Source: Bacteroidaceae bacterium
GTDB lineage: Bacteria > Bacteroidota > Bacteroidia > Bacteroidales > Bacteroidaceae
NCBI GenBank assembly: GCA_017507105.1
Contig: JAFWBM010000047.1
Span: forward strand, 1 to 64,000
Length of the DNA stretch: 64,000 nt
Reading direction: 5' to 3'
A model generated the notes under the pieces. The model did not search any database and was not told the DNA's origin. It saw only the letters and a program-made list of their open reading frames with translations. Below, one piece after another: positions 1 through 64,000 of the stretch (position 1 is the stretch's first letter; the number at the start of each line of letters is the position of its first letter). A program made the position numbers and the translations under genes.

Positions 1-207
1 CCGTACGGCGGGTTACAAAAAACAGTGTACCCCCCCCCAGCACTGTAATAGGCCGTTTATGGCCGGCGTAAAATACTTTTCGCATTTTGCGTTTTCCGGC
101 AGGGCGCACGGATCCAGGTTAAAATTAAATTCGCGGTTAAGTTCGTCGAAAAGATCCTGCGGCGTGGCCCATACGTCGTTTGCACTGGAAAATAAAACTT
201 TATCCAT
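1..207 (-). CDS. Phage DNA N6-adenine methyltransferase, partial, frameshifted at a G9 tract
   Basis: The start at 207 gives MDKVLFSSANDVWATPQDLF and a DPCALPENAKCEKY segment, typical of phage Dam-type N6-adenine methyltransferases (pfam 'Dam' family), which use S-adenosylmethionine to methylate adenine. The frame runs into a run of nine G (minus strand, 30-38) and stops at once. Removing one G restores WGGYTVFCNPPYG, containing the NPPY catalytic motif expected next. So the gene is either broken, switched off in this copy by tract slippage, or carries a sequencing error. The rest of the gene lies beyond the window. Its start overlaps the upstream gene by 8 bases. Family assignment is fairly sure; functional state is not. 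Confidence 0.7.
30..38 (-). repeat. G9 homopolymer in methyltransferase gene
   Basis: Nine consecutive C on the plus strand (G on the coding strand) sit exactly where the reading frame of the methyltransferase is lost, just before the NPPY motif. Eight G would be in frame. Tracts of this length are prone to slipped-strand mispairing. Confidence 0.85.
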
Positions 208-448
208 CTTGTTTTAGTAGCTTTTTTGTTAGTTTCTCGATACGTTCTGTAATCTTGGCACTGTCGCCGCCTGCCTGGTATCGCTTTACGCACCAGCCAC
301 AAACGTCGCGGCAGTTTCCATTCTTGAAGTAGACGCGGTATTTAGCCTTCCGGGGCTTTACGTGGTCCATACTGCAAGTCGGCACCCCCCCCAGCATTGC
401 GGGCGCGGGTTCGTCAAATAGGGATAGCTGCGTTATTCGGATATTCAT
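200..448 (-). CDS. Small phage protein with CxxC motif, unknown
   Basis: An 82-residue protein in the leftward phage operon, overlapping the methyltransferase start by 8 bases. The central part (about residues 25-55) has C-x2-DH, a basic stretch, then NCRDVCGWCVKRY, so four cysteines and a histidine could bind zinc. The C-terminal 25 residues are a lysine-rich helix. I do not recognise a family. A run of eight G (385-392) lies in frame near residue 20 (MLGGV). It is preceded by a 75-base spacer with two inverted repeats. Confidence 0.6.
   Translation of the reverse strand: MNIRITQLSLFDEPAPAMLGGVPTCSMDHVKPRKAKYRVYFKNGNCRDVCGWCVKRYQAGGDSAKITERIEKLTKKLLKQDG
385..392 (-). repeat. G8 homopolymer in small phage gene
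   Basis: Eight C on the plus strand, in frame as part of Leu-Gly-Gly-Val in the small CxxC protein. The flank (TGCT before the G run) matches that of the G9 tract at 30-38. Confidence 0.7.
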
Positions 449-480
449 AATTTTGCTTTTTTAGGATTATACTAACTGTA

Positions 481-514
481 CCGCCTACGGCGGCCCCGGC
501 CATAAAGGCCGGGG
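481..514. repeat. Two adjacent inverted repeats in intergenic spacer
   Basis: CCGCC (481-485) pairs with GGCGG (489-493), and CCCCGGCC (494-501) pairs with GGCCGGGG (507-514). They lie just downstream of the lectin-like gene on the minus strand. No T run follows directly in that direction, so a terminator or a processing/stabilising hairpin are both possible. Confidence 0.5.
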
Positions 515-523
515 TTAAATAGA

Positions 524-1165
524 TTAAAATGCGGCTACCGCACGCACGGCGAGCGCGTTGCACTTGCTGAGGTTGTTCGTGTAGCCATTGCTAAAGTACA
601 CGAGCCAGGCGCCGCCCTGGTTGCTCTCCGTGCTACTCCAGTACCAGGTATCGGAAAGCTCTGCGCCACCCACGTAGGCTAAAGCTTCGTTAAGTTCCTG
701 TTTGAAGTGCGCCATAATGTTTAATATGCCCAGCGCAGGGATAGCCATATTTTCGCTCAGGATACCGCGCAGGTTCGGGTTATCCTCACACAAAGCAGCA
801 GTATTACCGAAGCTGTTGTAGTCGTAGATCGCGTCGCACTCTCGGCGCATACGTTCGCGGTCGCCTGCTTCTCTATCTTCGGGAAGCAGCACCACGTTTT
901 CTACATCTTGCAGCGCTACGGCAAAGCTCTTACCTTCGAAGGCCACACCAATATACTGTACGCCTTCTTTGCTGTTGGATCCTGTAAACGGTTCTGCGTG
1001 TCCGTCTGTGTATATTACATAAATGCCGTTTGGCTTAGTTGCCACTGCAGGTTCTACTACTGGGGTTTCGTTCTCTTTAATGAAGTTGTAGCAGGCTCTG
1101 GCCTCGTCTACATTATAGCGCGTTGCTTTCAGCAAATCATAGCGCAAACATTCTTTTTCAGTCAT
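524..1165 (-). CDS. C-type-lectin-like (DUF1566-type) phage protein, possible diversified C-terminus
   Basis: A 213-residue protein. The middle has NGIYVIYTDGHAEPF and YIGVAFEGKSFAVALQDV, seen in Bacteroidales phage proteins related to DUF1566. The C-terminus reads WYWSSTESNQGGAWLVYF, then NG and finally VRAVAAF, the signature of the C-type-lectin-like fold also used by targets of diversity-generating retroelements. The last ~35 codons are rich in NNC codons (AGC, AAC, GGC, TAC, CTC, TGC, GCC), which would fit adenine mutagenesis of AAC codons, but no template repeat or reverse transcriptase is visible in the window. It lies four bases downstream of the polymerase gene. The fold is likely; diversification is a guess. 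Confidence 0.65.
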   Translation of the reverse strand: MTEKECLRYDLLKATRYNVDEARACYNFIKENETPVVEPAVATKPNGIYVIYTDGHAEPFTGSNSKEGVQYIGVAFEGKSFAVALQDVENVVLLPEDREAGDRERMRRECDAIYDYNSFGNTAALCEDNPNLRGILSENMAIPALGILNIMAHFKQELNEALAYVGGAELSDTWYWSSTESNQGGAWLVYFSNGYTNNLSKCNALAVRAVAAF

Positions 1166-1168
1166 AAA

Positions 1169-3130
1169 TCAGTCTTTTAAGTAGTACGGTGTCGTGTAGC
1201 CAGATCCTTTTAGCGGAAGGTCGCGGCACCATTCTATCGGTTCGCTAAAAATGTCTTCCACGTCCTGCAGTGTCTGGCCTGGCTCCGCCTCTACTACTAT
1301 TTCGTCGTGGATATGAAATACGATATTTAAGCCGCTATCGTGGGCGCGTAGTATGATATGCCCCAGTATATCGCGAGCGATCGCTTGTACTACGTTCTCG
1401 GTCAGCTTACCGCCGTAGGTTCGGATCCTTTCCCACTTTTTCGTTACTTGGTTCATACCTTCGTACTCGATTATTTCGTGGTCGCCTCGCCAGCCGTCGT
1501 TACGCTCTATGCCAATCTTCGCGCGTGGGTAGCATATTGTTCTGCCGGAAGGTAGCGTTATTAGCAGCATACCCCAGCGGAAGGCCACCACTATACCGCG
1601 GTGGATCGTCGTAGCTTCGCCGGTCTTAATAGCACGTACGGCAGCCTGTTCTATCGTGGTCCAAAATTTTACGATCTTCGGGTTTGCCTGGCGCCAGCGC
1701 TGCATAATATCTTTTTCTTCTTTTTCGCTAAGTCCCATACGGCTGCCGCCCATTGCTTCCAGGGCCGCCACTCCACCACCATAGCCCAGCGCCAGTACAG
1801 CGATCTTTCCCTTTTGTCGCAGTTCGCTATTTTGGCCGTGTTTCTCGACGGTGCAGTTAAACATTTGCCCGGCGGTGGCACAGTAAATGTCGCCACCACC
1901 ACGGAAAACGTCTAATACCCACTGCTCGCCAGCCAGCCACGCGATAACGCGCGCTTCGATAGCCGAAAAGTCGCAGACGTGGAAGGTGCAGCCGGGCTTC
2001 GCGATAAACGCGGTACGGATCAACTCCGAAAGCACCTGCGTAGGGTTGGCGTAGTTCAGCTGGAAGTCGTCCAGGTCTCCGGCCTTAACCAACTGGCGCG
2101 CGTAGTCCAGATCGCGCAGGTGGTTCTGCGGCAGGTTCTGTACTTGTACCAATCGGCCAGCCCATCTGCCCGTCCTGGCAGCTCCGCAGAATTGTAGAAG
2201 GCCGTGTATACGTCCGTCGGCGCAAACGCAGGCCTGCATAGCGTTATATTTCTTGTTGCTGGTCTTGCCCATTTCTCGACGAAGCGCCAATACTTTGCGC
2301 GCATTTGGCCAGTATTCCAGGCTTTCTTCTATGTCGTCCAGGCTCTTTTTGGTAAGGCTCTGGAAGGCTTGGCCTGTTACTTTTTGCAAATACTCTTTAA
2401 TCTGCGCGGGGCTGTTCGGGTTCTCCATACCTGTAAGCTCCTGCGCTTCTTTAAGCAGCTGCGCTTTGTACTCGTCGTCGAAGCGCGCGGCATTGTCTAC
2501 CAGCTGACGGTCGATCATAACGCCGCGGTCGTTAATTAACTGGTCCACGCTGTACAGTACTTCGTCGAAGGGCGCAGGATCCAATCGGCGCACGGCTTTA
2601 AGTATCGCCTGTTCCACTTCCACGTCTCTTATACAGTAGTCCTTAAAAACTTCCCAGCGGTCGGGTGCGTCGCTTGGAAGGTGTCGTATTATCGTGCCGT
2701 CCTTCTTTTTGGTTGGGCAGCTGAAATAGCGAATAAGCACGGCGCCTTCCTTCATTTTACCCTCGGCCAGCCTCAGCACCTCGCCGCACTGTCCTAACGA
2801 TAACGGAAGGCCTACACGCGCAGCGCGCACCATAGTGCAGCGCCACTGCGCAGGATCCATTAGTGGCCAGCCGAAGTACTTAGATATGCAGATACGTTCG
2901 AAGGCGGCGTTAAATGCAGTCTTAACTACGGCAGGATCCTGCAGTACTGCCAGGATCCTGCCAGGTAGTTGCTCGCCTTGGGCAAAGTCGCAGCAGGTAA
3001 CTGGGCCGCCGTCTACGCTATACGCAAAAAGCAGTATAGTAAAGTCCGGCGCTTCGACGTACTTATATACGCCGCAGCTGGGCAGGTCGTTGCTGCTGTA
3101 TGTTTCTATATCTATTCCCAGTTCTCGCAT
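1169..3130 (-). CDS. Phage family A DNA polymerase with 3'-5' exonuclease
   Basis: 653 residues. The N-terminal third is a DnaQ/RNase D-like proofreading exonuclease (GIDIETY at residues 5-11, NAAFE near 74, and YCIRDVEVE near 165). The polymerase follows: TGRWAGRLVQVQNLP, motif A DFSAIEAR (about 387-394), motif B RQKGKIAVLALGYGG (about 438-452) and motif C HIHDEIVVEAE near residue 605. This is the 'PolA-like' replicative polymerase of siphophages that also encode DUF2815 and DUF2800 proteins. It sits in the middle of the leftward early operon, four bases upstream of the lectin-like gene and three downstream of the MazG-like gene. All key catalytic residues appear intact. Confidence 0.95.
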   Translation of the reverse strand: MRELGIDIETYSSNDLPSCGVYKYVEAPDFTILLFAYSVDGGPVTCCDFAQGEQLPGRILAVLQDPAVVKTAFNAAFERICISKYFGWPLMDPAQWRCTMVRAARVGLPLSLGQCGEVLRLAEGKMKEGAVLIRYFSCPTKKKDGTIIRHLPSDAPDRWEVFKDYCIRDVEVEQAILKAVRRLDPAPFDEVLYSVDQLINDRGVMIDRQLVDNAARFDDEYKAQLLKEAQELTGMENPNSPAQIKEYLQKVTGQAFQSLTKKSLDDIEESLEYWPNARKVLALRREMGKTSNKKYNAMQACVCADGRIHGLLQFCGAARTGRWAGRLVQVQNLPQNHLRDLDYARQLVKAGDLDDFQLNYANPTQVLSELIRTAFIAKPGCTFHVCDFSAIEARVIAWLAGEQWVLDVFRGGGDIYCATAGQMFNCTVEKHGQNSELRQKGKIAVLALGYGGGVAALEAMGGSRMGLSEKEEKDIMQRWRQANPKIVKFWTTIEQAAVRAIKTGEATTIHRGIVVAFRWGMLLITLPSGRTICYPRAKIGIERNDGWRGDHEIIEYEGMNQVTKKWERIRTYGGKLTENVVQAIARDILGHIILRAHDSGLNIVFHIHDEIVVEAEPGQTLQDVEDIFSEPIEWCRDLPLKGSGYTTPYYLKD

Positions 3131-3133
3131 AGG

Positions 3134-3604
3134 TTAATCTTTTCGAAGGTCGTTATATCGAAGCTTTAAGTTTACGATCTTACGGAAGCCGTCTATTTGC
3201 TCTTTGCTATTAAGCAGGTCAAATACCAAAGATACCGGACCGCGAAGCAGTGCACCGTCGAAGCTTCTGCTGGCATTAAAGGTTAGGCCTTCCGCTTCTG
3301 CGCATATCTTGGCGCACCATAGCCAGGTAGCGCAGGATATAACTACGTCTGCCATTTCGTCTAAATCGGTGTTATGCAGGTTCGTTTTATAAAAGGCGTA
3401 GAATAGGTCGTTATCCTGTAGTTTTTCGGCTTTCGCTATATCCGTATACTGCGCGTTGCGCTGTTCGTTTATCGCCTGCCACATTTCGCGAAGCTCGCTG
3501 TTTACAGCTACGTAACTACTTACGCAGTTCGGCTGCTTGCTTCTACGCTTCGCGCTTTCGTATGCACGCTGCGCTATAGGTATTATTAAATCGGTGTATA
3601 ACAT
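3134..3604 (-). CDS. Phage protein, possibly MazG-like
   Basis: About 156 residues from the ATG at 3604 (MLYTDL). A longer reading would start at 3631, inside a strong hairpin, so I prefer the shorter one. The segment TDLDEMADVVISCATWLW (about residues 75-95) resembles the E-x2-D metal-binding helix of all-alpha NTP pyrophosphohydrolases of the MazG type, which clean nucleotide pools. The match is local only. It lies between the polymerase and the DUF2815 gene, so a role in phage DNA metabolism is plausible. Function uncertain. Confidence 0.6.
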   Translation of the reverse strand: MLYTDLIIPIAQRAYESAKRRSKQPNCVSSYVAVNSELREMWQAINEQRNAQYTDIAKAEKLQDNDLFYAFYKTNLHNTDLDEMADVVISCATWLWCAKICAEAEGLTFNASRSFDGALLRGPVSLVFDLLNSKEQIDGFRKIVNLKLRYNDLRKD

Positions 3605-3619
3605 AAATTTTAAGATTAA

Positions 3620-3652
3620 GGCGCCCTGCACGGATATACCACACAGGGCGCC
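3620..3652 (-). terminator. Strong hairpin between phage genes
   Basis: GGCGCCCTG (3620-3628) pairs perfectly with CAGGGCGCC (3644-3652), with a 15-base loop, just after the DUF2815 gene. On the minus strand it is followed by an AT-rich stretch, so it may be a partial terminator or an mRNA processing site raising DUF2815 expression over downstream genes. Confidence 0.55.
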
Positions 3653-3661
3653 GGGTGCATA

Positions 3662-4228
3662 CTATAGGTCTTCGTCGTCTTCCATATCTACGCCGCTAAA
3701 GTCGCTTTCTGCGCTTGTACGGCCGCCCAGGCGTTCGTCGTCCTTAGTCTTCATTACGTTGTTGAGGCCACACGCGATACCCTTATTTCCGCTTACATTG
3801 TAAGGGAAGAAGGTAACGCTTACCACAGCCCACATACCGCTGTATACGTCGTCTTCGTCCATAATAGGGTTACGCTTCTTGTCTACCACACCGGGGCGGC
3901 TTGTGCACTTAGCGTTAATAAAGAAGTGATCTGCGTATACGTCGTCGTCTTCCTTGTCGGTGTCGCCATCGCGCAGCGGAAGGTCCAGCTTTTTAGGTTC
4001 TTTGCCGTCCCACTTAGATACGATGCCGTTCTTCTTCGCTGCCTCGATAGCTTCGCGGATCGCCTTAATAGTTTCCTTTTCCTCTTTAGGGATAAGTACG
4101 TTAGTCATAAACTTGCCGTTATCGGGGTCCCCGTCCGGGCTGTACTTGCTAAAAAGGTGTGTGTAACTGAGGCGGCAGGGGCCAAATACTACGGTTCTGC
4201 CTTCGTTCTTGATAATCGGTGTAATCAT
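3662..4228 (-). CDS. DUF2815 phage single-strand DNA-binding-like protein
   Basis: 188 residues. RLSYTHLFSKYSPDG, a KFMTNVLIPKEEKET stretch, YADHFFINAK and MWAVVSVTFFPYNVSGNKGI are typical of DUF2815, an OB-fold family of phage ssDNA-binding proteins. The acidic tail (GVDMEDDEDL) is like that of SSB proteins, which use it to recruit partners and compete with DNA. It is encoded near the polymerase and the DUF2800 nuclease, the usual neighbours of this family. A hairpin follows the stop codon. Confidence 0.85.
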   Translation of the reverse strand: MITPIIKNEGRTVVFGPCRLSYTHLFSKYSPDGDPDNGKFMTNVLIPKEEKETIKAIREAIEAAKKNGIVSKWDGKEPKKLDLPLRDGDTDKEDDDVYADHFFINAKCTSRPGVVDKKRNPIMDEDDVYSGMWAVVSVTFFPYNVSGNKGIACGLNNVMKTKDDERLGGRTSAESDFSGVDMEDDEDL

Positions 4229-4259
4229 AAAAAACTAAATTTTAATTGTTGTTACTTGG

Positions 4260-4538
4260 TTACTTATTCCCCCCCCCTAAAATTTTGTGAAGGGCGGCGG
4301 CTGTATTACCAGCACGCAGTATATGTTCGATAGCTGCGCCTTCTCTGCTTGTAAGGATCTTTGTTAATGCCTCTACTATGTAGTTACCTTTACCGCGAAG
4401 TGCGCCTATAACTACTTTTTCGCCTTCGGCTTCGCCATCTACGATACCGATAACCATTACGCCACCTTCTGCGGCAGCCACTGCTTCGCTAAGTTCGATT
4501 ACCTTAGCTTCGATTTCTTGCTGTTTACTCATTTTCAT
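4260..4538 (-). CDS. Small phage protein, unknown
   Basis: 92 residues, no signal or membrane segment. It begins with a lysine/glutamate helix, followed by GGVMVIGIVDGEAEGEKVVI, a likely beta hairpin, and a C-terminal helical half. The gene ends LGGGNK, where GGG is encoded by nine consecutive G (4269-4277). I do not recognise a family. It lies between the DUF2800 and DUF2815 genes in the early operon, so a DNA replication or recombination accessory role is possible. Confidence 0.6.
   Translation of the reverse strand: MKMSKQQEIEAKVIELSEAVAAAEGGVMVIGIVDGEAEGEKVVIGALRGKGNYIVEALTKILTSREGAAIEHILRAGNTAAALHKILGGGNK
4269..4277 (-). repeat. G9 homopolymer at the end of a phage gene
   Basis: Nine C on the plus strand encode three glycines two residues before the stop codon. 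Slippage would change only the last few residues and extend the protein. It is the third G tract of eight or nine bases within 4.3 kb of phage DNA. Confidence 0.75.
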
Positions 4539-4574
4539 TTATCGTTTTATCATTCCCTGGAATACGCCAGGCCG

Positions 4575-5729
4575 TTATAAGTTTACGTCTTTGAAGTCGT
4601 CTGCTACTGGGTCGATAGCCGGGCGTTTGTCGCTTTCCGGGGCCAGTGTCGGTTTGCCTTGCGGTTTTTCTATGTACTCGCCGCAAATAGCAGCAAACTG
4701 CTTTTTACCGGTCAGTTTTTCCAGGTCGGTAATTGTGCGCAGTTCTTGGGGCTTGTAGATCTCGGTAGTTTTATAGCCCGCCCGGTTCAGCGCCAAAGCT
4801 GCTGCTTCTACGTTTGTAATTCTTCGTATGCTGCGGCCTTCTACCAATTTGTAGCCAGGAAGTCGTACACCGCTTAAGGCTTGTGCCAGTGCGTAGTCTT
4901 CTACGCCAGCTAACCAGGTTTTAATCGTTGCTAATTGCGGCAATACATCGCCGGCCAGTTCTTCGACGCTTAGCAGTTTCGGATCTGCGTATTTTTCGGC
5001 TGTCTGCTTGCAGCACTCGGTTAGCGCTCGGCAGTTACTTTTCACTTTGCAGAATTGGCACCACTCGCCAGGTACTGGAAGGCCGCCGCCGTCGTGTGCT
5101 TCCTTCGCTTTAGGTGTAAGTACGGTTTGCGTCCACTGCATAAGATCCTCCACGCTAATTTCGTATTCGCTTAGGTTGTCTATGCGTGGCTGTACGATAG
5201 TCATACGTACGCGCTCTATACGGTAGTCGAAGCTAAAGCGGTCATAGGCGCCCAGCGCGTAGATCATCATTTGCGGATTTTTATATGCCGATACCCTAAC
5301 GCCTTTGCCATATTTGAAGTCGATAACTTCCATTACGCCGTCTGCGATTATAATAGCGTCCGCTGTGCCGAAAGCTTCCGGTACGTATGCGCTAAAATCC
5401 AGCTTCGTTTCTATCAGCAGGCGCGCGTCCGGTGTTGCTACTTTGGCGGTGTTGTACTTTTCCAGCACGATAGATTTATACGTGTCTGTGTACTCGTCCA
5501 TTTCGCCGGTGTGGTACTGGCTGTTCAGCTCGTTAATTTCTTCTACCTCGCCGTCGGTTGGCAAGTTCATATAGTCCTTAAGTTTCAGTGCACAGTAGGC
5601 GTGCGCCAGTGTTCCTTCGGCAGCAAAGCTGCTGCCTTCGTCTACTACGTTCGCTTCCAGTCGTGGCGCTGCTGTGCAGTTTAGCCATCTGTGCGCGCTG
5701 GAAGGGCTTAAAAGTGCGTGTGCTCCCAT
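4575..5729 (-). CDS. DUF2800 phage nuclease, Cas4/RecB-like
   Basis: 384 residues. The start MGAHALLSPSSAHRWLNC and the block AEGTLAHAYCALKL match DUF2800. PD-(D/E)XK nuclease motifs are visible: GTADAIII followed by MEVIDFKYGKGVRV (Asp and Lys of the catalytic core), then a QMMIYALGAY helix. WCQFCKVKSNCRA with an earlier cysteine (WLNC) could form the iron-sulfur or zinc cluster seen in Cas4/AddB-like nucleases. Probable role: exonuclease in phage recombination, working with the DUF2815 protein. It is preceded by two bases of spacer to the next gene upstream. Confidence 0.85.
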   Translation of the reverse strand: MGAHALLSPSSAHRWLNCTAAPRLEANVVDEGSSFAAEGTLAHAYCALKLKDYMNLPTDGEVEEINELNSQYHTGEMDEYTDTYKSIVLEKYNTAKVATPDARLLIETKLDFSAYVPEAFGTADAIIIADGVMEVIDFKYGKGVRVSAYKNPQMMIYALGAYDRFSFDYRIERVRMTIVQPRIDNLSEYEISVEDLMQWTQTVLTPKAKEAHDGGGLPVPGEWCQFCKVKSNCRALTECCKQTAEKYADPKLLSVEELAGDVLPQLATIKTWLAGVEDYALAQALSGVRLPGYKLVEGRSIRRITNVEAAALALNRAGYKTTEIYKPQELRTITDLEKLTGKKQFAAICGEYIEKPQGKPTLAPESDKRPAIDPVADDFKDVNL

Positions 5730-5731
5730 AA

Positions 5732-6211
5732 TTAAAAAGGTACTGCTGTTGTTATTTCTCCGTTATCTCCCAGTATCAGTTCGTCGCACATTTTAATAAA
5801 TGCTTCCCTAAGTTCGGACGAAGGCAAAGTGCTTGGCTTGTCGCTTCCCAACACAGCGGCCATATTCTTAAACTGCGCGGTTAGTGCCCTGTGGTACTTC
5901 TTGTACAGGTCGCTGTCGGTTTTGTCCTTGTAGTCCTCGCCTTCGAAGCGTTTACGGGTGCGGTCCATAGCTGCGCGCACATCTACTTCGGTGTACTCCT
6001 TCGCAGGCTCTTGTTTCTGTGGTTCCTGGTTTGTTACTTCGGCTTCCGGTTGTGGTTCCGGCGCCACTTCTTTAGTCTCTGGTTGTGCTGCTGGTTCTTT
6101 GGCGGCTGCCACTGCTACAGCTGGCGCTGCCGGGATAAGCTTAGATAAAAAGCTGTGTAGCTCCTCTGTTAAGCCTATCTGCACGTTTACGGTAATTTTG
6201 ATAGGATCCAT
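5732..6211 (-). CDS. Phage protein with Pro/Glu/Ala-rich linker, unknown
   Basis: 159 residues. Residues about 30-70 form a low-complexity linker rich in Ala, Pro, Glu and Gln, which joins a short N-terminal segment to a C-terminal helical domain (YTEVDVRAAMDRTRKRFEGE onwards). Similar proteins occur next to DUF2800 genes in Bacteroidales phages, but I know no function. The flexible linker suggests an adaptor or scaffold for replication or recombination proteins. It is two bases upstream of the DUF2800 gene. Confidence 0.6.
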   Translation of the reverse strand: MDPIKITVNVQIGLTEELHSFLSKLIPAAPAVAVAAAKEPAAQPETKEVAPEPQPEAEVTNQEPQKQEPAKEYTEVDVRAAMDRTRKRFEGEDYKDKTDSDLYKKYHRALTAQFKNMAAVLGSDKPSTLPSSELREAFIKMCDELILGDNGEITTAVPF

Positions 6212-6216
6212 AAAAA

Positions 6217-6453
6217 TTAAAATTCGTCGTTAAACTTGACTAATTCGGGAATACTGTTGCGCTTCTCCCAGCGGGTATACAAACGATAGTATACGTAGCC
6301 TGCGCCAAAGCCTACGGCCTTGCTGGTAAACAGCGCCCATAACCAGGTTAGCATAGGCAGTTCTTCTGCTGGTTCGGAAAAAATGCCCAGTACGGTAAGT
6401 ACAGCTAAAAGGGCAAGTAGATAGTAGCGATAATTAGTTAATACTTTTTTCAT
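6217..6453 (-). CDS. Small two-helix membrane protein
   Basis: 78 residues with two predicted membrane spans (about 10-27 and 35-57) separated by a short acidic turn (SEPAEELP), then a basic YRLYTRWEKR stretch and a charged tail. Small membrane proteins in phage early operons are often superinfection-exclusion or host-takeover factors, but nothing here is diagnostic. Five bases separate it from the next gene. Confidence 0.55.
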   Translation of the reverse strand: MKKVLTNYRYYLLALLAVLTVLGIFSEPAEELPMLTWLWALFTSKAVGFGAGYVYYRLYTRWEKRNSIPELVKFNDEF

Positions 6454-6471
6454 TGTTGTATGATTTTGAAA

Positions 6472-6672
6472 TTATAAATACGTGGCTTCCCAGCACTTGA
6501 TTATCTGCTGGCCGGTAGTGAATTTTCCGTGCCCGGCTTTCCGGATCTGGAAGCGTATGCAGCCTGCTATTTCGTAGCGCCTTACTGTGTGGCGGTCTAC
6601 TTCCAGGATCTGCGCAGCTTCCTTTTGGCTGTATCGGGCGTTCGGATCACACGCTGGCTTCGTCGATACCAT
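6472..6672 (-). CDS. Small helix-turn-helix protein (excisionase/MerR-like)
   Basis: 66 residues. YSQKEAAQILEVDRHTVRRYE is a helix-turn-helix of the MerR/excisionase type, followed by a basic wing (FQIRKAGHGKFTT). It is the second gene from the early promoter and overlaps the upstream gene by 26 bases. Probable DNA-binding regulator of the phage early region or an excisionase-like protein; no integrase is visible to decide. Confidence 0.65.
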   Translation of the reverse strand: MVSTKPACDPNARYSQKEAAQILEVDRHTVRRYEIAGCIRFQIRKAGHGKFTTGQQIIKCWEATYL

Positions 6673-6874
6673 AGCGGGTTACTGTTAGGGTTAGGCCTTC
6701 TGCTGTACAGCTAAAGCGGCAGTTTTCTAATTTGGCCATAGCGTAAGCCGTGTTTTTCTGGCTCGCCAAATCGTATCCGTCTGTACACTCTACAGTTAGC
6801 GTCTCGCCATTTTTCATACCTCTAAGACGCTCGCGGGTAATTTTTTCTGCATTTTTCTGTGTCATACGTACCAT
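6647..6874 (-). CDS. First gene of the early operon, small unknown protein
   Basis: 75 residues if translation starts at 6874, or 72 from the second ATG at 6865 (MTQKN). Predicted alpha/beta fold with TLTVECTDGYDL and LTLTVTRYGI strands; no signal peptide. It is the first gene after the leftward promoter, with a leader of about 150 bases, and its end overlaps the HTH gene. Family not recognised. Confidence 0.55.
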   Translation of the reverse strand: MVRMTQKNAEKITRERLRGMKNGETLTVECTDGYDLASQKNTAYAMAKLENCRFSCTAEGLTLTVTRYGIDEASV

Positions 6875-6905
6875 TTTTGGGTTATAAACTCATTTTCTTG
6901 GTTGG

Positions 6906-6940
6906 TTTGTTGGCACAATAGAAAAAACTGCATACCTTTG
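6906..6940 (+). promoter_or_regulatory. Rightward promoter in phage switch
   Basis: TACCTTTG (6933-6940) is a perfect Bacteroidales -7 box, with TTTG (6906-6909) or TTGG (6910-6913) upstream at a usable spacing. It would start rightward RNA near 6947, towards the repressor, leaving a long structured leader or a small RNA. Confidence 0.55.
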
Positions 6941-6994
6941 CGGGTGTAGTTTTGATAGATAAATCCGGCCTTAAGGTCGGCAGCTTTTCTATTG
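6916..6994. repeat. Inverted repeat around the rightward promoter
   Basis: CAATAGAAAA (6916-6925) pairs perfectly with TTTTCTATTG (6985-6994), and the pairing extends to CTGC/GCAG after a small internal loop. Inside is the near-palindrome at 6965-6980 (CCGGCCTT/AAGGTCGG). An 11-base direct repeat GTTGGTTTGTT also flanks it (6901-6911 and 7004-7014). Confidence 0.6.
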
Positions 6995-7026
6995 CCCGTT
7001 TTTGTTGGTTTGTTCGTTGGTTGGTG

Positions 7027-7058
7027 CAAAAGTAGACGATTTCGGGTAAACTGCCAAA
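7027..7058 (-). promoter_or_regulatory. Leftward early phage promoter
   Basis: On the minus strand TTTG (7058-7055), 20 bases, then TACTTTTG (7034-7027): a full Bacteroidales consensus. It points at the early operon that begins at 6874. An operator-like half-site lies in the spacer, which suits repression by the XRE protein encoded divergently. Confidence 0.75.
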
Positions 7059-7091
7059 TGTTTTTATAAAAAATTACTCGCAAACGGGTAA
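7043..7091. promoter_or_regulatory. Operator-like half-sites CGGGTAA
   Basis: CGGGTAA occurs at 7043-7049, inside the leftward promoter, and at 7085-7091, where with TTACTCG (7074-7080) it forms an 18-base dyad with one mismatch. A related GGGTAA is at 7118-7123. The arrangement, covering the leftward promoter and reaching the repressor start, is what a phage repressor would bind. Confidence 0.5.
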
Positions 7092-7155
7092 AATTTATAA
7101 AAATATGCCCCGTATAAGGGTAATGTAGTGTATTTAATTGCTTAAAACGTCTAAT

Positions 7156-7542
7156 ATGGACTACGAAAGTTTGGAAAATGCAGTACGCGATAGGATAAAG
7201 CAACTGCAAAAAGAAAAAGGATTTACCGAAAACGGGTTAGCTGGCGGCGATACACCCGCCCAAAAGCGTCTAAATCGCCAACTAAGCCACGGTGCGGGCA
7301 TCTCTTTAGATACTCTGCTTAGGATCCTGGACGCTTGCCCGGACGTTTCCGCAGATTGGCTGCTGCGCGGAACGGGCGAAATGTACAAAGCGGCAAAGAT
7401 AACCGGCGCAAACAGCGTAACCGGCCGTAATGCTACGGTTATCGGTCAGCAAACGGCGATACTATCCGAAAACTTTGTGCGCGATATGTTGGCAGAAAAG
7501 GATAAACAGATACAGACTTTATTAGCGTTGCTGGGTAAATGA
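7156..7542 (+). CDS. XRE-family phage repressor
   Basis: 128 residues from ATG at 7156; an upstream TTG (7138) is possible but unlikely. Residues about 1-75 form a lambda-repressor-like helix-turn-helix domain (GFTENGLAGGD, LNRQLSHGAGISLDTLLRILDACPDVSADWLLRGTG region), typical of Bacteroidales phage CI-like regulators. A glycine/asparagine-rich linker and a C-terminal coiled coil (MLAEKDKQIQTLLALL) follow, for oligomerisation. It faces away from the early operon across a region with repeated half-sites, so it is the likely lysogeny repressor. It overlaps the lipoprotein gene by four bases. Confidence 0.85.
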   Translation: MDYESLENAVRDRIKQLQKEKGFTENGLAGGDTPAQKRLNRQLSHGAGISLDTLLRILDACPDVSADWLLRGTGEMYKAAKITGANSVTGRNATVIGQQTAILSENFVRDMLAEKDKQIQTLLALLGK

Positions 7543-7988
7543 AAAAGATTGTATTTGTACTGTTAGCCTCTTTGGCTCTTTTGTCCTGCACAAAAGACGA
7601 AAGCGACATAATACCCACTAACGGGCAATACGTCGCGTATGCTGAGGACTTAGTAGTAAGTTTGGTTTTAGATAACGGGCAATGTGTAGGATTTACTTTG
7701 TATGTGCGTGGGGAACGCTTCGACTATAACCAACCGGCGGCTATCAGCACTAAAGGGGAATACCCCAAATACACATATTATATAAATGATTTATCCGTAG
7801 CAGTCCGTTTTAGCGATGTATCTAATTTTTCGGGTACACTCAACGGGGAATTACGATACGAAAAAGAAAACGACGGGTTAATGTCTGCCGGTGTAGTGGT
7901 GTTTGAACACGAAACGCCTACACCGTTTATATTAGATAATACCCCGTTAGACGCAAACGCCGACGGGCTTTTAGATAGCAGACAATAA
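7539..7988 (+). CDS. Lipoprotein coupled to the phage repressor
   Basis: 149 residues with a lipoprotein signal (MKKIVFVLLASLALLSC, Cys17). The ATG overlaps the repressor stop by four bases, so the two are translated together and the lipoprotein should be made in the lysogen. The mature part is predicted beta-rich, with an acidic C-terminal end (LDANADGLLDSRQ). No family recognised. The position suggests a lysogenic-conversion protein, for example one that alters the host surface or excludes other phages; this is inference. It is the last phage-like gene before hisS. Confidence 0.7.
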   Translation: MKKIVFVLLASLALLSCTKDESDIIPTNGQYVAYAEDLVVSLVLDNGQCVGFTLYVRGERFDYNQPAAISTKGEYPKYTYYINDLSVAVRFSDVSNFSGTLNGELRYEKENDGLMSAGVVVFEHETPTPFILDNTPLDANADGLLDSRQ

Positions 7989-8040
7989 CAGCGAATTTTC
8001 AGCAAACAATTTTTAATAACTTATAACTAATTATATAACA

Positions 8041-9408
8041 ATGTCTTATAATAAACCATCAATACCAAAGGGAACGAGAGACTTCTCACCCATAGAGATG
8101 TCTAAAAGAAACTATATATTCAATACCATACGTGAGGCTTTTCATCTTTTCGGTTTCCAGCAGATAGAGACACCCTCAATGGAAAACCTCTCTACATTAA
8201 TGGGAAAGTATGGAGAAGAAGGAGATAAACTGCTGTTCAAGATACAGAACTCGGGCGATTACTTTCATAACCTCACCGATGAAGAGTTATTGAGCCGCAA
8301 TGCAGCCAAGCTAGCCTCAAAGTTCTGCGAAAAAGGACTGCGCTACGACCTTACAGTACCATTTGCTCGTTACGTAGTAATGCATCGCGACGAGTTGACA
8401 TTCCCCTTCAAGCGCTACCAGATACAGCCGGTGTGGCGTGCCGACAGGCCTCAAAAGGGACGTTACCGCGAGTTTTACCAATGCGATGCCGACATAATTG
8501 GCAACAACTCATTGATGAACGAGGTTGAACTGGTACAGCTTATTGACTACGTATTCAACAAGCTGAATATACGTGTAGCAGTAAAGCTCAACAACAGAAA
8601 GATTCTTGCAGGAATAGCCGAAGTAATTGGTGAACCCGACAAGATAATAGACATAACAGTAGCTATAGACAAGCTCGACAAGATTGGTCTTGATGGTGTA
8701 GTAAACGAGCTTAAGCAGAAGGGGATAAGCGAAACAGCTGTTGAGAAACTACTGCCAATTCTGCAAGCCGGCGGCGATAACAAAGAGAAACTATCTACCA
8801 TAGCCCAAGTGTTAAAAGGCAATACAACAGGCGAGAAAGGAGTTGAAGAGACAACATATATATTGGACACCATAGCCGCAACAGGCATTAAGAGCAATAT
8901 AGAGCTCGACCTTACACTCGCACGAGGACTCAACTACTACACAGGTGCAATCCTCGAAGTAAAGGCACTGGATGTAGCAATAGGCAGCATCAGCGGTGGA
9001 GGACGTTACGACAACCTTACAGGTGTATTTGGAATGGATGGAGTCTCGGGTGTAGGTATATCATTCGGTGCAGACCGTATATATGATGTAATGAACCAAC
9101 TCAATCTCTATCCCCAAGAGTCAATACTCACCACAAGTGTTATGTTTGTAAACTTTGGCGAGAAAGAGGCTCTCTGCTCATTGAAACACCTCTCGCAACT
9201 ACGAGCCGAGGGAATATCTGCCGAGCTATACCCCAGCAACGATAAGATGAAAAAACAGATGGGATATGCCAACAACCACAATATTCCATATGTTGCCATC
9301 ATAGGAGAAAACGAGATGCAGAGCGGAGTCATAACCGTTAAGGATATGAATAGTGGCGAACAGAAAAACATGACATGTGAAGAACTTGCCGCAATGATTA
9401 AAGGATAA
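8041..9408 (+). CDS. hisS: Histidyl-tRNA synthetase
   Basis: 455 residues, class II synthetase joining histidine to tRNA-His in the cytoplasm. Motif 1 region KGTRDFSP near the start, motif 2 [19 protein letters not shown] (about 142-160), the HisRS-specific [10 protein letters not shown] (about 294-303), and motif 3 [12 protein letters not shown] are all present; the C-terminal anticodon-binding domain starts near residue 360. The gene begins about 50 bases after the end of the phage-like region and ends at a 56-base perfect palindrome. Confidence 0.97.
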
Positions 9409-9425
9409 GCAATAATATAGCATCT

Positions 9426-9481
9426 CATAAGTATAGTGAGCCCCAAAGTCTTTAAAGACTTTGGGGCTCACTATACTTATG
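9426..9481. terminator. Perfect 56-base palindrome, bidirectional terminator
   Basis: Arms of 28 bases pair without a mismatch around TCTTTAAAGA. It sits between the convergent hisS and the DUF4878 lipoprotein gene, so it probably stops transcription from both sides although no long T run follows. Confidence 0.75.
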
Positions 9482-9503
9482 CTATTTCAAAAACATATGA
9501 TAA

Positions 9504-9899
9504 TCAATGCCACACTCCGTGATCTCCATCAACCTTCCATACACCATCCATAAGAAGCAATTTTACCGTAATACGCAACTTCTGTCCCAAAGGGCCTACC
9601 CCTGTCAGTATAACCTCGGCCCTATCATCATCAACGACCTCCTTTTCAACCTTATAGGATGGAACATAACCCGCAGTATTCTCCTTATACTGTTTAGAGG
9701 CCACTGCAATATCTATAGTGCTTTCAAACACGTAACGCTGTATTGAATCGGATATGTAGATATTACTCTTTACCGTCTCGCTATCACCCGATGTTATCGC
9801 AGTAAAAAGTCTCACAGCAACCTCGCCGGGTGTCATCTCGGGTGTTGGAGTACATGAAAATAAAAACAAAAAGAATAGTGAATATGCAATTTTTCTCAT
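9504..9899 (-). CDS. DUF4878-type lipoprotein
   Basis: 131 residues from MRKIAYS at 9899; an ATG three codons earlier is possible. Lipoprotein signal ending LFLFSC. The mature part starts TPEMTPGEVAVRLFTAITSGD and ends LMDGVWKVDGDHG, the pattern of DUF4878, a SnoaL/NTF2-like fold of small secreted Bacteroidetes lipoproteins with no settled function. Convergent with hisS; about 250 bp separate its start from menA, in which I see nothing but AT-rich DNA and the menA -7 box. Confidence 0.75.
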   Translation of the reverse strand: MRKIAYSLFFLFLFSCTPTPEMTPGEVAVRLFTAITSGDSETVKSNIYISDSIQRYVFESTIDIAVASKQYKENTAGYVPSYKVEKEVVDDDRAEVILTGVGPLGQKLRITVKLLLMDGVWKVDGDHGVWH

Positions 9900-10131
9900 A
9901 TGCAACAATTGTAGGTTAATATAAATCTAGCCCAATGGAGCGAGAGAGCCATAACACAATTTATTTCTCGACAAAGATAGCATTAAGTTTTGACAAGAAA
10001 GAAACCAACCTACCCTCTTTTTCTTTAACTATATAGTTAAACCCACAATTACAACATATATCCGGAGCAGAATCATTATACACCGGCATAAAATATAACT
10101 ACCCTTCTAACGTAACTAAAAAACTTTTCTG

Positions 10132-10139
10132 TAATTTTG
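10132..10139 (+). promoter_or_regulatory. -7 box before menA
   Basis: TAATTTTG fits TAnnTTTG. Transcription would start near 10146, about 15 bases before the ATG, which argues against the upstream TTG as start. No clear -33 box. Confidence 0.5.
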
Positions 10140-10160
10140 TCATTAATTAAAAGAAAGAAA

Positions 10161-11054
10161 ATGAGAAATCATAATTTTAAATCATGGTTTATAGCCACCC
10201 GCCCTTGGTCGTTTCCTGCATCCGCAATGCCTATCCTCGTAACATTGGCCTACCTACATTGGTTAGGCGAGAGCGTCAATTGGTACATAGGAATATGGAC
10301 ACTCATCAACATCATCATATTCCATGCAGCCGGAAATACATGGAGCGATTATTACGATTTCAAAATAGGAGTCGATCGTGAAGATACCATAGGGGGAACA
10401 TCCATCATAAGTGGCGAGTTCAAAGCCAAAGAGATACGCAATCTCTCTATCTCCCTGCTAGCAATAGCACTGCTCTCGGGTATTGCATTATTGCTATGCA
10501 CCGGATTACCCACTCTATATTTCGGAATTGCCGGAGCATTGCTTACAGTTTTATACCCTTGGTTCAAATATCATGCACTTGGCGATGTAGACATATTTCT
10601 AACATACTCGCTATTGCCTATACTTGGTACAACCTTTGTTGCAACAGGCAGATGCGGCACAGAAGCTCTATGGCTCACAATCCCGATAGGACTTATAACC
10701 GTAGGAATATTACATATAAACAATGCGCGCGACACCATACAGGACAAACGTGCCGATATAAAGACCTTCGCTATGCTTGTCGGCAAAAAAGCATCGGCCT
10801 ACATATACTGTTTCGAGGTCATATTCCCATTTATATATATTATTGCAGGAGCCATTATGGGAGTATTTCCCTATATATCACTGATAGTGTTACCGGCTAT
10901 TAAGATTGCAATTGATAACTCCCGCAAAGCAATACTCTTCCCCAAGAACGGCGAGAAGTTGCTCTTTGGAGTTGATGAAATGACAGCAAAACTACAACTC
11001 ACTTTCAGTCTGTTACTGACAATCTCATTATTCATAGACACACTAATATCATGA
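10161..11054 (+). CDS. menA: MenA-like 1,4-dihydroxy-2-naphthoate prenyltransferase
   Basis: 297 residues, an integral membrane UbiA-superfamily enzyme with about nine spans. The first Asp-rich motif is NTWSDYYDFKIGVD (about residues 55-68) and the second NNARDTIQDKRADIKT (about 188-203), which bind the prenyl diphosphate through magnesium. The RPWSFPAS start segment and the size fit MenA, which makes demethylmenaquinone, the quinone of Bacteroidales. The ATG at 10161 is chosen because a -7 box ends at 10139. The next gene overlaps the stop by four bases. Confidence 0.88.
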   Translation: MRNHNFKSWFIATRPWSFPASAMPILVTLAYLHWLGESVNWYIGIWTLINIIIFHAAGNTWSDYYDFKIGVDREDTIGGTSIISGEFKAKEIRNLSISLLAIALLSGIALLLCTGLPTLYFGIAGALLTVLYPWFKYHALGDVDIFLTYSLLPILGTTFVATGRCGTEALWLTIPIGLITVGILHINNARDTIQDKRADIKTFAMLVGKKASAYIYCFEVIFPFIYIIAGAIMGVFPYISLIVLPAIKIAIDNSRKAILFPKNGEKLLFGVDEMTAKLQLTFSLLLTISLFIDTLIS

Positions 11055-11665
11055 AACGAGCCATCTTCACACTGCTACTTGCAACCACACTGTGGACTAT
11101 AATGTTCAGTCCCATGACTGCACCACACGTAAACTTCTGGTGGATGATGACAGGGTCGGCATGTACACTCTCCCTATGTGCTACAATATTCAGTCCGGGA
11201 TGGTGGAGAGAGGTAAAAATAGACATTTCAAATATCCTATGGGGTATTGCCATTGCAGTAGCCCTGTGGTCGATATTCTGGATAGGCGACAAACTGTCAC
11301 AATTACTCTTTAACTTCGCACGCCCACAGGTAGACCTCATCTACGGAATGAAAGAGGGCGAATCGGCATGGTTGCTGACTGCACTTATGCTGTTCCTTAT
11401 TGGCCCTGCCGAGGAGATATTCTGGCGTGGATACATACAGAAGAAATTTTCACAATATTGGAATCCCAATATAGGTTTCATTGTAACGACAGCCATATAT
11501 GCACTTGTACATGCCGGGTCATGTAACTTTATGCTCACTATGGCGGCTCTTGTAGCCGGATTTGTTTGGGGAGCATTATACCGTCTATTCCCCGAGAAAT
11601 TCGGTGCCATCATTATCTCTCACGCACTATGGGATGTAGCAGTGTTTATCTGGTTTCCCATATAA
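11051..11665 (+). CDS. CPBP-family intramembrane metalloprotease (CAAX/Abi)
   Basis: 204 residues, about six membrane spans. Motif 1 EEIFWRGYIQ (about residues 116-125), then YALVHAGSCNF with the second histidine, and HALWDVAVF near the C-terminus: the Glu-Glu, Arg and His residues expected for CPBP glutamic/metalloproteases. Members process prenylated proteins or peptides, and some act in bacteriocin self-immunity. The ATGA overlap with menA means co-translation; the substrate is unknown. It is followed by 327 bp without a gene, which hold a structured RNA. Confidence 0.85.
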   Translation: MKRAIFTLLLATTLWTIMFSPMTAPHVNFWWMMTGSACTLSLCATIFSPGWWREVKIDISNILWGIAIAVALWSIFWIGDKLSQLLFNFARPQVDLIYGMKEGESAWLLTALMLFLIGPAEEIFWRGYIQKKFSQYWNPNIGFIVTTAIYALVHAGSCNFMLTMAALVAGFVWGALYRLFPEKFGAIIISHALWDVAVFIWFPI

Positions 11666-11735
11666 TGCTTACCACCAGCCCCGTTATAAATTTAAAAATT
11701 TTTACTTTTATTATAGAATCTCAAAAAAATAATAA

Positions 11736-11743
11736 TACCTTTG
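11736..11743 (+). promoter_or_regulatory. -7 box before the structured RNA
   Basis: TACCTTTG is a perfect Bacteroidales -7 box; transcription would begin near 11749, at the first hairpin of the structured region. No convincing -33 box. Confidence 0.5.
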
Positions 11744-11748
11744 TATAG

Positions 11749-11935
11749 GTGTCCAAAGAAGGACACTTATACTTTTTTTATTTGCTTAATCTCTGACACG
11801 AACTGCGACCTCGAATAAGAGAAACATGCAAATACCGACAACCATTGAGTCTGTGCATAAGCGCAGACTCCACTATAGGTTGTTGGGGTTGTCGCAGACC
11901 CGTGTCAGAGTATAGTGGGCCTGTGCTTCTTTTTT
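11749..11935 (+). ncRNA. 6S-like structured RNA candidate
   Basis: The region folds as one long hairpin. A closing stem CTCTGACACG (11791-11800) pairs with CGTGTCAGAG (11901-11910); CTGCGAC (11803-11809) with GTCGCAG (11891-11897); ACAACC (11838-11843) with GGTTGT (11878-11883); and a 10-bp apical stem (11847-11856 with 11861-11870) closes an ATAA loop. Between the second and third stems the strands are very unequal (28 versus 7 bases), giving a large central bubble as in 6S RNA, which binds RNA polymerase. A small 5' hairpin (11749-11766) follows a -7 box and TTCTTTTTT ends it, for about 187 nt, also 6S-like. Alternatives: a 5' leader of the caspase gene, or an RNA from the other strand. Confidence 0.5.
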
Positions 11936-11992
11936 GCTCCATGATTTGTGCAGTCCCTTACCCTTTTAACTGTACCAATCAATATAAGTAAT

Positions 11993-13396
11993 ATGAACAG
12001 AGCAAAAAAAAGTATCCCCAATAGCATTATTATATTTATGCTATTCGCAATGCTAGGCACTACAGGCGTTCTGGCACAAAGTTTCAAATACACATATAAA
12101 GGTGTAGAGTTCAAATGCAAAACAAAAAAAGGCAAAACCAGGATTGTAGCTTTCAACAACGAGTGTACACGTGTTGTGATACCATCCGAGGTAAAGGATA
12201 AAAAAGGTATAAAACACAATGTTGACTGTGTCGACCTATATTATCTAGAGGCCCCCAGATATAAGACTCATACAATAGCTATAGAGCCGGGCATAACAGA
12301 GATAGCTCCGTACTGTTTCTACCAGTTTGCAGAACTCAGCGACATCTATATCCCCAACACCATAGAACATATAGGAAAAAAGGCATTCAACAAGAAACAT
12401 ATACCAAACTTTACAATGCCCTCAACCATAAATGAGGCAGACCTTATAGCAGGACTTGCTGTCTACCCACAAGCCGGTGACACACAACAGCCTATAGACC
12501 CTATGGTTGGTATCGATTTATCGGCATACTCAGACCAAACGAATGAAAGCGAAAATAGAATAAGTGAACAGACTGTTACGTTTGAGACTTCTGCAATCAC
12601 CCCCGGAACATCAGATATTGACACCCAGATTCCAATGGGAAGAGGTGAGAGGGAAAACACATTCTGTCTGATTATAGCCAATGAGAAATATAGTAACCAA
12701 GATACCCCCGACGTTAAATATGCCCTGCAGGATGGGGTCACATTCAACAACTACTGTCTTCGTACACTCAGACTTCCCAAAAGCAATGTCCGCTTTGTAA
12801 AAAACGCAAAATACCTTGATATAAAAAGGCAGATTGATTGGCTTAAAATGGTTGCAGAAGCTTACGGAAAAGAGGCCAATTTCCTTGTATACTATGCAGG
12901 ACATGGCATGGCAGATGAGAAGGGCAACTGCAAACTGATACCATCCGATGTAAGTATTAATGATGTAAACAATGGATTCAGCCTTAAAGAGCTATACACC
13001 GAACTAGGAGAACTCACCACCAATAATGTATTGGTACTTGTGGATGCATGTTTCAGTGGAAACGACCGCGATGACATAGCCGCGACCAACGAAGAGCATC
13101 GCGGTATAGTGCGTGAAGTAAAGAACGAAGTTGCAACCGGCAATGTCGTAGTGCTGACTGCGACATCCGAGACAGAGACCGCACTCTCGTTCGAGGAGCA
13201 GGCTCACGGACTCTTCTCGTACTACCTTATGAAGAAGATTCGCGAAACCGGTGGCGACGTAACCTATGGCGAACTCTACGATTATGTAAAGAAAAACGTA
13301 ATGAAAAAGTCGGTTGTTGTAAAGAGCAAAAAACAGACACCATCTGTAACCGTATCGGCCACAATAAAAGAGAACTGGAGAAATATGAAATTCTAA
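11993..13396 (+). CDS. Secreted caspase-like peptidase (C14) with BspA-type LRR
   Basis: 467 residues from ATG at 11993. Residues 1-29 are a signal peptide ending VLAQS. Residues about 30-145 contain a leucine-rich repeat of the BspA/LRR_5 kind (ITEIAPYCFYQ, LSDIYIPNTIEHIGKKAF). After a Ser/Thr-rich linker, the caspase p20-like domain starts near 220 (NTFCLIIANEKYSN) with catalytic His304 in YYAGHG and Cys353 in DACFSG. The ending (TYGELYDYVKKNV, QTPSVTVS) fits metacaspase-like peptidases. These cleave after basic residues in characterised relatives; the substrate here is unknown. It is the first gene of a three-gene rightward cluster with a small barrel protein and a DUF4384 protein. Confidence 0.88.
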   Translation: MNRAKKSIPNSIIIFMLFAMLGTTGVLAQSFKYTYKGVEFKCKTKKGKTRIVAFNNECTRVVIPSEVKDKKGIKHNVDCVDLYYLEAPRYKTHTIAIEPGITEIAPYCFYQFAELSDIYIPNTIEHIGKKAFNKKHIPNFTMPSTINEADLIAGLAVYPQAGDTQQPIDPMVGIDLSAYSDQTNESENRISEQTVTFETSAITPGTSDIDTQIPMGRGERENTFCLIIANEKYSNQDTPDVKYALQDGVTFNNYCLRTLRLPKSNVRFVKNAKYLDIKRQIDWLKMVAEAYGKEANFLVYYAGHGMADEKGNCKLIPSDVSINDVNNGFSLKELYTELGELTTNNVLVLVDACFSGNDRDDIAATNEEHRGIVREVKNEVATGNVVVLTATSETETALSFEEQAHGLFSYYLMKKIRETGGDVTYGELYDYVKKNVMKKSVVVKSKKQTPSVTVSATIKENWRNMKF

Positions 13397-13409
13397 TAAA
13401 CCAATCACT

Positions 13410-13907
13410 ATGAAAAGAGTATTTATATTAATGGTATTTACCATTATGGCAATTGGTGCAAGTGCACAAGTAACATATAATGTAAGAGCAGGTATTGGAG
13501 GAATGAATACCCATACTGAAGATTCTTTTGATTATCCTTATTGGGATCATCATTGTGATCTTGAAATGACATTTTCATGCGGTGTTATGGCGCAGGCAAA
13601 TATTCCATTTAACAAACATGGGAAATTCTCATTTTCGCCAACTGTTTTATTAGATTTGTCCGAAGAATATAAAGAGTTATACGTCCCTTTATTTTTAGGA
13701 TATAAAATAGGCATAGGACACAAAAAACTTTTTTTCCCTAAAATAGGTGCTGCATTTGTATACACAAATTGTAATGAAGCCCAATGGGGTGTAACTACCG
13801 ATTTAGCATTTGAGTTCAATCATCTTGTCATAGGAGTTTTTGGTTGTGCAACAGTAGAAAGTGATGAAGGTCATTGTATATTTGCCACCATCGGATATAA
13901 ATTCTAA
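13410..13907 (+). CDS. Small outer-membrane beta-barrel-like protein
   Basis: 165 residues with signal peptide (MKRVFILMVFTIMAIGASAQ). The mature part alternates hydrophobic and polar residues in short strands ending in aromatic residues and finishes ATIGYKF, an outer-membrane insertion-like C-terminus. No family named with confidence; general resemblance to PorT-like or 'outer membrane beta-barrel' proteins. Coding DNA is more AT-rich and uses different codons (TTT, ATT, GAT) from its two neighbours, suggesting a later insertion. It lies 13 bases after the caspase gene and six before the DUF4384 gene. Confidence 0.65.
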   Translation: MKRVFILMVFTIMAIGASAQVTYNVRAGIGGMNTHTEDSFDYPYWDHHCDLEMTFSCGVMAQANIPFNKHGKFSFSPTVLLDLSEEYKELYVPLFLGYKIGIGHKKLFFPKIGAAFVYTNCNEAQWGVTTDLAFEFNHLVIGVFGCATVESDEGHCIFATIGYKF

Positions 13908-13913
13908 AGACAA

Positions 13914-14747
13914 ATGCGACACTGCTTTATTCTATTGACAGCCGTTATGTTACTCTCACTCCCGGTTCTTCCTATATATGGAAAGAATGGGAAAGTTAAG
14001 TGCGAGGGTACTTACCGGTATGTGTACGAAGCACACGTCTCACATGCCGAGGCACGAGTTTTGGGTGTGGAATATGCCATACAATGTGCCATATCAGAAA
14101 AGCTAGGTACCACAGTTTCATCTGAGAGCCGCATAGATATAACGGACTCAAAAGAGTGGTTTGCACAGACATCACGATGCCATTCAAAAGGTAAGTTCAT
14201 CAGACATATACATGAGCCCAAAATAAGTGATCCCATATATGCCGACAATTTATCCTCTATAGAGATAACTGTATCGTTCTATGCAAGAGCCATAGAGTAT
14301 GCTCCAACAGCATTCAAGGCACACATATTACGAAATGGAACAGAACCACGTTTCGAAGATGACACCTTTAGGGCTGGGGACAAGTTCTATATGCAATTCC
14401 AATCGCCAAAAGCCGGTTATCTGGCTATATTCTTCGAGGCGACGGAGAATGTTGTATGTATGTTACCATACATTGGAGAGGAGAGCAAGCCATTCATAGT
14501 CAAGAAAGGTGAGAACTACACCCTCTTCAATGTCGACAACAATACCTACCATATGAGTTGTGACGAAAGAGATGAAATAAACTTTGTACATATTGTATTC
14601 TCGCCTAAAAGTTTCATTCGTGACGATTTGGAACGTGTAATGAGCCATCGCCGTTTTTCGGAATGGCTCGACAGCAGACGCGCCTATGACGAGCAGCTGG
14701 AAGTAGAAACAAGAATGATAAAGGTCTGCAAAGGAAAAGAGTATTGA
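13914..14747 (+). CDS. Secreted DUF4384 protein
   Basis: 277 residues with signal peptide (first ~23). Residues about 35-130 hold a domain resembling LPP20/flagellar-assembly T-like modules (VSHAEARVLGVEYAIQCAI). DUF4384 follows: FRAGDKFYMQFQSPKAGYLAIFF and VVCMLPYIGE. DUF4384 domains often accompany caspase-like or kinase domains in bacteria; here the caspase is encoded two genes upstream in the same unit. The function is unknown. A 15-bp hairpin terminator follows. Confidence 0.75.
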   Translation: MRHCFILLTAVMLLSLPVLPIYGKNGKVKCEGTYRYVYEAHVSHAEARVLGVEYAIQCAISEKLGTTVSSESRIDITDSKEWFAQTSRCHSKGKFIRHIHEPKISDPIYADNLSSIEITVSFYARAIEYAPTAFKAHILRNGTEPRFEDDTFRAGDKFYMQFQSPKAGYLAIFFEATENVVCMLPYIGEESKPFIVKKGENYTLFNVDNNTYHMSCDERDEINFVHIVFSPKSFIRDDLERVMSHRRFSEWLDSRRAYDEQLEVETRMIKVCKGKEY

Positions 14748-14767
14748 CAAGATATCTGAAAGAGCAA

Positions 14768-14800
14768 TCAATCCCCATCGAACAATTCGATGGGGATTGA
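14768..14800 (+). terminator. Terminator after the DUF4384 gene
   Basis: TCAATCCCCATCGAA pairs with TTCGATGGGGATTGA, 15 bp with a three-base loop, 20 bases after the stop codon. It separates the caspase cluster from pta. Confidence 0.7.
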
Positions 14801-14921
14801 CTCATTTATAGAACATCAATGGCATCACCGCAATATATGATATAATCCATACTAATGAAAACAATCTGCTAAAGAAGTACATTATTTCTCAAATTCCTGC
14901 CTTTTTCTCATGAGTTTATTG

Positions 14922-14929
14922 TATTTTTG
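14922..14929 (+). promoter_or_regulatory. -7 box before pta
   Basis: TATTTTTG fits TAnnTTTG, giving a leader of about 75 bases to the pta start. A clear -33 box is missing. Confidence 0.4.
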
Positions 14930-15009
14930 CAGTACTGCAAAATATGCCTGCGAGATAACATCCCACAGACATGTTGAAAGAACGACAACATTAACAAAAT
15001 TATAATACT

Positions 15010-16020
15010 ATGGATGTTATAAAGAATCTTATCGAGCGCGCACGTCAGGACAGACAGCGCATTGTTCTTCCCGAAGGAACAGAAGAGCGTACCATCAAAG
15101 CTGCCGACAAAGCCATTGCAGACGGCATTGCCGACATCATCATTCTAGGTAACAAAGCCGAAATTGCAGCACTTGCACAGAAGTTCGAGCTAAAGAACAT
15201 CGAGAAGGCTACAATCATCGACCCTATGGACAATCCCGATGCCGAGAAATATGCAAACTTACTATACGAGTTGCGCAAGGCAAAAGGTATGACTATGGAG
15301 GATGCACAGAAACTTGTATGCAACCCTCTATATCTCGGTTGCCTTATAATAAAAGCAGGCGATGCAGACGGCCAGGTAGCAGGAGCGCAGAACACTACAG
15401 GCAATGTATTGCGTCCAGCATTGCAGATTATAAAGACATCACCCGGCATCACATGCGTATCGGGTGCCATGATGATGATTACAAATGCAAAGGAATATGG
15501 CGAGGAGGGAGTGCTTTTCTTTGCCGACGTTGCAGTAACACCCAATCCCGATGCAAACCAGCTTTCACAGATAGCTGTATGTACTGCACAGACAGCAAAG
15601 GCACTTGCTGGTATCGAGCAGCCACGTGTAGCAATGCTCAGTTTCTCGACAAAAGGCTCGGCAAAACACGAGATGGTAGAGAAGGTTACAGAGGCAACAA
15701 GGCTTGCACACGAACTTGCACCCGAACTCGACCTTGACGGAGAACTACAGGCCGATGCAGCACTTGTTCCCTTTGTTGGTGCAAGCAAGGCTCCGGGCTC
15801 AACCGTTGCAGGCAAGGCAAACGTATTGGTATTCCCCGACCTGGGAGCCGGTAACATTGGTTACAAGCTGGTACAACGTTTGGGTGGTGCCGAGGCTATC
15901 GGTCCTGTACTTCAGGGTATTGCACGTCCTGTAAACGACCTTTCACGCGGTTGCTCGGTTGAGGATGTTTATATGATGGTTGCCATAACTGCAAACCAGG
16001 CAATAGCAGCAAAAAAATAA
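15010..16020 (+). CDS. pta: Phosphate acetyltransferase
   Basis: 336 residues, the short form without the N-terminal DRTGG/P-loop domains of the enterobacterial enzyme. It converts acetyl-CoA and phosphate to acetyl phosphate in fermentation. Characteristic segments are IVLPEGTEERTIKAA near the start, LGCLIIKAGDADGQVAGAQ, VLFFADVAVTPNPDA, MLSFSTKGSAKHEMV and FPDLGAGNIGYKLVQRL. Acetate kinase is encoded 53 bases downstream, the usual pairing for acetate and ATP production. Confidence 0.97.
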   Translation: MDVIKNLIERARQDRQRIVLPEGTEERTIKAADKAIADGIADIIILGNKAEIAALAQKFELKNIEKATIIDPMDNPDAEKYANLLYELRKAKGMTMEDAQKLVCNPLYLGCLIIKAGDADGQVAGAQNTTGNVLRPALQIIKTSPGITCVSGAMMMITNAKEYGEEGVLFFADVAVTPNPDANQLSQIAVCTAQTAKALAGIEQPRVAMLSFSTKGSAKHEMVEKVTEATRLAHELAPELDLDGELQADAALVPFVGASKAPGSTVAGKANVLVFPDLGAGNIGYKLVQRLGGAEAIGPVLQGIARPVNDLSRGCSVEDVYMMVAITANQAIAAKK

Positions 16021-16073
16021 GGAGAGTCCCATTTTAGACAACACAAATAAAATTCAAACAACTTCGTAATAAT

Positions 16074-17279
16074 ATGAAAATATTGGTTCTGAATTGCGGT
16101 AGTTCATCTATTAAATACCAGCTTTTCAACATTGAAACAAAAGAGGTAATAGCAAAGGGTGGAATTGAAAAGATAGGACTCGAGGGGTCATTCTTGAAGT
16201 TTAACCTGCCTAATGGTGAGAAAGAGACAATCTTCACAGCTATCCCCGAACATACAACAGGTGTGCGTCTTATAATAGATGTACTGACAAGCGAAAAGTG
16301 GGGCGTAGTTAAGTCAATCAACGAGATTGACGCTGTAGGTCATCGTATGGTACACGGAGGTGAGAAGTTCAGCAAGTCGACACTGCTTACCGACGAAGTA
16401 CTGAAAGACTTTGAGGCATGTAGCGACCTAGCCCCCCTACATAACCCTGCAAACCTTAAAGGTGTAAATGCAGTGAAAGAGATTGCACCCGAGATGCCCC
16501 AGGTTGGTGTATTTGACACATCGTTCCACCAGACAATGCCCGATTATGCATATATGTATGCACTACCCTATGAGTTATACGAGCAGTATGGTGTGCGCCG
16601 CTACGGTTTTCACGGAACATCGCACCGTTACATATCACAGCGCGTACTCGAGATTCTGGGTATGAAAGCCGAAGGCAGCCGTATTATTACATGCCACATT
16701 GGTAATGGTGGTTCAATAAGCGCCGTAAAAGATGGCAAGAGTGTAGACACCTCTATGGGACTGACACCACTTGAGGGACTTATGATGGGTACCCGTAGCG
16801 GTGATGTAGACCCCGGTGCTATACCTTTCATTATGGAGAAACTGAACCTTGACAGTCATGGACTGTCCGACCTTCTTAATAAGAAGTCGGGAGTTGCCGG
16901 TGTATCGGGTGTCTCATCAGATATGCGTGAGGTAAATGCAGCACAGGCCGAGGGTAACAAGCGCGCCGAGCTCGCCAACAAGATGTATTTCTATCGCATA
17001 AAGAAATATATAGGTGCCTACGCAGCAGCAATGGGTGGCGTTGATGTAATTGTCTTTGCAGGCGGTGTAGGCGAGAACCAATACGATTGCCGTCGTGAGG
17101 TTCTTTCCGGCCTTGAGTTCCTTGGAGTTGAACTTGATCAGGAACTTAACGAGCGTACACGTGGCGAAGAGAAGGTACTCTCTACTGCAGCATCTAAAGT
17201 TAAGGTTGTTCTTGTACCAACCGATGAGGAGTTGATGATTGCAAGCGACACTTACGAGATTGTAAAGAACCTGAAATAA
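16074..17279 (+). CDS. ackA: Acetate kinase
   Basis: 401 residues, ASKHA-fold kinase that transfers phosphate from acetyl phosphate to ADP. The N-terminal MKILVLNCGSSSIKYQLF, the GHRMVHGGEKF block, the catalytic Asp in VFDTSFHQTMP, the ARRYGFHGTSHRYI-type segment (RRYGFHGTSHRY), HIGNGGSISA, GLMMGTRSGDVDPG and FAGGVGENQ are all present. Second gene of the pta-ackA unit; ends at a long palindromic terminator. Confidence 0.98.
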   Translation: MKILVLNCGSSSIKYQLFNIETKEVIAKGGIEKIGLEGSFLKFNLPNGEKETIFTAIPEHTTGVRLIIDVLTSEKWGVVKSINEIDAVGHRMVHGGEKFSKSTLLTDEVLKDFEACSDLAPLHNPANLKGVNAVKEIAPEMPQVGVFDTSFHQTMPDYAYMYALPYELYEQYGVRRYGFHGTSHRYISQRVLEILGMKAEGSRIITCHIGNGGSISAVKDGKSVDTSMGLTPLEGLMMGTRSGDVDPGAIPFIMEKLNLDSHGLSDLLNKKSGVAGVSGVSSDMREVNAAQAEGNKRAELANKMYFYRIKKYIGAYAAAMGGVDVIVFAGGVGENQYDCRREVLSGLEFLGVELDQELNERTRGEEKVLSTAASKVKVVLVPTDEELMIASDTYEIVKNLK

Positions 17280-17291
17280 AAGAATTCTTCA

Positions 17292-17339
17292 ATAAAGATA
17301 AAAAGGTCACATTTTTAAATGTGACCTTTTTATCTTTAT
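17292..17339. terminator. Perfect palindrome, bidirectional terminator
   Basis: Arms of 23 bases with a two-base loop around ATTTTTAAAT, with T-rich ends in both directions. It lies between the convergent ackA and TSCPD genes. Confidence 0.85.
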
Positions 17340-17372
17340 GTTAATCGGCAAACAGAGTACGAGAGAACAACG

Positions 17373-17624
17373 CTACTCGACCATCAGTTGCTCCACTGCA
17401 CGGCACAACTGATCGGGACATGATGTAGGCTTACCATTACACTGTATTCCGTTCAAACGCTCCAACACATCCTCATATCTCATACCCTTTACAAGCGAAC
17501 TAACTCCTTGCAGATTCCCATGACATCCGCCATAGAAGCGCACCTCTACAATGCGCCCATTTTCACCTGTTACCTCAATAACCTGCGAGCAGGTACCTAT
17601 TGTCTTATATACAATCTTTTTCAT
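17373..17624 (-). CDS. TSCPD-domain protein (four-Cys, TIGR03905-like)
   Basis: 83 residues with conserved cysteines in GTCSQ, FYGGCHGN, GIQC and TSCPDQLCRA. The TSCPD motif is the zinc-binding-like end found free-standing or on the C-terminus of class II ribonucleotide reductases; the free-standing form has no proven role. It follows the SufE gene on the minus strand with a one-base overlap, so a link to sulfur or metal handling is possible. Confidence 0.85.
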   Translation of the reverse strand: MKKIVYKTIGTCSQVIEVTGENGRIVEVRFYGGCHGNLQGVSSLVKGMRYEDVLERLNGIQCNGKPTSCPDQLCRAVEQLMVE

Positions 17625-18052
17625 TATTGTTCACATTTAGTCTTATATGCAAGGGCATATAGCCTCATCTGTTTAATCATGGCAACAAGTCCGTTGCTTC
17701 GTGTCGGCGAAAGATGCTCACGCAAACCTATAGCCTCAACAAAGTAAGGTTCATTATCCAATATCTCATCGGGAGTGTGTCCCGAATATACCTTTACCAG
17801 CAACGATACAATACCCTTGACTATAAGGGCGTCACTCTCGGCACGGAAATAGACCTTACCATCGAGCAACTCGGCCCATAACCATACACGGCTCTGACAT
17901 CCTTCAATAAGGTTACTCTCGGTCTTATACTCCTCGTCCAACGGCTCCACATCACTTCCCAAGTCTATCAGCAACTGATAGCGGTCCATCCAGTCATCGA
18001 ACGAAGAGAACTCTTCTATTATCTCGTCTTGTTTATCTTTAATGCTACTCAT
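17624..18052 (-). CDS. SufE-family sulfur acceptor
   Basis: 142 residues. The fold-defining stretches WMDRYQLLIDLG, the catalytic-cysteine loop LIEGCQSRVWLWAEL (Cys near residue 52), RAESDALIVKGIVSLLVKVYSG and LSPTRSNGL match SufE/YgdK. SufE takes persulfide sulfur from a cysteine desulfurase for Fe-S cluster assembly. Three bases separate its start from the end of the M28 gene upstream. Confidence 0.92.
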   Translation of the reverse strand: MSSIKDKQDEIIEEFSSFDDWMDRYQLLIDLGSDVEPLDEEYKTESNLIEGCQSRVWLWAELLDGKVYFRAESDALIVKGIVSLLVKVYSGHTPDEILDNEPYFVEAIGLREHLSPTRSNGLVAMIKQMRLYALAYKTKCEQ

Positions 18053-18055
18053 GCC

Positions 18056-19045
18056 TTATTTCTCGTTATAAATTACAGCCACTACCGTCTGACCTACAAT
18101 TCTCAATGTCTCGGCCGATATCCATGACATATCATCCTTTACAGTATGCCAATAGGGGCCGAAGCCACTTTTGCTATCTTTATCGCGGTTTATAATGTCA
18201 ATACAGGGAATACCCATAAACTCGTTCACATACAAATGGTCGTCAGTGACATATCCCCCCTCTTCATTGATAAAGATGGATGAGAAGCCCATCTCTGCCG
18301 CACGTTTCCAAACCTTATCCACTATAGATGAAGCATAGTGTTCCGATATGCCCTCGCGAAGAAATTTAGATTGAGGGGCACCCACTATGTCGAGGAGGAT
18401 TCCAAAACGAGCATTATAGTTCTCTTTATGAGGCATTCGGGCCCAATACTGCGAACCTAATGCCCATGAATTCTCAGTTGTGGCCATTTCGCTTGCGTGA
18501 GTACCATAATCCTCAGCATCGAAAAGCACAATATCAATGCCTAGTTCGGAAGGAGTTAGAGAGAGAAGCCTTGCTACTTCAATAAGCACCCCCACTCCAC
18601 TGCCACCATCATTCGCACCTAGAATTGGTTTGCGATGGTTTGCAGGATCGGGATCTGCATCAGCCCAAGGACGACTATCCCAATGAGCACACAACAGGAT
18701 TCTTTTTCTTTTCTGTGGCTGAAACGATGCTATTATGTTGCATGCATCAAGTTTTGTTCCTGTATATGCAGTAAGCTGCACCCTCTGCATTGTAACCTCA
18801 GCACCATAGCTGCGTAGTTTATCGGCAAGCCATTCGGCACATGCCTTATGTGCATCGCTGTTCGGAACACGAGGACCAAAAGATACCTGTTTCTCTACAA
18901 ATTTATAAGCACTGTCACCATTAAAGGAGGGTATAGTTATCCCCTGCTCGGCAACATCCTTCTTAGGAGCCTGTTTCGTAGAGCCTCCGGTACATGCAAC
19001 AAAAGCAAAGAGAGCTGTTATGAATATTGTAAAAAGGGTTCTCAT
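18056..19045 (-). CDS. M28-family lipoprotein, glutaminyl cyclase-like
   Basis: 329 residues with a lipoprotein signal (FAFVACTGG). The zinc-binding elements are visible: CAHWDSRPWADADPDP, LGANDGGSGVGVLIEVARLL and VLFDAEDYG, plus a late histidine in FGPYWHTVKDD. The DSRPWAD block and size are typical of glutaminyl-peptide cyclotransferases of the M28 fold, which form N-terminal pyroglutamate on exported proteins; an aminopeptidase is the alternative. Bacteroidetes use such enzymes in the periplasm. It follows cysS by two bases. Confidence 0.82.
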   Translation of the reverse strand: MRTLFTIFITALFAFVACTGGSTKQAPKKDVAEQGITIPSFNGDSAYKFVEKQVSFGPRVPNSDAHKACAEWLADKLRSYGAEVTMQRVQLTAYTGTKLDACNIIASFQPQKRKRILLCAHWDSRPWADADPDPANHRKPILGANDGGSGVGVLIEVARLLSLTPSELGIDIVLFDAEDYGTHASEMATTENSWALGSQYWARMPHKENYNARFGILLDIVGAPQSKFLREGISEHYASSIVDKVWKRAAEMGFSSIFINEEGGYVTDDHLYVNEFMGIPCIDIINRDKDSKSGFGPYWHTVKDDMSWISAETLRIVGQTVVAVIYNEK

Positions 19046-19047
19046 AT

Positions 19048-20523
19048 TTACTTGTTCAATTTCCAGGTTGCACCCTCTTTGCCATCTTTAATCTCGAATC
19101 CTAGAGCCTGCAATTCGTTTCGTATCTTGTCACTTGTAGCCCAATCCTTTGCGGCCTTAGCAGCCTGACGCTGCTCCAGCAACATATCTACCACCTTACC
19201 GAATGCCTCCTCGCGTGCACTACCCGAGCCACGCTCCTCCTTGAGTCCAAGTATATCGAATGTAAACATCGAGAACACCTCTTTAAGCTCGTCAAGGTCG
19301 GTTGCCGAGATAGTGGCCTTTTTATCGGCAAGTTGATTTATGGCACGGGATGCGTCGAACAGATGGGAGATAACCTGCGCTGTATTCAAATCATCGTTCA
19401 TTGCATCATAACACTTGGCACGTAGAGAAGAGACGTCAACCGTTGTATCATTAGCAGGAACTATTGTGCCTAAAGTACTCCATGCATCCATAAGACGTTG
19501 CAATCCTTTCTCAGCAGCCTGCAAAGCCTCGTTTCCAAAATCGACAGTACTGCGATAGTGTGCCTGCAAAATAAAGAAACGTATTGTCATAGGCGAGTAT
19601 GCCTGCTGCAACAACGGGTGAGACCCTGTAAAGAACTCGGCCAAATTTATAAAGTTGTTATATGACTTACCCATCTTCTGGCCGTTAATGGTAATCATAT
19701 TGTTATGCATCCAATATTTCACAACGCTATGTCCCATAGCAGCTACACCTTGTGCTATCTCGCACTCATGATGCGGGAATATTAAGTCCATTCCACCACC
19801 ATGTATATCGAATTCTGCACCAAGATATTTTCGGCCCATTGCAGTACACTCGCAATGCCAACCCGGAAAACCATCACTCCAAGGTGAAGGCCAGCGCATT
19901 ATGTGCTGGGGCTGTGCACATTTCCACAATGCAAAATCGGCAGGATTACGTTTCTCATTCTGCCCGTCAAGTTCACGTGTCGTGTTCAGCACATCATCAA
20001 GATTGCGGCCCGACAAGACACCGTACTTATGGTCCTTGTCGTATTTGGCAACGTCGAAATATACCGAGCCCTCGCTCTCATATGCATAGCCATTGTCAAG
20101 AATCTCCTTGACTAGTTCTATCTGCTCTATTATATGGCCTGACGCATGAGGCTCAATACTGGGAGGAAGCACATTAAGAGCCTCCATCGCTTTATGATAA
20201 CGCAGAGTGTAGTGTTGTACAACCTCCATTGGCTCCAGTTGCTCTAGACGAGCCTTCTTTGCTATCTTATCCTCGCCCTCATCGGCATCGTGCTCAAGAT
20301 GGCCAACATCTGTGATATTACGCACATAACGTACTTTATAACCGATATTAGTTAGATATCGGAACAAGACATCGAATGTTATTGCCGGACGGGCATGTCC
20401 CAGATGGGCATCACCGTATACAGTAGGACCACATACATACAATCCGACATTAGGAGCATGTAAGGGCTCAAAAAGTTCTTTCTTACGCGTCAGCGTATTA
20501 TATATCATCAGTCTATTTTCCAT
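19048..20523 (-). CDS. cysS: Cysteinyl-tRNA synthetase
   Basis: 491 residues, class I synthetase. HIGH-type motif [13 protein letters not shown] (about 35-47), zinc ligands including [14 protein letters not shown] and HHECEIAQG, and the KMSKS-type motif [11 protein letters not shown] (about 283). C-terminal DALR-type helical domain from about residue 370. The full family length is present. It heads a leftward unit with the M28, SufE and TSCPD genes. Confidence 0.97.
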
Positions 20524-20551
20524 AATATGTTGTTTATATCCTTATGTCTGT

Positions 20552-20570
20552 TTCGCATCTAAGATGCGAA
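20552..20570 (-). terminator. Hairpin after the sigma factor gene
   Basis: TTCGCATC pairs with GATGCGAA around a three-base loop, between the sigma factor gene and cysS on the same strand. Probably ends the sigma transcript; the T run is weak. Confidence 0.45.
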
Positions 20571-20649
20571 GATAATGATAAAAAATCAAAATCAGGATAT
20601 AAAATCAAAAAGAGATGGCAATGCTGTGATATTTTACTCTATTGTCCGG

Positions 20650-21153
20650 CTATCTGAAGTCCTTTAGCAGTTGCTGAAGATGCTGACGTGTGAAAAATAT
20701 ACGACTCTTAACTGTACCCAGCGGCAACGAAAGTCTCTCGGCAATCTCACGATACTTAAATCCCGACAGATGCATCATGAACGGTATGCGGTACTCCTTG
20801 GGTAATGAGTTAAGGACTTTATATATCTCCTTACTGTCATAATTGTTTTCGGTACTATAATTCTCGAACTCGCATACCTGATTCAGATGATAAAGATTGT
20901 CGGTCTTGTCGACAAAAGTCTGGTCGCGCACAATCTTACGATAACTATTGATGAAAATATTGCGCATGATGGTATATACCCAACCTTTGAAATTTGTATC
21001 AGGGATATACTTATCCATGTTATCGAGAGCCTTTAAAGATGTCTCCTGCAACAAATCATTCGCCTCTTCTTTATCTGCTGTCAGTTTGAATGCAAACCTT
21101 TGCAGTTCGGACTGCACTTCAAGCAGATCTCTTCTAAACTTTGCAGTGTCCAA
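20650..21153 (-). CDS. ECF-type RNA polymerase sigma factor
   Basis: 167 residues. Region 2 covers about 20-80 (DLLQETSLKALDNMDKY, FKGWVYTIMRNIFINSYRK) and region 4 about 105-160 (LPKEYRIPFMMHLSGFKYREIAERLSLPLGTVKSRIFFTRQHL). No anti-sigma gene adjoins it, which is common for the growth-related SigH/EcfG-unlike sigma factors of Bacteroidales. Target promoters cannot be read from here. Confidence 0.9.
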   Translation of the reverse strand: MDTAKFRRDLLEVQSELQRFAFKLTADKEEANDLLQETSLKALDNMDKYIPDTNFKGWVYTIMRNIFINSYRKIVRDQTFVDKTDNLYHLNQVCEFENYSTENNYDSKEIYKVLNSLPKEYRIPFMMHLSGFKYREIAERLSLPLGTVKSRIFFTRQHLQQLLKDFR

Positions 21154-21233
21154 TTTTAGCTGTTTTTTTACTGTAATAATATATTAACAGCCAAAAAAGG
21201 AATTTGTTTATTAAGAAATGAAAAAAGATAAAA

Positions 21234-23714
21234 TCAGTCGCTGAAATAGACCCTCTTAATTCTACCCGAAACTGATGTAAGAATTTCGTAAGGAATTGTA
21301 TCTATCCATTGTGCCAACAGCTCTACAGAAAGGTTACTTCCAAAGATTTCCACCTCATCGCCCTCTTTACAATCTATATCTGTGACATCCACCATACATA
21401 CATCCATACATATATTTCCGACATAGCGAGCCTTTTTACCGGCAATGATGCAATATCCGTTTCCATTGCCAAAACGACGATTAAGTCCATCGGCATATCC
21501 TATAGGCAGGGCTGCAATACGGGAAGGACGGGTAACTGCACCCCGACGGCTATAACCTACAGTCTCACCAGCCGGCACCTCACGAATCTGCAATATTATT
21601 GTTTTCAATGTAGAGATAGGATGTAGCGCTGCATCACCACCCATTGGAGAGACGCCATACAGCCCTATTCCAAGACGTACCATATCGCACTGCCTGTCAA
21701 CAAAACGCTCAGTAGCGGCACTGTTACATATATGACGCAATATATGATGCGGAAAAGCCTCTTGTAACTGCGATGCAGCACTGTTGAACAGTTCCATCTG
21801 TTTTGTTGAGAAATCGTCGAATTGTTCACTGTCACTACCTGCAAAATGTGAAAATACAGAGCGTGGAGTGAGCGTATTCTGCCGTTGAAGTACCTCTATA
21901 AGCTGCGGCACTTCATGAGGCATAAAACCAAGACGGTGCATGCCTGTGTCTATCTTTATATGAATAGGATAATCTGTAATTCCTTCACGTCCGGCAGCCT
22001 GAAGAAGCATATTCAACATTCCGAAACTATAGACTTCCGGTTCCAGTTTGTTACTGAAAAGCGTACGGAAAGAACTAGGCTCGGGATTCATCACTATTAT
22101 TCCTGTGGTTATTCCATCGGTACGCAACTCTGCGCCTTCATCGGCAACAGCCACCGCAAGATAATCCACATTACACTCCTGCAAAGTACGGGCTACCTCA
22201 AGAGCACCTGCTCCATAAGCAGATGCCTTAACCATACAGACTGTCTTTACACCTTTTGCAAGAGTATTACGATAGTGGTTGAGATTATTCCTAAGTGCAC
22301 TCAGATTAACCTCAAGTATTGTCTGGTGAACCTTCTCCTCGAGCATTTCGGCAATTACCTCGAAGTGCAATGAGCGCGAGCCCTTTATAAGGATTGCTTC
22401 GTTTTGGAAAGTGTTGTCGGTCAAAGAGTGTATAAACGACTCGGTATCGGAAAAGAAACTGACATCTATTCCTAATCGAGAAAAACGTTCTTGCTCACTA
22501 CTGATTCCCTTGCCTATACCAATAAGCCTGTCTATATTCCTTTTGCCTATATATTGGGCCACAATACGATATAGAGAGCGAGCCGACATTCCTGTCTGCT
22601 TTATATCGCCTAAGATAAGTGTACGCTTATGCTGAGGTAACGTATTGCAACGACGCTCTAAAAAATCGAGAGCAATATCAAGCGATGCGATATCCGAATT
22701 ATAGCTATCATTTATGAGCATACATCCGTTCTTGCCCTCTTTTACCTCGAGACGCATGGCAACAGGCTCCAGCTGGGCCATACGTTCGGCAATGGTCTCG
22801 GGAGATATCATCAAGTAGAGAGCTGTTGCCAAACAGTTTATAGAGTCCTCTATCGATGCATCATCAAGGAATGGTATACGATAACTATTGTCGAACGACA
22901 GATACCGATAACGAATAGTCGTACCCGAGGTATCTTTCTCTATCGAACGTATGAAGAGTGGACGTTCGGCATCCACCTTGGACCAAGCTATCTCACGCGA
23001 ACCTAACATTGCACGATTTACACAATTTACAAGAATGGGATTGTCGCCATTATAGATAAGTACATCACACTCCTTGAACAACTGCAGTTTATCGTCACAC
23101 TTATCTTGTAATGTAGAAAAATTCTCTTGATGGGCGTTACTTATATTTGTAAGCACACCTATTGTCGGTGATATTATATTCTGTAATCTGCCCATCTCAT
23201 TAGGTTGCGATATTCCGGCCTCGAATATACCCAATGTTGTCTGCTTGCCGAGCATCCACACCGACAAAGGAACACCTATCTGGGAATTATAGCTTCGGGG
23301 CGAACGTGTGACACTGTATTTTCCGGATGTAAGCTGATATAACCACTCTTTTACAATTGTTTTTCCATCACTGCCGGTGATACCAACCACCGGAATATTG
23401 AATTTGGAACGATGATGCGCCGCAAGCCGTTGCAACGCCGAAAGTGCATCGGAGACCTCTATGAAATTGGCATCGGGATACTCTTCATATTCACATGAAC
23501 TGCTTACCACAAAATTACGCACTCCCCTGGCATATAGTTCAGGGATGTATCTGTGGCCATCACCATGTTTTGTTACAATGGCAAAAAAGAGTGTCTCCTC
23601 GGGGAAAGTCAGTGAGCGACTGTCGGTAAGCAATCTTGTTACACGATTATCCGGTGCGTGCCCATGAAGAGGAGCCTTTAGAATAGCAGCTATATGTTCA
23701 ACAGAGTATTGCAT
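21234..23714 (-). CDS. Fused MurF ligase and alanine racemase
   Basis: 826 residues. The N-terminal ~450 residues are MurF, which adds D-Ala-D-Ala to UDP-MurNAc-tripeptide: ATP loop GITGSDGKTIVKEWLY (about 111-126), then SYNSQIGVPLSVW, NISNAHQENF and NDSYNSD. The C-terminal ~365 residues are a PLP alanine racemase: the cofactor lysine in VCMVKASAYGAGALEVA, HIKIDTGMHRLGF, and GYSRRGAV with the catalytic tyrosine region near VGNICMDVCMVDVT. The fusion couples D-Ala supply with its use and is known in Bacteroidetes. It overlaps the GSCFA gene by 25 bases. Confidence 0.95.
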   Translation of the reverse strand: MQYSVEHIAAILKAPLHGHAPDNRVTRLLTDSRSLTFPEETLFFAIVTKHGDGHRYIPELYARGVRNFVVSSSCEYEEYPDANFIEVSDALSALQRLAAHHRSKFNIPVVGITGSDGKTIVKEWLYQLTSGKYSVTRSPRSYNSQIGVPLSVWMLGKQTTLGIFEAGISQPNEMGRLQNIISPTIGVLTNISNAHQENFSTLQDKCDDKLQLFKECDVLIYNGDNPILVNCVNRAMLGSREIAWSKVDAERPLFIRSIEKDTSGTTIRYRYLSFDNSYRIPFLDDASIEDSINCLATALYLMISPETIAERMAQLEPVAMRLEVKEGKNGCMLINDSYNSDIASLDIALDFLERRCNTLPQHKRTLILGDIKQTGMSARSLYRIVAQYIGKRNIDRLIGIGKGISSEQERFSRLGIDVSFFSDTESFIHSLTDNTFQNEAILIKGSRSLHFEVIAEMLEEKVHQTILEVNLSALRNNLNHYRNTLAKGVKTVCMVKASAYGAGALEVARTLQECNVDYLAVAVADEGAELRTDGITTGIIVMNPEPSSFRTLFSNKLEPEVYSFGMLNMLLQAAGREGITDYPIHIKIDTGMHRLGFMPHEVPQLIEVLQRQNTLTPRSVFSHFAGSDSEQFDDFSTKQMELFNSAASQLQEAFPHHILRHICNSAATERFVDRQCDMVRLGIGLYGVSPMGGDAALHPISTLKTIILQIREVPAGETVGYSRRGAVTRPSRIAALPIGYADGLNRRFGNGNGYCIIAGKKARYVGNICMDVCMVDVTDIDCKEGDEVEIFGSNLSVELLAQWIDTIPYEILTSVSGRIKRVYFSD

Positions 23715-24685
23715 CTTTCTATTTCATTTTTAAAGTCCATAAAGGGGTTACTCTCTACAAGACTCTTAACTTTCATTAATATTTTATTTATAAACGCCTT
23801 ATACTCGGGCGATGATGGATTGTTTGGACGGTGCGCGAGCGCTTTTGTTATCTCACCTATCTCTATATTCAACCCCGCCGTACGCTGCGAGAAGAATGAA
23901 GAGGCAAAACACTCCCAGATATAATCTTGCGCCAATGACGATGGATGCACCATATCATCGGCATAGAAACGGTAGTCACGCAACTCATCGAGCATTATCT
24001 CGTATGAAGGGAAGTACAACACCTGCTCAGGGAAGTTGCGTTTCAGTTCCTCGACTGCAAGCAGCAAGGTTGCTTTACTCACCTGATTATCGTGTGCACC
24101 ATCGCGCAAATGACGTATTGGACTTATTGTAAACATTATCCTTGCCGAACGGGAAACCTCTTTAAGTTTCTCTATCAGACCCGATATCTCATTCACAATC
24201 TCTTCCACCGACAAGAGTTCGCGACTGAACATCTTTTGAGGCAGTTTATGACAATTACCTACAACCTTACCATCGTTAATGTTACGATATACATATGCCG
24301 TTCCGAAAGTAAGCATCAATAAATCCAGAGAAGGCAACATGTCATGGGCACTTTCTATTCTCTTGTTGACAGAAGCCACAACCTCGTCTGCATTTTCGGA
24401 AGAGAAGTCCCCATGATGCATGAGGCTATGCCATAAACCGTTGTGTTGTATCATGCATGACGACGAGGGCATTATAAGTTCACAATCTATAATACGCTGC
24501 AATGCCACTGACAAAGAGAACGGATTATACAATATGCCGAAAGGATTGACATCCACATCGAACTTATACTCTTTCAATCGCATACCCATGTTCTGAGCAA
24601 AGCACGAACCAAGCAGCATTATCTTTGTCGAGTGCGATATCTCTATCTTTCCAATCGGTAATGTAACATCTGTTTTAAAGCGCAT
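23690..24685 (-). CDS. GSCFA-domain protein
   Basis: 331 residues from MRFKTDV at 24685, chosen because a -7 box lies just upstream at 24712-24719; an ORF extension to 24754 would include the promoter. The diagnostic GSCFAQNMG is at about residues 28-36, with NPFGILYNPFS after it, a LTFGTAYVY segment, FTISPIRHLRDGAHDNQVSK and DDMVHPSSLAQDYIWE. The family is SGNH-hydrolase-like and may act on cell-envelope polymers. First gene of the unit leading into murF-alr (25-base overlap), which supports an envelope role. Confidence 0.85.
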   Translation of the reverse strand: MRFKTDVTLPIGKIEISHSTKIMLLGSCFAQNMGMRLKEYKFDVDVNPFGILYNPFSLSVALQRIIDCELIMPSSSCMIQHNGLWHSLMHHGDFSSENADEVVASVNKRIESAHDMLPSLDLLMLTFGTAYVYRNINDGKVVGNCHKLPQKMFSRELLSVEEIVNEISGLIEKLKEVSRSARIMFTISPIRHLRDGAHDNQVSKATLLLAVEELKRNFPEQVLYFPSYEIMLDELRDYRFYADDMVHPSSLAQDYIWECFASSFFSQRTAGLNIEIGEITKALAHRPNNPSSPEYKAFINKILMKVKSLVESNPFMDFKNEIERCNTLLNI

Positions 24686-24711
24686 TCTCTTTTTATAAAA
24701 TTTATTTTGTG

Positions 24712-24719
24712 CAAAAATA
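24712..24719 (-). promoter_or_regulatory. -7 box before the GSCFA gene
   Basis: On the minus strand TATTTTTG, 27 bases before the ATG at 24685. No clear -33 box. Confidence 0.45.
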
Positions 24720-24876
24720 AGCAACCTCTTCAATTTATTATTGTATATTCGCAAAATATTTAAGAAGTTGTTTTAATTTATTTCAATTATATTTATATAG
24801 TAAAAATAGTTTGCCATAATATATATATTGCATAAATTCAAACAATCTCTAATATGTGCAACGCATATTTATAGGT

Positions 24877-26778
24877 ATGACTAAGGATAACAGATTTCCA
24901 TTATTAAGTAAAATAGACCAGCCTTCGGACCTGAGACAATTGTCCGAAAAGGAGTTGCCACAAGTATGCAGCGAACTTAGGGAATTTATAATAGAATCAT
25001 TATCACAGAATCCCGGACATTTTGCATCTAGCCTATGCAGCATAGAGTTTACCGTAGCACTCCACTATGTATTCGACACCCCGAATGATAAGATAGTATG
25101 GGATGTCGGTCATCAGGCATATGGTCACAAGATACTCACCGGACGAAGAGAGCGTTTCCACACCAACCGCAAATTCGGAGGTATTAAGCCTTTTCCATCA
25201 CCCGATGAGAGCCAATACGATGCTTTTGTAGCAGGACACGCATCAAACTCCATTTCGGCAGCCTTGGGACTTGCCGTCGCTGCAGAAATAAAGAAAAGCA
25301 AAGAGCATATAGTAGCTGTCATTGGAGACGGTTCCATGAGTGGAGGACTTGCATATGAAGGTCTTAACAATGTCTCTACAACACCGAACAACCTGCTTAT
25401 AATACTTAACGACAATAACATGTCTATCGACAAGAGTGTAGGTGGAATGAGCCAACTGCTCATATCCATGCACTCTTCCAAGCTATACAACAAAATTAGA
25501 CATAAACTGGCTCGTGGGCTTACGGAGTTAGGCATACTGAACCGCAGACGTGCCAACAGCCTTACCCGTTTCAACAATGGACTTAAGGCCATGCTATATA
25601 GGCAACAAAATATCTTTGACGGTATGTGTACCCGTTATTTCGGTCCTATTGACGGACATGATGTACTAGAACTTGTAAGGGTATTCAGGTTGGTAAAAGA
25701 TATGAAAGGGCCTAAAATGGTGCATATCCACACTACAAAAGGCAAGGGATACAAGCCGGCAGAGAAGAATGCTACAGTATGGCATCAGCCGGGATTGTTC
25801 GACCCTGAAAGTGGAGAGAGAATCTTGTCGGACAATGGTATTCCACGTTTTCAGGATGTCTTTGGCGAGACACTCTTGGAACTTGCACGCAAAAACGACA
25901 AGATTGTGGGCATCACCCCGGCCATGCCTACAGGATGTTCGATGAATATACTGAGCAAGGAGATGCCACAACGTGTATTTGACGTAGGAATAGCCGAAGG
26001 ACATGCCGTAACATTCTCGGCAGGATTGGCGAAAGGCGACACAATGCCTTTCTGCAACATATACTCTTCATTCATGCAACGCGGCTACGACAACCTTATA
26101 CACGATGCAGCCTTGCAGCGCGTAAACATGGTCTTGTGCCTCGACAGGGCCGGTATTGTTGGTGAGGACGGACCTACACATCATGGAGCATTTGACCTCG
26201 CATACCTGCGTCCTATACCCAATATTACAATTGCATCGCCATATGACGAGCACGAGTTGCGCCGTCTGATGTACACTGCACAACTGCCAGACAAGGGAAC
26301 CTTTGTCATACGATACCCACGAGGGAAAGGCGCACTATCAGATTGGCGCTGTCCCCTTGAGGAGATAGAGGTTGGCACAGGACGTATATTAAGAGAAGGC
26401 AAGGATATTGCATTTATTACTATTGGTCCTATAGGCAAGATGATGGAAAGCGTAATTGACAAAGCTGCAGAAAAGGGTGTAAGTGTTGCACACTACGACA
26501 TACGTTTCCTTAAACCTCTTGATACAAACCTATTGCATAGTATAGGAGAAAAATTCAACAAGATCGTTACAATAGAAGATGGAGTAATAGCCGGTGGCAT
26601 GGGTTCGGCTGTCACAGAATTCATGCAACAGAACGGTTATAAACCACAAATAGTATGTATAGGTATTCCCGACCGCTTTGTTGAACATGGTACCACACAA
26701 GAATTATACCGTTCATGTGGCATGGACAACGATTCGGTACTAGAGAAGATTTTGAAACTGCAAGATAAAGGTTTATGA
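24877..26778 (+). CDS. dxs: 1-deoxy-D-xylulose-5-phosphate synthase
   Basis: 633 residues from ATG at 24877; a GTG at 24856 is less likely. TPP enzyme joining pyruvate and glyceraldehyde 3-phosphate, first step of the MEP isoprenoid pathway. Seen: [30 protein letters not shown], the TPP motif [42 protein letters not shown], and the pyrimidine domain [17 protein letters not shown] with [23 protein letters not shown]. ispG, another MEP gene, is also in this window. Overlaps trkA by four bases. Confidence 0.97.
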
Positions 26779-28112
26779 AGATTGTCATCGTAGGTGCAGG
26801 TGCAGTAGGTACACACCTGGCCAAAATGCTCTCCGAGGAGAATGAAAACGTAGTGCTCATGGACGAGCACGAGGAGCGATTGGGCAAGATGGAATCAATG
26901 TTCGATCTCAAGGCAATGGTAGGTCTGCCTACACGTATAAGCGACCTGGAGGCAGCCGGTGCAGACTCTACCGACCTATTTGTAGCAGTCACTCCCGACG
27001 AGAGTTCAAACATTACAGCATGTATTCTGGCACACTATCTGGGTGCAAAGAAGACAATTGCACGTATTGACAACTATGAATATTTGCAACCGAAGAACAA
27101 GGCCTATTTCGAATCACTTGGAGTAAACTCGCTCATATACCCGGAACAGCTTGCTGCTGAAGAGATTGCAACCGGAATAAAGTATAGTTGGATTAGACAG
27201 TTACTCGAATTCGGAGATGGTGCTCTTGTGATGATTGGAGTAAAGGTGAGAGCCAACTCTACAATAATAAACATTCCATTCAGAGAACTCTCAAGGGACA
27301 TACCCTACCATATTGTAGCATTGCAACGTGGTGACATCACAATAATTCCGCGAGGCAATGATATAATAGAGGCCGATGACCTCGTATGTTTCATGACAAC
27401 GAAGGACAAAATTCCATACATACGTACGATATGCGGCAAAGAGAACTACACAGAGGTACGCAGCATTATAATGATGGGAGGAGGACGCATAGCAGTACGT
27501 ACAGCCAATCTTATCTCTAACAAGGTACATGTCAAAATTATAGAGAGCGACATGAAACGTTGTCGCCGTCTTGTAGAGCTTGTCGATGACAGCATAATGA
27601 TAATCAACGGAGATGCACGTGACCCCGAGCTTCTTGTCAGCGAGGGTATACACGATACCGACGCCTTCATTGCACTAAGCGACAACTCGGAGACCAATAT
27701 CCTGGCCTGTCTGTCGGCAAAGCGTGCAGGAGTAAAACGTACTGTTGCAGAGATTGAAAATATAGACTACATCTCAATGGCCGAGAATATGGATATAGGC
27801 TCGGTTATAAACAAGAAAAAACTTGCGGCAAGCAACATCTTCCAGATGATGCTGAAGACAGATGTATCAAGTGTAAAATGCCTTACTTTCATTAATGCCG
27901 TAGTTGTCGAGTTCCCTGTACGTGAAGGTGCATACATAACCAGAAAACCTGTAAAGGAGTTGGGATTACCGAACGGAGCCAACATCGGCGGCCTTATACG
28001 CAACGGTGAGGGATTACATGTAAGCGGTAACACTATGATACAAGCCGAAGATCATGTAATTGTATTCTGCCTTGAGCATGTACTTAAGAAACTGGAGAAA
28101 TATTTTAACTGA
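26775..28112 (+). CDS. trkA: Trk potassium transport regulator
   Basis: 445 residues, cytoplasmic peripheral protein that gates TrkH. Two RCK_N/RCK_C repeats: the first NAD-binding glycine motif [15 protein letters not shown] (about 4-18), the second [14 protein letters not shown] (about 233). Each is followed by a TrkA_C domain (residues about 140-220 and 365-445). Its start overlaps dxs by ATGA and its end overlaps trkH by one base, so all three are translated together. Confidence 0.95.
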
Positions 28113-29569
28113 TGTTACACCCAAAAGTAATATTACGTATCATAGGCCTGCTGTTGCAGCTCGAAGCACTGTTTCTCACATGCAGCGTGGCGCTATCGTT
28201 ATATTATAACGAGCAGAACATACTGAGTGCATACATATATACAATAGCTGCACTTGTCGGTAGCGGATTGTTGCTAACATATATAGGATACAACAAGGAG
28301 CGTAACATATCGAGAAAAGATGGATATATAGTCGTAACGCTATGTTGGGTCATCTTTTCACTATATGGAGCCATGCCATATTACATAAGCGGTTATATAC
28401 CCTCCATTACCGATGCCTTTTTCGAGACAATGGCCGGATTTACCACAACCGGCGCCTCTGTCGTTGTAGACTTTGATGAATTCCCACGCAGTCTGGTCTT
28501 TTGGCGTATTATGACACAATGGATAGGAGGTCTGGGAATAGTCTTCTTCACTGTAGCCGTATTACCTATTTTCGGACTTGGCGACCTACATCTGTTTGCC
28601 GCCGAGACAATAGGCATTGCACGCGCCAAACTACATCCGCGAATATCTGTTACGGCACGATGGATTATGACAATATATGTATGTTTGACACTCCTTGAGG
28701 CCATTTGCCTTAAACTGGCAGGCATGGGGTATTTTGATGCTATATGTCATGCAATGTCCACAATGTCGACTGGTGGAATATCTACCAAGTCCGATGGTAT
28801 ATCATCATTCAATTCTCCAACCATAGAGTACATCATTACAGTATTCATGATAATGGGAGGAACAAGTTTCTCACTACTATATCTTGCGATGTTCAAGAGG
28901 CGTCCGCAAGAACTGTTCCGCGATGCCGAGTTCAGGACATATATAATGGTTATGGCCGTATTCACTTTAGCAATAGGAACCGGATTATATATTACAGAGG
29001 ATATGAGCGTAGAGAGCTCTTTCAGGACATCACTCTTTCAAGTGGTATCAGTTGTCACAACAACCGGATTCTCTACAGTAAACTATTCACAGTGGACACC
29101 TGTATTATGGTTGCTATTAAGTGCTGCTATGTTTGTAGGTGCATGCTCGGGCTCGACGACAGGAGGAATGAAAAGTATACGTGTGGCAGTCCTGGGACGT
29201 GTTATGGAAAATGAGTTTAAACGTATTGTACATCCTAACGCTGTTATACCGGTAAGACTTGGCGGCAAGATTATCTCGGAGCAGATTCAGTCGGCAGTAA
29301 TGGCCTTTACATTGTTGTATGTTGGAATGGTAGTTGTGGGAATCTTCATCAATATGTTATTCGGTCTTAATCTTGTGGACGCATACGGCCTCTCGCTCTC
29401 AAGTGTCAGCAATGTAGGTCCGGGATTGGGTAATTATTCATCGGCAAATGCTATGTCAACACTTCCCGATACCTTAAAATGGTTCTACTGTTTTCAAATG
29501 TTGGTTGGACGCTTGGAGTTCTTTGCAGTACTTCTGCTACTTACACCTGTATTCTGGCGCAGGCAATAG
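28112..29569 (+). CDS. trkH: Trk potassium channel subunit
   Basis: 485 residues, inner-membrane protein with many spans and four selectivity-filter loops of the SKT family. Filter-like segments can be seen: AGFTTTGASVV, MSTGGISTKSDG, VVTTTGFSTVNYS and SSVSNVGPGLGNYS. It forms the K+ pore regulated by TrkA encoded just upstream (stop and start overlap in TGATG). Five bases after the stop is the end of the convergent TOPRIM gene; no hairpin fits between. Confidence 0.95.
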   Translation: MLHPKVILRIIGLLLQLEALFLTCSVALSLYYNEQNILSAYIYTIAALVGSGLLLTYIGYNKERNISRKDGYIVVTLCWVIFSLYGAMPYYISGYIPSITDAFFETMAGFTTTGASVVVDFDEFPRSLVFWRIMTQWIGGLGIVFFTVAVLPIFGLGDLHLFAAETIGIARAKLHPRISVTARWIMTIYVCLTLLEAICLKLAGMGYFDAICHAMSTMSTGGISTKSDGISSFNSPTIEYIITVFMIMGGTSFSLLYLAMFKRRPQELFRDAEFRTYIMVMAVFTLAIGTGLYITEDMSVESSFRTSLFQVVSVVTTTGFSTVNYSQWTPVLWLLLSAAMFVGACSGSTTGGMKSIRVAVLGRVMENEFKRIVHPNAVIPVRLGGKIISEQIQSAVMAFTLLYVGMVVVGIFINMLFGLNLVDAYGLSLSSVSNVGPGLGNYSSANAMSTLPDTLKWFYCFQMLVGRLEFFAVLLLLTPVFWRRQ

Positions 29570-29573
29570 AGTT

Positions 29574-30587
29574 TTATCTGTTACGTAAGTCGGCTTCTAT
29601 CGATAACAATAGTTCTTCGATGTCCCTTTTAAGCCATTTGTACTGTTTGGCATCCTTATAGTTGGTATTCTTGCTTAGCATCAACGCCACATCACATTGA
29701 GAATGTCTGTAAGAAGAGAGTTCATTATCCATCTGTTGTCTGTGACATGCCAAACGCTGAATATCGGTTTCTCTCTTGTTGCGAAGATATCGACATATGG
29801 GAATCAGTATACGTAACACCACACTGTTCATCATATGATGTCCCTGTATATACATATATGTCTCATCATCCGATATTCCCAATGCTGCAAACTCTTTTTT
29901 AATGGATTCGTATTGGGATAACAGATTCGGGAAACGTTTATTAAGGATTGATATCTCATGCTCGACCCTCATAGCAAGTTGTTTGAGTGAATGTTCGGGT
30001 GAAGATAGTGTAAATGATGTTATGCGAACAATCTCACAGAAACGCTGCATGCTCATTGTCTTTAGATCGTGATTGCGATATAGCAATATATTCCATAAGA
30101 AAAGAGGATAGCAGATACGGGAATATAGTTGCATATAGGTCTCGAAATCCAGAACATCGGTATCGTTCAGCGTACTTTGTACACATACCCGTTTAAGAGA
30201 AGCCGAATAACACTTGAAATTCTCTATCGCATAAGCATATGTGTGCAATACATATTTGTTATTGAGAAGTTCTCGGGAAGAGGATGTGGCGCCTTGCATA
30301 AGAAAATCATAGTCGCTATCTACACAAGCAATCATATTCTTTCCCACACCCTGACCCAGCATATTCATCATCGCACGTTTCTTTCCTTTGGTAAGACTCT
30401 TGCGTGCCGGAAGAAGAATCTCGAAATGAAACTTATCACTCTCGTACTCATCGAATACCGACCTCCAGAAAGATACATCGTCATAGCTCTCGACATAGGC
30501 CACGATACGGACCTTAGAGCCTTTGGGTCTCAAAGCATTTGCAGCCTCAATAAAACCCGAATTCAAATATTCGACAAGTCTTTTCAT
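29574..30587 (-). CDS. DUF4435 TOPRIM-type putative nuclease (AriB-like)
   Basis: 337 residues. The TOPRIM core is visible: Glu33 in YVESYDDVSFWRSVF and Asp90/Asp92 in ACVDSDYDFL, matching DUF4435. DUF4435 proteins paired with an ABC/AAA ATPase form the PARIS phage-defence system, where the TOPRIM subunit is the toxic effector. An ATPase gene lies six bases upstream on the same strand. The remaining ~230 residues are helical and basic. Alternatives are an OLD-like pair or a housekeeping nuclease, since the surroundings are core genes with no sign of an island. Confidence 0.75.
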   Translation of the reverse strand: MKRLVEYLNSGFIEAANALRPKGSKVRIVAYVESYDDVSFWRSVFDEYESDKFHFEILLPARKSLTKGKKRAMMNMLGQGVGKNMIACVDSDYDFLMQGATSSSRELLNNKYVLHTYAYAIENFKCYSASLKRVCVQSTLNDTDVLDFETYMQLYSRICYPLFLWNILLYRNHDLKTMSMQRFCEIVRITSFTLSSPEHSLKQLAMRVEHEISILNKRFPNLLSQYESIKKEFAALGISDDETYMYIQGHHMMNSVVLRILIPICRYLRNKRETDIQRLACHRQQMDNELSSYRHSQCDVALMLSKNTNYKDAKQYKWLKRDIEELLLSIEADLRNR

Positions 30588-30593
30588 AGGAAA

Positions 30594-31421
30594 CTACTCC
30601 TTAACTATCTCGGCTATTTCTGTTACGGCATCCATCCAACCGTCCATTATAATAGCAGGTGAATGGGTACATAGGATAATCTGGACATTTGGGTTCAATG
30701 TACGTATCAACGATATAAGGCGCTGCTGCCATTCTATATGCAGGGAAATTTCAGGTTCATCCATAAACAGGACGGCCGGACGACACTCCTGCACCAATGC
30801 AGTCAACATTATTACCAGCATCTGTTTCTCGCCCGAGGAGAGCTGATACGGCGAAACAACCTCACCATATTGACTAAAGAAAATCTCGTTACGATCCCTG
30901 AGGACAGTCTTTGCAGTGGGAGCAAACAGAGAATCCACTAAGTCCTGAAATGTTTTCTTGGGCTTCGTAAGTTCCGCAGCCAATATGCGGTCTTCATCTT
31001 TACCGGAAGTAAGCAATTCAATTATCTTATTGCCTACATTTACCTGATAATTCAAGAAACGACGTTGCAGATTATACAACTGCCAATCGAGTTCTGTACG
31101 CACATCAACACCCGAGACCTTTTCCATAAGTTCGCTACTCACGATAGGCCTATCTACACTGCTTATTACATCAAATGTTATTGTCGTTGCATCCTGAGGA
31201 TAGAATGTTATATGTACCCCCTCCTGCGGATTGCGGGTCACAACATTCTCACGCATCACCTTTAGATGTGCAGCCGAACGGTTAATGATAGTACTCTTAC
31301 CCACACCGTTGTTTCCACTGAGGATATTTACATCGGGACGCAGTTCCCAATAAACATGCTTACGATTACTCCACAGCGAATCTATCTCTATACTCTTTAT
31401 ATACTGCGCCTTCTTCTCCAT
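30594..31421 (-). CDS. ABC/AAA-type ATPase paired with DUF4435 (AriA-like)
   Basis: 275 residues. Walker A GNNGVGKST (36-44), ABC signature LSSGEKQ (194-200), Walker B VLFMDEPE (217-224) and a switch histidine in CTHSPAII (251-258). The fold is that of RecF/SMC-like 'AAA_15/AAA_21' ATPases of OLD, Gabija and PARIS systems. It is compact and lacks a long coiled coil. The gene is first in a two-gene leftward unit with the TOPRIM gene. Predicted role: ATP-dependent sensor or scaffold for its partner. No promoter found that I would defend in the 160 bp upstream. Confidence 0.8.
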   Translation of the reverse strand: MEKKAQYIKSIEIDSLWSNRKHVYWELRPDVNILSGNNGVGKSTIINRSAAHLKVMRENVVTRNPQEGVHITFYPQDATTITFDVISSVDRPIVSSELMEKVSGVDVRTELDWQLYNLQRRFLNYQVNVGNKIIELLTSGKDEDRILAAELTKPKKTFQDLVDSLFAPTAKTVLRDRNEIFFSQYGEVVSPYQLSSGEKQMLVIMLTALVQECRPAVLFMDEPEISLHIEWQQRLISLIRTLNPNVQIILCTHSPAIIMDGWMDAVTEIAEIVKE

Positions 31422-31583
31422 ATATCCTTGATTAATTTACATAGGTTACTTGCAAAAATAGCAATTTGTTTCTCTTGCACAAATGATGATTATTAAATTA
31501 ATATAAAAAACAGATATTTAATGGATAATAAAAGAATTTATAGCTATTTTCGCATATCAGGCATTTAACAAAGGAGGTTCATT

Positions 31584-33227
31584 ATGATAACTGTTTTTTG
31601 CAAGAACAACGGACAAAGCAAAAGTTTCAAATCGGGAGTTTCACTTATTGAGGTATACAAAGCATTCGATTTGAAGATGCCATACGATGCTATTGCTGCA
31701 AGAGTTAACAATGAGATAACAGGACTCTCGTTCCGCATATACCGCAATAAGGATGTGGAGTTTCTTGATATCAAATCAGATGCCGGAATGAGGCTCTACG
31801 TTCGCTCACTTACATTTGTCATGATGAAAGCCATGCATGAGCTATTCCCCGGCCGAACAGTACGTTTCGAGAACCCAATATCAAACGGTTATTACTGCAG
31901 GATGGAGACTGAACTGACAGAGAAGGAGGTAGATGCTATACGCGAAAATATGCATGCAATAATAGAGCGCGACATTCATTTCAAACGTATTGACTGCCAC
32001 ACAACAGAGGCGATAGAGATTTTCTCCAAGATTGGCAGAAACGACAAGGTGAAACTTCTTGAAACCTACGACTCGCTATATTCGAGTTACTATATGCTCG
32101 ACGATTACATAGACTACTTCTATGGTGGATTATTACCTTCCACAGGATACATCAAACTGTTCGAAATAGAAAAGTTCGGAGAAGGAGTCTTGTTACGCAT
32201 CCCCGACAGAGAGCGTCCTATGTCACTCGAAGACAAAGTTCCTCAAGAGAAACTTCAGGAGCGTTTCACCGAGCGTCTTCGTTGGCATCAGGTAATGGGC
32301 GTGGAGACAATCGGAGACTTCAACAAAGCAGTTCTTTCGGGACACGGTATAGACCTCGTAAACGTATCGGAAGCGTTGCAAGAGAAACGTATAGCATTTA
32401 TTGCAGACGAAATAAAGAAAAGGAATTCAAGAGTAGTTCTCATTGCCGGACCATCATCTTCGGGAAAGACAACTACAAGCAAACGATTGAGCGTACATCT
32501 TATGGCATGCGGTCTGAAACCATATGCCATCTCACTCGATGACTTTTTCCTTGACCGTGTAAGCACCCCACGCAAGGAGGATGGAGAGTACGACTTCGAA
32601 TCTATATACTCAATAGACCTGCCCTATTTCAATGAGTCACTGAACAGAATTCTTGCACGGGAAGAGGTTGAATTACCGCACTATAATTTCCAGAGTGGCA
32701 AGCGTGAGTTTCTGGGTAACAAGATAAAATTGACACCACAGATGGTATTGGTGATTGAAGGCACACACGGACTCAACCCCATGCTTACATCACAAATTCC
32801 CGACGAAGAGAAGTACCGTATATATGTATCGGCATTGACATCGATAAAGCTTGACTACCATAACTATATTGCGACCTCAGACAACAGATTGTTGCGACGT
32901 ATGTTACGCGACTACAAATACAGAGGTTATTCAGCCATAGAGACTATCAGACGCTGGCCCGATGTACGTGAAGGTGAGGAGAAATGGATATTCCCATACC
33001 AAGAGAATGCCGATATAATGTTCAACTCGGCATTGCTCTACGAACTTGCTGTATTAAAGCCGCACGTCGAACCACTGCTGCGTCGCGTTCCTCAGAACAG
33101 GCCTGAGTATTCAACAGCACGCTACCTTTTGAATATTCTGGAATATATTGTACCTTTGCAAGACACAGAACTGCCTCCTACATCTGTAATACGTGAATTT
33201 TTGGGAGGAAGCAGTTTTACATACTAA
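31584..33227 (+). CDS. Nucleoside kinase with TGS-like N-terminus
   Basis: 547 residues. The first ~60 residues form a TGS/ThrRS-like ubiquitin fold (MITVFCKNNGQSKSFKSG), followed by a ThrRS second-additional-domain-like part, and a uridine-kinase/phosphoribulokinase domain with P-loop VVLIAGPSSSGKTTTSKRLS (about residue 290) and SLDDFFLDR. Similar proteins in Bacteroidales are annotated 'nucleoside kinase'; substrate unproven. Unusually for this genome, the start has a strong Shine-Dalgarno sequence (AAAGGAGG, 6 bases before ATG). Ten bases separate it from the EnvC-like gene. Confidence 0.88.
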   Translation: MITVFCKNNGQSKSFKSGVSLIEVYKAFDLKMPYDAIAARVNNEITGLSFRIYRNKDVEFLDIKSDAGMRLYVRSLTFVMMKAMHELFPGRTVRFENPISNGYYCRMETELTEKEVDAIRENMHAIIERDIHFKRIDCHTTEAIEIFSKIGRNDKVKLLETYDSLYSSYYMLDDYIDYFYGGLLPSTGYIKLFEIEKFGEGVLLRIPDRERPMSLEDKVPQEKLQERFTERLRWHQVMGVETIGDFNKAVLSGHGIDLVNVSEALQEKRIAFIADEIKKRNSRVVLIAGPSSSGKTTTSKRLSVHLMACGLKPYAISLDDFFLDRVSTPRKEDGEYDFESIYSIDLPYFNESLNRILAREEVELPHYNFQSGKREFLGNKIKLTPQMVLVIEGTHGLNPMLTSQIPDEEKYRIYVSALTSIKLDYHNYIATSDNRLLRRMLRDYKYRGYSAIETIRRWPDVREGEEKWIFPYQENADIMFNSALLYELAVLKPHVEPLLRRVPQNRPEYSTARYLLNILEYIVPLQDTELPPTSVIREFLGGSSFTY

Positions 33228-33236
33228 GAACCATAG

Positions 33237-34469
33237 ATGAACAGATTTAAAATCACGCATATCCTGTTGTTGCTGCTTGCACTATATTTGTGCAAGCCAT
33301 TGTATGCACAAAACTCCATCAATGATATGCGCAAGAAAGCTGAAAATATACAGAAACAGATAGCAGCAAAAGAGAAGATTCTGCGCTCGTCACAAAAAGA
33401 TGTACAAAGCAAGATGCAGGACATAGAGCTTCTTACTGCACAAATAAAAGAGCGTAAGGCCCTTATTGATGTACTAAACAAAGAATTGAGAGCCATTGAA
33501 GACTCCATAAAGAGCATAGACTCGGAAATAGAAGAGAGGAAGAAAAACATAGATAAAACAAAAGAGGAGTATTCACAATCCCTGCGACGTGCCCAGCGCT
33601 ATGGTACACTACAAAACAAATTATTTTTCATAGTATCGGCCAAAGATTTTAATACTATGATACGCCGATACCGTTATACGCAAGAATACATGAATGCGCA
33701 TAAGGAACTGGGTATCAAACTTAAAGAGCAAGTGCAACAATTGGCTGTAAAACGCACGTATGCAGATAGTATAAGGGCCGACAAAAGCCGAGCCATCGGG
33801 CTGAGACAGAAAGAGCAAAACAATCTGCTATCACTAGAAAAAGAGCAACGCAAACTTGTCGCCGACCTTAAACGTCAATCGAGCAAGGTGCAGAAAGAAC
33901 TAAACAGACAGAAAAAGCAGTTGAACAATATCAACAAAGAGATTGACAGGATTATAGAACGCGAACTGGAGGCACAACGAAAACGCGAGCAACAGGCCAA
34001 AAAGAGCGAGGAGAAAGAGATTATTGCACGCGAGAACGAAGGTGTAAAGAAGATGAGCGGTTCGTTCCTACAAAACAAAGGCAAATTACCAGTACCACTT
34101 ACAGGACCATACCATATAGTATCAGGATTTGGAAAACATAAAGGTGTCATGGGAAAAGGTAATGTACAGATAGACAACGGAGGAATTGTGCTACAAGGAG
34201 AGAATGGCGCCAAAGCACGTTGCATATTTGAGGGTAAGGTGACAGCTATATTCCGTAATGCCGACTATGCATTTATACTTATAAGGCATGGTGACTATAT
34301 TTCGGTATACAGCCAGTTAGACAAGATATATGTAAAGACAGGTGATAAGGTCAAGGCAGGAGACATTTTGGCAGATATTGCACAGAATGTATCGGGACAC
34401 ACACGTATGCTGTTCCAGTTAAGAAAAGAAAAAGAGAAATTGAATCCAACACAATGGTTGAAACTATAA
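33237..34469 (+). CDS. EnvC-like murein hydrolase activator (degenerate M23)
   Basis: 410 residues with a signal peptide (cleaved near YAQ, residue 24). Residues about 25-260 are a long coiled coil rich in Lys, Gln and Glu. The C-terminal ~125 residues are a LytM/M23 fold (VSGFGKHKG, GKVTAIFRNADYAFILIRHGDYISVYSQL, VKTGDKVKAGDILADIA). The usual zinc residues are missing: no HxxxD (NVQIDNG instead) and LFQL in place of HxH. That is the EnvC pattern, an activator of amidases in cell separation rather than an enzyme. Ends in a palindrome shared with the convergent gene. Confidence 0.88.
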   Translation: MNRFKITHILLLLLALYLCKPLYAQNSINDMRKKAENIQKQIAAKEKILRSSQKDVQSKMQDIELLTAQIKERKALIDVLNKELRAIEDSIKSIDSEIEERKKNIDKTKEEYSQSLRRAQRYGTLQNKLFFIVSAKDFNTMIRRYRYTQEYMNAHKELGIKLKEQVQQLAVKRTYADSIRADKSRAIGLRQKEQNNLLSLEKEQRKLVADLKRQSSKVQKELNRQKKQLNNINKEIDRIIERELEAQRKREQQAKKSEEKEIIARENEGVKKMSGSFLQNKGKLPVPLTGPYHIVSGFGKHKGVMGKGNVQIDNGGIVLQGENGAKARCIFEGKVTAIFRNADYAFILIRHGDYISVYSQLDKIYVKTGDKVKAGDILADIAQNVSGHTRMLFQLRKEKEKLNPTQWLKL

Positions 34470-34476
34470 CAGCAAA

Positions 34477-34526
34477 CATGTATAAGAAGAAAGAGCATCA
34501 TCCGATGCTCTTTCTTCTTATACATG
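34477..34526. terminator. Terminator overlapping the end of a convergent gene
   Basis: Perfect 23-base arms (34477-34499 and 34504-34526) around ATCC. The right arm encodes the last residues and the stop codon of the convergent methyltransferase gene, so one DNA element serves as coding sequence and as terminator for the EnvC-like gene. Confidence 0.8.
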
Positions 34527-35235
34527 CCACATAATCATAATGTTCGCCTTCTTTAACCTTGTCACATTGCAGACCGGCCTCATTAGCATAATACTCCAAT
34601 GTATCATAGTCTACATATAACCAATCGAATGGCTCGCCTTTTACACCTTTATAGCGCATCTCGAAATCGACTTCACCATAATATCCGGCAGCCAAATCAA
34701 CAGAAAAGGAACCGTCTTCATCCTCAAAGAGATAACGTAAATCGGATGAGTCGAGCAACAACTGTCCATCAGGAGCAAGTAATCTTTTTACACAACGGAA
34801 AAACATTGGCAAATGCTCAACCTTGCCGACAATACCGATGCCATTCATTGCCATCAAGATAGTATCAAACTTTTCACAAAAGGTCTCATCAAAAAAGTTA
34901 ATTATACGAGCATCCACTCCGCGCTCTTTCATAACCTGTACAGAGAGTTCCGATATATCAATTGCAACTACATCATGGCCACGATTCATCAATTCAACCG
35001 AGTGACACCCCGACCCCGCACCCACATCCAGTATACGCCCTTTTGCGGTATCAAGCATAAACTGTTCAAGAACAGGCATCTTATCATAAGAACGAAAAAG
35101 AGTCTCTACCGGTATTTCGTCCTCATAAAACATAGATGAGAGGACACGCAATTTTGCCGCAGAACCATTGGCATGATAATCGGCAATAGCACGCCCCATC
35201 GGGTCTCTTTTAGGTAGTATTGTTTTATTGTCCAT
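34498..35235 (-). CDS. Class I SAM-dependent methyltransferase
   Basis: 245 residues. Motif I VGAGSGCHSVELM (about 70-82) binds S-adenosylmethionine, with DVVAIDISELSVQ as the acidic loop after the second strand and DTILMAMNGIGIVG as motif for the fourth. Substrate unknown. The final residues (IRRKSIG) lie in the right arm of a palindrome. Its start shares one base with the stop of the GT9 gene upstream, so it belongs to the GT9/DUF4254 unit and may modify a glycan or lipid product. Confidence 0.88.
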   Translation of the reverse strand: MDNKTILPKRDPMGRAIADYHANGSAAKLRVLSSMFYEDEIPVETLFRSYDKMPVLEQFMLDTAKGRILDVGAGSGCHSVELMNRGHDVVAIDISELSVQVMKERGVDARIINFFDETFCEKFDTILMAMNGIGIVGKVEHLPMFFRCVKRLLAPDGQLLLDSSDLRYLFEDEDGSFSVDLAAGYYGEVDFEMRYKGVKGEPFDWLYVDYDTLEYYANEAGLQCDKVKEGEHYDYVACIRRKSIG

Positions 35236-36290
35236 TACAGATTAATTCTCTTCAATATCTTATCAGCCACCTCTTCGGGAGGAATTTCCATACAACGATA
35301 ATCACCCAAACGGCATGGTTTGTCACCGAAGATAGAACACGGACGACAATCAAGTTGCAACTGTATGCAATCCTCTACATTCTGTCTCCAGCCAAGGAAA
35401 CCGGCAAGTGGCGATGTTGCACCCCATATAGTAACGGCAGGAGTATCGACTAATGATGCCAAATGCATATTTGCCGAGTCCATACACAACATTAAGTCCA
35501 AATTAGAAATAAGTCGTAACTCCCCTTCAAAATTGCTTCGGCCTATAAATGATATTACATTATCGTAGTTTTGGCACCATTCATTCACAACACTCTCCTC
35601 TTCGCTGCCATTTCCAAAACATATTACCTTTATGTTACCGGCGGATGATAACAACTCAACAACTTTCTTCATCCTGGACAAGGGATATATCTTACCTCTG
35701 TGACGAGCAAACGGAGCTATTCCCACCCACTTGTCATTACCCTTTTTCGGTAACACATCCGAAAAATCTTTTATATCGGCTTTTGTTTGGAAGAGGGATA
35801 TAAAATCCGGCACAAAGGTATATCCAAGACGTGTAAATACATCAATGTAACGCTCAAAAGTTGGTGTGAGCTGTTCGCGGCACCTATTTCTACTGCTCGT
35901 CAAACGACGTTTCTGCACACGCCCTTTCACAATATGCTCGGTCTTTACACAATTGAGTGCAAAAAACACGCGAAGGATTTTCGTGCGCAACACATCGTGC
36001 AGGTCGGCCATAACAGTAGGAGAGAACTCGTCGTTGAGTTCCTTAAACAGACGTCTTAAACCCACCACCCCCTTATAGTTATCCACATCTACACCTTTAA
36101 AAAGGAGATTATCCGGTTTGTTTATAAGGAGCTGACCAAAACGTTTACGGCTTACCAATACAAAACGAGTATTAGGATAAGCCTCGGCTAAAGGATAAAG
36201 CAGTGGTATTGTCATCGCAATATCACCTACCGCCGAGAAACGAGTTATAAGCACAGTCCCATCTTTCTTATTATTTCTTTCCGGCTCCAT
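35235..36290 (-). CDS. Glycosyltransferase family 9 (heptosyltransferase-like)
   Basis: 351 residues, GT-B fold. The N-terminal VLITRFSAVGDIAMTIPLL and C-terminal LCMDSANMHLASLVDTPAVTIWGATSP (ADP-sugar binding region, residues about 280-305) are typical of GT9/WaaF-like enzymes that build lipopolysaccharide core. A cysteine-rich end (CRPCSIFGDKPCRLGDYRCM) is common in Bacteroidetes members. It overlaps the DUF4254 gene by 20 bases, a pairing often seen in this order. Confidence 0.92.
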   Translation of the reverse strand: MEPERNNKKDGTVLITRFSAVGDIAMTIPLLYPLAEAYPNTRFVLVSRKRFGQLLINKPDNLLFKGVDVDNYKGVVGLRRLFKELNDEFSPTVMADLHDVLRTKILRVFFALNCVKTEHIVKGRVQKRRLTSSRNRCREQLTPTFERYIDVFTRLGYTFVPDFISLFQTKADIKDFSDVLPKKGNDKWVGIAPFARHRGKIYPLSRMKKVVELLSSAGNIKVICFGNGSEEESVVNEWCQNYDNVISFIGRSNFEGELRLISNLDLMLCMDSANMHLASLVDTPAVTIWGATSPLAGFLGWRQNVEDCIQLQLDCRPCSIFGDKPCRLGDYRCMEIPPEEVADKILKRINL

Positions 36291-36894
36291 AGAGTACGGG
36301 ATTCAAAGAGGGGTCGTTATACATTTTCATTTGACGATACACCTTCATATATTTGCGACCAGCCGCAATATCATCCAGCAACTGTCCTATTGAAGTTGTC
36401 ATATCCTTATATTGCTCGCAAAGCACATCCAGTTTGGCTTGACATTTTTGTCTATGCTCTTCGCTTACATCTGTACGCTCTACCTCCTCGCGCATGTGAT
36501 AAATCTTTAGCGAAAGAATAGAATAACGGTCTACAGCCCATGCAGGGCTCTCGGTATTTATTGTTGCCTCCTCACTTACATTAACATCCTTATATAAATC
36601 GAGGAAATAGCTGTCTATTAGTTCTACAAGGTCGGTACGATCCTGATTAGACTTGTCGATACGACGCTTAAGTGTAAGAGCCTCAACCGGATCTATTTGC
36701 GGATCGCGTATAATATCCTCGAAGTGCCACTGCACTGTGTCTATCCAGCATTTAAGATAAAGATAATATTCGATACTCTTTAACGGATAAGGATTATTTA
36801 TAGGAGTATCCACATTATCTGTCTTGTGATAATCGTTAATAGCCTCGTTAAAAATGGGCCAGCTAATCTCGGTAAATGCTTTCATATTACTCAT
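36271..36894 (-). CDS. DUF4254 protein
   Basis: 207 residues, helical, soluble, no signal. WHFEDIIRDPQIDP, DLVELIDSYF and WAVDRYSILSLKIYHMREE match DUF4254, a Bacteroidetes family almost always next to a GT9 gene. The function is unknown; co-location suggests a role in glycan or LPS-core synthesis. First gene of a leftward unit with a full consensus promoter 20 bases upstream. Confidence 0.85.
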   Translation of the reverse strand: MSNMKAFTEISWPIFNEAINDYHKTDNVDTPINNPYPLKSIEYYLYLKCWIDTVQWHFEDIIRDPQIDPVEALTLKRRIDKSNQDRTDLVELIDSYFLDLYKDVNVSEEATINTESPAWAVDRYSILSLKIYHMREEVERTDVSEEHRQKCQAKLDVLCEQYKDMTTSIGQLLDDIAAGRKYMKVYRQMKMYNDPSLNPVLYGAGKK

Positions 36895-36913
36895 TTTTAT
36901 GATATTATTTTGG

Positions 36914-36945
36914 CAAATCTAACTAAAGTTTACGATATTGGCAAA
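36914..36945 (-). promoter_or_regulatory. Promoter of the DUF4254-GT9 operon
   Basis: On the minus strand TTTG (36945-36942), 20 bases, TAGATTTG (36921-36914): full Bacteroidales consensus. Transcription would start about 12 bases before the ATG. Confidence 0.7.
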
Positions 36946-37000
36946 AGAATATCTAAAAAGTGGTTATATTTACGTCGAAATATATAATAGAGAGGATTCC

Positions 37001-38059
37001 ATGAAGATAGTAATAGATGAGAAGATACCTTATATAAAGGAAACTTTAGTGAAAATGGGACATTCTGTAACAGAATTGCCAGGAAATACTATCAGCAGAG
37101 AAAATTTAAGAGAGGCTGAGGCACTGTTTGTACGTACACGTACTAAATGCAACGCATCATTGCTGGACGGAACTGCAGTGCGTTTCATAGGTACTGCAAC
37201 CATTGGATATGACCACATCGACAAAGAGTATTGCAAAGAGCACGGTATTGTTTGGGCCAATGCCCCGGGATGCAATGCCAATGCCGTACTACAATATGTA
37301 GAGTCATCAATATTTTGTTGGATGAAAAGCAAAGGATACTGTGCCAAAGATATAACATTGGGAATAGTTGGTGTAGGCGAGATAGGCAGTCGTATTGCAC
37401 GATGGGCCGGTAATATTGGTATCAAGTGTTTGCTCAATGACCCTCCAAGAGCCTCAAAAGGAGAGACTGGTTTTTGCAGTCTGGACGAAATTGCCGCAAC
37501 GTGCAATGTAATTACATTCCACACAACTCTTAACCGTAGCGGAGATTTCCCAAGTTGGCATCTGGCAGATAGCAGATTTATGCAGAAACTAAGAAACTGC
37601 AAGCTGCTGATAAACGCATCACGAGGAGAAGTGGTAGACAACAAAGCCCTGCTCGACGCTATTGAGAAAGGAATTATAGAAGATGTAGCCATTGATGTAT
37701 GGGAACACGAGCCAAACATAAATCTTAAACTGCTAGAGAAAGCATATATAGCTACCCCACATATAGCGGGTTATTCGGCAGAGGGGAAACTGAATGCCAG
37801 CCGAATGGTGCTTGAAGCATTTGCTGATTTCTGCAAAAATACATCACTCCTGCCTATAACAGCATTACCCACGCCACAGCACCCACTAATAGTAGCAGAA
37901 AGCATACTTGATGGCCATTTAAAGATCTACTCCCCCCTCGATGACACAACATTGCTAAAATCCTCACCCGACTCTTTCGAGGATTTGCGCAACAACTATA
38001 TATTGAGACGGGAGCCATCGGCATATCAATTTATCATCAACAATCACAAAGTACCTTAA
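37001..38059 (+). CDS. pdxB: 4-phosphoerythronate dehydrogenase
   Basis: 352 residues from ATG at 37001 (MKIVIDEKIPY); an in-frame ATG-like start at 36938 adds an atypical leader. D-2-hydroxyacid dehydrogenase fold: TATIGYDHID, the NAD motif GIVGVGEIGSRIARW (about 118-132), catalytic Arg in NASRGEVVDN, and HIAGYSAEGKLNASRM with the active-site His and the PdxB-specific 'GYS.EGK' block. Pyridoxal-phosphate synthesis, DXP-dependent route; dxs upstream in the window supplies DXP. A 13-bp hairpin follows. Confidence 0.93.
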   Translation: MKIVIDEKIPYIKETLVKMGHSVTELPGNTISRENLREAEALFVRTRTKCNASLLDGTAVRFIGTATIGYDHIDKEYCKEHGIVWANAPGCNANAVLQYVESSIFCWMKSKGYCAKDITLGIVGVGEIGSRIARWAGNIGIKCLLNDPPRASKGETGFCSLDEIAATCNVITFHTTLNRSGDFPSWHLADSRFMQKLRNCKLLINASRGEVVDNKALLDAIEKGIIEDVAIDVWEHEPNINLKLLEKAYIATPHIAGYSAEGKLNASRMVLEAFADFCKNTSLLPITALPTPQHPLIVAESILDGHLKIYSPLDDTTLLKSSPDSFEDLRNNYILRREPSAYQFIINNHKVP

Positions 38060-38079
38060 CAGTAGCTGCATAGCATTTA

Positions 38080-38111
38080 TTTTTGCACAAAAAATCGCTT
38101 TTGTGCAAAAA
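38080..38111 (+). terminator. Terminator after pdxB
   Basis: TTTTTGCACAAAA (38080-38092) pairs with TTTTGTGCAAAAA (38099-38111), 13 bp, six-base loop. It separates pdxB from the acpP promoter. Confidence 0.7.
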
Positions 38112-38136
38112 GCAGCATTAATTTTTGGTAAAAAAC

Positions 38137-38167
38137 TTGGTAGTTTATATTTTTTGTAATAATTTTG
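38137..38167 (+). promoter_or_regulatory. acpP promoter
   Basis: TTGG (38137-38140), 19 bases, TAATTTTG (38160-38167). Start of transcription near 38174, about 30 bases before acpP. Confidence 0.7.
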
Positions 38168-38205
38168 CCCCATCTAACAATTTATAATACTAAAATTATA
38201 CAACT

Positions 38206-38448
38206 ATGTCAGAAATTGAAGCAAGAGTAAAGCAGATTATCGTTGAGAAGTTTGGCGTTATGGAGTCACAGGTAACTTCAGAAGCAAGTTTTACAAATGA
38301 CCTTAGCGCAGACTCTTTGGATAGAGTAGAGCTCATCATGGAGATCGAGGACGAGTTCGGTATCTCAATCCCCGAGGAGCAGGCAGAGAACATCGCAACA
38401 GTAGGTGATGCTGTTAAGTTTGTAGAGAAAGCTGTTGCTGAAAAGTAA
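38206..38448 (+). CDS. acpP: Acyl carrier protein
   Basis: 80 residues, very acidic. The phosphopantetheine serine is in [21 protein letters not shown] (DSL motif near residue 39). It carries growing acyl chains in fatty acid synthesis. fabF and rnc follow, the usual order in Bacteroidales. Confidence 0.98.
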
Positions 38449-38492
38449 TCTTTCTACAACAAACATTCATATAATCTAACTATTCTCATTTG

Positions 38493-39752
38493 ATGAAATC
38501 CAGAAGAGTAGTTGTAACAGGTCTTGGAGCTATTTGTCCTATCGGTAATGATATTCCCACAATTTGGGAGAATGCCGTAAACGGAGTAAGTGGAGCAGGA
38601 CCTATTACTCATTTTGACGCCACTCAATTCAAAACAAGATTTGCTTGTGAGGTTAAAGAGTTCGATTCCAAGGCGCACATGGGTCGTGATGCACGCAAGT
38701 TCGACACAGATACACACTATGGAGTAGACTCGGCTATACAAGCAATAACAGACAGTGGGATTGATTTCGAAAAAGAGGACTGTAACCGTATAGGAGTTGT
38801 TTACGGTGAAGGAATTGGAGGTATACGAGCTCTCGAAGATGAGCTAGAACCCTACTTCCAGAACCCGGAGAAGGGGCCACGTTTTTCACCATTCCTTATC
38901 ACAAAGATGATATCGGACATGACAACCGGTATTATATCGATAAAATATGGTCTTAAAGGCCCAAATTATGTCACGACATCGGCATGTGCATCGGCATCGA
39001 ATGCCATTATAGACGCATATGATCAGATTCGTCTGGGACGTGCAGACATAATGCTTGCAGGTGGTTCCGAGGCTGCAATATGTCCAACCGGCGTTGGTGG
39101 TTTCAATGCCATGCATGCGCTATCAGTGCGCAACGATGATCCTCAGAAGGCCTCACGTCCATTCAGCAAGAGCCGCGATGGTTTTGTTATTGGCGAGGGT
39201 GCAGCGTGCCTGGTGCTTGAAGAGTACGAACATGCCATTGCACGTGGTGCAAAGATATATGCCGAGATTGCCGGTTCAGGACTTACAGCAGATGCACACC
39301 ACATGACAGCGCCCCACCCCGAGGGTGATGGTGCAACACGTGTAATGCAGAATGCAATAGAGGAAGGAGGCTTAAAGCCTGAGGATGTAGACTACATAAA
39401 TGTTCATGGAACATCTACATATGCCGGCGACATCGCAGAGGTAAAGGCCATAAAGAGTTTGTTTGGCAAACATGCCTACGAACTTAATATAAGCTCTACA
39501 AAATCCATGACAGGGCACCTTCTTGGAGCAGCAGGCGCACTTGAAGCTGTCCTAACCATTCTTGCGATGGTAAACAACATAGTACCTCCTACTATAAATT
39601 TTGAAGAAGGTGACGAAGACCCCGAAATAGACTACAGTCTTAACTTCACCTTCAACAAAGCACAGAAGAGAGAGATTAAAGTAGCCATCTCCAACACTTT
39701 CGGTTTCGGTGGTCATAACGCATGTATAGCATTCAAGAAAATTGAAGACTAA
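38493..39752 (+). CDS. fabF: 3-oxoacyl-ACP synthase II
   Basis: 419 residues from ATG at 38493. Thiolase-fold condensing enzyme: catalytic Cys in VTTSACASASNAI (about 160), His in VHGTSTYAGD (about 305) and His in TKSMTGHLLGAAGALEA (about 340), ending FGFGGHNACIAF. It extends acyl-ACP with malonyl-ACP. Follows acpP by 44 bases and overlaps the rnc reading frame by 11 bases. Confidence 0.97.
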   Translation: MKSRRVVVTGLGAICPIGNDIPTIWENAVNGVSGAGPITHFDATQFKTRFACEVKEFDSKAHMGRDARKFDTDTHYGVDSAIQAITDSGIDFEKEDCNRIGVVYGEGIGGIRALEDELEPYFQNPEKGPRFSPFLITKMISDMTTGIISIKYGLKGPNYVTTSACASASNAIIDAYDQIRLGRADIMLAGGSEAAICPTGVGGFNAMHALSVRNDDPQKASRPFSKSRDGFVIGEGAACLVLEEYEHAIARGAKIYAEIAGSGLTADAHHMTAPHPEGDGATRVMQNAIEEGGLKPEDVDYINVHGTSTYAGDIAEVKAIKSLFGKHAYELNISSTKSMTGHLLGAAGALEAVLTILAMVNNIVPPTINFEEGDEDPEIDYSLNFTFNKAQKREIKVAISNTFGFGGHNACIAFKKIED

Positions 39753-40488
39753 TAAAGTTTTTAATAGACTTAAAGATAGAGTAAGACTCTTGTTCATACG
39801 TAAGGACAAAGAGTCTTACTCTTTGCTATATGAGATATTGGGATTTTTACCCTACAATCTGCGTCCATATCAAACCGCCTTCACACATAGCTCATACAGC
39901 TCGGGACATAACAAAAAACTGTGCAACAACGAAAGACTGGAATTCTTAGGTGACTCAATACTGAGTTCCGTAGCATCAGATTTCCTATACAAGAAGTTCC
40001 GTAATCAAAGGGAAGGATTCCTATCCAAGTCGAGAAGCAAGCTTGTTTGCCGTGAAAGCCTTAACAAGATAGCCACAAGAATAGGCCTCGACAAACTGAT
40101 AGAGAGTACCAACAAAGGGCAGCACCATAACACCAATATATATGGCAATGCATTCGAAGCACTTATAGGCGCCATCTACATTGACAGAGGATACGACTAC
40201 TGTCTGAGATTTGTCCAAGAAAAAGTATTTACCGATGATTGCAGTATAGAAGATATGATAAAGGCCGACAACAACTATAAGAGTTCGCTTATAGAATGGT
40301 CACAAAAAGAACACCGCGAAGTTACTTTCAATCTTATCAGCGAAGAGAAACAGAACAGCGACTATCTATTCACAAGTGAGGTACTCATAGATGGAGACTC
40401 CTATGGTACAGGAATCGGGTTCTCTAAAAAGGAGAGCCAACAGCATGCCGCTAAAGAGGCAATGGAAAGAATAAAAGAGCTAAGATAA
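39742..40488 (+). CDS. rnc: Ribonuclease III
   Basis: 248 residues if translation begins at TTG 39742, the only usable start before the conserved domain; this start is unsure. The RNase III signature NNERLEFLGDSILSSV is at about residues 62-77, the second acidic site GNAFEALIGAIYIDRGY near 133, and the double-stranded RNA-binding domain occupies about 170-246 (SQQHAAKEAMERI). It processes rRNA and structured RNAs. Its end overlaps the end of dnaX by nine bases (convergent). Confidence 0.93.
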   Translation: MKTNKVFNRLKDRVRLLFIRKDKESYSLLYEILGFLPYNLRPYQTAFTHSSYSSGHNKKLCNNERLEFLGDSILSSVASDFLYKKFRNQREGFLSKSRSKLVCRESLNKIATRIGLDKLIESTNKGQHHNTNIYGNAFEALIGAIYIDRGYDYCLRFVQEKVFTDDCSIEDMIKADNNYKSSLIEWSQKEHREVTFNLISEEKQNSDYLFTSEVLIDGDSYGTGIGFSKKESQQHAAKEAMERIKELR

Positions 40489-42288
40489 TTCTAGTCCTAA
40501 AGCCTCGCGCAACTTCCCTATAACAGGGTTTTTCTCCTTAAGCATCTCGAACTGCTTTGTACGGTCATACACACGGCGTTGCACGACAACCTTGTTTACA
40601 GTAACACCCATGCGGAGACGTACACCGCCGAGTCCATCTGCCAAACCCTCAATTATCCGTTTCGACTCTTTATCAAACATATCTGCCACCAACTGATTAT
40701 CTACAGATATATCAAATGAGTTCTCATCATGCATCACCGGATGCATAATTTTCATTCTATCGGCAAGAGCCCTCTCATTTTCGGGCAAAGAAAGCGCAAA
40801 TGACATCCACGCACGCGAGAGCTCTTCGTCTGATATATATTTACGTTTCTGCTCAGTATCGGATACAGCAACCTCTATATTCACTTTATTAATTATAGGA
40901 GCAGTATCAGACTTCTGCGCACTCATTGTAGAACGGAACATACCTAAAGTAGTTTTTCCCTGTGGTTGTACACGTAAAGATTCGGGGCGACCACTTACCA
41001 CCTTTGGTTTTTCTTTGGGCTGTGATGTTACAATAGGAGAGTCTACAACCATCTTAGGCTGTTCGACAACAGCCTGAGAAGATTTTATATTTGATACATT
41101 GGCTTGCGCCGCAGGTGCCACCGGCACCTCTTGTTGTTTGTTAAATATTGGTTTCAGCTGCTTAGGGCCATGCCCACCGGCCTCCTCAGAATCATCTGAG
41201 GAGAGCTGAGTAAGCTGAATAATAGTAAGTTCCACCAATAGACGTTTATTGCGACTCAAACGATAGTTCATGCTGCAGTCGTTGCAGAGCTTTATCGCTT
41301 TGAATAGTTTTTTGGAGGCAATAGATCTAGCCTGTGCTGTATAACGAGCACACAATTCCTGATCCCCTTCGAACAGAGGTATTGTTACTTCATCACTTGC
41401 AACCAGAAGATCGCGAAAATGCGATGCCAGACCCTCTATAAAGATATTACCTTCGAAGCCTTTTGACAGGATATCATTAAATAGCAACAGCGCATGTGAT
41501 GTTTTTCCCGACAACATGTAATCGGTAAAACGAAAATAAAAATCATAATCGAGAACGTTCAGGCTCTCAATTACCTTGGCATATGTAAGGTCGCCCTGTG
41601 TAAAACTCACCATCTGATCGAAAAGCGACAATGCATCACGCATACATCCATCCGACTTCTGTGCTACAATACGTAACGCCTCATGTTCGGCATTTATACC
41701 TTCGTTCTTAGCAATTCCCTGAAGATGTGATATAATATCAACACTCTCAATGCGACTAAAATCGTATATCTGACATCGGGAAAGGATAGTCGGTATTATT
41801 TTATGTTTCTCTGTTGTGGCAAGTATGAAAATAGCATGCGCAGGCGGTTCCTCCAGAGTCTTCAAGAAAGCATTAAAGGCGGCCTGTGATAACATGTGAA
41901 CCTCATCAATTATATACACCTTATAACGTCCCAATTGTGGCGGAATCCTCACCTGCTCATTTAAAGAACGTATTTCATCTACAGAATTATTACTTGCTGC
42001 ATCAAGTTCATATATTGAATAGGAGCGCTGCTGGTTGAACGAAACACACGATTCACAATTATTACATGGTTCTCCATCAGCTGTAGGATGTTCACAATTT
42101 ATAGTCTTGGCAAAAATACGGGCACAAGTTGTCTTGCCGACACCTCTTGGACCACAAAAAAGATATGCATGAGCCAGTTTGCCACTAAGGATGGCATTCT
42201 TCAGAGTTGTAGTAAGAGCCTTTTGCGCCACAACCGATTCAAATGTATCAGGACGATATTTACGTGCCGAAACTATATAATTCTCCAT
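40480..42288 (-). CDS. dnaX: DNA polymerase III subunits gamma/tau
   Basis: 602 residues. Clamp-loader ATPase: Walker A GPRGVGKTTCARIF (about 46-59), zinc module CEHPTADGEPCNNCESC (about 68-84), Walker B VYIIDEVHML and sensor ILATTEKHKI, SRC arginine finger (TILSRCQIYDF). Residues about 365-480 are a Pro/Val/Gln-rich linker, then a tau-like C-terminal domain. Convergent with rnc with a short overlap. Confidence 0.96.
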   Translation of the reverse strand: MENYIVSARKYRPDTFESVVAQKALTTTLKNAILSGKLAHAYLFCGPRGVGKTTCARIFAKTINCEHPTADGEPCNNCESCVSFNQQRSYSIYELDAASNNSVDEIRSLNEQVRIPPQLGRYKVYIIDEVHMLSQAAFNAFLKTLEEPPAHAIFILATTEKHKIIPTILSRCQIYDFSRIESVDIISHLQGIAKNEGINAEHEALRIVAQKSDGCMRDALSLFDQMVSFTQGDLTYAKVIESLNVLDYDFYFRFTDYMLSGKTSHALLLFNDILSKGFEGNIFIEGLASHFRDLLVASDEVTIPLFEGDQELCARYTAQARSIASKKLFKAIKLCNDCSMNYRLSRNKRLLVELTIIQLTQLSSDDSEEAGGHGPKQLKPIFNKQQEVPVAPAAQANVSNIKSSQAVVEQPKMVVDSPIVTSQPKEKPKVVSGRPESLRVQPQGKTTLGMFRSTMSAQKSDTAPIINKVNIEVAVSDTEQKRKYISDEELSRAWMSFALSLPENERALADRMKIMHPVMHDENSFDISVDNQLVADMFDKESKRIIEGLADGLGGVRLRMGVTVNKVVVQRRVYDRTKQFEMLKEKNPVIGKLREALGLELS

Positions 42289-42334
42289 ATTATTCTGTAA
42301 TTCTTTTTATAATACCATCTTTAGATAGTGAATT

Positions 42335-42342
42335 CAAAGATA
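42335..42342 (-). promoter_or_regulatory. -7 box before dnaX
   Basis: On the minus strand TATCTTTG, 47 bases before the dnaX start. No clear -33 box. Confidence 0.4.
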
Positions 42343-42412
42343 ATAAGAAATAAGGGAATATGTGTGTCATGTAGAGTTTTTTTTCTATCTTCGCAAGGTA
42401 AATATTATAGTA

Positions 42413-42712
42413 ATGAACGACAGCATAGGAGATATAATCAAATGGATTGGCAAACATAAGTACCTGTTTGTCACATTAGCCTTCCTTGCCATACTAATTT
42501 TGTTCGACGAGAACAACCTCATTAAGCATTTCCATAACCAAAGAGAGATTATCACATTAAAATCGGAGATAAGTGACCTCAAGGAACAACATGACGAGCT
42601 TGTTAAGAAGATTGATGAATTGGACAAGGATGTCGATGTAATGGAAAAAGTCGCACGCGAAAAATACGGCATGCACCTTGAAAACGAGGATATCTTTATT
42701 ATAGAGGATTAA
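42413..42712 (+). CDS. FtsB/DivIC-family cell division protein
   Basis: 99 residues from ATG at 42413. One membrane span (about 14-32, KYLFVTLAFLAILILF) followed by a periplasmic coiled coil (KSEISDLKEQHDELVKKIDELDKD) and the ending VAREKYGMHLENEDIFII typical of 'septum formation initiator' proteins. It should join FtsL/FtsQ-type proteins at the division septum. A small membrane protein gene follows by ten bases. Confidence 0.88.
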   Translation: MNDSIGDIIKWIGKHKYLFVTLAFLAILILFDENNLIKHFHNQREIITLKSEISDLKEQHDELVKKIDELDKDVDVMEKVAREKYGMHLENEDIFIIED

Positions 42713-42722
42713 ATATTATAGA

Positions 42723-43058
42723 ATGAAGATTGTAGATACACTGTATAAACTTGGAGCAGTAGTGCTTCTTATCGGCGCTATAATGAAACTATCATTTCCT
42801 ATCTATGCACCATATATCTATACAATGGGAGCATTGCTTATGGCTACAATGCAGTTCATAGGGCGCTACAGAGGAGGGGACTTTGTAATGAGACGCTTGG
42901 TATTCCAACAGCAATTGGGAGGTATATGCCTAGTTGCAGCCGGAGTTCTGATGTTTACTCATATACGCAACGAATGGATAGTGGCAATGTTTATAGGAGC
43001 TATACTCGAATTATACACTGCATACCGTATACCACAAGAGATTGAAAAGAATAAGTAA
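42723..43058 (+). CDS. Small membrane protein, unknown
   Basis: 111 residues with four predicted spans (about 8-24, 29-44, 58-78, 82-98) and a basic loop MQFIGRYRGGDFVMRRLVFQQQ. Conserved next to the DivIC-type gene as far as I recall for Bacteroidales, but no function is known. Ten-base spacing indicates an operon. A 58-base palindrome follows. Confidence 0.7.
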   Translation: MKIVDTLYKLGAVVLLIGAIMKLSFPIYAPYIYTMGALLMATMQFIGRYRGGDFVMRRLVFQQQLGGICLVAAGVLMFTHIRNEWIVAMFIGAILELYTAYRIPQEIEKNK

Positions 43059-43062
43059 AGGA

Positions 43063-43120
43063 TTTGATATAAAAACTATAGGTCGCAAAATATTTTGCGA
43101 CCTATAGTTTTTATATCAAA
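43063..43120. terminator. Perfect 58-base palindrome, bidirectional terminator
   Basis: Arms of 29 bases with no mismatch (TTTGATATAAAAAC at the left edge), between the convergent membrane-protein gene and the S46 peptidase gene. TTTTTATAT-type ends in both directions. Confidence 0.85.
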
Positions 43121-43130
43121 GAAGATTATA

Positions 43131-45275
43131 TTACTTCACAATTGTCATCTCGTCAATCAATCTCTTGCAATTACCCAATTTCTCGATCACGAACAAAACA
43201 TAACGTACATCAACATTGATGCAACGCTGTAGATTATCATCGAAAGCTATATCACCACTCAAAGACTCCCAGTTGCCGTCAAAAGCCAGTCCGATAAGTT
43301 CGCCACGCGAATTTAGTACACCACTACCACTATTATCACCGGTAATATCATTTGTAGATAAGAAGGCTACCGGCATCTCGCCATTAGGCAGAGCATACTG
43401 TCCGAAATCTTTTGTTTCATACAGTCTCTTCAACTCTGTAGGAACAACGAACTCGGCATTATTGGGATCCTCTTTCTCCATAACTCCCTTTAGGGTTGTA
43501 TAATATTTATATGTTACACCATCACGTGGCTCATAAGCCTTGACTGTTCCATAAGTAAGACGCATTGTAAAGTTAGCATCGGGAGCGACAGGCTTGCCCT
43601 GAGCCATTTCAAGGATACCGGCAAGATAGGTCTTGTGAAGCGGATTCAAGACCGCTGCATAAGCTCTGTTCTTCTCGGCCAATCCCATATACATTTCGAA
43701 TACCATATCGCGAAGCTGCATGCCCGGGTCCTTATCGAGTTTCTTCAGCGAGGGTTTCTTCATAAACTTGTCAAAGTTCTTTTTATTGCTCAATATAGAG
43801 TTATCATATACATAGTCTATATAGCTATCAACATCGCCCTTGTATTTCTTTATAATCTTATTAAGACGTTCGGGACGTTCCTGTTCGGTTGTAAGCGATA
43901 AGAAACAGGGTATCACAGACTTTGCGATACGACGGTCAACCTCATGGTTATAGTCACGGTTATGCAACCAATCATAAATCTTTGGTAATGTCTCAGATAC
44001 CTTCTCGGGAGTAGCCACAACATCTTTTACACCAGAGTTAAGGTTGCGATAAATAAACTCGACATTCATTATAAGCTCACTTGTCAATGTCATGAGATAT
44101 ACCATTCGGCTATTCTCCTTAACAAGCTTGTTGATATCGGCAACAACACTCTTATACTTTTCATTTGATGCGCCTTGTGCAAACTGCATAAACTGTGCCT
44201 CATTGGCAAGTTTCTTCTCAACAACCTTATTGTCGACGATAGCCTTGTTCATTCCAATAGAATTCTTCCAATAGTTACTTATACGGGCCAGCTTATCGGC
44301 ATACTGTATATTTACAGCCTCGCTTTTGGACATCTCTTCACGAAGAATTCTAAGAGCAGCATCACGCATTGCAATACGGGGCTCGTTACTTGCATGCATA
44401 CGGTTCTCCACCTCACCACTTGTAAGGAAACGATATGTACTTCCTGGGAATCCCATTATCATAGTATAATCTCCTGGTTCAAAACCTACAAGTGAGATAT
44501 TGAGGTATTTGGGAGTACTTAAAGGCTTATTCTCGGGGCTGTATGGAGCCGGATTACCATCTGCATCGGCATAGACACGGAAAACAGAGAAGTCACCTGT
44601 ATGACGTGGCCACATCCAGTTATCAGTCTCGCCACCGAATTTTCCCACAGACGATGGAGGTGTAGCCACCAGACGTACATCCGGATATCTCTTATAATAT
44701 ACAAGATAGTATTTGTTTCCCTCGAAATAAGGTTTCAGTTCTGCTGTAAGATATTTCTTACCTTCAACATTGTCAGCGGCAAAAAGTTCCTCAGCCACAG
44801 ATCTTAAAGCAACCGCCGAGAAGCTCTGGTCAAGAGTCATCTTACCATCAGCTATACGTTTCTCTATTACATCGGTCACATCCTTTATCTGAGAGACAAA
44901 AGTAAAATTTATATCTTCACAAGGCAGTTCCTCGGCATAGCTCTGTGACCAGAATCCATCCTTAAGATAGTTGTGCTCGAGCGAGCTGAGTTGTTGTATA
45001 TAACTATATCCGCAATGATGGTTCGTAAACACCAAGCCATTGGGTGATACAATTTCACCGGTACATCCGCCACCAAAGATACCAATAGCATCTTTCAATG
45101 ATGGAGTAGCTGGAGAATATATCTCGTCTACAGATATCTCAAGACCCAATTTGCGCATCTGCTCCTCGAGATTCTGACTGCGCATAAGCTGTAACAGCCA
45201 CATGCCTTCATCTGCAAATATCTGTGCAGGTGCAACTGTCAACGCAACAATCAATGATAAAATAAATTTCTTCAT
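43131..45275 (-). CDS. S46-family dipeptidyl-peptidase (DPP11/DPP7-like)
   Basis: 714 residues with signal peptide. Catalytic His is in SPNGLVFTNHHCGY (about 85-92) with an Asp in the WMWPRHTGDFSVFR segment, and Ser in DITGDNSGSGVLNSRGELIG near residue 645. Periplasmic exopeptidase releasing dipeptides from oligopeptides, central to peptide use by asaccharolytic and gut Bacteroidales. The FDGNWESLSGD segment is closer to DPP11 (acidic-residue-specific) than to DPP7 as I remember them. The residue after GNSGS is Gly where Pro is usual. Confidence 0.93.
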   Translation of the reverse strand: MKKFILSLIVALTVAPAQIFADEGMWLLQLMRSQNLEEQMRKLGLEISVDEIYSPATPSLKDAIGIFGGGCTGEIVSPNGLVFTNHHCGYSYIQQLSSLEHNYLKDGFWSQSYAEELPCEDINFTFVSQIKDVTDVIEKRIADGKMTLDQSFSAVALRSVAEELFAADNVEGKKYLTAELKPYFEGNKYYLVYYKRYPDVRLVATPPSSVGKFGGETDNWMWPRHTGDFSVFRVYADADGNPAPYSPENKPLSTPKYLNISLVGFEPGDYTMIMGFPGSTYRFLTSGEVENRMHASNEPRIAMRDAALRILREEMSKSEAVNIQYADKLARISNYWKNSIGMNKAIVDNKVVEKKLANEAQFMQFAQGASNEKYKSVVADINKLVKENSRMVYLMTLTSELIMNVEFIYRNLNSGVKDVVATPEKVSETLPKIYDWLHNRDYNHEVDRRIAKSVIPCFLSLTTEQERPERLNKIIKKYKGDVDSYIDYVYDNSILSNKKNFDKFMKKPSLKKLDKDPGMQLRDMVFEMYMGLAEKNRAYAAVLNPLHKTYLAGILEMAQGKPVAPDANFTMRLTYGTVKAYEPRDGVTYKYYTTLKGVMEKEDPNNAEFVVPTELKRLYETKDFGQYALPNGEMPVAFLSTNDITGDNSGSGVLNSRGELIGLAFDGNWESLSGDIAFDDNLQRCINVDVRYVLFVIEKLGNCKRLIDEMTIVK

Positions 45276-45475
45276 AGTTAGTTTCTTTTATAATTTACAA
45301 ATACATTTCTCTGTATAAAATATCCAACGCGAAGATACATTAAAAAAAGCAGACACCTTAATTTTTCAGTTACTAAATGTTATAACTTCATAATTATTGA
45401 ACAAATATGCCCGTCACTCTTGGAACAAAAAAACAGATATCCTATATTAGCGGCAAGAAATAAGACAAGACTACA

Positions 45476-46171
45476 ATGAACAAGTTGCTATTTACATCAT
45501 TCTTTTTCATCTCAACAATATTTACATTGTCGTGCAATAATGAGTATCTTGTAAAAGGCAACACGTGTAATTTCTTTGATGGCTCGAATGTATATCTGAA
45601 AAGTTTTGCAGACGGCAAATGGACGACCATAGATTCATGCGAGATTCTTCATGGCAAGTTCCAGATGTCAGGAGTTGCAGAAGCTGCATCAGTAACAACA
45701 CTTTTCATTGACAATGAAGCCATTATACCCATTGTACTTGAAGAAGGCAGTATAAACATTGACATCGAAGCACGCAATGTAACATTGGACGGCACTACAC
45801 TGAATCGGCAGTTGTCACAGTTCTTCAGGCAAAAAGATTACTATGAGCAACTTATGCTGGATCTTGAACGCGAAGAAGCATCACTTATTCTTGACGGACA
45901 CACTGCACAGAATGCCAACGCAGCCATACAAGAGAGGATGACAAAAATTGACAGAGAACTCGAAACATACATCGAGAACTTCATTAAGAAACATTACAAC
46001 AATGTATTGGGGCCATGTATATTCCAACTACTATGCAGTTCTCTTCCCTACCCTATAATGACAGAGCAAATAAACCGTATCATTGAGCAAGCTCCTGAAA
46101 ACTTCCTGGCAGATTCTTTTGTAGAGAGTTTTATTGTTGCTGCTCGCGAAAACAGCATGCTTACAGAATAA
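45476..46171 (+). CDS. DUF4369-type lipoprotein
   Basis: 231 residues with a lipoprotein signal (TIFTLSCNN). Residues about 25-110 match the DUF4369 pattern found at the N-terminus of Bacteroidetes thiol-disulfide proteins (GNTCNFFDGSNVYLKSF, DSCEILHGKFQMSG). The thioredoxin domain that usually follows is absent; the rest is helical (RQLSQFFRQKDYYEQ, ERMTKIDRELETYIENF). So this is a truncated or stand-alone version. Divergent from the S46 gene over 200 bp in which I see no clear promoter. Confidence 0.8.
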   Translation: MNKLLFTSFFFISTIFTLSCNNEYLVKGNTCNFFDGSNVYLKSFADGKWTTIDSCEILHGKFQMSGVAEAASVTTLFIDNEAIIPIVLEEGSINIDIEARNVTLDGTTLNRQLSQFFRQKDYYEQLMLDLEREEASLILDGHTAQNANAAIQERMTKIDRELETYIENFIKKHYNNVLGPCIFQLLCSSLPYPIMTEQINRIIEQAPENFLADSFVESFIVAARENSMLTE

Positions 46172-46176
46172 CAAAT

Positions 46177-46206
46177 AGAGTGCAGAGGTTTTAACCTCTG
46201 CACTCT
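46177..46206. terminator. Terminator between convergent genes
   Basis: AGAGTGCAGAGGTT pairs with AACCTCTGCACTCT (14 bp, TT loop), five bases after the DUF4369 stop and before the end of ispG. Confidence 0.75.
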
Positions 46207-46247
46207 GATTTATCTTAGACACTGAAACGGTATAATACATCATACGG

Positions 46248-47981
46248 TTAGCACATACCTACAGCATCATCTTCTATCAGTCTCAATAGTCGCATTATAG
46301 CCTCATCCTCCGGTATATTCTTCTCGACACACTCCTTACGGCGATAAAGACTCACCTTTCCGCGAGCAGCACCTACATATCCATAATCTGCATCGGCCAT
46401 TTCGCCCGGTCCGTTAACAATACAACCCATCACCCCTATCTTAAGTCCTTTCAGATGAGAAGTTGCTGCCTTTATGCGAGCAAGCGTACCTTGCAAATCG
46501 TACATAGTACGTCCGCATCCAGGGCATGCAATATATTCCGTCTTACTCATTCTTAGTCGTGTTGCCTGCAAAATACCAAATGATAGCGCATTTATATCCT
46601 TGCCATCAATACCTGCATTCTCGACCCATATACCATCGACAAGACCATCTATAAGCAATACACCCAAGTCGGCTGAAGCCTTTATACGCAACTCTTCTAT
46701 AGAAGTCTCATTGTAGATACGCTTTACTATAATAGGCAAATCTACACCCTCAATTGACAATCTATGTACTAGAGCTCGTAACTCTCCGACAGGATTCACA
46801 TGTTCGCTATATGCAACTACCACTGTATTTTCTGCACTCTTTAATGAATCAATCACCTGTTGAGTCAGGTCATCATATCGAAGCATGACAAATTTGATAT
46901 CATCACAATTTGCCGGCACTCCATCACATAGCAAAATATCGGGCTGCGTATCATCATTACCATCACAATATCCAACCACAACCGGCACTTTTCCTCCGCC
47001 TACAGGACCTACCGCCACTGTTTGGCGACGCTGTGGATCGAGATAATCAAAGCCTGGATATTCAACAGCCTCGATTCCTACATGTGATTTACGTGCCGTT
47101 ATGTAATTGACAAGCTCACAAGCAACTGGAATCTCATTTTCCGGTGCCTCGGCAAGCGACACTCTCAACGTATCTCCTATGCCATCGGCAAGCAATGCTC
47201 CAATTCCAACCGCGCTCTTTATACGTCCATCCTCGGCATCACCAGCCTCTGTAACTCCAAGATGCAGAGGATACGAGATACCCTCGGATTGCATCTGTGC
47301 AACCAATCGACGTACCGTAGTAACCATCATGGCTGTATTGCTAGTCTTTATGGATACCACAACATTATTAAAATTCTCGTCGCGGCATATACGAAGAAAC
47401 TCCATGCATGATTCAACAACTCCCGATGGTGTGTCACCATAACGACTCATTATTCTATCAGACAGCGAGCCATGATTAACACCAACACGTATTGCCTTGC
47501 CCTGTTCCTTACATATGTTCAAGAACGATGTAAAACGATTTCGCAAGCGCAGCAACTCCTGTGCATACTCCTCATCGGTATACTCGATATGCTTGAATGT
47601 ACGTGCTGTATCCACATAATTACCAGGATTGACACGTACCTTATCGGCATATTGTACAGCCACATCTGCAACAGAAGCATTGAAATGTACATCGGCCACC
47701 AAAGGGACATCATAACCACGAGCAACAAGTGCTTCCTTTATAGCCCCCATATTGATAGCCTCGCGACTACCTTGTGTTGTCAAACGTACTATATCGCCAC
47801 CCTTATCAACAATACGTATAATCTGTCCGACACTTCCGTCGGTATCCATTGTGGATGTATTTGTCATGGATTGCACTTTGAGGGTGTGCTCACCACCAAC
47901 CATTACACCACCAATATTAACATCAACGGTAGCGCGACGTTTGTAGTTAAATAAATCAATTTGTTTTGTACTCATACTCAA
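46248..47981 (-). CDS. ispG: HMBPP synthase, long form
   Basis: 577 residues; 4Fe-4S enzyme converting ME-cPP to HMBPP in the MEP pathway. TIM barrel at the N-terminus (LKVQSMTNTSTMD, PLVADVHFN, VRVNPGN), then a large inserted domain (about 270-450) typical of the Bacteroidetes/Chlamydia/plant form, and the cluster domain with CPGCGRT (about 482-488) and KIGVMGCIVNGPGEMADADYG (two cysteines and Glu as ligands). Its start overlaps the purE end by 26 bases. Confidence 0.96.
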   Translation of the reverse strand: MSMSTKQIDLFNYKRRATVDVNIGGVMVGGEHTLKVQSMTNTSTMDTDGSVGQIIRIVDKGGDIVRLTTQGSREAINMGAIKEALVARGYDVPLVADVHFNASVADVAVQYADKVRVNPGNYVDTARTFKHIEYTDEEYAQELLRLRNRFTSFLNICKEQGKAIRVGVNHGSLSDRIMSRYGDTPSGVVESCMEFLRICRDENFNNVVVSIKTSNTAMMVTTVRRLVAQMQSEGISYPLHLGVTEAGDAEDGRIKSAVGIGALLADGIGDTLRVSLAEAPENEIPVACELVNYITARKSHVGIEAVEYPGFDYLDPQRRQTVAVGPVGGGKVPVVVGYCDGNDDTQPDILLCDGVPANCDDIKFVMLRYDDLTQQVIDSLKSAENTVVVAYSEHVNPVGELRALVHRLSIEGVDLPIIVKRIYNETSIEELRIKASADLGVLLIDGLVDGIWVENAGIDGKDINALSFGILQATRLRMSKTEYIACPGCGRTMYDLQGTLARIKAATSHLKGLKIGVMGCIVNGPGEMADADYGYVGAARGKVSLYRRKECVEKNIPEDEAIMRLLRLIEDDAVGMC

Positions 47982-48462
47982 GACCCTTCAACTCCTCGTT
48001 GGCTTTCTCTATCTTTCTCTTAAGATTCTCTTTATATGTAGCAAGACGTTGAGCCAAATCGCAGTCGGCTAAAGAGAGCATCTCAACAGCCAATATTGCA
48101 GCATTCAACGAAGCATTCACTCCAACGGTCGCAACAGGAATTCCGGGAGGCATCTGTACTATTGCAAGCAGGGCATCCATTCCGTCAAGAGTACTGTTTA
48201 TGGGTACACCTATTACAGGCAGTGTAGTGCTTGCTGCTATCACACCTGGCAGATGCGCAGCCATACCTGCTGCCGCTATTATAACCTTTATGCCGCGTTC
48301 TTTTGCACCTTTGGCAAAGTTCTCGACAGCCTCGGGAGTGCGGTGAGCCGACAATGCATTAACCTCAAAAGGAACCTGCATCTCATTAAGAAAATCGGTA
48401 GCCTTCTTCATTACAGGAAGATCGGATGTGCTTCCCATTATTACGCTTATAATTGCTTTCAT
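47956..48462 (-). CDS. purE: N5-carboxyaminoimidazole ribonucleotide mutase
   Basis: 168 residues from ATG at 48462 ([16 protein letters not shown]), chosen over an upstream ATG since the PurE fold starts directly. SAHRTPE (substrate His), [14 protein letters not shown] and [20 protein letters not shown] are family signatures. Purine synthesis. Lies between fbp (24 bases) and ispG (overlap). Confidence 0.96.
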
Positions 48463-48486
48463 ATATATTATTAATTTATTCAATTG

Positions 48487-50478
48487 TTATGGCCTCTCTT
48501 TTATTATACCTTTCCTGTATGCAGTAAGCAAACGTTCAAGGTCGGCAATCTTAACAAGAATTCCGCGTCCTATATCTGTATCGCGAACTTTCTTGCGTTT
48601 ACCCATCATCTCCACGATCTGTGTTGTAGAATGAATATCGGTACCCTCTTTGATTGCATCTTCGGTGGATGTAAATGGAGCATGTTGCACAAGTTCAAAC
48701 CCACGACTGTGATATACAAGTGTATATCCGGCTATTCCTGTACGGTTATGGTAGACTTTTGAAAATCCTCCATCTATCACCATCAGTTTCCCATCGGCCT
48801 TTATAGGTGTCTCGCCCTTGCCTACACGTACCGGCACATGTCCGTTTATTATATGACGGTGCTCTCCAACAACACCAAACTCGTCAAGTATTCTATCGCA
48901 CACCTGAGGATTGTCGCGCAAAATATAATACCATCCTTTAGGTTCCTTTTGAACCTCTTTATCATCAAGCAGATAACGCTCAAATGTCGCCATCTTAGCC
49001 TTACCGAAGAGAGGAGATTCGGGACCGCACCACAGATACCAGAAGAAATCGGCTGCTTTTTCACGCTCCTCGGCACTCAAATCATTGTCGAAAGCCGTAC
49101 GCGCCATACGCTCAACCTTCTTCATTAACTGTTTTCCTTTAACAGTCTCTCCGTCAAAAACAACCTCACGCATAGAGCCATCTTCGTTTATAGGCACAGC
49201 TGCATGGAACATTAGATTCGAATTATATATTGCGAACATTCCTCCACGCATCAACAGACAGTTAACGTGACTTTGCAGACGCTCACTACGCATAAACGAA
49301 TGGCGCAAGCGCTCCATCAAATCGCTCTCCTCCGGTGTAAGTGCATATGGATTTTCGGGATCAAGAGTAGGCCATAGTTTATCCTTCAACTCATAGTCAT
49401 TACCATCGATATTGATAACCCCTCGCTCCTTGTCTATAAACTCCATAAGACAACGATCCATCATACCCCATTCAGGATGTGCCATTGCAATCTGTCCCGA
49501 TAATTTAAATTCTATAACAGAGACAGCCTTATGCATTTGTGCAATAAGACGCACATCCTTATCATTAAAATTGGTACGCTCCTCATCTACACGTGGCTGG
49601 TATATCTCACATGGGTCATCGGCATATTGCTCCATAGCAAAAGTAGCCAAAGGTACCATATTTATTGCATATCCATCCTCCAATGTTGTAGTGTTTGCAT
49701 CACGTAACGAGAGTCGCAACACACTTGCTATACAGCAGGTATTACCCGCAGCCGCACCCATCCATAGTACATCATGATTACCCCAAGTAATATCGACATG
49801 ATGATACTCGCATAGAGTATCCATTATATGGTGAGCACCGGGGCCGCGATCGAAAATATCGCCAAGGATATGAAGACGGTCTATCGTCAATCGCTGTATC
49901 AGATAACATAGCGCCGTTATGAAATGCTCGGCACGTCCGGTACCAATGATTGTCTCGACAATAACACTAAGGTATGCCTGTTTATTCTCTATGTCGTTGC
50001 TCTCGTGCAACAACTCCTCTATTATATATGCATACTCCTCGGGAAGACTCTTACGTACCTTGGAACGCGTATATTTCGATGAAATGTCGCGACACAATTT
50101 AATGAGTTTACTCAGCGACTCGCGGTAGTACTCCTTAGGATCTATTTCCGACTGCTTGAGTAGTTTTAGTTTACCCTCGGGATAATATATAAGCGTACAT
50201 AGATCTTTCCTCTCATCCTCACTTATTGTATCTCCAAAAAGTTCGTTTACTTTGCGTTTTATATTTCCCGATGCATTTCGCAACACATGCTCAAAAGCCT
50301 CATGCTCGCCATGAATATCGGCCATAAAATGTTCGGTAGGCTTGGGAAGATGTAGTATTGCTTCAAGATTTATTATCTCGGTTGTCACACTCGACACTGT
50401 GGGAAAATCCCGTGCCAACAGACGCAGATATCTAAGGTCTTCTTTGACCTCTTCAAGTGTCACATGCGGTTTAGCCAT
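48487..50478 (-). CDS. fbp: Fructose-1,6-bisphosphatase class III
   Basis: 663 residues, the long metallophosphatase-type FBPase of Firmicutes and Bacteroidetes. Metal-binding motifs: MADIHGEHEAFEHVLRN (about 46-62), LGDIFDRGPGAHHIMD and WGNHDVLWMGAAAG (about 233-246), with late INGHVPVRVGKGETP. Gluconeogenic conversion of fructose-1,6-bisphosphate to fructose-6-phosphate. First gene of a leftward unit with purE and ispG; consensus promoter upstream. Confidence 0.95.
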   Translation of the reverse strand: MAKPHVTLEEVKEDLRYLRLLARDFPTVSSVTTEIINLEAILHLPKPTEHFMADIHGEHEAFEHVLRNASGNIKRKVNELFGDTISEDERKDLCTLIYYPEGKLKLLKQSEIDPKEYYRESLSKLIKLCRDISSKYTRSKVRKSLPEEYAYIIEELLHESNDIENKQAYLSVIVETIIGTGRAEHFITALCYLIQRLTIDRLHILGDIFDRGPGAHHIMDTLCEYHHVDITWGNHDVLWMGAAAGNTCCIASVLRLSLRDANTTTLEDGYAINMVPLATFAMEQYADDPCEIYQPRVDEERTNFNDKDVRLIAQMHKAVSVIEFKLSGQIAMAHPEWGMMDRCLMEFIDKERGVINIDGNDYELKDKLWPTLDPENPYALTPEESDLMERLRHSFMRSERLQSHVNCLLMRGGMFAIYNSNLMFHAAVPINEDGSMREVVFDGETVKGKQLMKKVERMARTAFDNDLSAEEREKAADFFWYLWCGPESPLFGKAKMATFERYLLDDKEVQKEPKGWYYILRDNPQVCDRILDEFGVVGEHRHIINGHVPVRVGKGETPIKADGKLMVIDGGFSKVYHNRTGIAGYTLVYHSRGFELVQHAPFTSTEDAIKEGTDIHSTTQIVEMMGKRKKVRDTDIGRGILVKIADLERLLTAYRKGIIKERP

Positions 50479-50539
50479 AATCGTAGAATTTTATACTTGC
50501 GCCCAAAAGTGCGCATCATCGCTAATAAAGTATATACCG

Positions 50540-50570
50540 CAAATTTATATCTATTTTTTCAAATAACAAA
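50540..50570 (-). promoter_or_regulatory. fbp promoter
   Basis: On the minus strand TTTG (50570-50567), 19 bases, TAAATTTG (50547-50540), 62 bases before the fbp start. Confidence 0.65.
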
Positions 50571-50680
50571 CTTAATGCTGAGATTGTATTTTACCAAAAA
50601 AAATAAATAGTTTCCTCATGCAGTTTAGGTGTTATAGTTTATATAGATTATTAGGAGACCTATTAAGTAAGAATTTTCAA

Positions 50681-51475
50681 TCACTGATATTTATTTTCCA
50701 TAAGCTCTACTATCCAAATACTAAATTCATAAAGAAGATAAAGCGGTCCCATTACCAAAATACATGTAACGATGTCGGGAGGAGTTATAATTGCAGCTAT
50801 TATAGCTATAAGCAGAATGGCATATTTTCGACATTCTTTAAGCATATATGAAGTTATAAGTCCTAATTTTCCAAGAAGGAATGATATCACCGGCAACTGA
50901 AAAACCAACCCCATTAGCAATGTCATCGTTGCAAATGTTGATATATAGGAGACTAACGTTATTCTATTTTCTACCATATAATCAACCTGATACGAAACAA
51001 GGAACCTAAAAGAAAAAGGGAAAAGAACAAAATAGCTTAACAACACTCCGAAAGCAAACAAGATGAATACTGTAATAAGTATAGGCACAGAGTAACGTCG
51101 TTCATTATCATATAAGGCAGGTGAAACAAATAAAAAAAACTCATACAGGATATATGGCGATGCTAGCAACAATGCTAAATAGAGACTACTTGTAATGTGT
51201 ACCATGAACTGCGAAGAGAGTTCGGTACTAATAAATCGAACATCCATCTCATCAAAACTAAAATTTACATTTAGGATTGATGATATTCCCTCTACCCAAC
51301 GATACAAACAAAAATCGTTTTTGGCAGGAGCCAACAATAGCATAAATATATCCTCTTTAAAACAAAAAATAGATATAAATAGTACTACCAATACAATAAT
51401 AATACGAAAGAGCATCTTGCGTAATACATCAAGATGCTCTCCGAATGTAAGTAGATTCTCGCTATTATTCTTCAT
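50681..51475 (-). CDS. tatC: Twin-arginine translocase subunit TatC
   Basis: 264 residues, six membrane spans. The N-terminal FGEHLDVLRKMLFRI (Glu13) and the cytoplasmic-loop motif FFLFVSPALYDNERR are the TatC elements that recognise the twin-arginine signal. It forms the receptor of the Tat export system, which moves folded proteins across the inner membrane. The start overlaps tatA by 11 bases, and tatA in turn overlaps the peptide-modification operon. No tatB is seen. About 200 bp between the stop and the fbp start region hold only AT-rich DNA. Confidence 0.95.
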   Translation of the reverse strand: MKNNSENLLTFGEHLDVLRKMLFRIIIVLVVLFISIFCFKEDIFMLLLAPAKNDFCLYRWVEGISSILNVNFSFDEMDVRFISTELSSQFMVHITSSLYLALLLASPYILYEFFLFVSPALYDNERRYSVPILITVFILFAFGVLLSYFVLFPFSFRFLVSYQVDYMVENRITLVSYISTFATMTLLMGLVFQLPVISFLLGKLGLITSYMLKECRKYAILLIAIIAAIITPPDIVTCILVMGPLYLLYEFSIWIVELMENKYQ

Positions 51476-51695
51476 TTTCTTTTTGTCCTTCCGTTACTGT
51501 TTCTTTATCAGGTTCTTGTATACTCTGATTTTCTTCGACGTTATTAGAAGTTACATCATTCATACCCTCTTTAAATTGTTTTACACCCTGACCAAGTCCA
51601 CGCATCATTTCGGGTAATTTTTTTCCACCAAACAGCAAAAGTGCAATACCTCCAATAAGTAGTAATTCAGTCGTTCCTATCATAAGAAAAATCAT
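51465..51695 (-). CDS. tatA: Twin-arginine translocase subunit TatA
   Basis: 76 residues. One membrane span (about 7-22, GTTELLLIGGIALLLFGG), the conserved FGGKKLPEMMRGLGQGVKQFKEG hinge and amphipathic helix, then an acidic tail. Forms the Tat pore. The ATG overlaps the stop of the upstream accessory gene (ATGA), and a strong Shine-Dalgarno AAAGGAGGTG lies inside the end of that gene, unusual in this genome. A second ATG at codon 5 is possible. Tat function is thus tied to expression of the Cys-rich peptide genes. Confidence 0.95.
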   Translation of the reverse strand: MIFLMIGTTELLLIGGIALLLFGGKKLPEMMRGLGQGVKQFKEGMNDVTSNNVEENQSIQEPDKETVTEGQKENEE

Positions 51696-52012
51696 AATTC
51701 ACCTCCTTTCTTAGGCATAACGAGCATAATATTGCAATTCTCAAAATTTATCTCCCAACTGCCACCATCTACACTTTCCCACTGATATTTGTCGGCCATT
51801 TTATCCCACCAACTTTGAAAATTCCTTTCCGTTTCACTCATATCTTTAACCAACTTTTCATATAGTTCAGTATTGTCGACAGTCAGAATCTTTGCTAATT
51901 CATTTAATCCGTTACGTCGTTCAAAAAACGTTTGAATCTCATTTTTTTCTTCCTCAGTAACTTTTCCTATTAGTTTCTTCATTGTATCTTTATTTCTATT
52001 ATAACCACTCAT
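51692..52012 (-). CDS. Small accessory protein of the CXXX-repeat peptide system
   Basis: 106 residues, or 96 from the ATG at 51982 (MKKLIGKVTEEEK). Helical, with FFERRNGLNELAKILTVD and NFQSWWDKMADKYQWES, then a short beta end (WEINFENCNIMLVMPKKGG). Size, position and sequence character fit what NCBI calls 'CXXX repeat peptide modification system protein' as I recall it. Role unproven; it might deliver the precursor to the enzymes. It overlaps the upstream SPASM gene by 14 bases and tatA by four. Confidence 0.7.
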   Translation of the reverse strand: MSGYNRNKDTMKKLIGKVTEEEKNEIQTFFERRNGLNELAKILTVDNTELYEKLVKDMSETERNFQSWWDKMADKYQWESVDGGSWEINFENCNIMLVMPKKGGEL

Positions 52013-52943
52013 CTCTTAAATCAAATGGATCGAGATAAGAAATATCTTTTATTTCTTCTTTATCAGATAAAAACTCTACACGTTCTCTAACACTCATCAT
52101 AAGTTCACGCGAGGCATTACGTTCAAGATGAGAAACGACACATTGTTCATGTGAAGGAGTGTTCACTTCAAACGTAGTTTTGCGATTAAGCCATATACAA
52201 CGTTTACACTGATAAGCGTCACAATGACGGCAGATAGGTGCATATTCCAAACGATAAAGTTGTGGATTTTTAATATCCAGGCCATCCACTAGCGAGCCTA
52301 TATTATATTCATTTTCATAATAAAAAGCAGGACAAACATAGAATCTACCATCAGGAGCAAGCGTAATACTATCACAGCCAGCATTGCAGTTATTCATTTT
52401 GTCAAGCATCATACGATCGGTAAGCACATTCAACTGTGCCACGAAGTCAGCAGCAAAAGAATCTTCTAGCGCTATAGAGAATTCTTTTAACACACTTCTA
52501 TATAGCTCAAAATCAACATCTGTAAATGTCTCAACGTCTGTTATTACAATATTTAGACGTCTACACATTTTAATCTTTTCTTTTATCTCGCTACACTTAC
52601 CGAATAGTTCTTTTTTATCTACGCGAAGAACGTAAACATCATCTTTATCAAACAGATATTCCTTATTCCATCCATTAAGTACAACAATATCAGCATTATT
52701 CGCATACACCGATTGATAGGAAGCTATCTTAGTGTTATCTATACTCTCCATAGCCTCAATATATTCAGCAGGTAGTTCATAATCAGGTAAGACATATTGA
52801 ACCATTAGATTCTCTTTCATCGCGAAAAGGATACCATTTTTTAGATTGTCTAATGTTATCAAAAGAGGCCTATTTTTTGTATTTGAGTAATGACAAAATG
52901 AAGTACTCGTATTGTCCAATTGAATAATGAGATATTGTAGCAT
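51999..52943 (-). CDS. SPASM protein lacking radical SAM cysteines ('CXXX repeat peptide maturase')
   Basis: 314 residues. The region where CxxxCxxC should be has only one cysteine (TSFCHYSN, near residue 17), so it should not bind the radical SAM cluster. The C-terminal ~130 residues are SPASM-like: NNCNAGCDSITLAPDGRFYVCPAFYY, then CRHCDAYQCKRC and HEQC, enough for auxiliary Fe-S clusters. It is probably a partner of the radical SAM enzyme encoded four bases upstream, comparable to other pseudo-radical-SAM partners in Bacteroidales. Chemistry unknown. Confidence 0.75.
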   Translation of the reverse strand: MLQYLIIQLDNTSTSFCHYSNTKNRPLLITLDNLKNGILFAMKENLMVQYVLPDYELPAEYIEAMESIDNTKIASYQSVYANNADIVVLNGWNKEYLFDKDDVYVLRVDKKELFGKCSEIKEKIKMCRRLNIVITDVETFTDVDFELYRSVLKEFSIALEDSFAADFVAQLNVLTDRMMLDKMNNCNAGCDSITLAPDGRFYVCPAFYYENEYNIGSLVDGLDIKNPQLYRLEYAPICRHCDAYQCKRCIWLNRKTTFEVNTPSHEQCVVSHLERNASRELMMSVRERVEFLSDKEEIKDISYLDPFDLRDEWL

Positions 52944-52947
52944 ATAT

Positions 52948-54204
52948 TTAACAAATTAAATTATTGGAATTTGATAATTTTGCATAGTCAACAGATTCTT
53001 TTTTAGCTATTCCTTTGAATTCCAATTTTCGAAAAAGTTTATTCCAATAGTAGTTGTTTGCACGTACACGAGCTTTATGCATTTTGCATATTGCTGTAGA
53101 GCGCTGATAAATTGTAGAAGTATCGGCTGAATCATAATTCTCTCCTTGACACCATGCACACCCTTCTGCCACCTCACATTCTATACACTCTAGGGTACTT
53201 TGTATACAACGGTCTAACACTAAAAAAGGACGTAGTTTGTTTTTATCTATCCCATCATAGATATTACCAATCATCCAAGCTCTTTTATCACGAAGTGAAT
53301 ATTGAGCAAATCGTGTACATGGATAGAAATTACCAGCTGCATCAATTGATAACATTTTACCGGCACCACACCAATTTTGGTTTTGCAATTTACGATCTAA
53401 TGGTTTTCCTAAATTCTCATTAAAGAAAGAACAAGTATAATCTTTATAGAATTCACCATCTATTATAGCATCAGCAAGTTCAAGCAACTGCTCTTCAAAT
53501 TTAACATCATCTTTTTCTTGCCACACATTCTCAAATACGCAGTTGATATTAACCTCATGAATCCCTAAAGAATACAAATGCAATACACTTTCTTTAATAT
53601 AAGGAATATCAGCCGAAGATATTGTTACCTTCGTTCCCGCATTAGGGAATTGTTCTAACCATAGAGGAATATTTCGTGCAACATCATCATAAGACCCGCG
53701 TTCCTCTTCTGGTGATCCCCCCCCTTTTTTCATATCAGCAGTTTTCCAAATTCGGTTTAGGTCGTGTTTACGCTTTGTTCCGTCAATAGTAATACCAATA
53801 CTCAAATGTTCAATATTCTTTTTAATAAAATTTTGCACACTTTCTGTATGATAGTTTATACCGTTTGTAGAAAAGGAGAAACGATAAGAATTAAACCAAT
53901 GGTGGTTTCTTCTATACATTTCTATTTTCACATAATCACATATTTTATCTATCAAATCAATTTCCAAAAACGGTTCACCTCCTATAAAGTCCCAAATAAC
54001 ACTTTCTTCTTTAAAATCATCTTCATGACTGAGTATATAATCAATTGCTTGTTTTGCCACCTCCCAAGTCATACGTTCATTAGAATTTTTACCTACAAGA
54101 TAGCAATACTTACAAGCAAGTTGGCAATCTTTTGTAACAATAAAAGTTATATTTCTTGCCATACCATTAGACCAGCCAGAACTATTTTCTTTAATCTTTT
54201 CCAT
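52948..54204 (-). CDS. Radical SAM/SPASM peptide maturase, CXXX-repeat target
   Basis: 418 residues. Radical SAM cluster CQLACKYC (Cys27, 31, 34), SAM-binding FIGGEPF near 74, and a SPASM domain with Cys279, 296, 333, 340, 343, 349, 352 and 373 (WCGAG, CIECEVAEGCAWCQGE). It is expected to modify the Cys-rich precursor encoded upstream, perhaps forming thioether or other carbon links; this is inference. A run of six A then eight G (53717-53724) encodes KKGGG at residues 159-163, a slippage-prone site in frame here. Matches, from memory, 'radical SAM peptide maturase, CXXX-repeat target family'. Confidence 0.88.
   Translation of the reverse strand: MEKIKENSSGWSNGMARNITFIVTKDCQLACKYCYLVGKNSNERMTWEVAKQAIDYILSHEDDFKEESVIWDFIGGEPFLEIDLIDKICDYVKIEMYRRNHHWFNSYRFSFSTNGINYHTESVQNFIKKNIEHLSIGITIDGTKRKHDLNRIWKTADMKKGGGSPEEERGSYDDVARNIPLWLEQFPNAGTKVTISSADIPYIKESVLHLYSLGIHEVNINCVFENVWQEKDDVKFEEQLLELADAIIDGEFYKDYTCSFFNENLGKPLDRKLQNQNWCGAGKMLSIDAAGNFYPCTRFAQYSLRDKRAWMIGNIYDGIDKNKLRPFLVLDRCIQSTLECIECEVAEGCAWCQGENYDSADTSTIYQRSTAICKMHKARVRANNYYWNKLFRKLEFKGIAKKESVDYAKLSNSNNLIC
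53717..53724 (-). repeat. G8 tract in the radical SAM gene
   Basis: Eight C on the plus strand followed by six T, that is A6G8 on the coding strand, in frame at residues 159-163. Loss or gain of one base would truncate the enzyme before its SPASM domain. Confidence 0.75.
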
Positions 54205-54299
54205 ACTGTCTTTAGTTTGTAGAAAGAAAGAGAATACAAAGTTACTGAGTGTAAGAAGATTTGATTATCTCACATATAACAATACAACCCCAGCAACTG

Positions 54300-54761
54300 T
54301 CAGTATATAAATCCAGAAGCTCCTGGGGCAGATGGTACTTTATATACAGAGGTACTTTTTAGATTTCCTGAATTATCGTAATAACACATATTAATAGTTT
54401 GTCTATCTGCTGATACTATGATGGCTGTATCAAATTTCCAATAAGGCTGACTGCTTCTATACTGTTGCACTAACCCTGATGTTCCTGAACAATAATAAAA
54501 ATATATAGCTTTTCCATTTTCTATGCTATAAAGCCTAAATCCATCTGAGCCATCTCCCATCACAAAACTAGGTTTACTATATTGGTAAATGCGCTCCCCT
54601 TCAAATATAAATGGACAATTATTATTAAAGCCAACAGGACCAGTTTCGCGTCCGTCTGCATATACAGTTTTCACATGTACATAGTTTATTGTAGTTTGCG
54701 ACTTAACAGAGATTGCAACACAGAATAACAATAATAATATTGATATAATTTTTGTTTTCAT
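54300..54761 (-). CDS. Secreted protein in the CXXX peptide locus, unknown
   Basis: 153 residues from MKTKIISILLL at 54761; a longer frame to 54800 lacks a sensible signal. Sec-type signal peptide ending VKSQT. The mature part is beta-rich (YVHVKTVYADGRETG, GFRLYSIENGKAIYFYYCSG, INMCYYDNSGNL) with three cysteines. No family recognised. It lies between the precursor and the radical SAM gene on the same strand, so it may be a target, carrier or immunity factor of the peptide, or an unrelated insertion. Confidence 0.6.
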   Translation of the reverse strand: MKTKIISILLLLFCVAISVKSQTTINYVHVKTVYADGRETGPVGFNNNCPFIFEGERIYQYSKPSFVMGDGSDGFRLYSIENGKAIYFYYCSGTSGLVQQYRSSQPYWKFDTAIIVSADRQTINMCYYDNSGNLKSTSVYKVPSAPGASGFIY

Positions 54762-54892
54762 ACATCTTTTTCTTTTTATCGGTTGAATCAACCAAACCAT
54801 AATATAATCGGACTATTTAAATTACATTCACTGTAATATATCCGATAACAGATTATTCTTCTTTGTTATAGTTACTAAATAGAGAATCATAA

Positions 54893-54941
54893 CTTTTATT
54901 GAGGATGCAAAATATTACATTTAAGACACCCTCAATAAAAG
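54893..54941 (-). terminator. Hairpin just after the precursor gene
   Basis: CTTTTATTGAGG (54893-54904) pairs with CCTCAATAAAAG (54930-54941), 12 bp with a 25-base loop, beginning ten bases after the precursor stop. A leaky terminator here would make much more precursor than enzyme mRNA. Confidence 0.6.
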
Positions 54942-54950
54942 CTCCAGATA

Positions 54951-55211
54951 TTAGTACTTTGAACTACTTTTGCACCCGCCACTACAAGAACTAAAACAAT
55001 TCTGTAAACATAGACGATCGCAACCATTAGAACAAGAAGTATAGCAAGTGTTTGCACATCCGTATTTGCAGCCCATAGGTTCACCTTCAGCAGCTAGAGA
55101 AATAAGAGATGTATTTGCCAATACAATTGCACCAAGAAAGGGAAGAGCTCCCTTTGCCGCTTTCTTAAAGAATTCACGACGACTCTGAAGTTCATTTTTC
55201 TTATTTTCCAT
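54951..55211 (-). CDS. Twin-arginine, CXXX-repeat Cys-rich precursor peptide
   Basis: 86 residues. The N-terminus has a twin-arginine motif (QSRREFFKKAAKG, Arg11-Arg12) and a hydrophobic stretch (about 21-40) with a possible cleavage site near SLAAEG. The C-terminal core carries nine cysteines at 48, 52, 56, 60, 64, 68, 72, 76 and 80, exactly every fourth residue, which would line up as a repeating face. This fits the 'CXXX repeat' targets of radical SAM maturases. The enzymes and a complete TatA/TatC pair are encoded downstream on the same strand, so the peptide is probably modified and folded inside the cell and exported by Tat. Activity unknown. Confidence 0.88.
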   Translation of the reverse strand: MENKKNELQSRREFFKKAAKGALPFLGAIVLANTSLISLAAEGEPMGCKYGCANTCYTSCSNGCDRLCLQNCFSSCSGGCKSSSKY

Positions 55212-55287
55212 AATTATAGAAATTAAGTTGCCTATGAACTCCCAAATTCGGCGTTAAACAATAGATTAAATAAGACAAAATAAAAAA

Positions 55288-55517
55288 GACGTGGGAGTTT
55301 CTACTTCTCGCTTATCCCAGTCTTCAGGCTCTCGCATTGCCTCCACTCAAGGATAAGCAACGCAGTCAGCCCACGTCGTGATATATACAATCTCATTTAC
55401 CACTTTTTTATGGTAAACAATTAATATACCCAACGCGGACGTTCCGTTGCCGTATCTTCTTGAGTGGCTCAAATTTGCGAGATTCGAAGACTCGAAGAAT
55501 TACGTTCGTAAACGTCC
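55288..55517. ncRNA. Large imperfect inverted repeat; two divergent homologous structured RNAs
   Basis: In 511 bp without a gene. The left half read on the minus strand (55377 to 55288) and the right half read on the plus strand (55437 to 55517) are related: both contain CTTGAGTGG, then TGCGAGA and GAAGACT in the same order. Each is closed by its own stem: GACGTGGG/CCCACGTC (55288-55295, 55370-55377) with inner GCTTATCC/GGATAAGC, and GGACGTT/AACGTCC (55437-55443, 55511-55517) with inner CGTA/TACG. Each outward end runs into T-rich DNA (TTTTTTATTTT and TTTTCTAAT). The centre holds TTTACCA/TGGTAAA (55396-55402, 55411-55417). They may be outward small RNAs, or one long hairpin in a minus-strand leader of the precursor. 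Confidence 0.6.
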
Positions 55518-55623
55518 TTTTCTAATGAAAATAATTATGCCCACATATAAATATAAAACACAACTATTAACATTATATCTAAAATGTCACCCTACCAGCC
55601 CTTAGGACTGACTGAGTATATTG

Positions 55624-55654
55624 CAAAAGTATAGCTATTTTTTATATTTTTCAA
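55624..55654 (-). promoter_or_regulatory. Candidate promoter of the peptide locus
   Basis: On the minus strand TTG (55654-55652), 20 bases, TACTTTTG (55631-55624). Transcription would start near 55617 and run through the large inverted repeat into the precursor gene, about 400 bases on. Confidence 0.55.
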
Positions 55655-55722
55655 TTATTTATATATATTTTTTCAAATCGCAAACTTTATCATTAAATAA
55701 GAGTTTGCCATCAAGGAGTGAA

Positions 55723-57198
55723 TCACTCTTTACGTAGACGAGCTACAGGAATATGAAGTTGCTCACGATATTTTGCCACTGTACGGCGAGCCATTGTAAA
55801 CCCTTGTTCCTGAAGTTTCTCCATAAGTTCAGAGTCGGTAAGAGGATTACCCTTATCTTCATTATCCACAAGTTCTTGCAGGCTACGATGCAGTTCGCGC
55901 ACCGATAGTTGCGCACCATCACTCATTACCACTCCATCACTAAAGAAATACTTTATAGAATATACCCCCCAGGGTAACTGTACATATTTACTATTGCTGA
56001 CACGCGAGATGGTAGATATATCGTATCCGGTTTTCTTGGCAACGTCATCAAGAATCATCGGACGCAACTGCGATTCATCACCTCCACTCAATAAAAATGG
56101 GGTTTGCATGGCAACTATGGCATTCATAGTATCTAAAAGGGTTGTCTCGCGTTGTTTTACAGCACTTATAAACCCTTTGGCCGCCTCAATCTTCTGTTTA
56201 AGAAATTGAGCTGCAGCCTTGCTCTCGCTATTACCACTCTGTATCTGTTCATCAAGCATGCGTTGATAATCATTGCTCACACGAAGTTCGGGAACAAACA
56301 TATTATTCAGTTGAACCGAGATACTCTCTCCTTGCACATCCACAACAAAGTCCGGTATTATCTGCTGACGACTTGTACCCAGACTTTCAGTGAGTGAGGC
56401 TCCTGGGCGTGGATTGAGGCGCGTAATCTCTACAATGGCCTTACGACAGAGCTCATCATTTACACCCAATTTAGCAGGGAGGCCATCCCACCTTTTTTTA
56501 CTGAAGTCATCATAATAATCGGCAACAATACGTTTCTGCAACAAGATGGATGCAAGAGCCTCATCATCCCCTTTTGCCCCCTCTTGAGCCGAGTTTAACT
56601 GCAACAATAGACACTCTTGCAAAGAACGTGCTCCAATACCGGGAGGGTCGAAAGATTGTATTTGTTTAAGCACACCCTCTATCTGCGAGATGGTCACATC
56701 AAGATTATAATATATCGTAAGCTCGTCCTCTATCTCTATTAGAGGCTTGTGCAACAGGCCATCCTCGTCGAGCGAACCTATGAGATACTCACCTATAGCA
56801 CGTTCCTTATCATCAAGCGACAACTCGCCAAGCTGTTCCAGCAGATTATCACCAAAAGAGGTGTCGGCCGATAAAGGTATCTCCTCGGGCAATTCTCCGC
56901 GATTATGATACTCCCAACCATTATAATCGGGGATATCATCCTCGTTTCTATAATCATCAGCCGAATTGGCATATACAGTTTCATCATAGCCATCGCTATC
57001 AGACGAATTGAGTGACACACTCTGCTCTGATTCAATAACTTCAAGTGCCGGATTATCAATAACCTCGCTACGCAATTTATCCTCGAGCTCTACTGTAGTG
57101 AGTTCGAGAAGACGTACATACATAACCTGCTGGGGTGATAAAGTCTGTATCTGCGTCTGTATCTGTGATTGTGTCTGTGTAAGAGAACTCTTTGCCAT
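55723..57198 (-). CDS. rpoN: RNA polymerase sigma-54 factor
   Basis: 491 residues. Region I is Gln-rich (TQTQSQIQTQIQTLSPQQVMYVRLLEL), followed by the acidic region II and the core-binding domain (FDPPGIGARSLQECLLLQL). The RpoN box ARRTVAKYREQLHIP is at about residues 473-487. Directs polymerase to -24/-12 promoters with enhancer-binding activators. It follows the DUF4292 gene by 40 bases. No sigma-54 promoter was found in this window that I would defend. Confidence 0.96.
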   Translation of the reverse strand: MAKSSLTQTQSQIQTQIQTLSPQQVMYVRLLELTTVELEDKLRSEVIDNPALEVIESEQSVSLNSSDSDGYDETVYANSADDYRNEDDIPDYNGWEYHNRGELPEEIPLSADTSFGDNLLEQLGELSLDDKERAIGEYLIGSLDEDGLLHKPLIEIEDELTIYYNLDVTISQIEGVLKQIQSFDPPGIGARSLQECLLLQLNSAQEGAKGDDEALASILLQKRIVADYYDDFSKKRWDGLPAKLGVNDELCRKAIVEITRLNPRPGASLTESLGTSRQQIIPDFVVDVQGESISVQLNNMFVPELRVSNDYQRMLDEQIQSGNSESKAAAQFLKQKIEAAKGFISAVKQRETTLLDTMNAIVAMQTPFLLSGGDESQLRPMILDDVAKKTGYDISTISRVSNSKYVQLPWGVYSIKYFFSDGVVMSDGAQLSVRELHRSLQELVDNEDKGNPLTDSELMEKLQEQGFTMARRTVAKYREQLHIPVARLRKE

Positions 57199-57238
57199 TA
57201 CCCTAATAATTCATTTGTCCTACATCTATTCAAAATAA

Positions 57239-58063
57239 CTACTTGGACAAAGACTCTATAATATCAACCATGTCAATCTCATCGTAAGAGTCGACATTAC
57301 TCTTTCTGAATACAAATTTCCCTTCTTTAAGATTACTGAGTCTGAGAGTCAGCATCATCGGAGCACCCACCCCATCAATCTCCAGTGCAATGTTACGTGG
57401 GAAGCTACGTCCATCTAGTTTCTCAAAATCGGAATAATTACATGTAACATGTACTCTATCGTTATATACCCCCGTCGTTTTACGAAGTTCTCCGGTGAGT
57501 GTATTAAAATAGAATGTATACTGCATAGCCTTCTGCTTGGGTGTCGTTACAACTATATTATCGGCCTCACGACTGAGCGACATACCCGACAGAGCCGAAA
57601 GGAAATCCTTTCCATCGGGAGAGAAAGGTTCATTCATAAGCACCGACTTCAAAACATCATAATCTAATCCAGCCTGTCGTAATACAGAGGTTGACGTATA
57701 ATCGAGTCTCACATACTCCTTACCCATCTTATTCAAGAGAAGAGACTCCATTGGAGATATTTCTATACGCGCTATCTCGAAAAGGCCCAAAGCTGAGATT
57801 GAAATCTGCATGCCTTGTTCCTTGTCTACACCAAAACTTCCTGATGACGAAAGCGATCTGCCGCCAACCTCGGCTTTTATTCTCAGTTTCGCCGACATAT
57901 TATTGCATACAGGAGCTACTGCCTCCATACCACCAACCTCGGTAAGCATGTTTCGTGTCTCCACACTCAAACTGCTTTTCTCACTCTTTGTTGAACGGCA
58001 GGCAGTAAAGAAGAGCAGCAACAACATCAGATATAGAAATATTTGACTATCTTTTCTTATCAT
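57239..58063 (-). CDS. DUF4292 lipoprotein
   Basis: 274 residues with lipoprotein signal (LLLFFTACRS). The mature part resembles LolA/LolB-like half-barrels: SAKLRIKAEVGGRSLSSSGSFGV, EISPMESLLLNKMGKEYVRLDY, and the late SNLKEGKFVFRKS match DUF4292. Possibly outer-membrane lipid or lipoprotein handling. Overlaps the end of the TPR gene by 17 bases. Confidence 0.85.
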   Translation of the reverse strand: MIRKDSQIFLYLMLLLLFFTACRSTKSEKSSLSVETRNMLTEVGGMEAVAPVCNNMSAKLRIKAEVGGRSLSSSGSFGVDKEQGMQISISALGLFEIARIEISPMESLLLNKMGKEYVRLDYTSTSVLRQAGLDYDVLKSVLMNEPFSPDGKDFLSALSGMSLSREADNIVVTTPKQKAMQYTFYFNTLTGELRKTTGVYNDRVHVTCNYSDFEKLDGRSFPRNIALEIDGVGAPMMLTLRLSNLKEGKFVFRKSNVDSYDEIDMVDIIESLSK

Positions 58064-59795
58064 CGGAATAATATTTTTTTCTCTTTATCTTCTTCTTCAA
58101 CAATTTCGAGATATCGCCTTTTTCATATGCCTGCTGCCATAATTGTAGTGCTCGTTGCATATCGCCACACTTGGCATAAACATCGCCACAATGATGCAAA
58201 AGCACTTTGTCGGCCTCCTCGCCTTCGATAGCAAGAAGTTTCTCGGCATAAGCCTTTGCCTCATCGTATCGGCCCATCTTAAATAATACCCACATATAAG
58301 TATCTATGTACGTACTATTCTCTGGATCGGCTTTTACGGCTCGATAGCTCATCTCTTCGGCCTTGTCAAGATTGCCCCCGTCTATCGTTATATAATAGGC
58401 ATAGTTGTTCAATACTGAAGTATTTTCACTATTATATATGAGAGCCGAGTCATATGCAACCACACATGCATCATTGTTCTTCATTTCGTGATATATATCA
58501 CCAATCAACGCATAGATATCGGAAATAAACTCGTTCGCATAACTAGACATACGCGCATTGAGTCCCTTTTTAAGCGTAGATACAGCCTCGGGCAGATTTT
58601 TAAGGTTATAATGTGCAATACCGCTGTAATAATAGAGTTCGAGCATCTCAGGATTGTATAGTATTGCTGTATCGCAGCGCATTATAACATCGTTGTAATC
58701 CTCCTTGTCTATTGCAATCTTAAGTAATTGCAATTGGGCAAAACGATTATCGGGTGCATATTGCAGTAGCCGCTCAAGAATCGGTGCTACACTATCGGCC
58801 GACTCCTTTTTCATCAATAGATAGCTGGCATAAATTTCCATATTCTCGGCCTGATCGTATGAAAGTTCTGTTATACGTTTGAGAAAATGTCTGTTATATC
58901 CTGTCGAGTCTGTTCTTTCCTTTTGTCCTATATATCTTCCCAACAGATTCAGACGATTATCACCTGTAAAACGGCTGTTCATAAACAATTGCTCCATACA
59001 AGCGGTATAAAGGGAATCGTTACCCTGAAGACGATAATACTCAGCCATAGCAGTCTGTGCCTCGGCATTATCAGCATCTGCATCAAGAACCGACTTATAT
59101 ATATCAAAAGCCTTTTGTTTATCACCGAAATCAAGATATGTATCTCCTATATAGACCTTTATCCTCAGTTCCTCGGGGTACTCTTCAAACAGTTGCTGCA
59201 GTTCTTGTATTGCAGCCTCTTTATCATTCATATAGAGGTATAACTTATACTTCTCTATTGAAATGTGTTCATTCTTTCCCTCTATGCGTTCGATATTGGA
59301 AAAAGCCTCAAAAGCCTTATCATATTCACTGTCTTCAATATACATACCGGCCAATTGATAATAGACTTCGGGATGGGAAGAGAAATCTTCTGTTATTCCA
59401 CGATATACATCTTTGGCCTCTTGACGTTTTCCAACATTATTATAAGTAGAAGCCAACACACTTCTATACCAAAAATTGGTACTGTCACCCTTTACAGCCT
59501 GCTCTATCATAGAGAGAGCCTCTTCTGTACGGCCAAGATAGAGATACATAGAGTATAGTTCATACAGCACTACAGGAGAACCAGGATTCAACGATAGACA
59601 ATGTTCAAACAGGTCGTATGCCTCATCATAACATTCGGCTTCACGCTTTAGTAAGGCCTGATGATAGAAATAATCAAAGGTACGTGCCTCTGAGACAGTA
59701 TCAGGCAATGTAATATTATGGTCATTACCATTCTGTGCCTCAAGTAAAGCAAATGGGAATAACAAAAACAGTAACAGAAACATCAATTGCCTCAT
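58047..59795 (-). CDS. Exported TPR-repeat protein
   Basis: 582 residues, signal peptide then about a dozen tetratricopeptide repeats along the whole length (DEAYDLFEHCLSLNPGSP, GRTEEALSMIEQAVKGD, DKAEEMSYRAVKADPENS, MQRALQLWQQAYEKG). The last residues are very basic (KKKIKRKKYYSDDKKR). Scaffold for envelope protein complexes; partner unknown. It is encoded 18 bases after dut and overlaps the DUF4292 gene. Confidence 0.9.
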   Translation of the reverse strand: MRQLMFLLLFLLFPFALLEAQNGNDHNITLPDTVSEARTFDYFYHQALLKREAECYDEAYDLFEHCLSLNPGSPVVLYELYSMYLYLGRTEEALSMIEQAVKGDSTNFWYRSVLASTYNNVGKRQEAKDVYRGITEDFSSHPEVYYQLAGMYIEDSEYDKAFEAFSNIERIEGKNEHISIEKYKLYLYMNDKEAAIQELQQLFEEYPEELRIKVYIGDTYLDFGDKQKAFDIYKSVLDADADNAEAQTAMAEYYRLQGNDSLYTACMEQLFMNSRFTGDNRLNLLGRYIGQKERTDSTGYNRHFLKRITELSYDQAENMEIYASYLLMKKESADSVAPILERLLQYAPDNRFAQLQLLKIAIDKEDYNDVIMRCDTAILYNPEMLELYYYSGIAHYNLKNLPEAVSTLKKGLNARMSSYANEFISDIYALIGDIYHEMKNNDACVVAYDSALIYNSENTSVLNNYAYYITIDGGNLDKAEEMSYRAVKADPENSTYIDTYMWVLFKMGRYDEAKAYAEKLLAIEGEEADKVLLHHCGDVYAKCGDMQRALQLWQQAYEKGDISKLLKKKIKRKKYYSDDKKR

Positions 59796-59813
59796 AGGAA
59801 TAATTTTTATGGG

Positions 59814-60245
59814 TTACACGCCGGTGTGTCCGAAACCTCCTGCTCCACGTTCAGTAGCATCCAAGACCTCTACACAATCCCATTCAACCTGTTCATGGCG
59901 TGCAATAACCATCTGTGCTATACGTTCGCCATCAAGTATAGTAAAAGGTTCATTGGAGAGATTCACAAGTATCACACATACCTCACCACGATAGTCGGCA
60001 TCAATTGTTCCGGGAGAGTTCAACACCGTAATGCCCTTTTTTATTGCAAGTCCGCTACGTGGACGAACCTGAGCCTCATATCCTTTGGGCAGTGCAATAA
60101 AAAGACCTGTAGGTACCAGCACACGTTCGAGCGGTGCAATCACCATAGGTTCTTCAAGGTTGGCTTTCAAATCCATTCCTGCCGAAAGAGGGGTTGCATA
60201 TGTTGGCAATTGATGTTTGGAACGATTTATTATCTCTACTTTCAT
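59814..60245 (-). CDS. dut: dUTP diphosphatase
   Basis: 143 residues, trimeric dUTPase. The five motifs can be read: [12 protein letters not shown] (1), RSGLA (2), [11 protein letters not shown] (3), ERIAQMVI (4) and the flexible C-terminal [10 protein letters not shown] (5). It removes dUTP and supplies dUMP. First gene of the unit running to rpoN; a hairpin separates it from the gene upstream. Confidence 0.97.
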
Positions 60246-60276
60246 AACTATATCTATTTGGTATTTCTAAATTTAG

Positions 60277-60310
60277 AACTCCGAAAGCACTGTTTTGTTT
60301 TCGGAGTTCA
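60277..60310 (-). terminator. Terminator after the glsB-like gene
   Basis: GAACTCCGAAA (60277-60287) pairs with TTTCGGAGTTC (60300-60310), 11 bp, 12-base loop, 20 bases downstream of the acyltransferase stop. Confidence 0.65.
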
Positions 60311-60329
60311 TCTAATTACCGGTTTTATA

Positions 60330-61337
60330 CTATTGTAAATCTATAATTTCACTGGAATGATAGAAAACCTTATTGGCACCGGAAGTCAGTTTTATCAAAT
60401 CGGGATTCTCCTTAACAAACGATTCTATGTATCTCATTCTCTTGTCGTCCTGCAATTCATCTACAGCAATAAGCAGACCGGTCTCCTCAACATTACCAAA
60501 ATCCTTGTTGACTGCTGTACCAAAGATTTTCATCGTAGGAGACAGTCCCATGTAGGCATTTACCATCGGAGGTATAGTCAGACCAAACTTACGCACCTCC
60601 TGTTTAAGCGTCCTGTAATCCTCACTAAAATTATCCTTACAAAAGATACTTTGCAATTCTTTCTCATCAGTCTCCAATACTATAGGAGTTACAGGCACCA
60701 CAAGGCTATCCTTATCGGGAAAATGTTTTTTAAGGAAATAGAGTATCATATCGCGCGCCCTTGTCAGGTAAGAAGGGTACATGGTCACTTTACCAAAGAG
60801 ATATTTAACCTCTGGAATTACTACTGTGAGTGCGCCAAGGCCATCCCACAAGTTATCAAGAGCAAAGAGACTCTTTGACCCCATACGTGTCGACTGATAC
60901 TCAAGAGCTACAAAAGCACGACCCAATTCTACAGTATAAGGCAATACCTCTTTTAGAAACTTCTCTGAGAAATGGAACATACCATGCGCGGTAGCCATTA
61001 CCGGCTCTCCATTCTCATCTATACGCACATTTTTGCCATATATATAACGATATCCGCCAATAATGTCATCACACTCGGGATTCCAAACTACAAGTTGCTT
61101 ATAGGGATTCTCCATTGTGTCAAACTCATCAATATCAAGAGCTTTACCGGTGCCACCACCGGCAGCTCGGAAAGCAATCTCGCGTAAACGTCCTATCTCA
61201 CGCATTACATTAGGAGAATCAAATGCATCAAGTATATAAATTTCGTTATTGCTTCTATGTGTGAAACGCAAACGCTTATCGTCGGTAAGCTCTGCTTTCA
61301 ATAGTTCACGCGGAACCGGTGCTATTATATCTTCCAT
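60330..61337 (-). CDS. GNAT-type N-acyltransferase, GlsB-like (glycine lipid synthesis)
   Basis: 335 residues. Conserved REIAFRAAGGGTGKALDIDEFD, WNPECDDIIGGYRYI and ELGRAFVALEYQ blocks place it with OlsB/hemolysin-type acyl-ACP-dependent N-acyltransferases. In Bacteroides thetaiotaomicron the related GlsB acylates glycine, the first step to glycine lipids, with GlsA adding the second acyl chain. A GlsA-like gene is directly upstream (18 bases) on the same strand, supporting this. Substrate specificity is inferred from that context. Confidence 0.78.
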   Translation of the reverse strand: MEDIIAPVPRELLKAELTDDKRLRFTHRSNNEIYILDAFDSPNVMREIGRLREIAFRAAGGGTGKALDIDEFDTMENPYKQLVVWNPECDDIIGGYRYIYGKNVRIDENGEPVMATAHGMFHFSEKFLKEVLPYTVELGRAFVALEYQSTRMGSKSLFALDNLWDGLGALTVVIPEVKYLFGKVTMYPSYLTRARDMILYFLKKHFPDKDSLVVPVTPIVLETDEKELQSIFCKDNFSEDYRTLKQEVRKFGLTIPPMVNAYMGLSPTMKIFGTAVNKDFGNVEETGLLIAVDELQDDKRMRYIESFVKENPDLIKLTSGANKVFYHSSEIIDLQ

Positions 61338-61355
61338 ATATCAATGTGTCTATTG

Positions 61356-62171
61356 TTACTTAAGGCCGTATACTATATCTTGTACATATTGAGCCCACTG
61401 TGCAGGACGACGGGAAGAGTCGAATGTCTGCCAGGGTATAGGTTTGCCTATGGTAACTGTAAATTTCTTATTCCTGTTCTTATACATCTCATCGCTCAAA
61501 TAGAGCATTGCAATATTGAATTTTATGCCCAGCAATTTATTGAGATTTGCCAAACGATAAAAGAATTTTGAGTTCTCACCCTCAAAATGAATGGGAACAA
61601 CATCGCGTTGTGTCTGTACACTCTTTACTATAAATGTTTTTTTCCACTCCAAGTCTCGAATAACACCATTATGCTTACGAGAACATATACCAGCCGGGAA
61701 CATCACAATATGGTCATCGGAGTTAAATGCGGCCGCCACCTGTTGGGGTAAGTTACGAGACTGACCTCCGGTCTTGTTGACAGGAATAAACAGCGAGGCA
61801 AGCTGTGGTATATTCATCAGTAAATCATTTACCAGGAATTTAATCTTTCCATCATAATGTTCGCCAAGAATAAGTCCCAAGCCCAGACCGTCCTGCGCAC
61901 CCAAAGGGTGATTACTGACAAAAGTAAAACGACCATCAGAGGGAAGATTCTCTATACCGCGAATTTCGAATGAATTATTAAAATATTTCATGAATGAGCG
62001 TATGAAATCGAGACCGAACTTATCGCTATTGTCTCTCAAAAATTCGTTCACTTCGTCTTGATGAATGATTTTCTTTAGATATGATACAAGAAAACGTGGT
62101 ACATATTTAGCCTTCTTACCCGCTTTAGCCGCAAGAATGGCATCCACATCTATACGGATTATATCACTCAT
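61356..62171 (-). CDS. PlsC-like O-acyltransferase, GlsA-like
   Basis: 271 residues. The acyltransferase block is FVSNHPLGAQDGLGLGLIL (His-x4-Asp pattern, about residues 89-97), with FPAGICSRKHNGVIRDLEWKKTF as the substrate-binding region and IHFEGENSKFFY after it. It should act at the membrane, adding the second chain to an N-acyl amino acid made by the enzyme encoded next. It has a full consensus promoter 24 bases upstream. Confidence 0.8.
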   Translation of the reverse strand: MSDIIRIDVDAILAAKAGKKAKYVPRFLVSYLKKIIHQDEVNEFLRDNSDKFGLDFIRSFMKYFNNSFEIRGIENLPSDGRFTFVSNHPLGAQDGLGLGLILGEHYDGKIKFLVNDLLMNIPQLASLFIPVNKTGGQSRNLPQQVAAAFNSDDHIVMFPAGICSRKHNGVIRDLEWKKTFIVKSVQTQRDVVPIHFEGENSKFFYRLANLNKLLGIKFNIAMLYLSDEMYKNRNKKFTVTIGKPIPWQTFDSSRRPAQWAQYVQDIVYGLK

Positions 62172-62194
62172 TTCTCATTTATATATTGTTCATG

Positions 62195-62225
62195 CAAAAT
62201 TAAAGTTTATTTACTACAAATCAAA
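62195..62225 (-). promoter_or_regulatory. Promoter of the glsA-glsB-like operon
   Basis: On the minus strand TTTG (62225-62222), 19 bases, TAATTTTG (62202-62195). It follows directly after the rpoC terminator. Confidence 0.7.
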
Positions 62226-62233
62226 ATTATTGC

Positions 62234-62287
62234 TAGCAAAAAAGCGAGGGAGATATCCAATCGGATATCTCCCTCGCTTTTTTGCTA
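62234..62287 (-). terminator. Terminator of the rpoC transcript
   Basis: Perfect 25-base arms around a four-base loop, starting TAGCAAAAAAGCGAGGG; on the minus strand the second arm ends in TTTTTTGCTA. It ends the rpoC transcript ten bases after the stop. Confidence 0.88.
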
Positions 62288-62296
62288 ATCTATTGA

Positions 62297-64000
62297 TTAT
62301 TCATTATCATCGATACTCGAAAAATCTACAACTGTCTTGCGGCTTGCAGCAATTCTGTCATAATCCTCTCTTGAGCCAACTATTATGCGGTTGAAATCGC
62401 GCTGACCGGTTCCAGCAGGAATCAAATGGCCGCAGATAACATTCTCTTTCATACCGAGCAGATAGTCGCTCTTCATGTTTATGGCTGCCTCGTTGAGAAC
62501 CTTCGTAGTCTCCTGGAACGACGCTGCCGACATAAAGCTTGATGTCTGCAATGCTGCACGTGTAATACCCTGAAGTATCTGTGTAGATGTTGCGGGGAGT
62601 GCATCGCGCGATACCACTGGCTTTAGGTCGCGACGTTTCAAAGTACTATTCTCATCACGCAATTTACGTGCTGTTATAATCTGACCTGGTTTCAGATTCT
62701 CTGAGTCGCCTGCATCAACCACAACCTTCTTGCCCCAGATACGATCGTTCTCCTCCTGGAAGTCAAGCTTATCAACAACCTGCATCTCAAGGAAACGTGT
62801 ATCACCAGGCTCATTAATCTGTACCTTGCGCATCATCTGACGTACGATGATCTCAAAGTGCTTGTCATTAATCTTCACACCCTGTGAACGATATACATCC
62901 TGAGCCTCATTCACGATATACTCCTGAACAGCAGTAGGTCCTTTAATTGCAAGGATGTCAGAAGGAGTAATGGCACCGTCAGAAAGAGGTGTTCCTGCAC
63001 GTACATAGTCACCATCCTGAACAAGTATCTGTTTAGAAAGAGCAACAAGGTACTTCTTGACATCACCAACTTTTGATGTTACAACAATCTCACGGTTACC
63101 GCGTTTAACCTTACCCATTGATACCTCGCCATCAATCTCGGAAACGACTGCAGGGTTAGAGGGGTTACGCGCCTCAAAGAGCTCTGTAACACGGGGAAGA
63201 CCTCCGGTGATATCACCCGCACCACCAAATACACGAGGAATCTTGACAATTACATCTCCGGCCTTGAGAACCTGACCATTCTCGACAACCACGTGACCAC
63301 CTACAGGCAAGTTATAGTTGTGCAATGTATTGCCGTCCTCATCGTTTATACGTATGGTAGGAATCTTATTCTTGTCCTTTGACTCAATGATAACCACCTC
63401 TTGCATACCTGTACTCTCATCGGTATCTACTTTATAAGTAATATTTTCGATAACCGACTCAAATTCAATCTTACCTGCAACCTCGGTTACAATTACGGCA
63501 TTGAAGGGGTCCCAAGTAGCAACAACCTTTCCGGGCTCTACAAGTTCATCCTCTGTTGCATACAACTTCGAACCGTAAGGAATATTGTGTGCAGAAAGTA
63601 CAATACCTGTATTTACATCCACAAAGCGCACCTCGCTCAAACGGCTTACAACAATCTTAACGGGAGAGCCGTCCATATCTATAGCATCTACGGTACGCAA
63701 CTCCTCGAACTTCAGAATTGATTTATGCTTAGCCTTGATACTTGCATCAGCTGCTATATTTCCGGCAGTACCTCCGGCGTGGAATGTACGAAGTGTCAAC
63801 TGTGTTCCGGGCTCACCAATAGATTGAGCAGCGATGACACCGACAGCCTCACCCTTCTCAACCATGCGTTGTGTAGCAAGATTACGTCCGTAACACTTAG
63901 CACATACACCATGTTTCGATTCACATGTAAGAACCGAACGTATCTCTACGCTCTCGATAGGAGAGTTCTCTATCTCATCGGCAATAGTCTCTGTGATAAG
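62297..64000 (-). CDS. rpoC: RNA polymerase beta' subunit, C-terminal part
   Basis: 568 codons to the window edge; the gene continues beyond 64000. The visible part begins in the C-terminal zinc module ([19 protein letters not shown]), followed by the bridge/trigger region [25 protein letters not shown], the inserted beta-rich segments, and the conserved C-terminus [23 protein letters not shown]-type [15 protein letters not shown]. Reading continues without a stop from 63865 to the edge, so the ATG at 63865 is internal. Catalytic NADFDGD lies outside the window. Confidence 0.97.

Follow-up and report, generated by a model that had tools for sequence, protein, structure and literature searches.

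The closest described relatives of this locus belong to the CXXX-repeat radical SAM target system of NCBIfam (TIGR04114-TIGR04119), whose one-line family descriptions do not mention Tat. The original prediction held that these families are named only in annotation, and we likewise found no study of the maturation gene families in the literature searched. The closest solved relative of the maturase described here is the thioether-forming maturase of PDB entries 5wgg and 5why (best sequence match 5wgg, E 2.9e-27), which we take to be CteB. The PapB/ranthipeptide maturases are also related; PapB joins the Cys of a CX3D motif to its Asp, four residues further along, as far as the available part of the source describes it (PMC9413430), the same spacing as in the array reported here, where the residue four positions on is another Cys. 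In Bacillus subtilis, TatAd/TatCd are encoded together with PhoD, the substrate for which they are specialised (PMC3827258, available part); PhoD is, however, an enzyme and not a maturase-modified Cys-repeat peptide, and that part of the source names no radical SAM maturase in the operon. Finally, bufferins and other MNIO-modified signal-peptide RiPPs combine a Cys-rich precursor with an export signal, as does the precursor studied here, but they rely on Sec signals and another enzyme class, and the available part of the source reports no private translocase (PMC12452194).

The locus lies on the minus strand at positions 55211-50681 of the window, by which we mean the whole analysed stretch of 64,000 nucleotides; all coordinates are window positions (Table 1). 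Its maturase, partner and small protein exceed the curated cut-offs of the TIGR04114-TIGR04119 system, and its precursor has the Cys-every-fourth array of that system. What it adds to that system is a tatAC of its own and a distinct TatC lineage, the maturation genes being already known from annotation. In comparison with PapB and the 5wgg/5why maturases, the locus adds a pseudo-enzyme partner and a Tat-type leader, while its cross-link is a predicted one. We propose that it is probably a RiPP system of the radical SAM type to which a TatA/TatC pair is dedicated, and comparison lends good support to a RiPP that has a Tat exporter to itself.

Table 1. Genes of the locus, given in window positions.
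Feature	Position	Strand	Description
Precursor, 86 aa	54951-55211	-	Twin-arginine signal/leader, nine Cys; TIGR04117 score below cut-off
ORF, 166 aa	54300-54800	-	Sec-type signal by eye; no conserved locus member
Radical SAM/SPASM peptide maturase	52948-54204	-	TIGR04115
Degenerate radical SAM/SPASM partner	51999-52943	-	TIGR04119
Small accessory protein	51692-52012	-	TIGR04116
tatA	51465-51695	-	TIGR01411, PF02416
tatC, cassette clade	50681-51475	-	TIGR00945, PF00902

Re-reading the coordinates bore out the genes and strand of the original prediction, together with the overlaps of 14, 4 and 11 bases among the last four genes (partner, small protein, tatA and tatC); a 4-base gap separates the radical SAM gene from the partner gene. 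The predicted gene list was incomplete, having missed the 166-aa ORF, which sits 150 bases from the precursor and 95 bases from the radical SAM gene, between the two, and resembles only one other neighbour ORF in the neighbour-family comparison. One weak terminator-like hairpin was detected in the same stretch, and no promoter with the Bacteroides-type consensus was found inside the locus. In view of this ORF, the two gaps and the hairpin, co-transcription of the precursor with the remaining genes on a single mRNA reaching tatC is put forward as a prediction.

The window precursor contains the motif SRREFFKK at residues 10-17, after which come a stretch of moderate hydrophobicity that includes LP (mean hydropathy of 1.55 over residues 21-34) and nine Cys at residues 48, 52, 56, 60, 64, 68, 72, 76 and 80. 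The twin-arginine signal (SRREFF) and the exact four-residue period (residues 48-80) claimed at first were thus both recovered, and the motif SRREFFK with its hydrophobic stretch conforms to the S/T-R-R-x-F-L-K type. A signal peptidase I site is likely near residues 40-41, judged by eye. The Tat-signal profiles PF10518 and TIGR01409 had no match in the genome and likewise left the window precursor unscored. Against TIGR04117 the precursor reached 42.6 bits, under the cut-off of 50; among the precursors of seven relatives, five pass (50.1 to 65.9) and two fail (31.8 and 18.5). Since its sequence kinship to these precursors is clear, we read it as a short TIGR04117-type member and not as an outsider. 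No second precursor of like kind was found in the whole genome.

We collected 141 Cys-array candidate ORFs near the maturase in 80 loci and the window. The motif RRxF[FLIM] is present in 127 of them, and in these 127 precursors 2137 of 2499 Cys-to-Cys steps are exactly four residues, indicating that array and motif are not due to chance. Small residues occupy positions 2 and 3 of the period, and the number of Cys per precursor has a median of 15 and a maximum of 62. The leader is conserved at RR, FF and LP, with the RR and first-F percentages fixed by the selection rule (RRxF[FLIM]) and with [LIV]P at +12/+13 in 117 of the 127 Tat-type precursors. S, T, N or D precedes RR in 123/127 precursors and K or R stands at +5 in 125/127, matching the published Tat motif as given in the available part of the source (PMC3383694).

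The radical SAM enzyme scored 629 bits against TIGR04115 (cut-off 350), carries its CxxxCxxC at 27-31-34 and shares 69-80% identity with 15 relatives. Its second-best NCBIfam match is PapB, below the cut-off (183.5 bits against 340), and the putative link to ranthipeptides and sactipeptides comes from kinship of the enzyme. The partner (TIGR04119, 243 bits; cut-off 150) lacks CxxxCxxC yet retains seven invariant SPASM-type Cys in an alignment of 50 rows, and its structure model (pLDDT 92.9) has 5why and 5wgg as best PDB fold matches. The original description of a radical SAM/SPASM enzyme with a cluster-less partner therefore holds for the enzyme but not for the partner's supposed loss of cluster ligands. 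The small protein (TIGR04116, 97 bits; cut-off 50) is modelled as a long helical hairpin with three strands (pLDDT 88.5), a shape that does not readily suggest the winged helix of a PqqD-like RRE; Foldseek gave no match below 0.001, the VIA list consists mostly of helical hairpins, and no clear solved relative emerged. In two genomes of another family it is fused to the partner. A role as a Tat chaperone only was considered and is not firmly claimed; a homologue, which on reading by eye the recorded sequence divides between two frames, also occurs in an ABC-type Anaerococcus locus, and none was found in three other ABC-type loci. The TIGR04115 enzyme presumably modifies the Cys array.

Cofactor loading ahead of export is a classical ground for Tat use, and the array might accordingly bind metal or Fe-S in a metallothionein-like manner, with Tat employed because loading takes place in the cytoplasm, and with a minor or different change made by the radical SAM pair. 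The very high Cys content agrees with such a role, as does the example of bufferins, Cys-rich signal-bearing RiPPs that chelate copper (PMC12452194, available part). We nevertheless regard metal binding as an unlikely explanation: the conserved four-residue period, the small residues at positions 2 and 3 and the recurrent SPASM pair fit cross-linking better, and by eye no metal gene stands out among the 16 neighbour families listed as recurring most often.

Both translocase genes exceeded their profile cut-offs: tatA with 64.7 bits to the tatAE model TIGR01411 (cut-off 53.9) and 55.1 bits to PF02416, and tatC with 172.2 bits to TIGR00945 (cut-off 132.7) and 210.6 bits to PF00902. The window copy is the sole TatC of this genome (93.6% complete), and window tatA is its sole TatA-family match at E up to 0.1. 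The original prediction had named a further tatAC elsewhere in the genome as evidence that would speak against it; the search for one found no second TatA or TatC.

The cassette TatCs form a separate lineage with its own signature. In the tree, one branch splits all 66 of them from 39 chosen other TatCs with a support of 28, and 61 of the 66 fall into one clade with an SH-aLRT of 96. At residue 12 of the window TatC, where it has G, G is found in 60/66 cassette TatCs against W in 34/34 family housekeeping TatCs examined; at residue 193, Q is found in 59/66 against E in 33/34. Window Q193 aligns with Glu170 of the solved TatC 9dzz, a chain we take to be from E. coli. This transmembrane glutamate (E. 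coli Glu170) is widely conserved among TatC proteins; the window protein has Q193 in its place, its kinship to TatC being unaffected. In E. coli TatC, E170A abolishes transport according to the available part of the source (PMC10092561), so that the Q at this position is a point to be set against a dedicated Tat. Window V17 aligns with Glu15 of the solved TatC; loss of this residue was rejected as a cassette mark, V or A being present also in some of the housekeeping TatCs shown.

The survey of CXXX precursors with adjacent tatAC suggested in the original prediction was carried out on named loci, defined as the best 80 of 378 maturase relatives, and found tatC in 61 of the 80. Among the 17 family genomes with TIGR04115 over the cut-off, 14 have tatC at most 8 kb away and a 15th (G134) carries a cassette tatC in another locus, which is cut by the contig end. 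These two samples are not independent, since 10 of the 17 family contigs equal a contig of the named loci in length. Two full-length TatCs occur in 12/17 TIGR04115-positive against 3/134 negative family genomes (Fisher p 1.4e-11), a result that partly restates the adjacency, because the extra TatC is the cassette copy. In three genomes (G099, G125 and G546) the cassette TatC is also the sole TatC. Across the 44 genomes of the genus, TatC was detected in 14 and TIGR04115 in three, all three of which have a cassette TatC; the third carrier, G574 (7% contaminated), has two further TatCs. No TatC was found in the other 30, many of them incomplete. At the phylum level, TIGR04115 is present in 6 of 395 genomes, and none of the five besides this genome, which belong to other families, has a cassette tatAC.

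TatC is missing from 12 of the 73 loci (again from the best 80 of 378) in which it was seen or in which 4 kb or more of downstream sequence was available. Where precursors were found in these 12, they retain RR, and a private Tat is therefore dispensable. In two genomes of another family that have no cassette tatAC, the precursors keep RR and a lipobox (by eye), with TatC elsewhere. Lipobox-only precursors were called in 9/17 TatC-less loci with precursors and in 13/58 loci with TatC, under a loose rule with visible false calls; an equation of TatC-less loci with lipoprotein-type precursors was accordingly kept as a leaning only.

Tight coevolution of maturase and TatC was looked for in distance correlations and not found: agreement was weak, with r at 0.198 (n = 60; 0 of 1000 permutations as high), or, in a smaller set, absent, at -0.003 (n = 11), against 0.666 (n = 11) for cassette and housekeeping TatCs. 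It is thus the host lineage, and not the enzyme, that the cassette TatC tracks. TatC presence on the maturase tree required 9 changes, compared with a shuffled mean of 13.1.

Such tracking of housekeeping TatC would fit a general Tat system, settled by chance beside the RiPP genes and serving many substrates, the peptide maybe among them. As the only Tat found in this genome is that of the window, it would have to serve every Tat substrate there, and further substrates may have escaped the Tat-signal profiles, which are insensitive here. A general system is nevertheless quite unlikely in view of the recurrence among the 80 named loci, which extends to genomes owning a separate TatC (12/17), and of the separation of the cassette TatCs in the tree with a signature of their own; the 30/44 genus genomes, many incomplete, in which no TatC was found also count against it.

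In four loci, three from genomes of another Bacteroidota family and one from an Anaerococcus plasmid, an ABC exporter adjoins the maturase instead of tatAC, and no twin-arginine motif is present in the presumed precursor; LP is retained in the presumed leaders of the three Bacteroidota loci. The maturase family therefore does not need RRxFF. That RRxFF is a maturase recognition site only, with the precursor leaving via Sec and tatAC having another job, would suit a leader (RR, FF, LP) more conserved than Tat signals usually need, as well as V17 at the Glu15-aligned position, but is very unlikely in the light of these four relatives, of the two other-family genomes that keep RR in the presence of a TatC elsewhere, and of the Tat-motif fit of the residues flanking RR.

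In the reading we prefer, that of a RiPP made by radical SAM chemistry and served by its own TatA/TatC, the precursor N-terminus would have two roles, as maturase leader and as Tat signal. The TIGR04115 enzyme would modify the four-residue Cys array in the cytoplasm with the help of the small protein and of the pseudo-radical-SAM partner with its SPASM-type Cys, most likely by thioether cross-links, by analogy with the nearest characterised relatives. The stiffened product would then pass to the adjacent TatAC as folded cargo, a route that would leave time for modification to finish before export, and a signal peptidase would free it into the periplasm. Lipobox-type relatives would receive a lipid and, where acidic residues follow the Cys, be displayed on the cell surface. 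The original idea of an export-coupled RiPP with its own Tat has gained from the computed gene content, recurrence, TatC separation, sole Tat found here and change of leader with exporter in four loci, and was corrected as to the cluster ligands of the partner and the missed ORF. There is about an even chance that the broader picture holds as a whole, namely that finished, cross-linked and folded RiPPs are exported by a private, diverged Tat with a Glu-to-Gln TatC; that the maturation core is a module joinable to Tat with a twin-arginine leader or to an ABC exporter without one; and that part of the Tat-exported peptides are lipidated Cys-array surface proteins of gut Bacteroidales.

Where a RiPP carries an export signal, it has to be explained how export is held back until modification is complete, and a private Tat, a carrier of folded cargo, would provide the explanation; the timing problem of bufferin-type systems is one that Tat would solve directly. 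If true, this reading would give a function to a family so far only named in the literature searched. Genomes with the cassette Tat as sole Tat offer a clean setting with one translocase and perhaps one substrate, as well as natural variants in which to examine what the TatC glutamate does. The family carriers are gut and rumen bacteria, cultured species among them; a cassette tatC is present in Leyella stercorea DSM 18206, Xylanibacter rarus strain 109 and Xylanibacter caecicola PCHR.

A defence system was considered and rejected, the one signal being a pair of weak radical SAM hits to pVip (31.7 and 22.6 bits). The Anaerococcus query had no match in the phage, plasmid and viral collections. 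Wider searches recovered one member in the plasmid collection (46.8% identity), one distant locus in the viral collection and one unannotated contig at 79% in the phage collection.

The cassette region lies between a sigma-54 gene (55723-57198) and a fructose-bisphosphatase gene (48487-50478), all its genes sharing one strand. The precursor carries SRREFFKK close to its N-terminus, followed by a moderately hydrophobic stretch with an LP motif and an array of nine Cys (residues 48-80) spaced exactly four apart throughout. It scored 42.6 against the precursor profile TIGR04117, below the cut-off of 50. The radical SAM enzyme, partner and small protein all exceeded their cut-offs and make up the CXXX-repeat modification system of NCBIfam; these maturation genes are an already named annotation family.

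Genes of the cassette region, in reading order
Feature	Coordinates	Strand	Position in reading order
Precursor	54951-55211	minus	first
166-aa ORF	54300-54800	minus	between precursor and radical SAM gene
Radical SAM/SPASM enzyme	52948-54204	minus	third
Partner	51999-52943	minus	fourth
Small protein	51692-52012	minus	fifth
tatA	51465-51695	minus	sixth
tatC	50681-51475	minus	last

The last four genes overlap consecutively by 14, 4 and 11 bases. The original prediction of a single operon overlooked the 166-aa ORF that splits the precursor from the radical SAM gene, with gaps of 150 and 95 bases on its two sides. This ORF was not conserved as a neighbour across the compared loci. A weak terminator-like hairpin lies at 54326-54313, one of two found across the region where 1.9 would be expected, and no Bacteroides-type promoter was found within the locus. 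Co-transcription of the precursor with the enzymes is plausible.

Genome surveys showed that the pairing of the maturase with tatAC recurs. Among 151 genomes of the family, a maturase above the TIGR04115 cut-off was present in 17 and TatC in 123; in 14 of the 17 positive genomes, tatC lay within 8 kb of the maturase on the same contig. Read gene by gene, these loci have the order maturase, partner, small protein, TatA, TatC, interrupted in some by additional precursors, by duplicates or by further genes (maturase-tatC distance of 7.7 kb in genome G077). A fifteenth genome, G134, holds two cassettes, one without tatAC and the other with tatAC on a contig (locus L048) that stops before the maturase; no cassette tatAC was found in G011 and G110, two of the 17. 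Two full-length TatCs were encoded by 12 of 17 positive versus 3 of 134 negative family genomes (Fisher p 1.4e-11), a statistic that in part repeats the adjacency result. A scan of named genomes gave 378 maturase relatives, the best 80 of which were taken as loci: TatC lay downstream of the small gene in 61 of these 80 and was missing despite at least 4 kb of downstream sequence in 12, three of which retained TatA, while seven loci end too early to judge. The two samples overlap, 10 of the 17 positive contigs being apparently present in both. Across 395 genomes of the phylum, TIGR04115 was found in six, and cassette tatAC was absent from all five other than the window genome; the link fades with taxonomic distance. 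Tandem TIGR04115-type maturase pairs, the first copy more diverged, were seen at loci L046 (7771-10103) and L179 (1462-3869), and one cassette (L131, 12727-13754) holds five precursors and has its small-protein and TatA-like genes in duplicate.

The window genome, 2.1 Mb on 52 contigs at 93.6% completeness, gave a single TatC and a single TatA-family match, both in the cassette; another tatAC, which would have weighed against the original prediction, was not found at this completeness. Within the genus, TatC occurs in 14 of 44 genomes (2 of the 11 with completeness of 90% or more and contamination of no more than 5%) and TIGR04115 in three of 44, each with a cassette TatC. The cassette copy is the sole TatC in genomes G099, G125 and G546, and is accompanied by two further TatCs in G574 (7% contaminated), one of the three genus genomes with TIGR04115. 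Tat-signal profiles had no match in the window genome and, because they missed even the window precursor, say little about other substrates.

The motif RRxF[FLIM] was present in 127 of 141 Cys-array ORFs close to a maturase; among the 14 without it, five show RR followed by a close variant with L, and the remainder are, by eye, mostly fragments or non-precursors. The selection rule fixes the percentages of the 127 at both arginines and the first phenylalanine but leaves the neighbouring positions free: the residue before RR is S, T, N or D in 123, and the +5 residue is K or R in 125. By one loose rule, the cleavage region is AxA-like in 78, lipobox-like in 44 and neither in five. A second rule gave 37 lipobox-like precursors, 20 of which continue with Cys-x(1,2)-two acids, a pattern similar to the C-x-K-(D/E)2 signal for surface export in Bacteroidetes (PMC5080379).

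Loci with a swapped exporter serve as a natural control. A full ABC exporter adjoins a maturase of the same family, above cut-off, in four loci, three (L160-L162) from three genomes of another Bacteroidota family and one (L181) from an Anaerococcus plasmid. Cassette tatAC was not found in L160-L162, and none is annotated in the viewed stretches of the plasmid. The presumed precursors of these loci, chosen by position and by their four or five Cys at every fourth residue, have no RRxF; the L160-L162 leaders retain LP, and their genomes encode TatC elsewhere. Loci L158 and L159, from a further family, also have TatC elsewhere and no tatAC at the locus, with a precursor bearing RR and a lipobox, and with partner and small protein fused into a single chain. 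No such exporter stands immediately next to the maturase in Tat-type loci, where the only matches (L091, and L039/L123 from one genome) are ~4 to 7 kb away. The comparison suggests that RR travels with Tat and LP with the maturase; four ABC loci are few, but the direction is clear.

On the same plasmid (Anaerococcus prevotii pAPRE01), a small-protein homologue recognized by eye is split over two reading frames (2392-2650), and a 728-aa maturase-partner fusion lies beside the ABC exporter and class III lanthipeptide genes. Another locus (L032, 6261-7511) encodes a Tat-type precursor in which two Cys arrays flank a YVDLGLS-type domain, which we take to resemble the Fibrobacter major paralogous domain; the fusion had no Pfam match at 1e-5. 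Of the 81 loci examined, 16 have a member of an ORF family with a domain like it close to the maturase, in most cases on the upstream side.

A TatC tree was built from 105 distinct sequences (66 cassette and 39 others fetched; fragments below 200 aa dropped). The branch parting all 66 cassette TatCs from the others was weak (support 28), and a clade of 61 of the 66 had an SH-aLRT of 96. Window position 12 is G in 60 of 66 cassette TatCs versus W in all 34 family housekeeping TatCs examined, and position 193 is Q in 59 of 66 versus E in 33 of 34; W and E persist in the five of the 66 that fall outside the clade. In an alignment with the solved TatC 9dzz, presumed to be the E. coli protein, Q193 falls on Glu170. 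In E. coli, E170A inactivates transport and locks the assembled translocon, and Glu170 has been assigned to the step at which cargo is released to TatA (PMC10092561). Maturase and cassette TatC distances showed weak agreement in a set of 60 (r 0.198, a value reached in 0 of 1000 permutations) and none in a set of 11 (r -0.003); maturase and housekeeping TatC gave r 0.253, and cassette and housekeeping TatC agreed better (r 0.666, n 11). This comparison speaks against tight maturase-TatC coupling.

The partner, originally described as cluster-less, lacks CxxxCxxC but keeps seven Cys in its second half (186, 204, 238, 241, 246, 249, 268), invariant across 50 relatives and forming the SPASM pattern. 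The best matches of its model (pLDDT 92.9) were the thioether-forming maturase of 5why/5wgg and maturases of anaerobic sulfatases. Given this Cys pattern and fold, the partner is a pseudo-radical-SAM protein retaining auxiliary cluster ligands. The small-protein model is a long helical hairpin with three strands; structure searches with it returned no convincing solved relative.

The nearest characterised enzymes, PapB and that of 5wgg, form Cys thioethers, and by kinship the window maturase may do likewise; PapB acts on CX3D motifs, whose spacing equals that of the window array (PMC9413430). In the repeat, small residues (G, S, T, N) predominate at positions 2 and 3. We propose as the most likely mechanism that one N-terminal segment would serve as both maturase leader and Tat signal, that the Cys array would be modified in the cytoplasm by the maturase with the partner and small protein, and that the stiff product would exit via TatAC, to be cleaved by peptidase I or lipidated. 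A dedicated Tat pair next to its own substrate is already known in TatAdCd with PhoD (PMC3827258). Cys-rich RiPPs with a signal, exported by Sec, are known from MNIO systems, where export before modification is finished has been pointed out as a difficulty (PMC12452194). Among the matches listed in open-access literature, mostly without subscription papers, nothing concerned the maturation genes or RiPPs with their own Tat. The combination of CXXX maturation genes with a private Tat appears to be new and, judged by the locus comparison, well supported.

A conserved rod-like, RNA-like element of ~240 nt with a terminal hairpin and T run lies 5' of the precursor (55279-55522, minus strand). A 136-nt piece gave a z of -4.9; two-sided changes affected 11 of 65 predicted pairs (nine sequences), with a slightly unfavourable covariation term of +0.31, and Rfam gave no match. 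DNA matches, some very short, occur in 19 of 44 genus genomes, and in two cassette-free genomes (L187, L188) the element has other genes around it. Its shape reminds us of 6S RNA.

A viral contig from IMG/VR (L183, 4336-7227) encodes a distant maturase relative (32% identity) whose frame contains six TAG codons where the sequence looks Gln-like. Close by lies a CXXX-array protein that has no twin-arginine signal; this is perhaps a phage with recoded TAG carrying a maturase/CXXX-protein pair. A 79% identical maturase (MT837480.1, 2749-3945) lies in a 6.8-kb record from human faeces that is labelled 'Bacteriophage sp.' and marked as unverified; it is more likely bacterial DNA.
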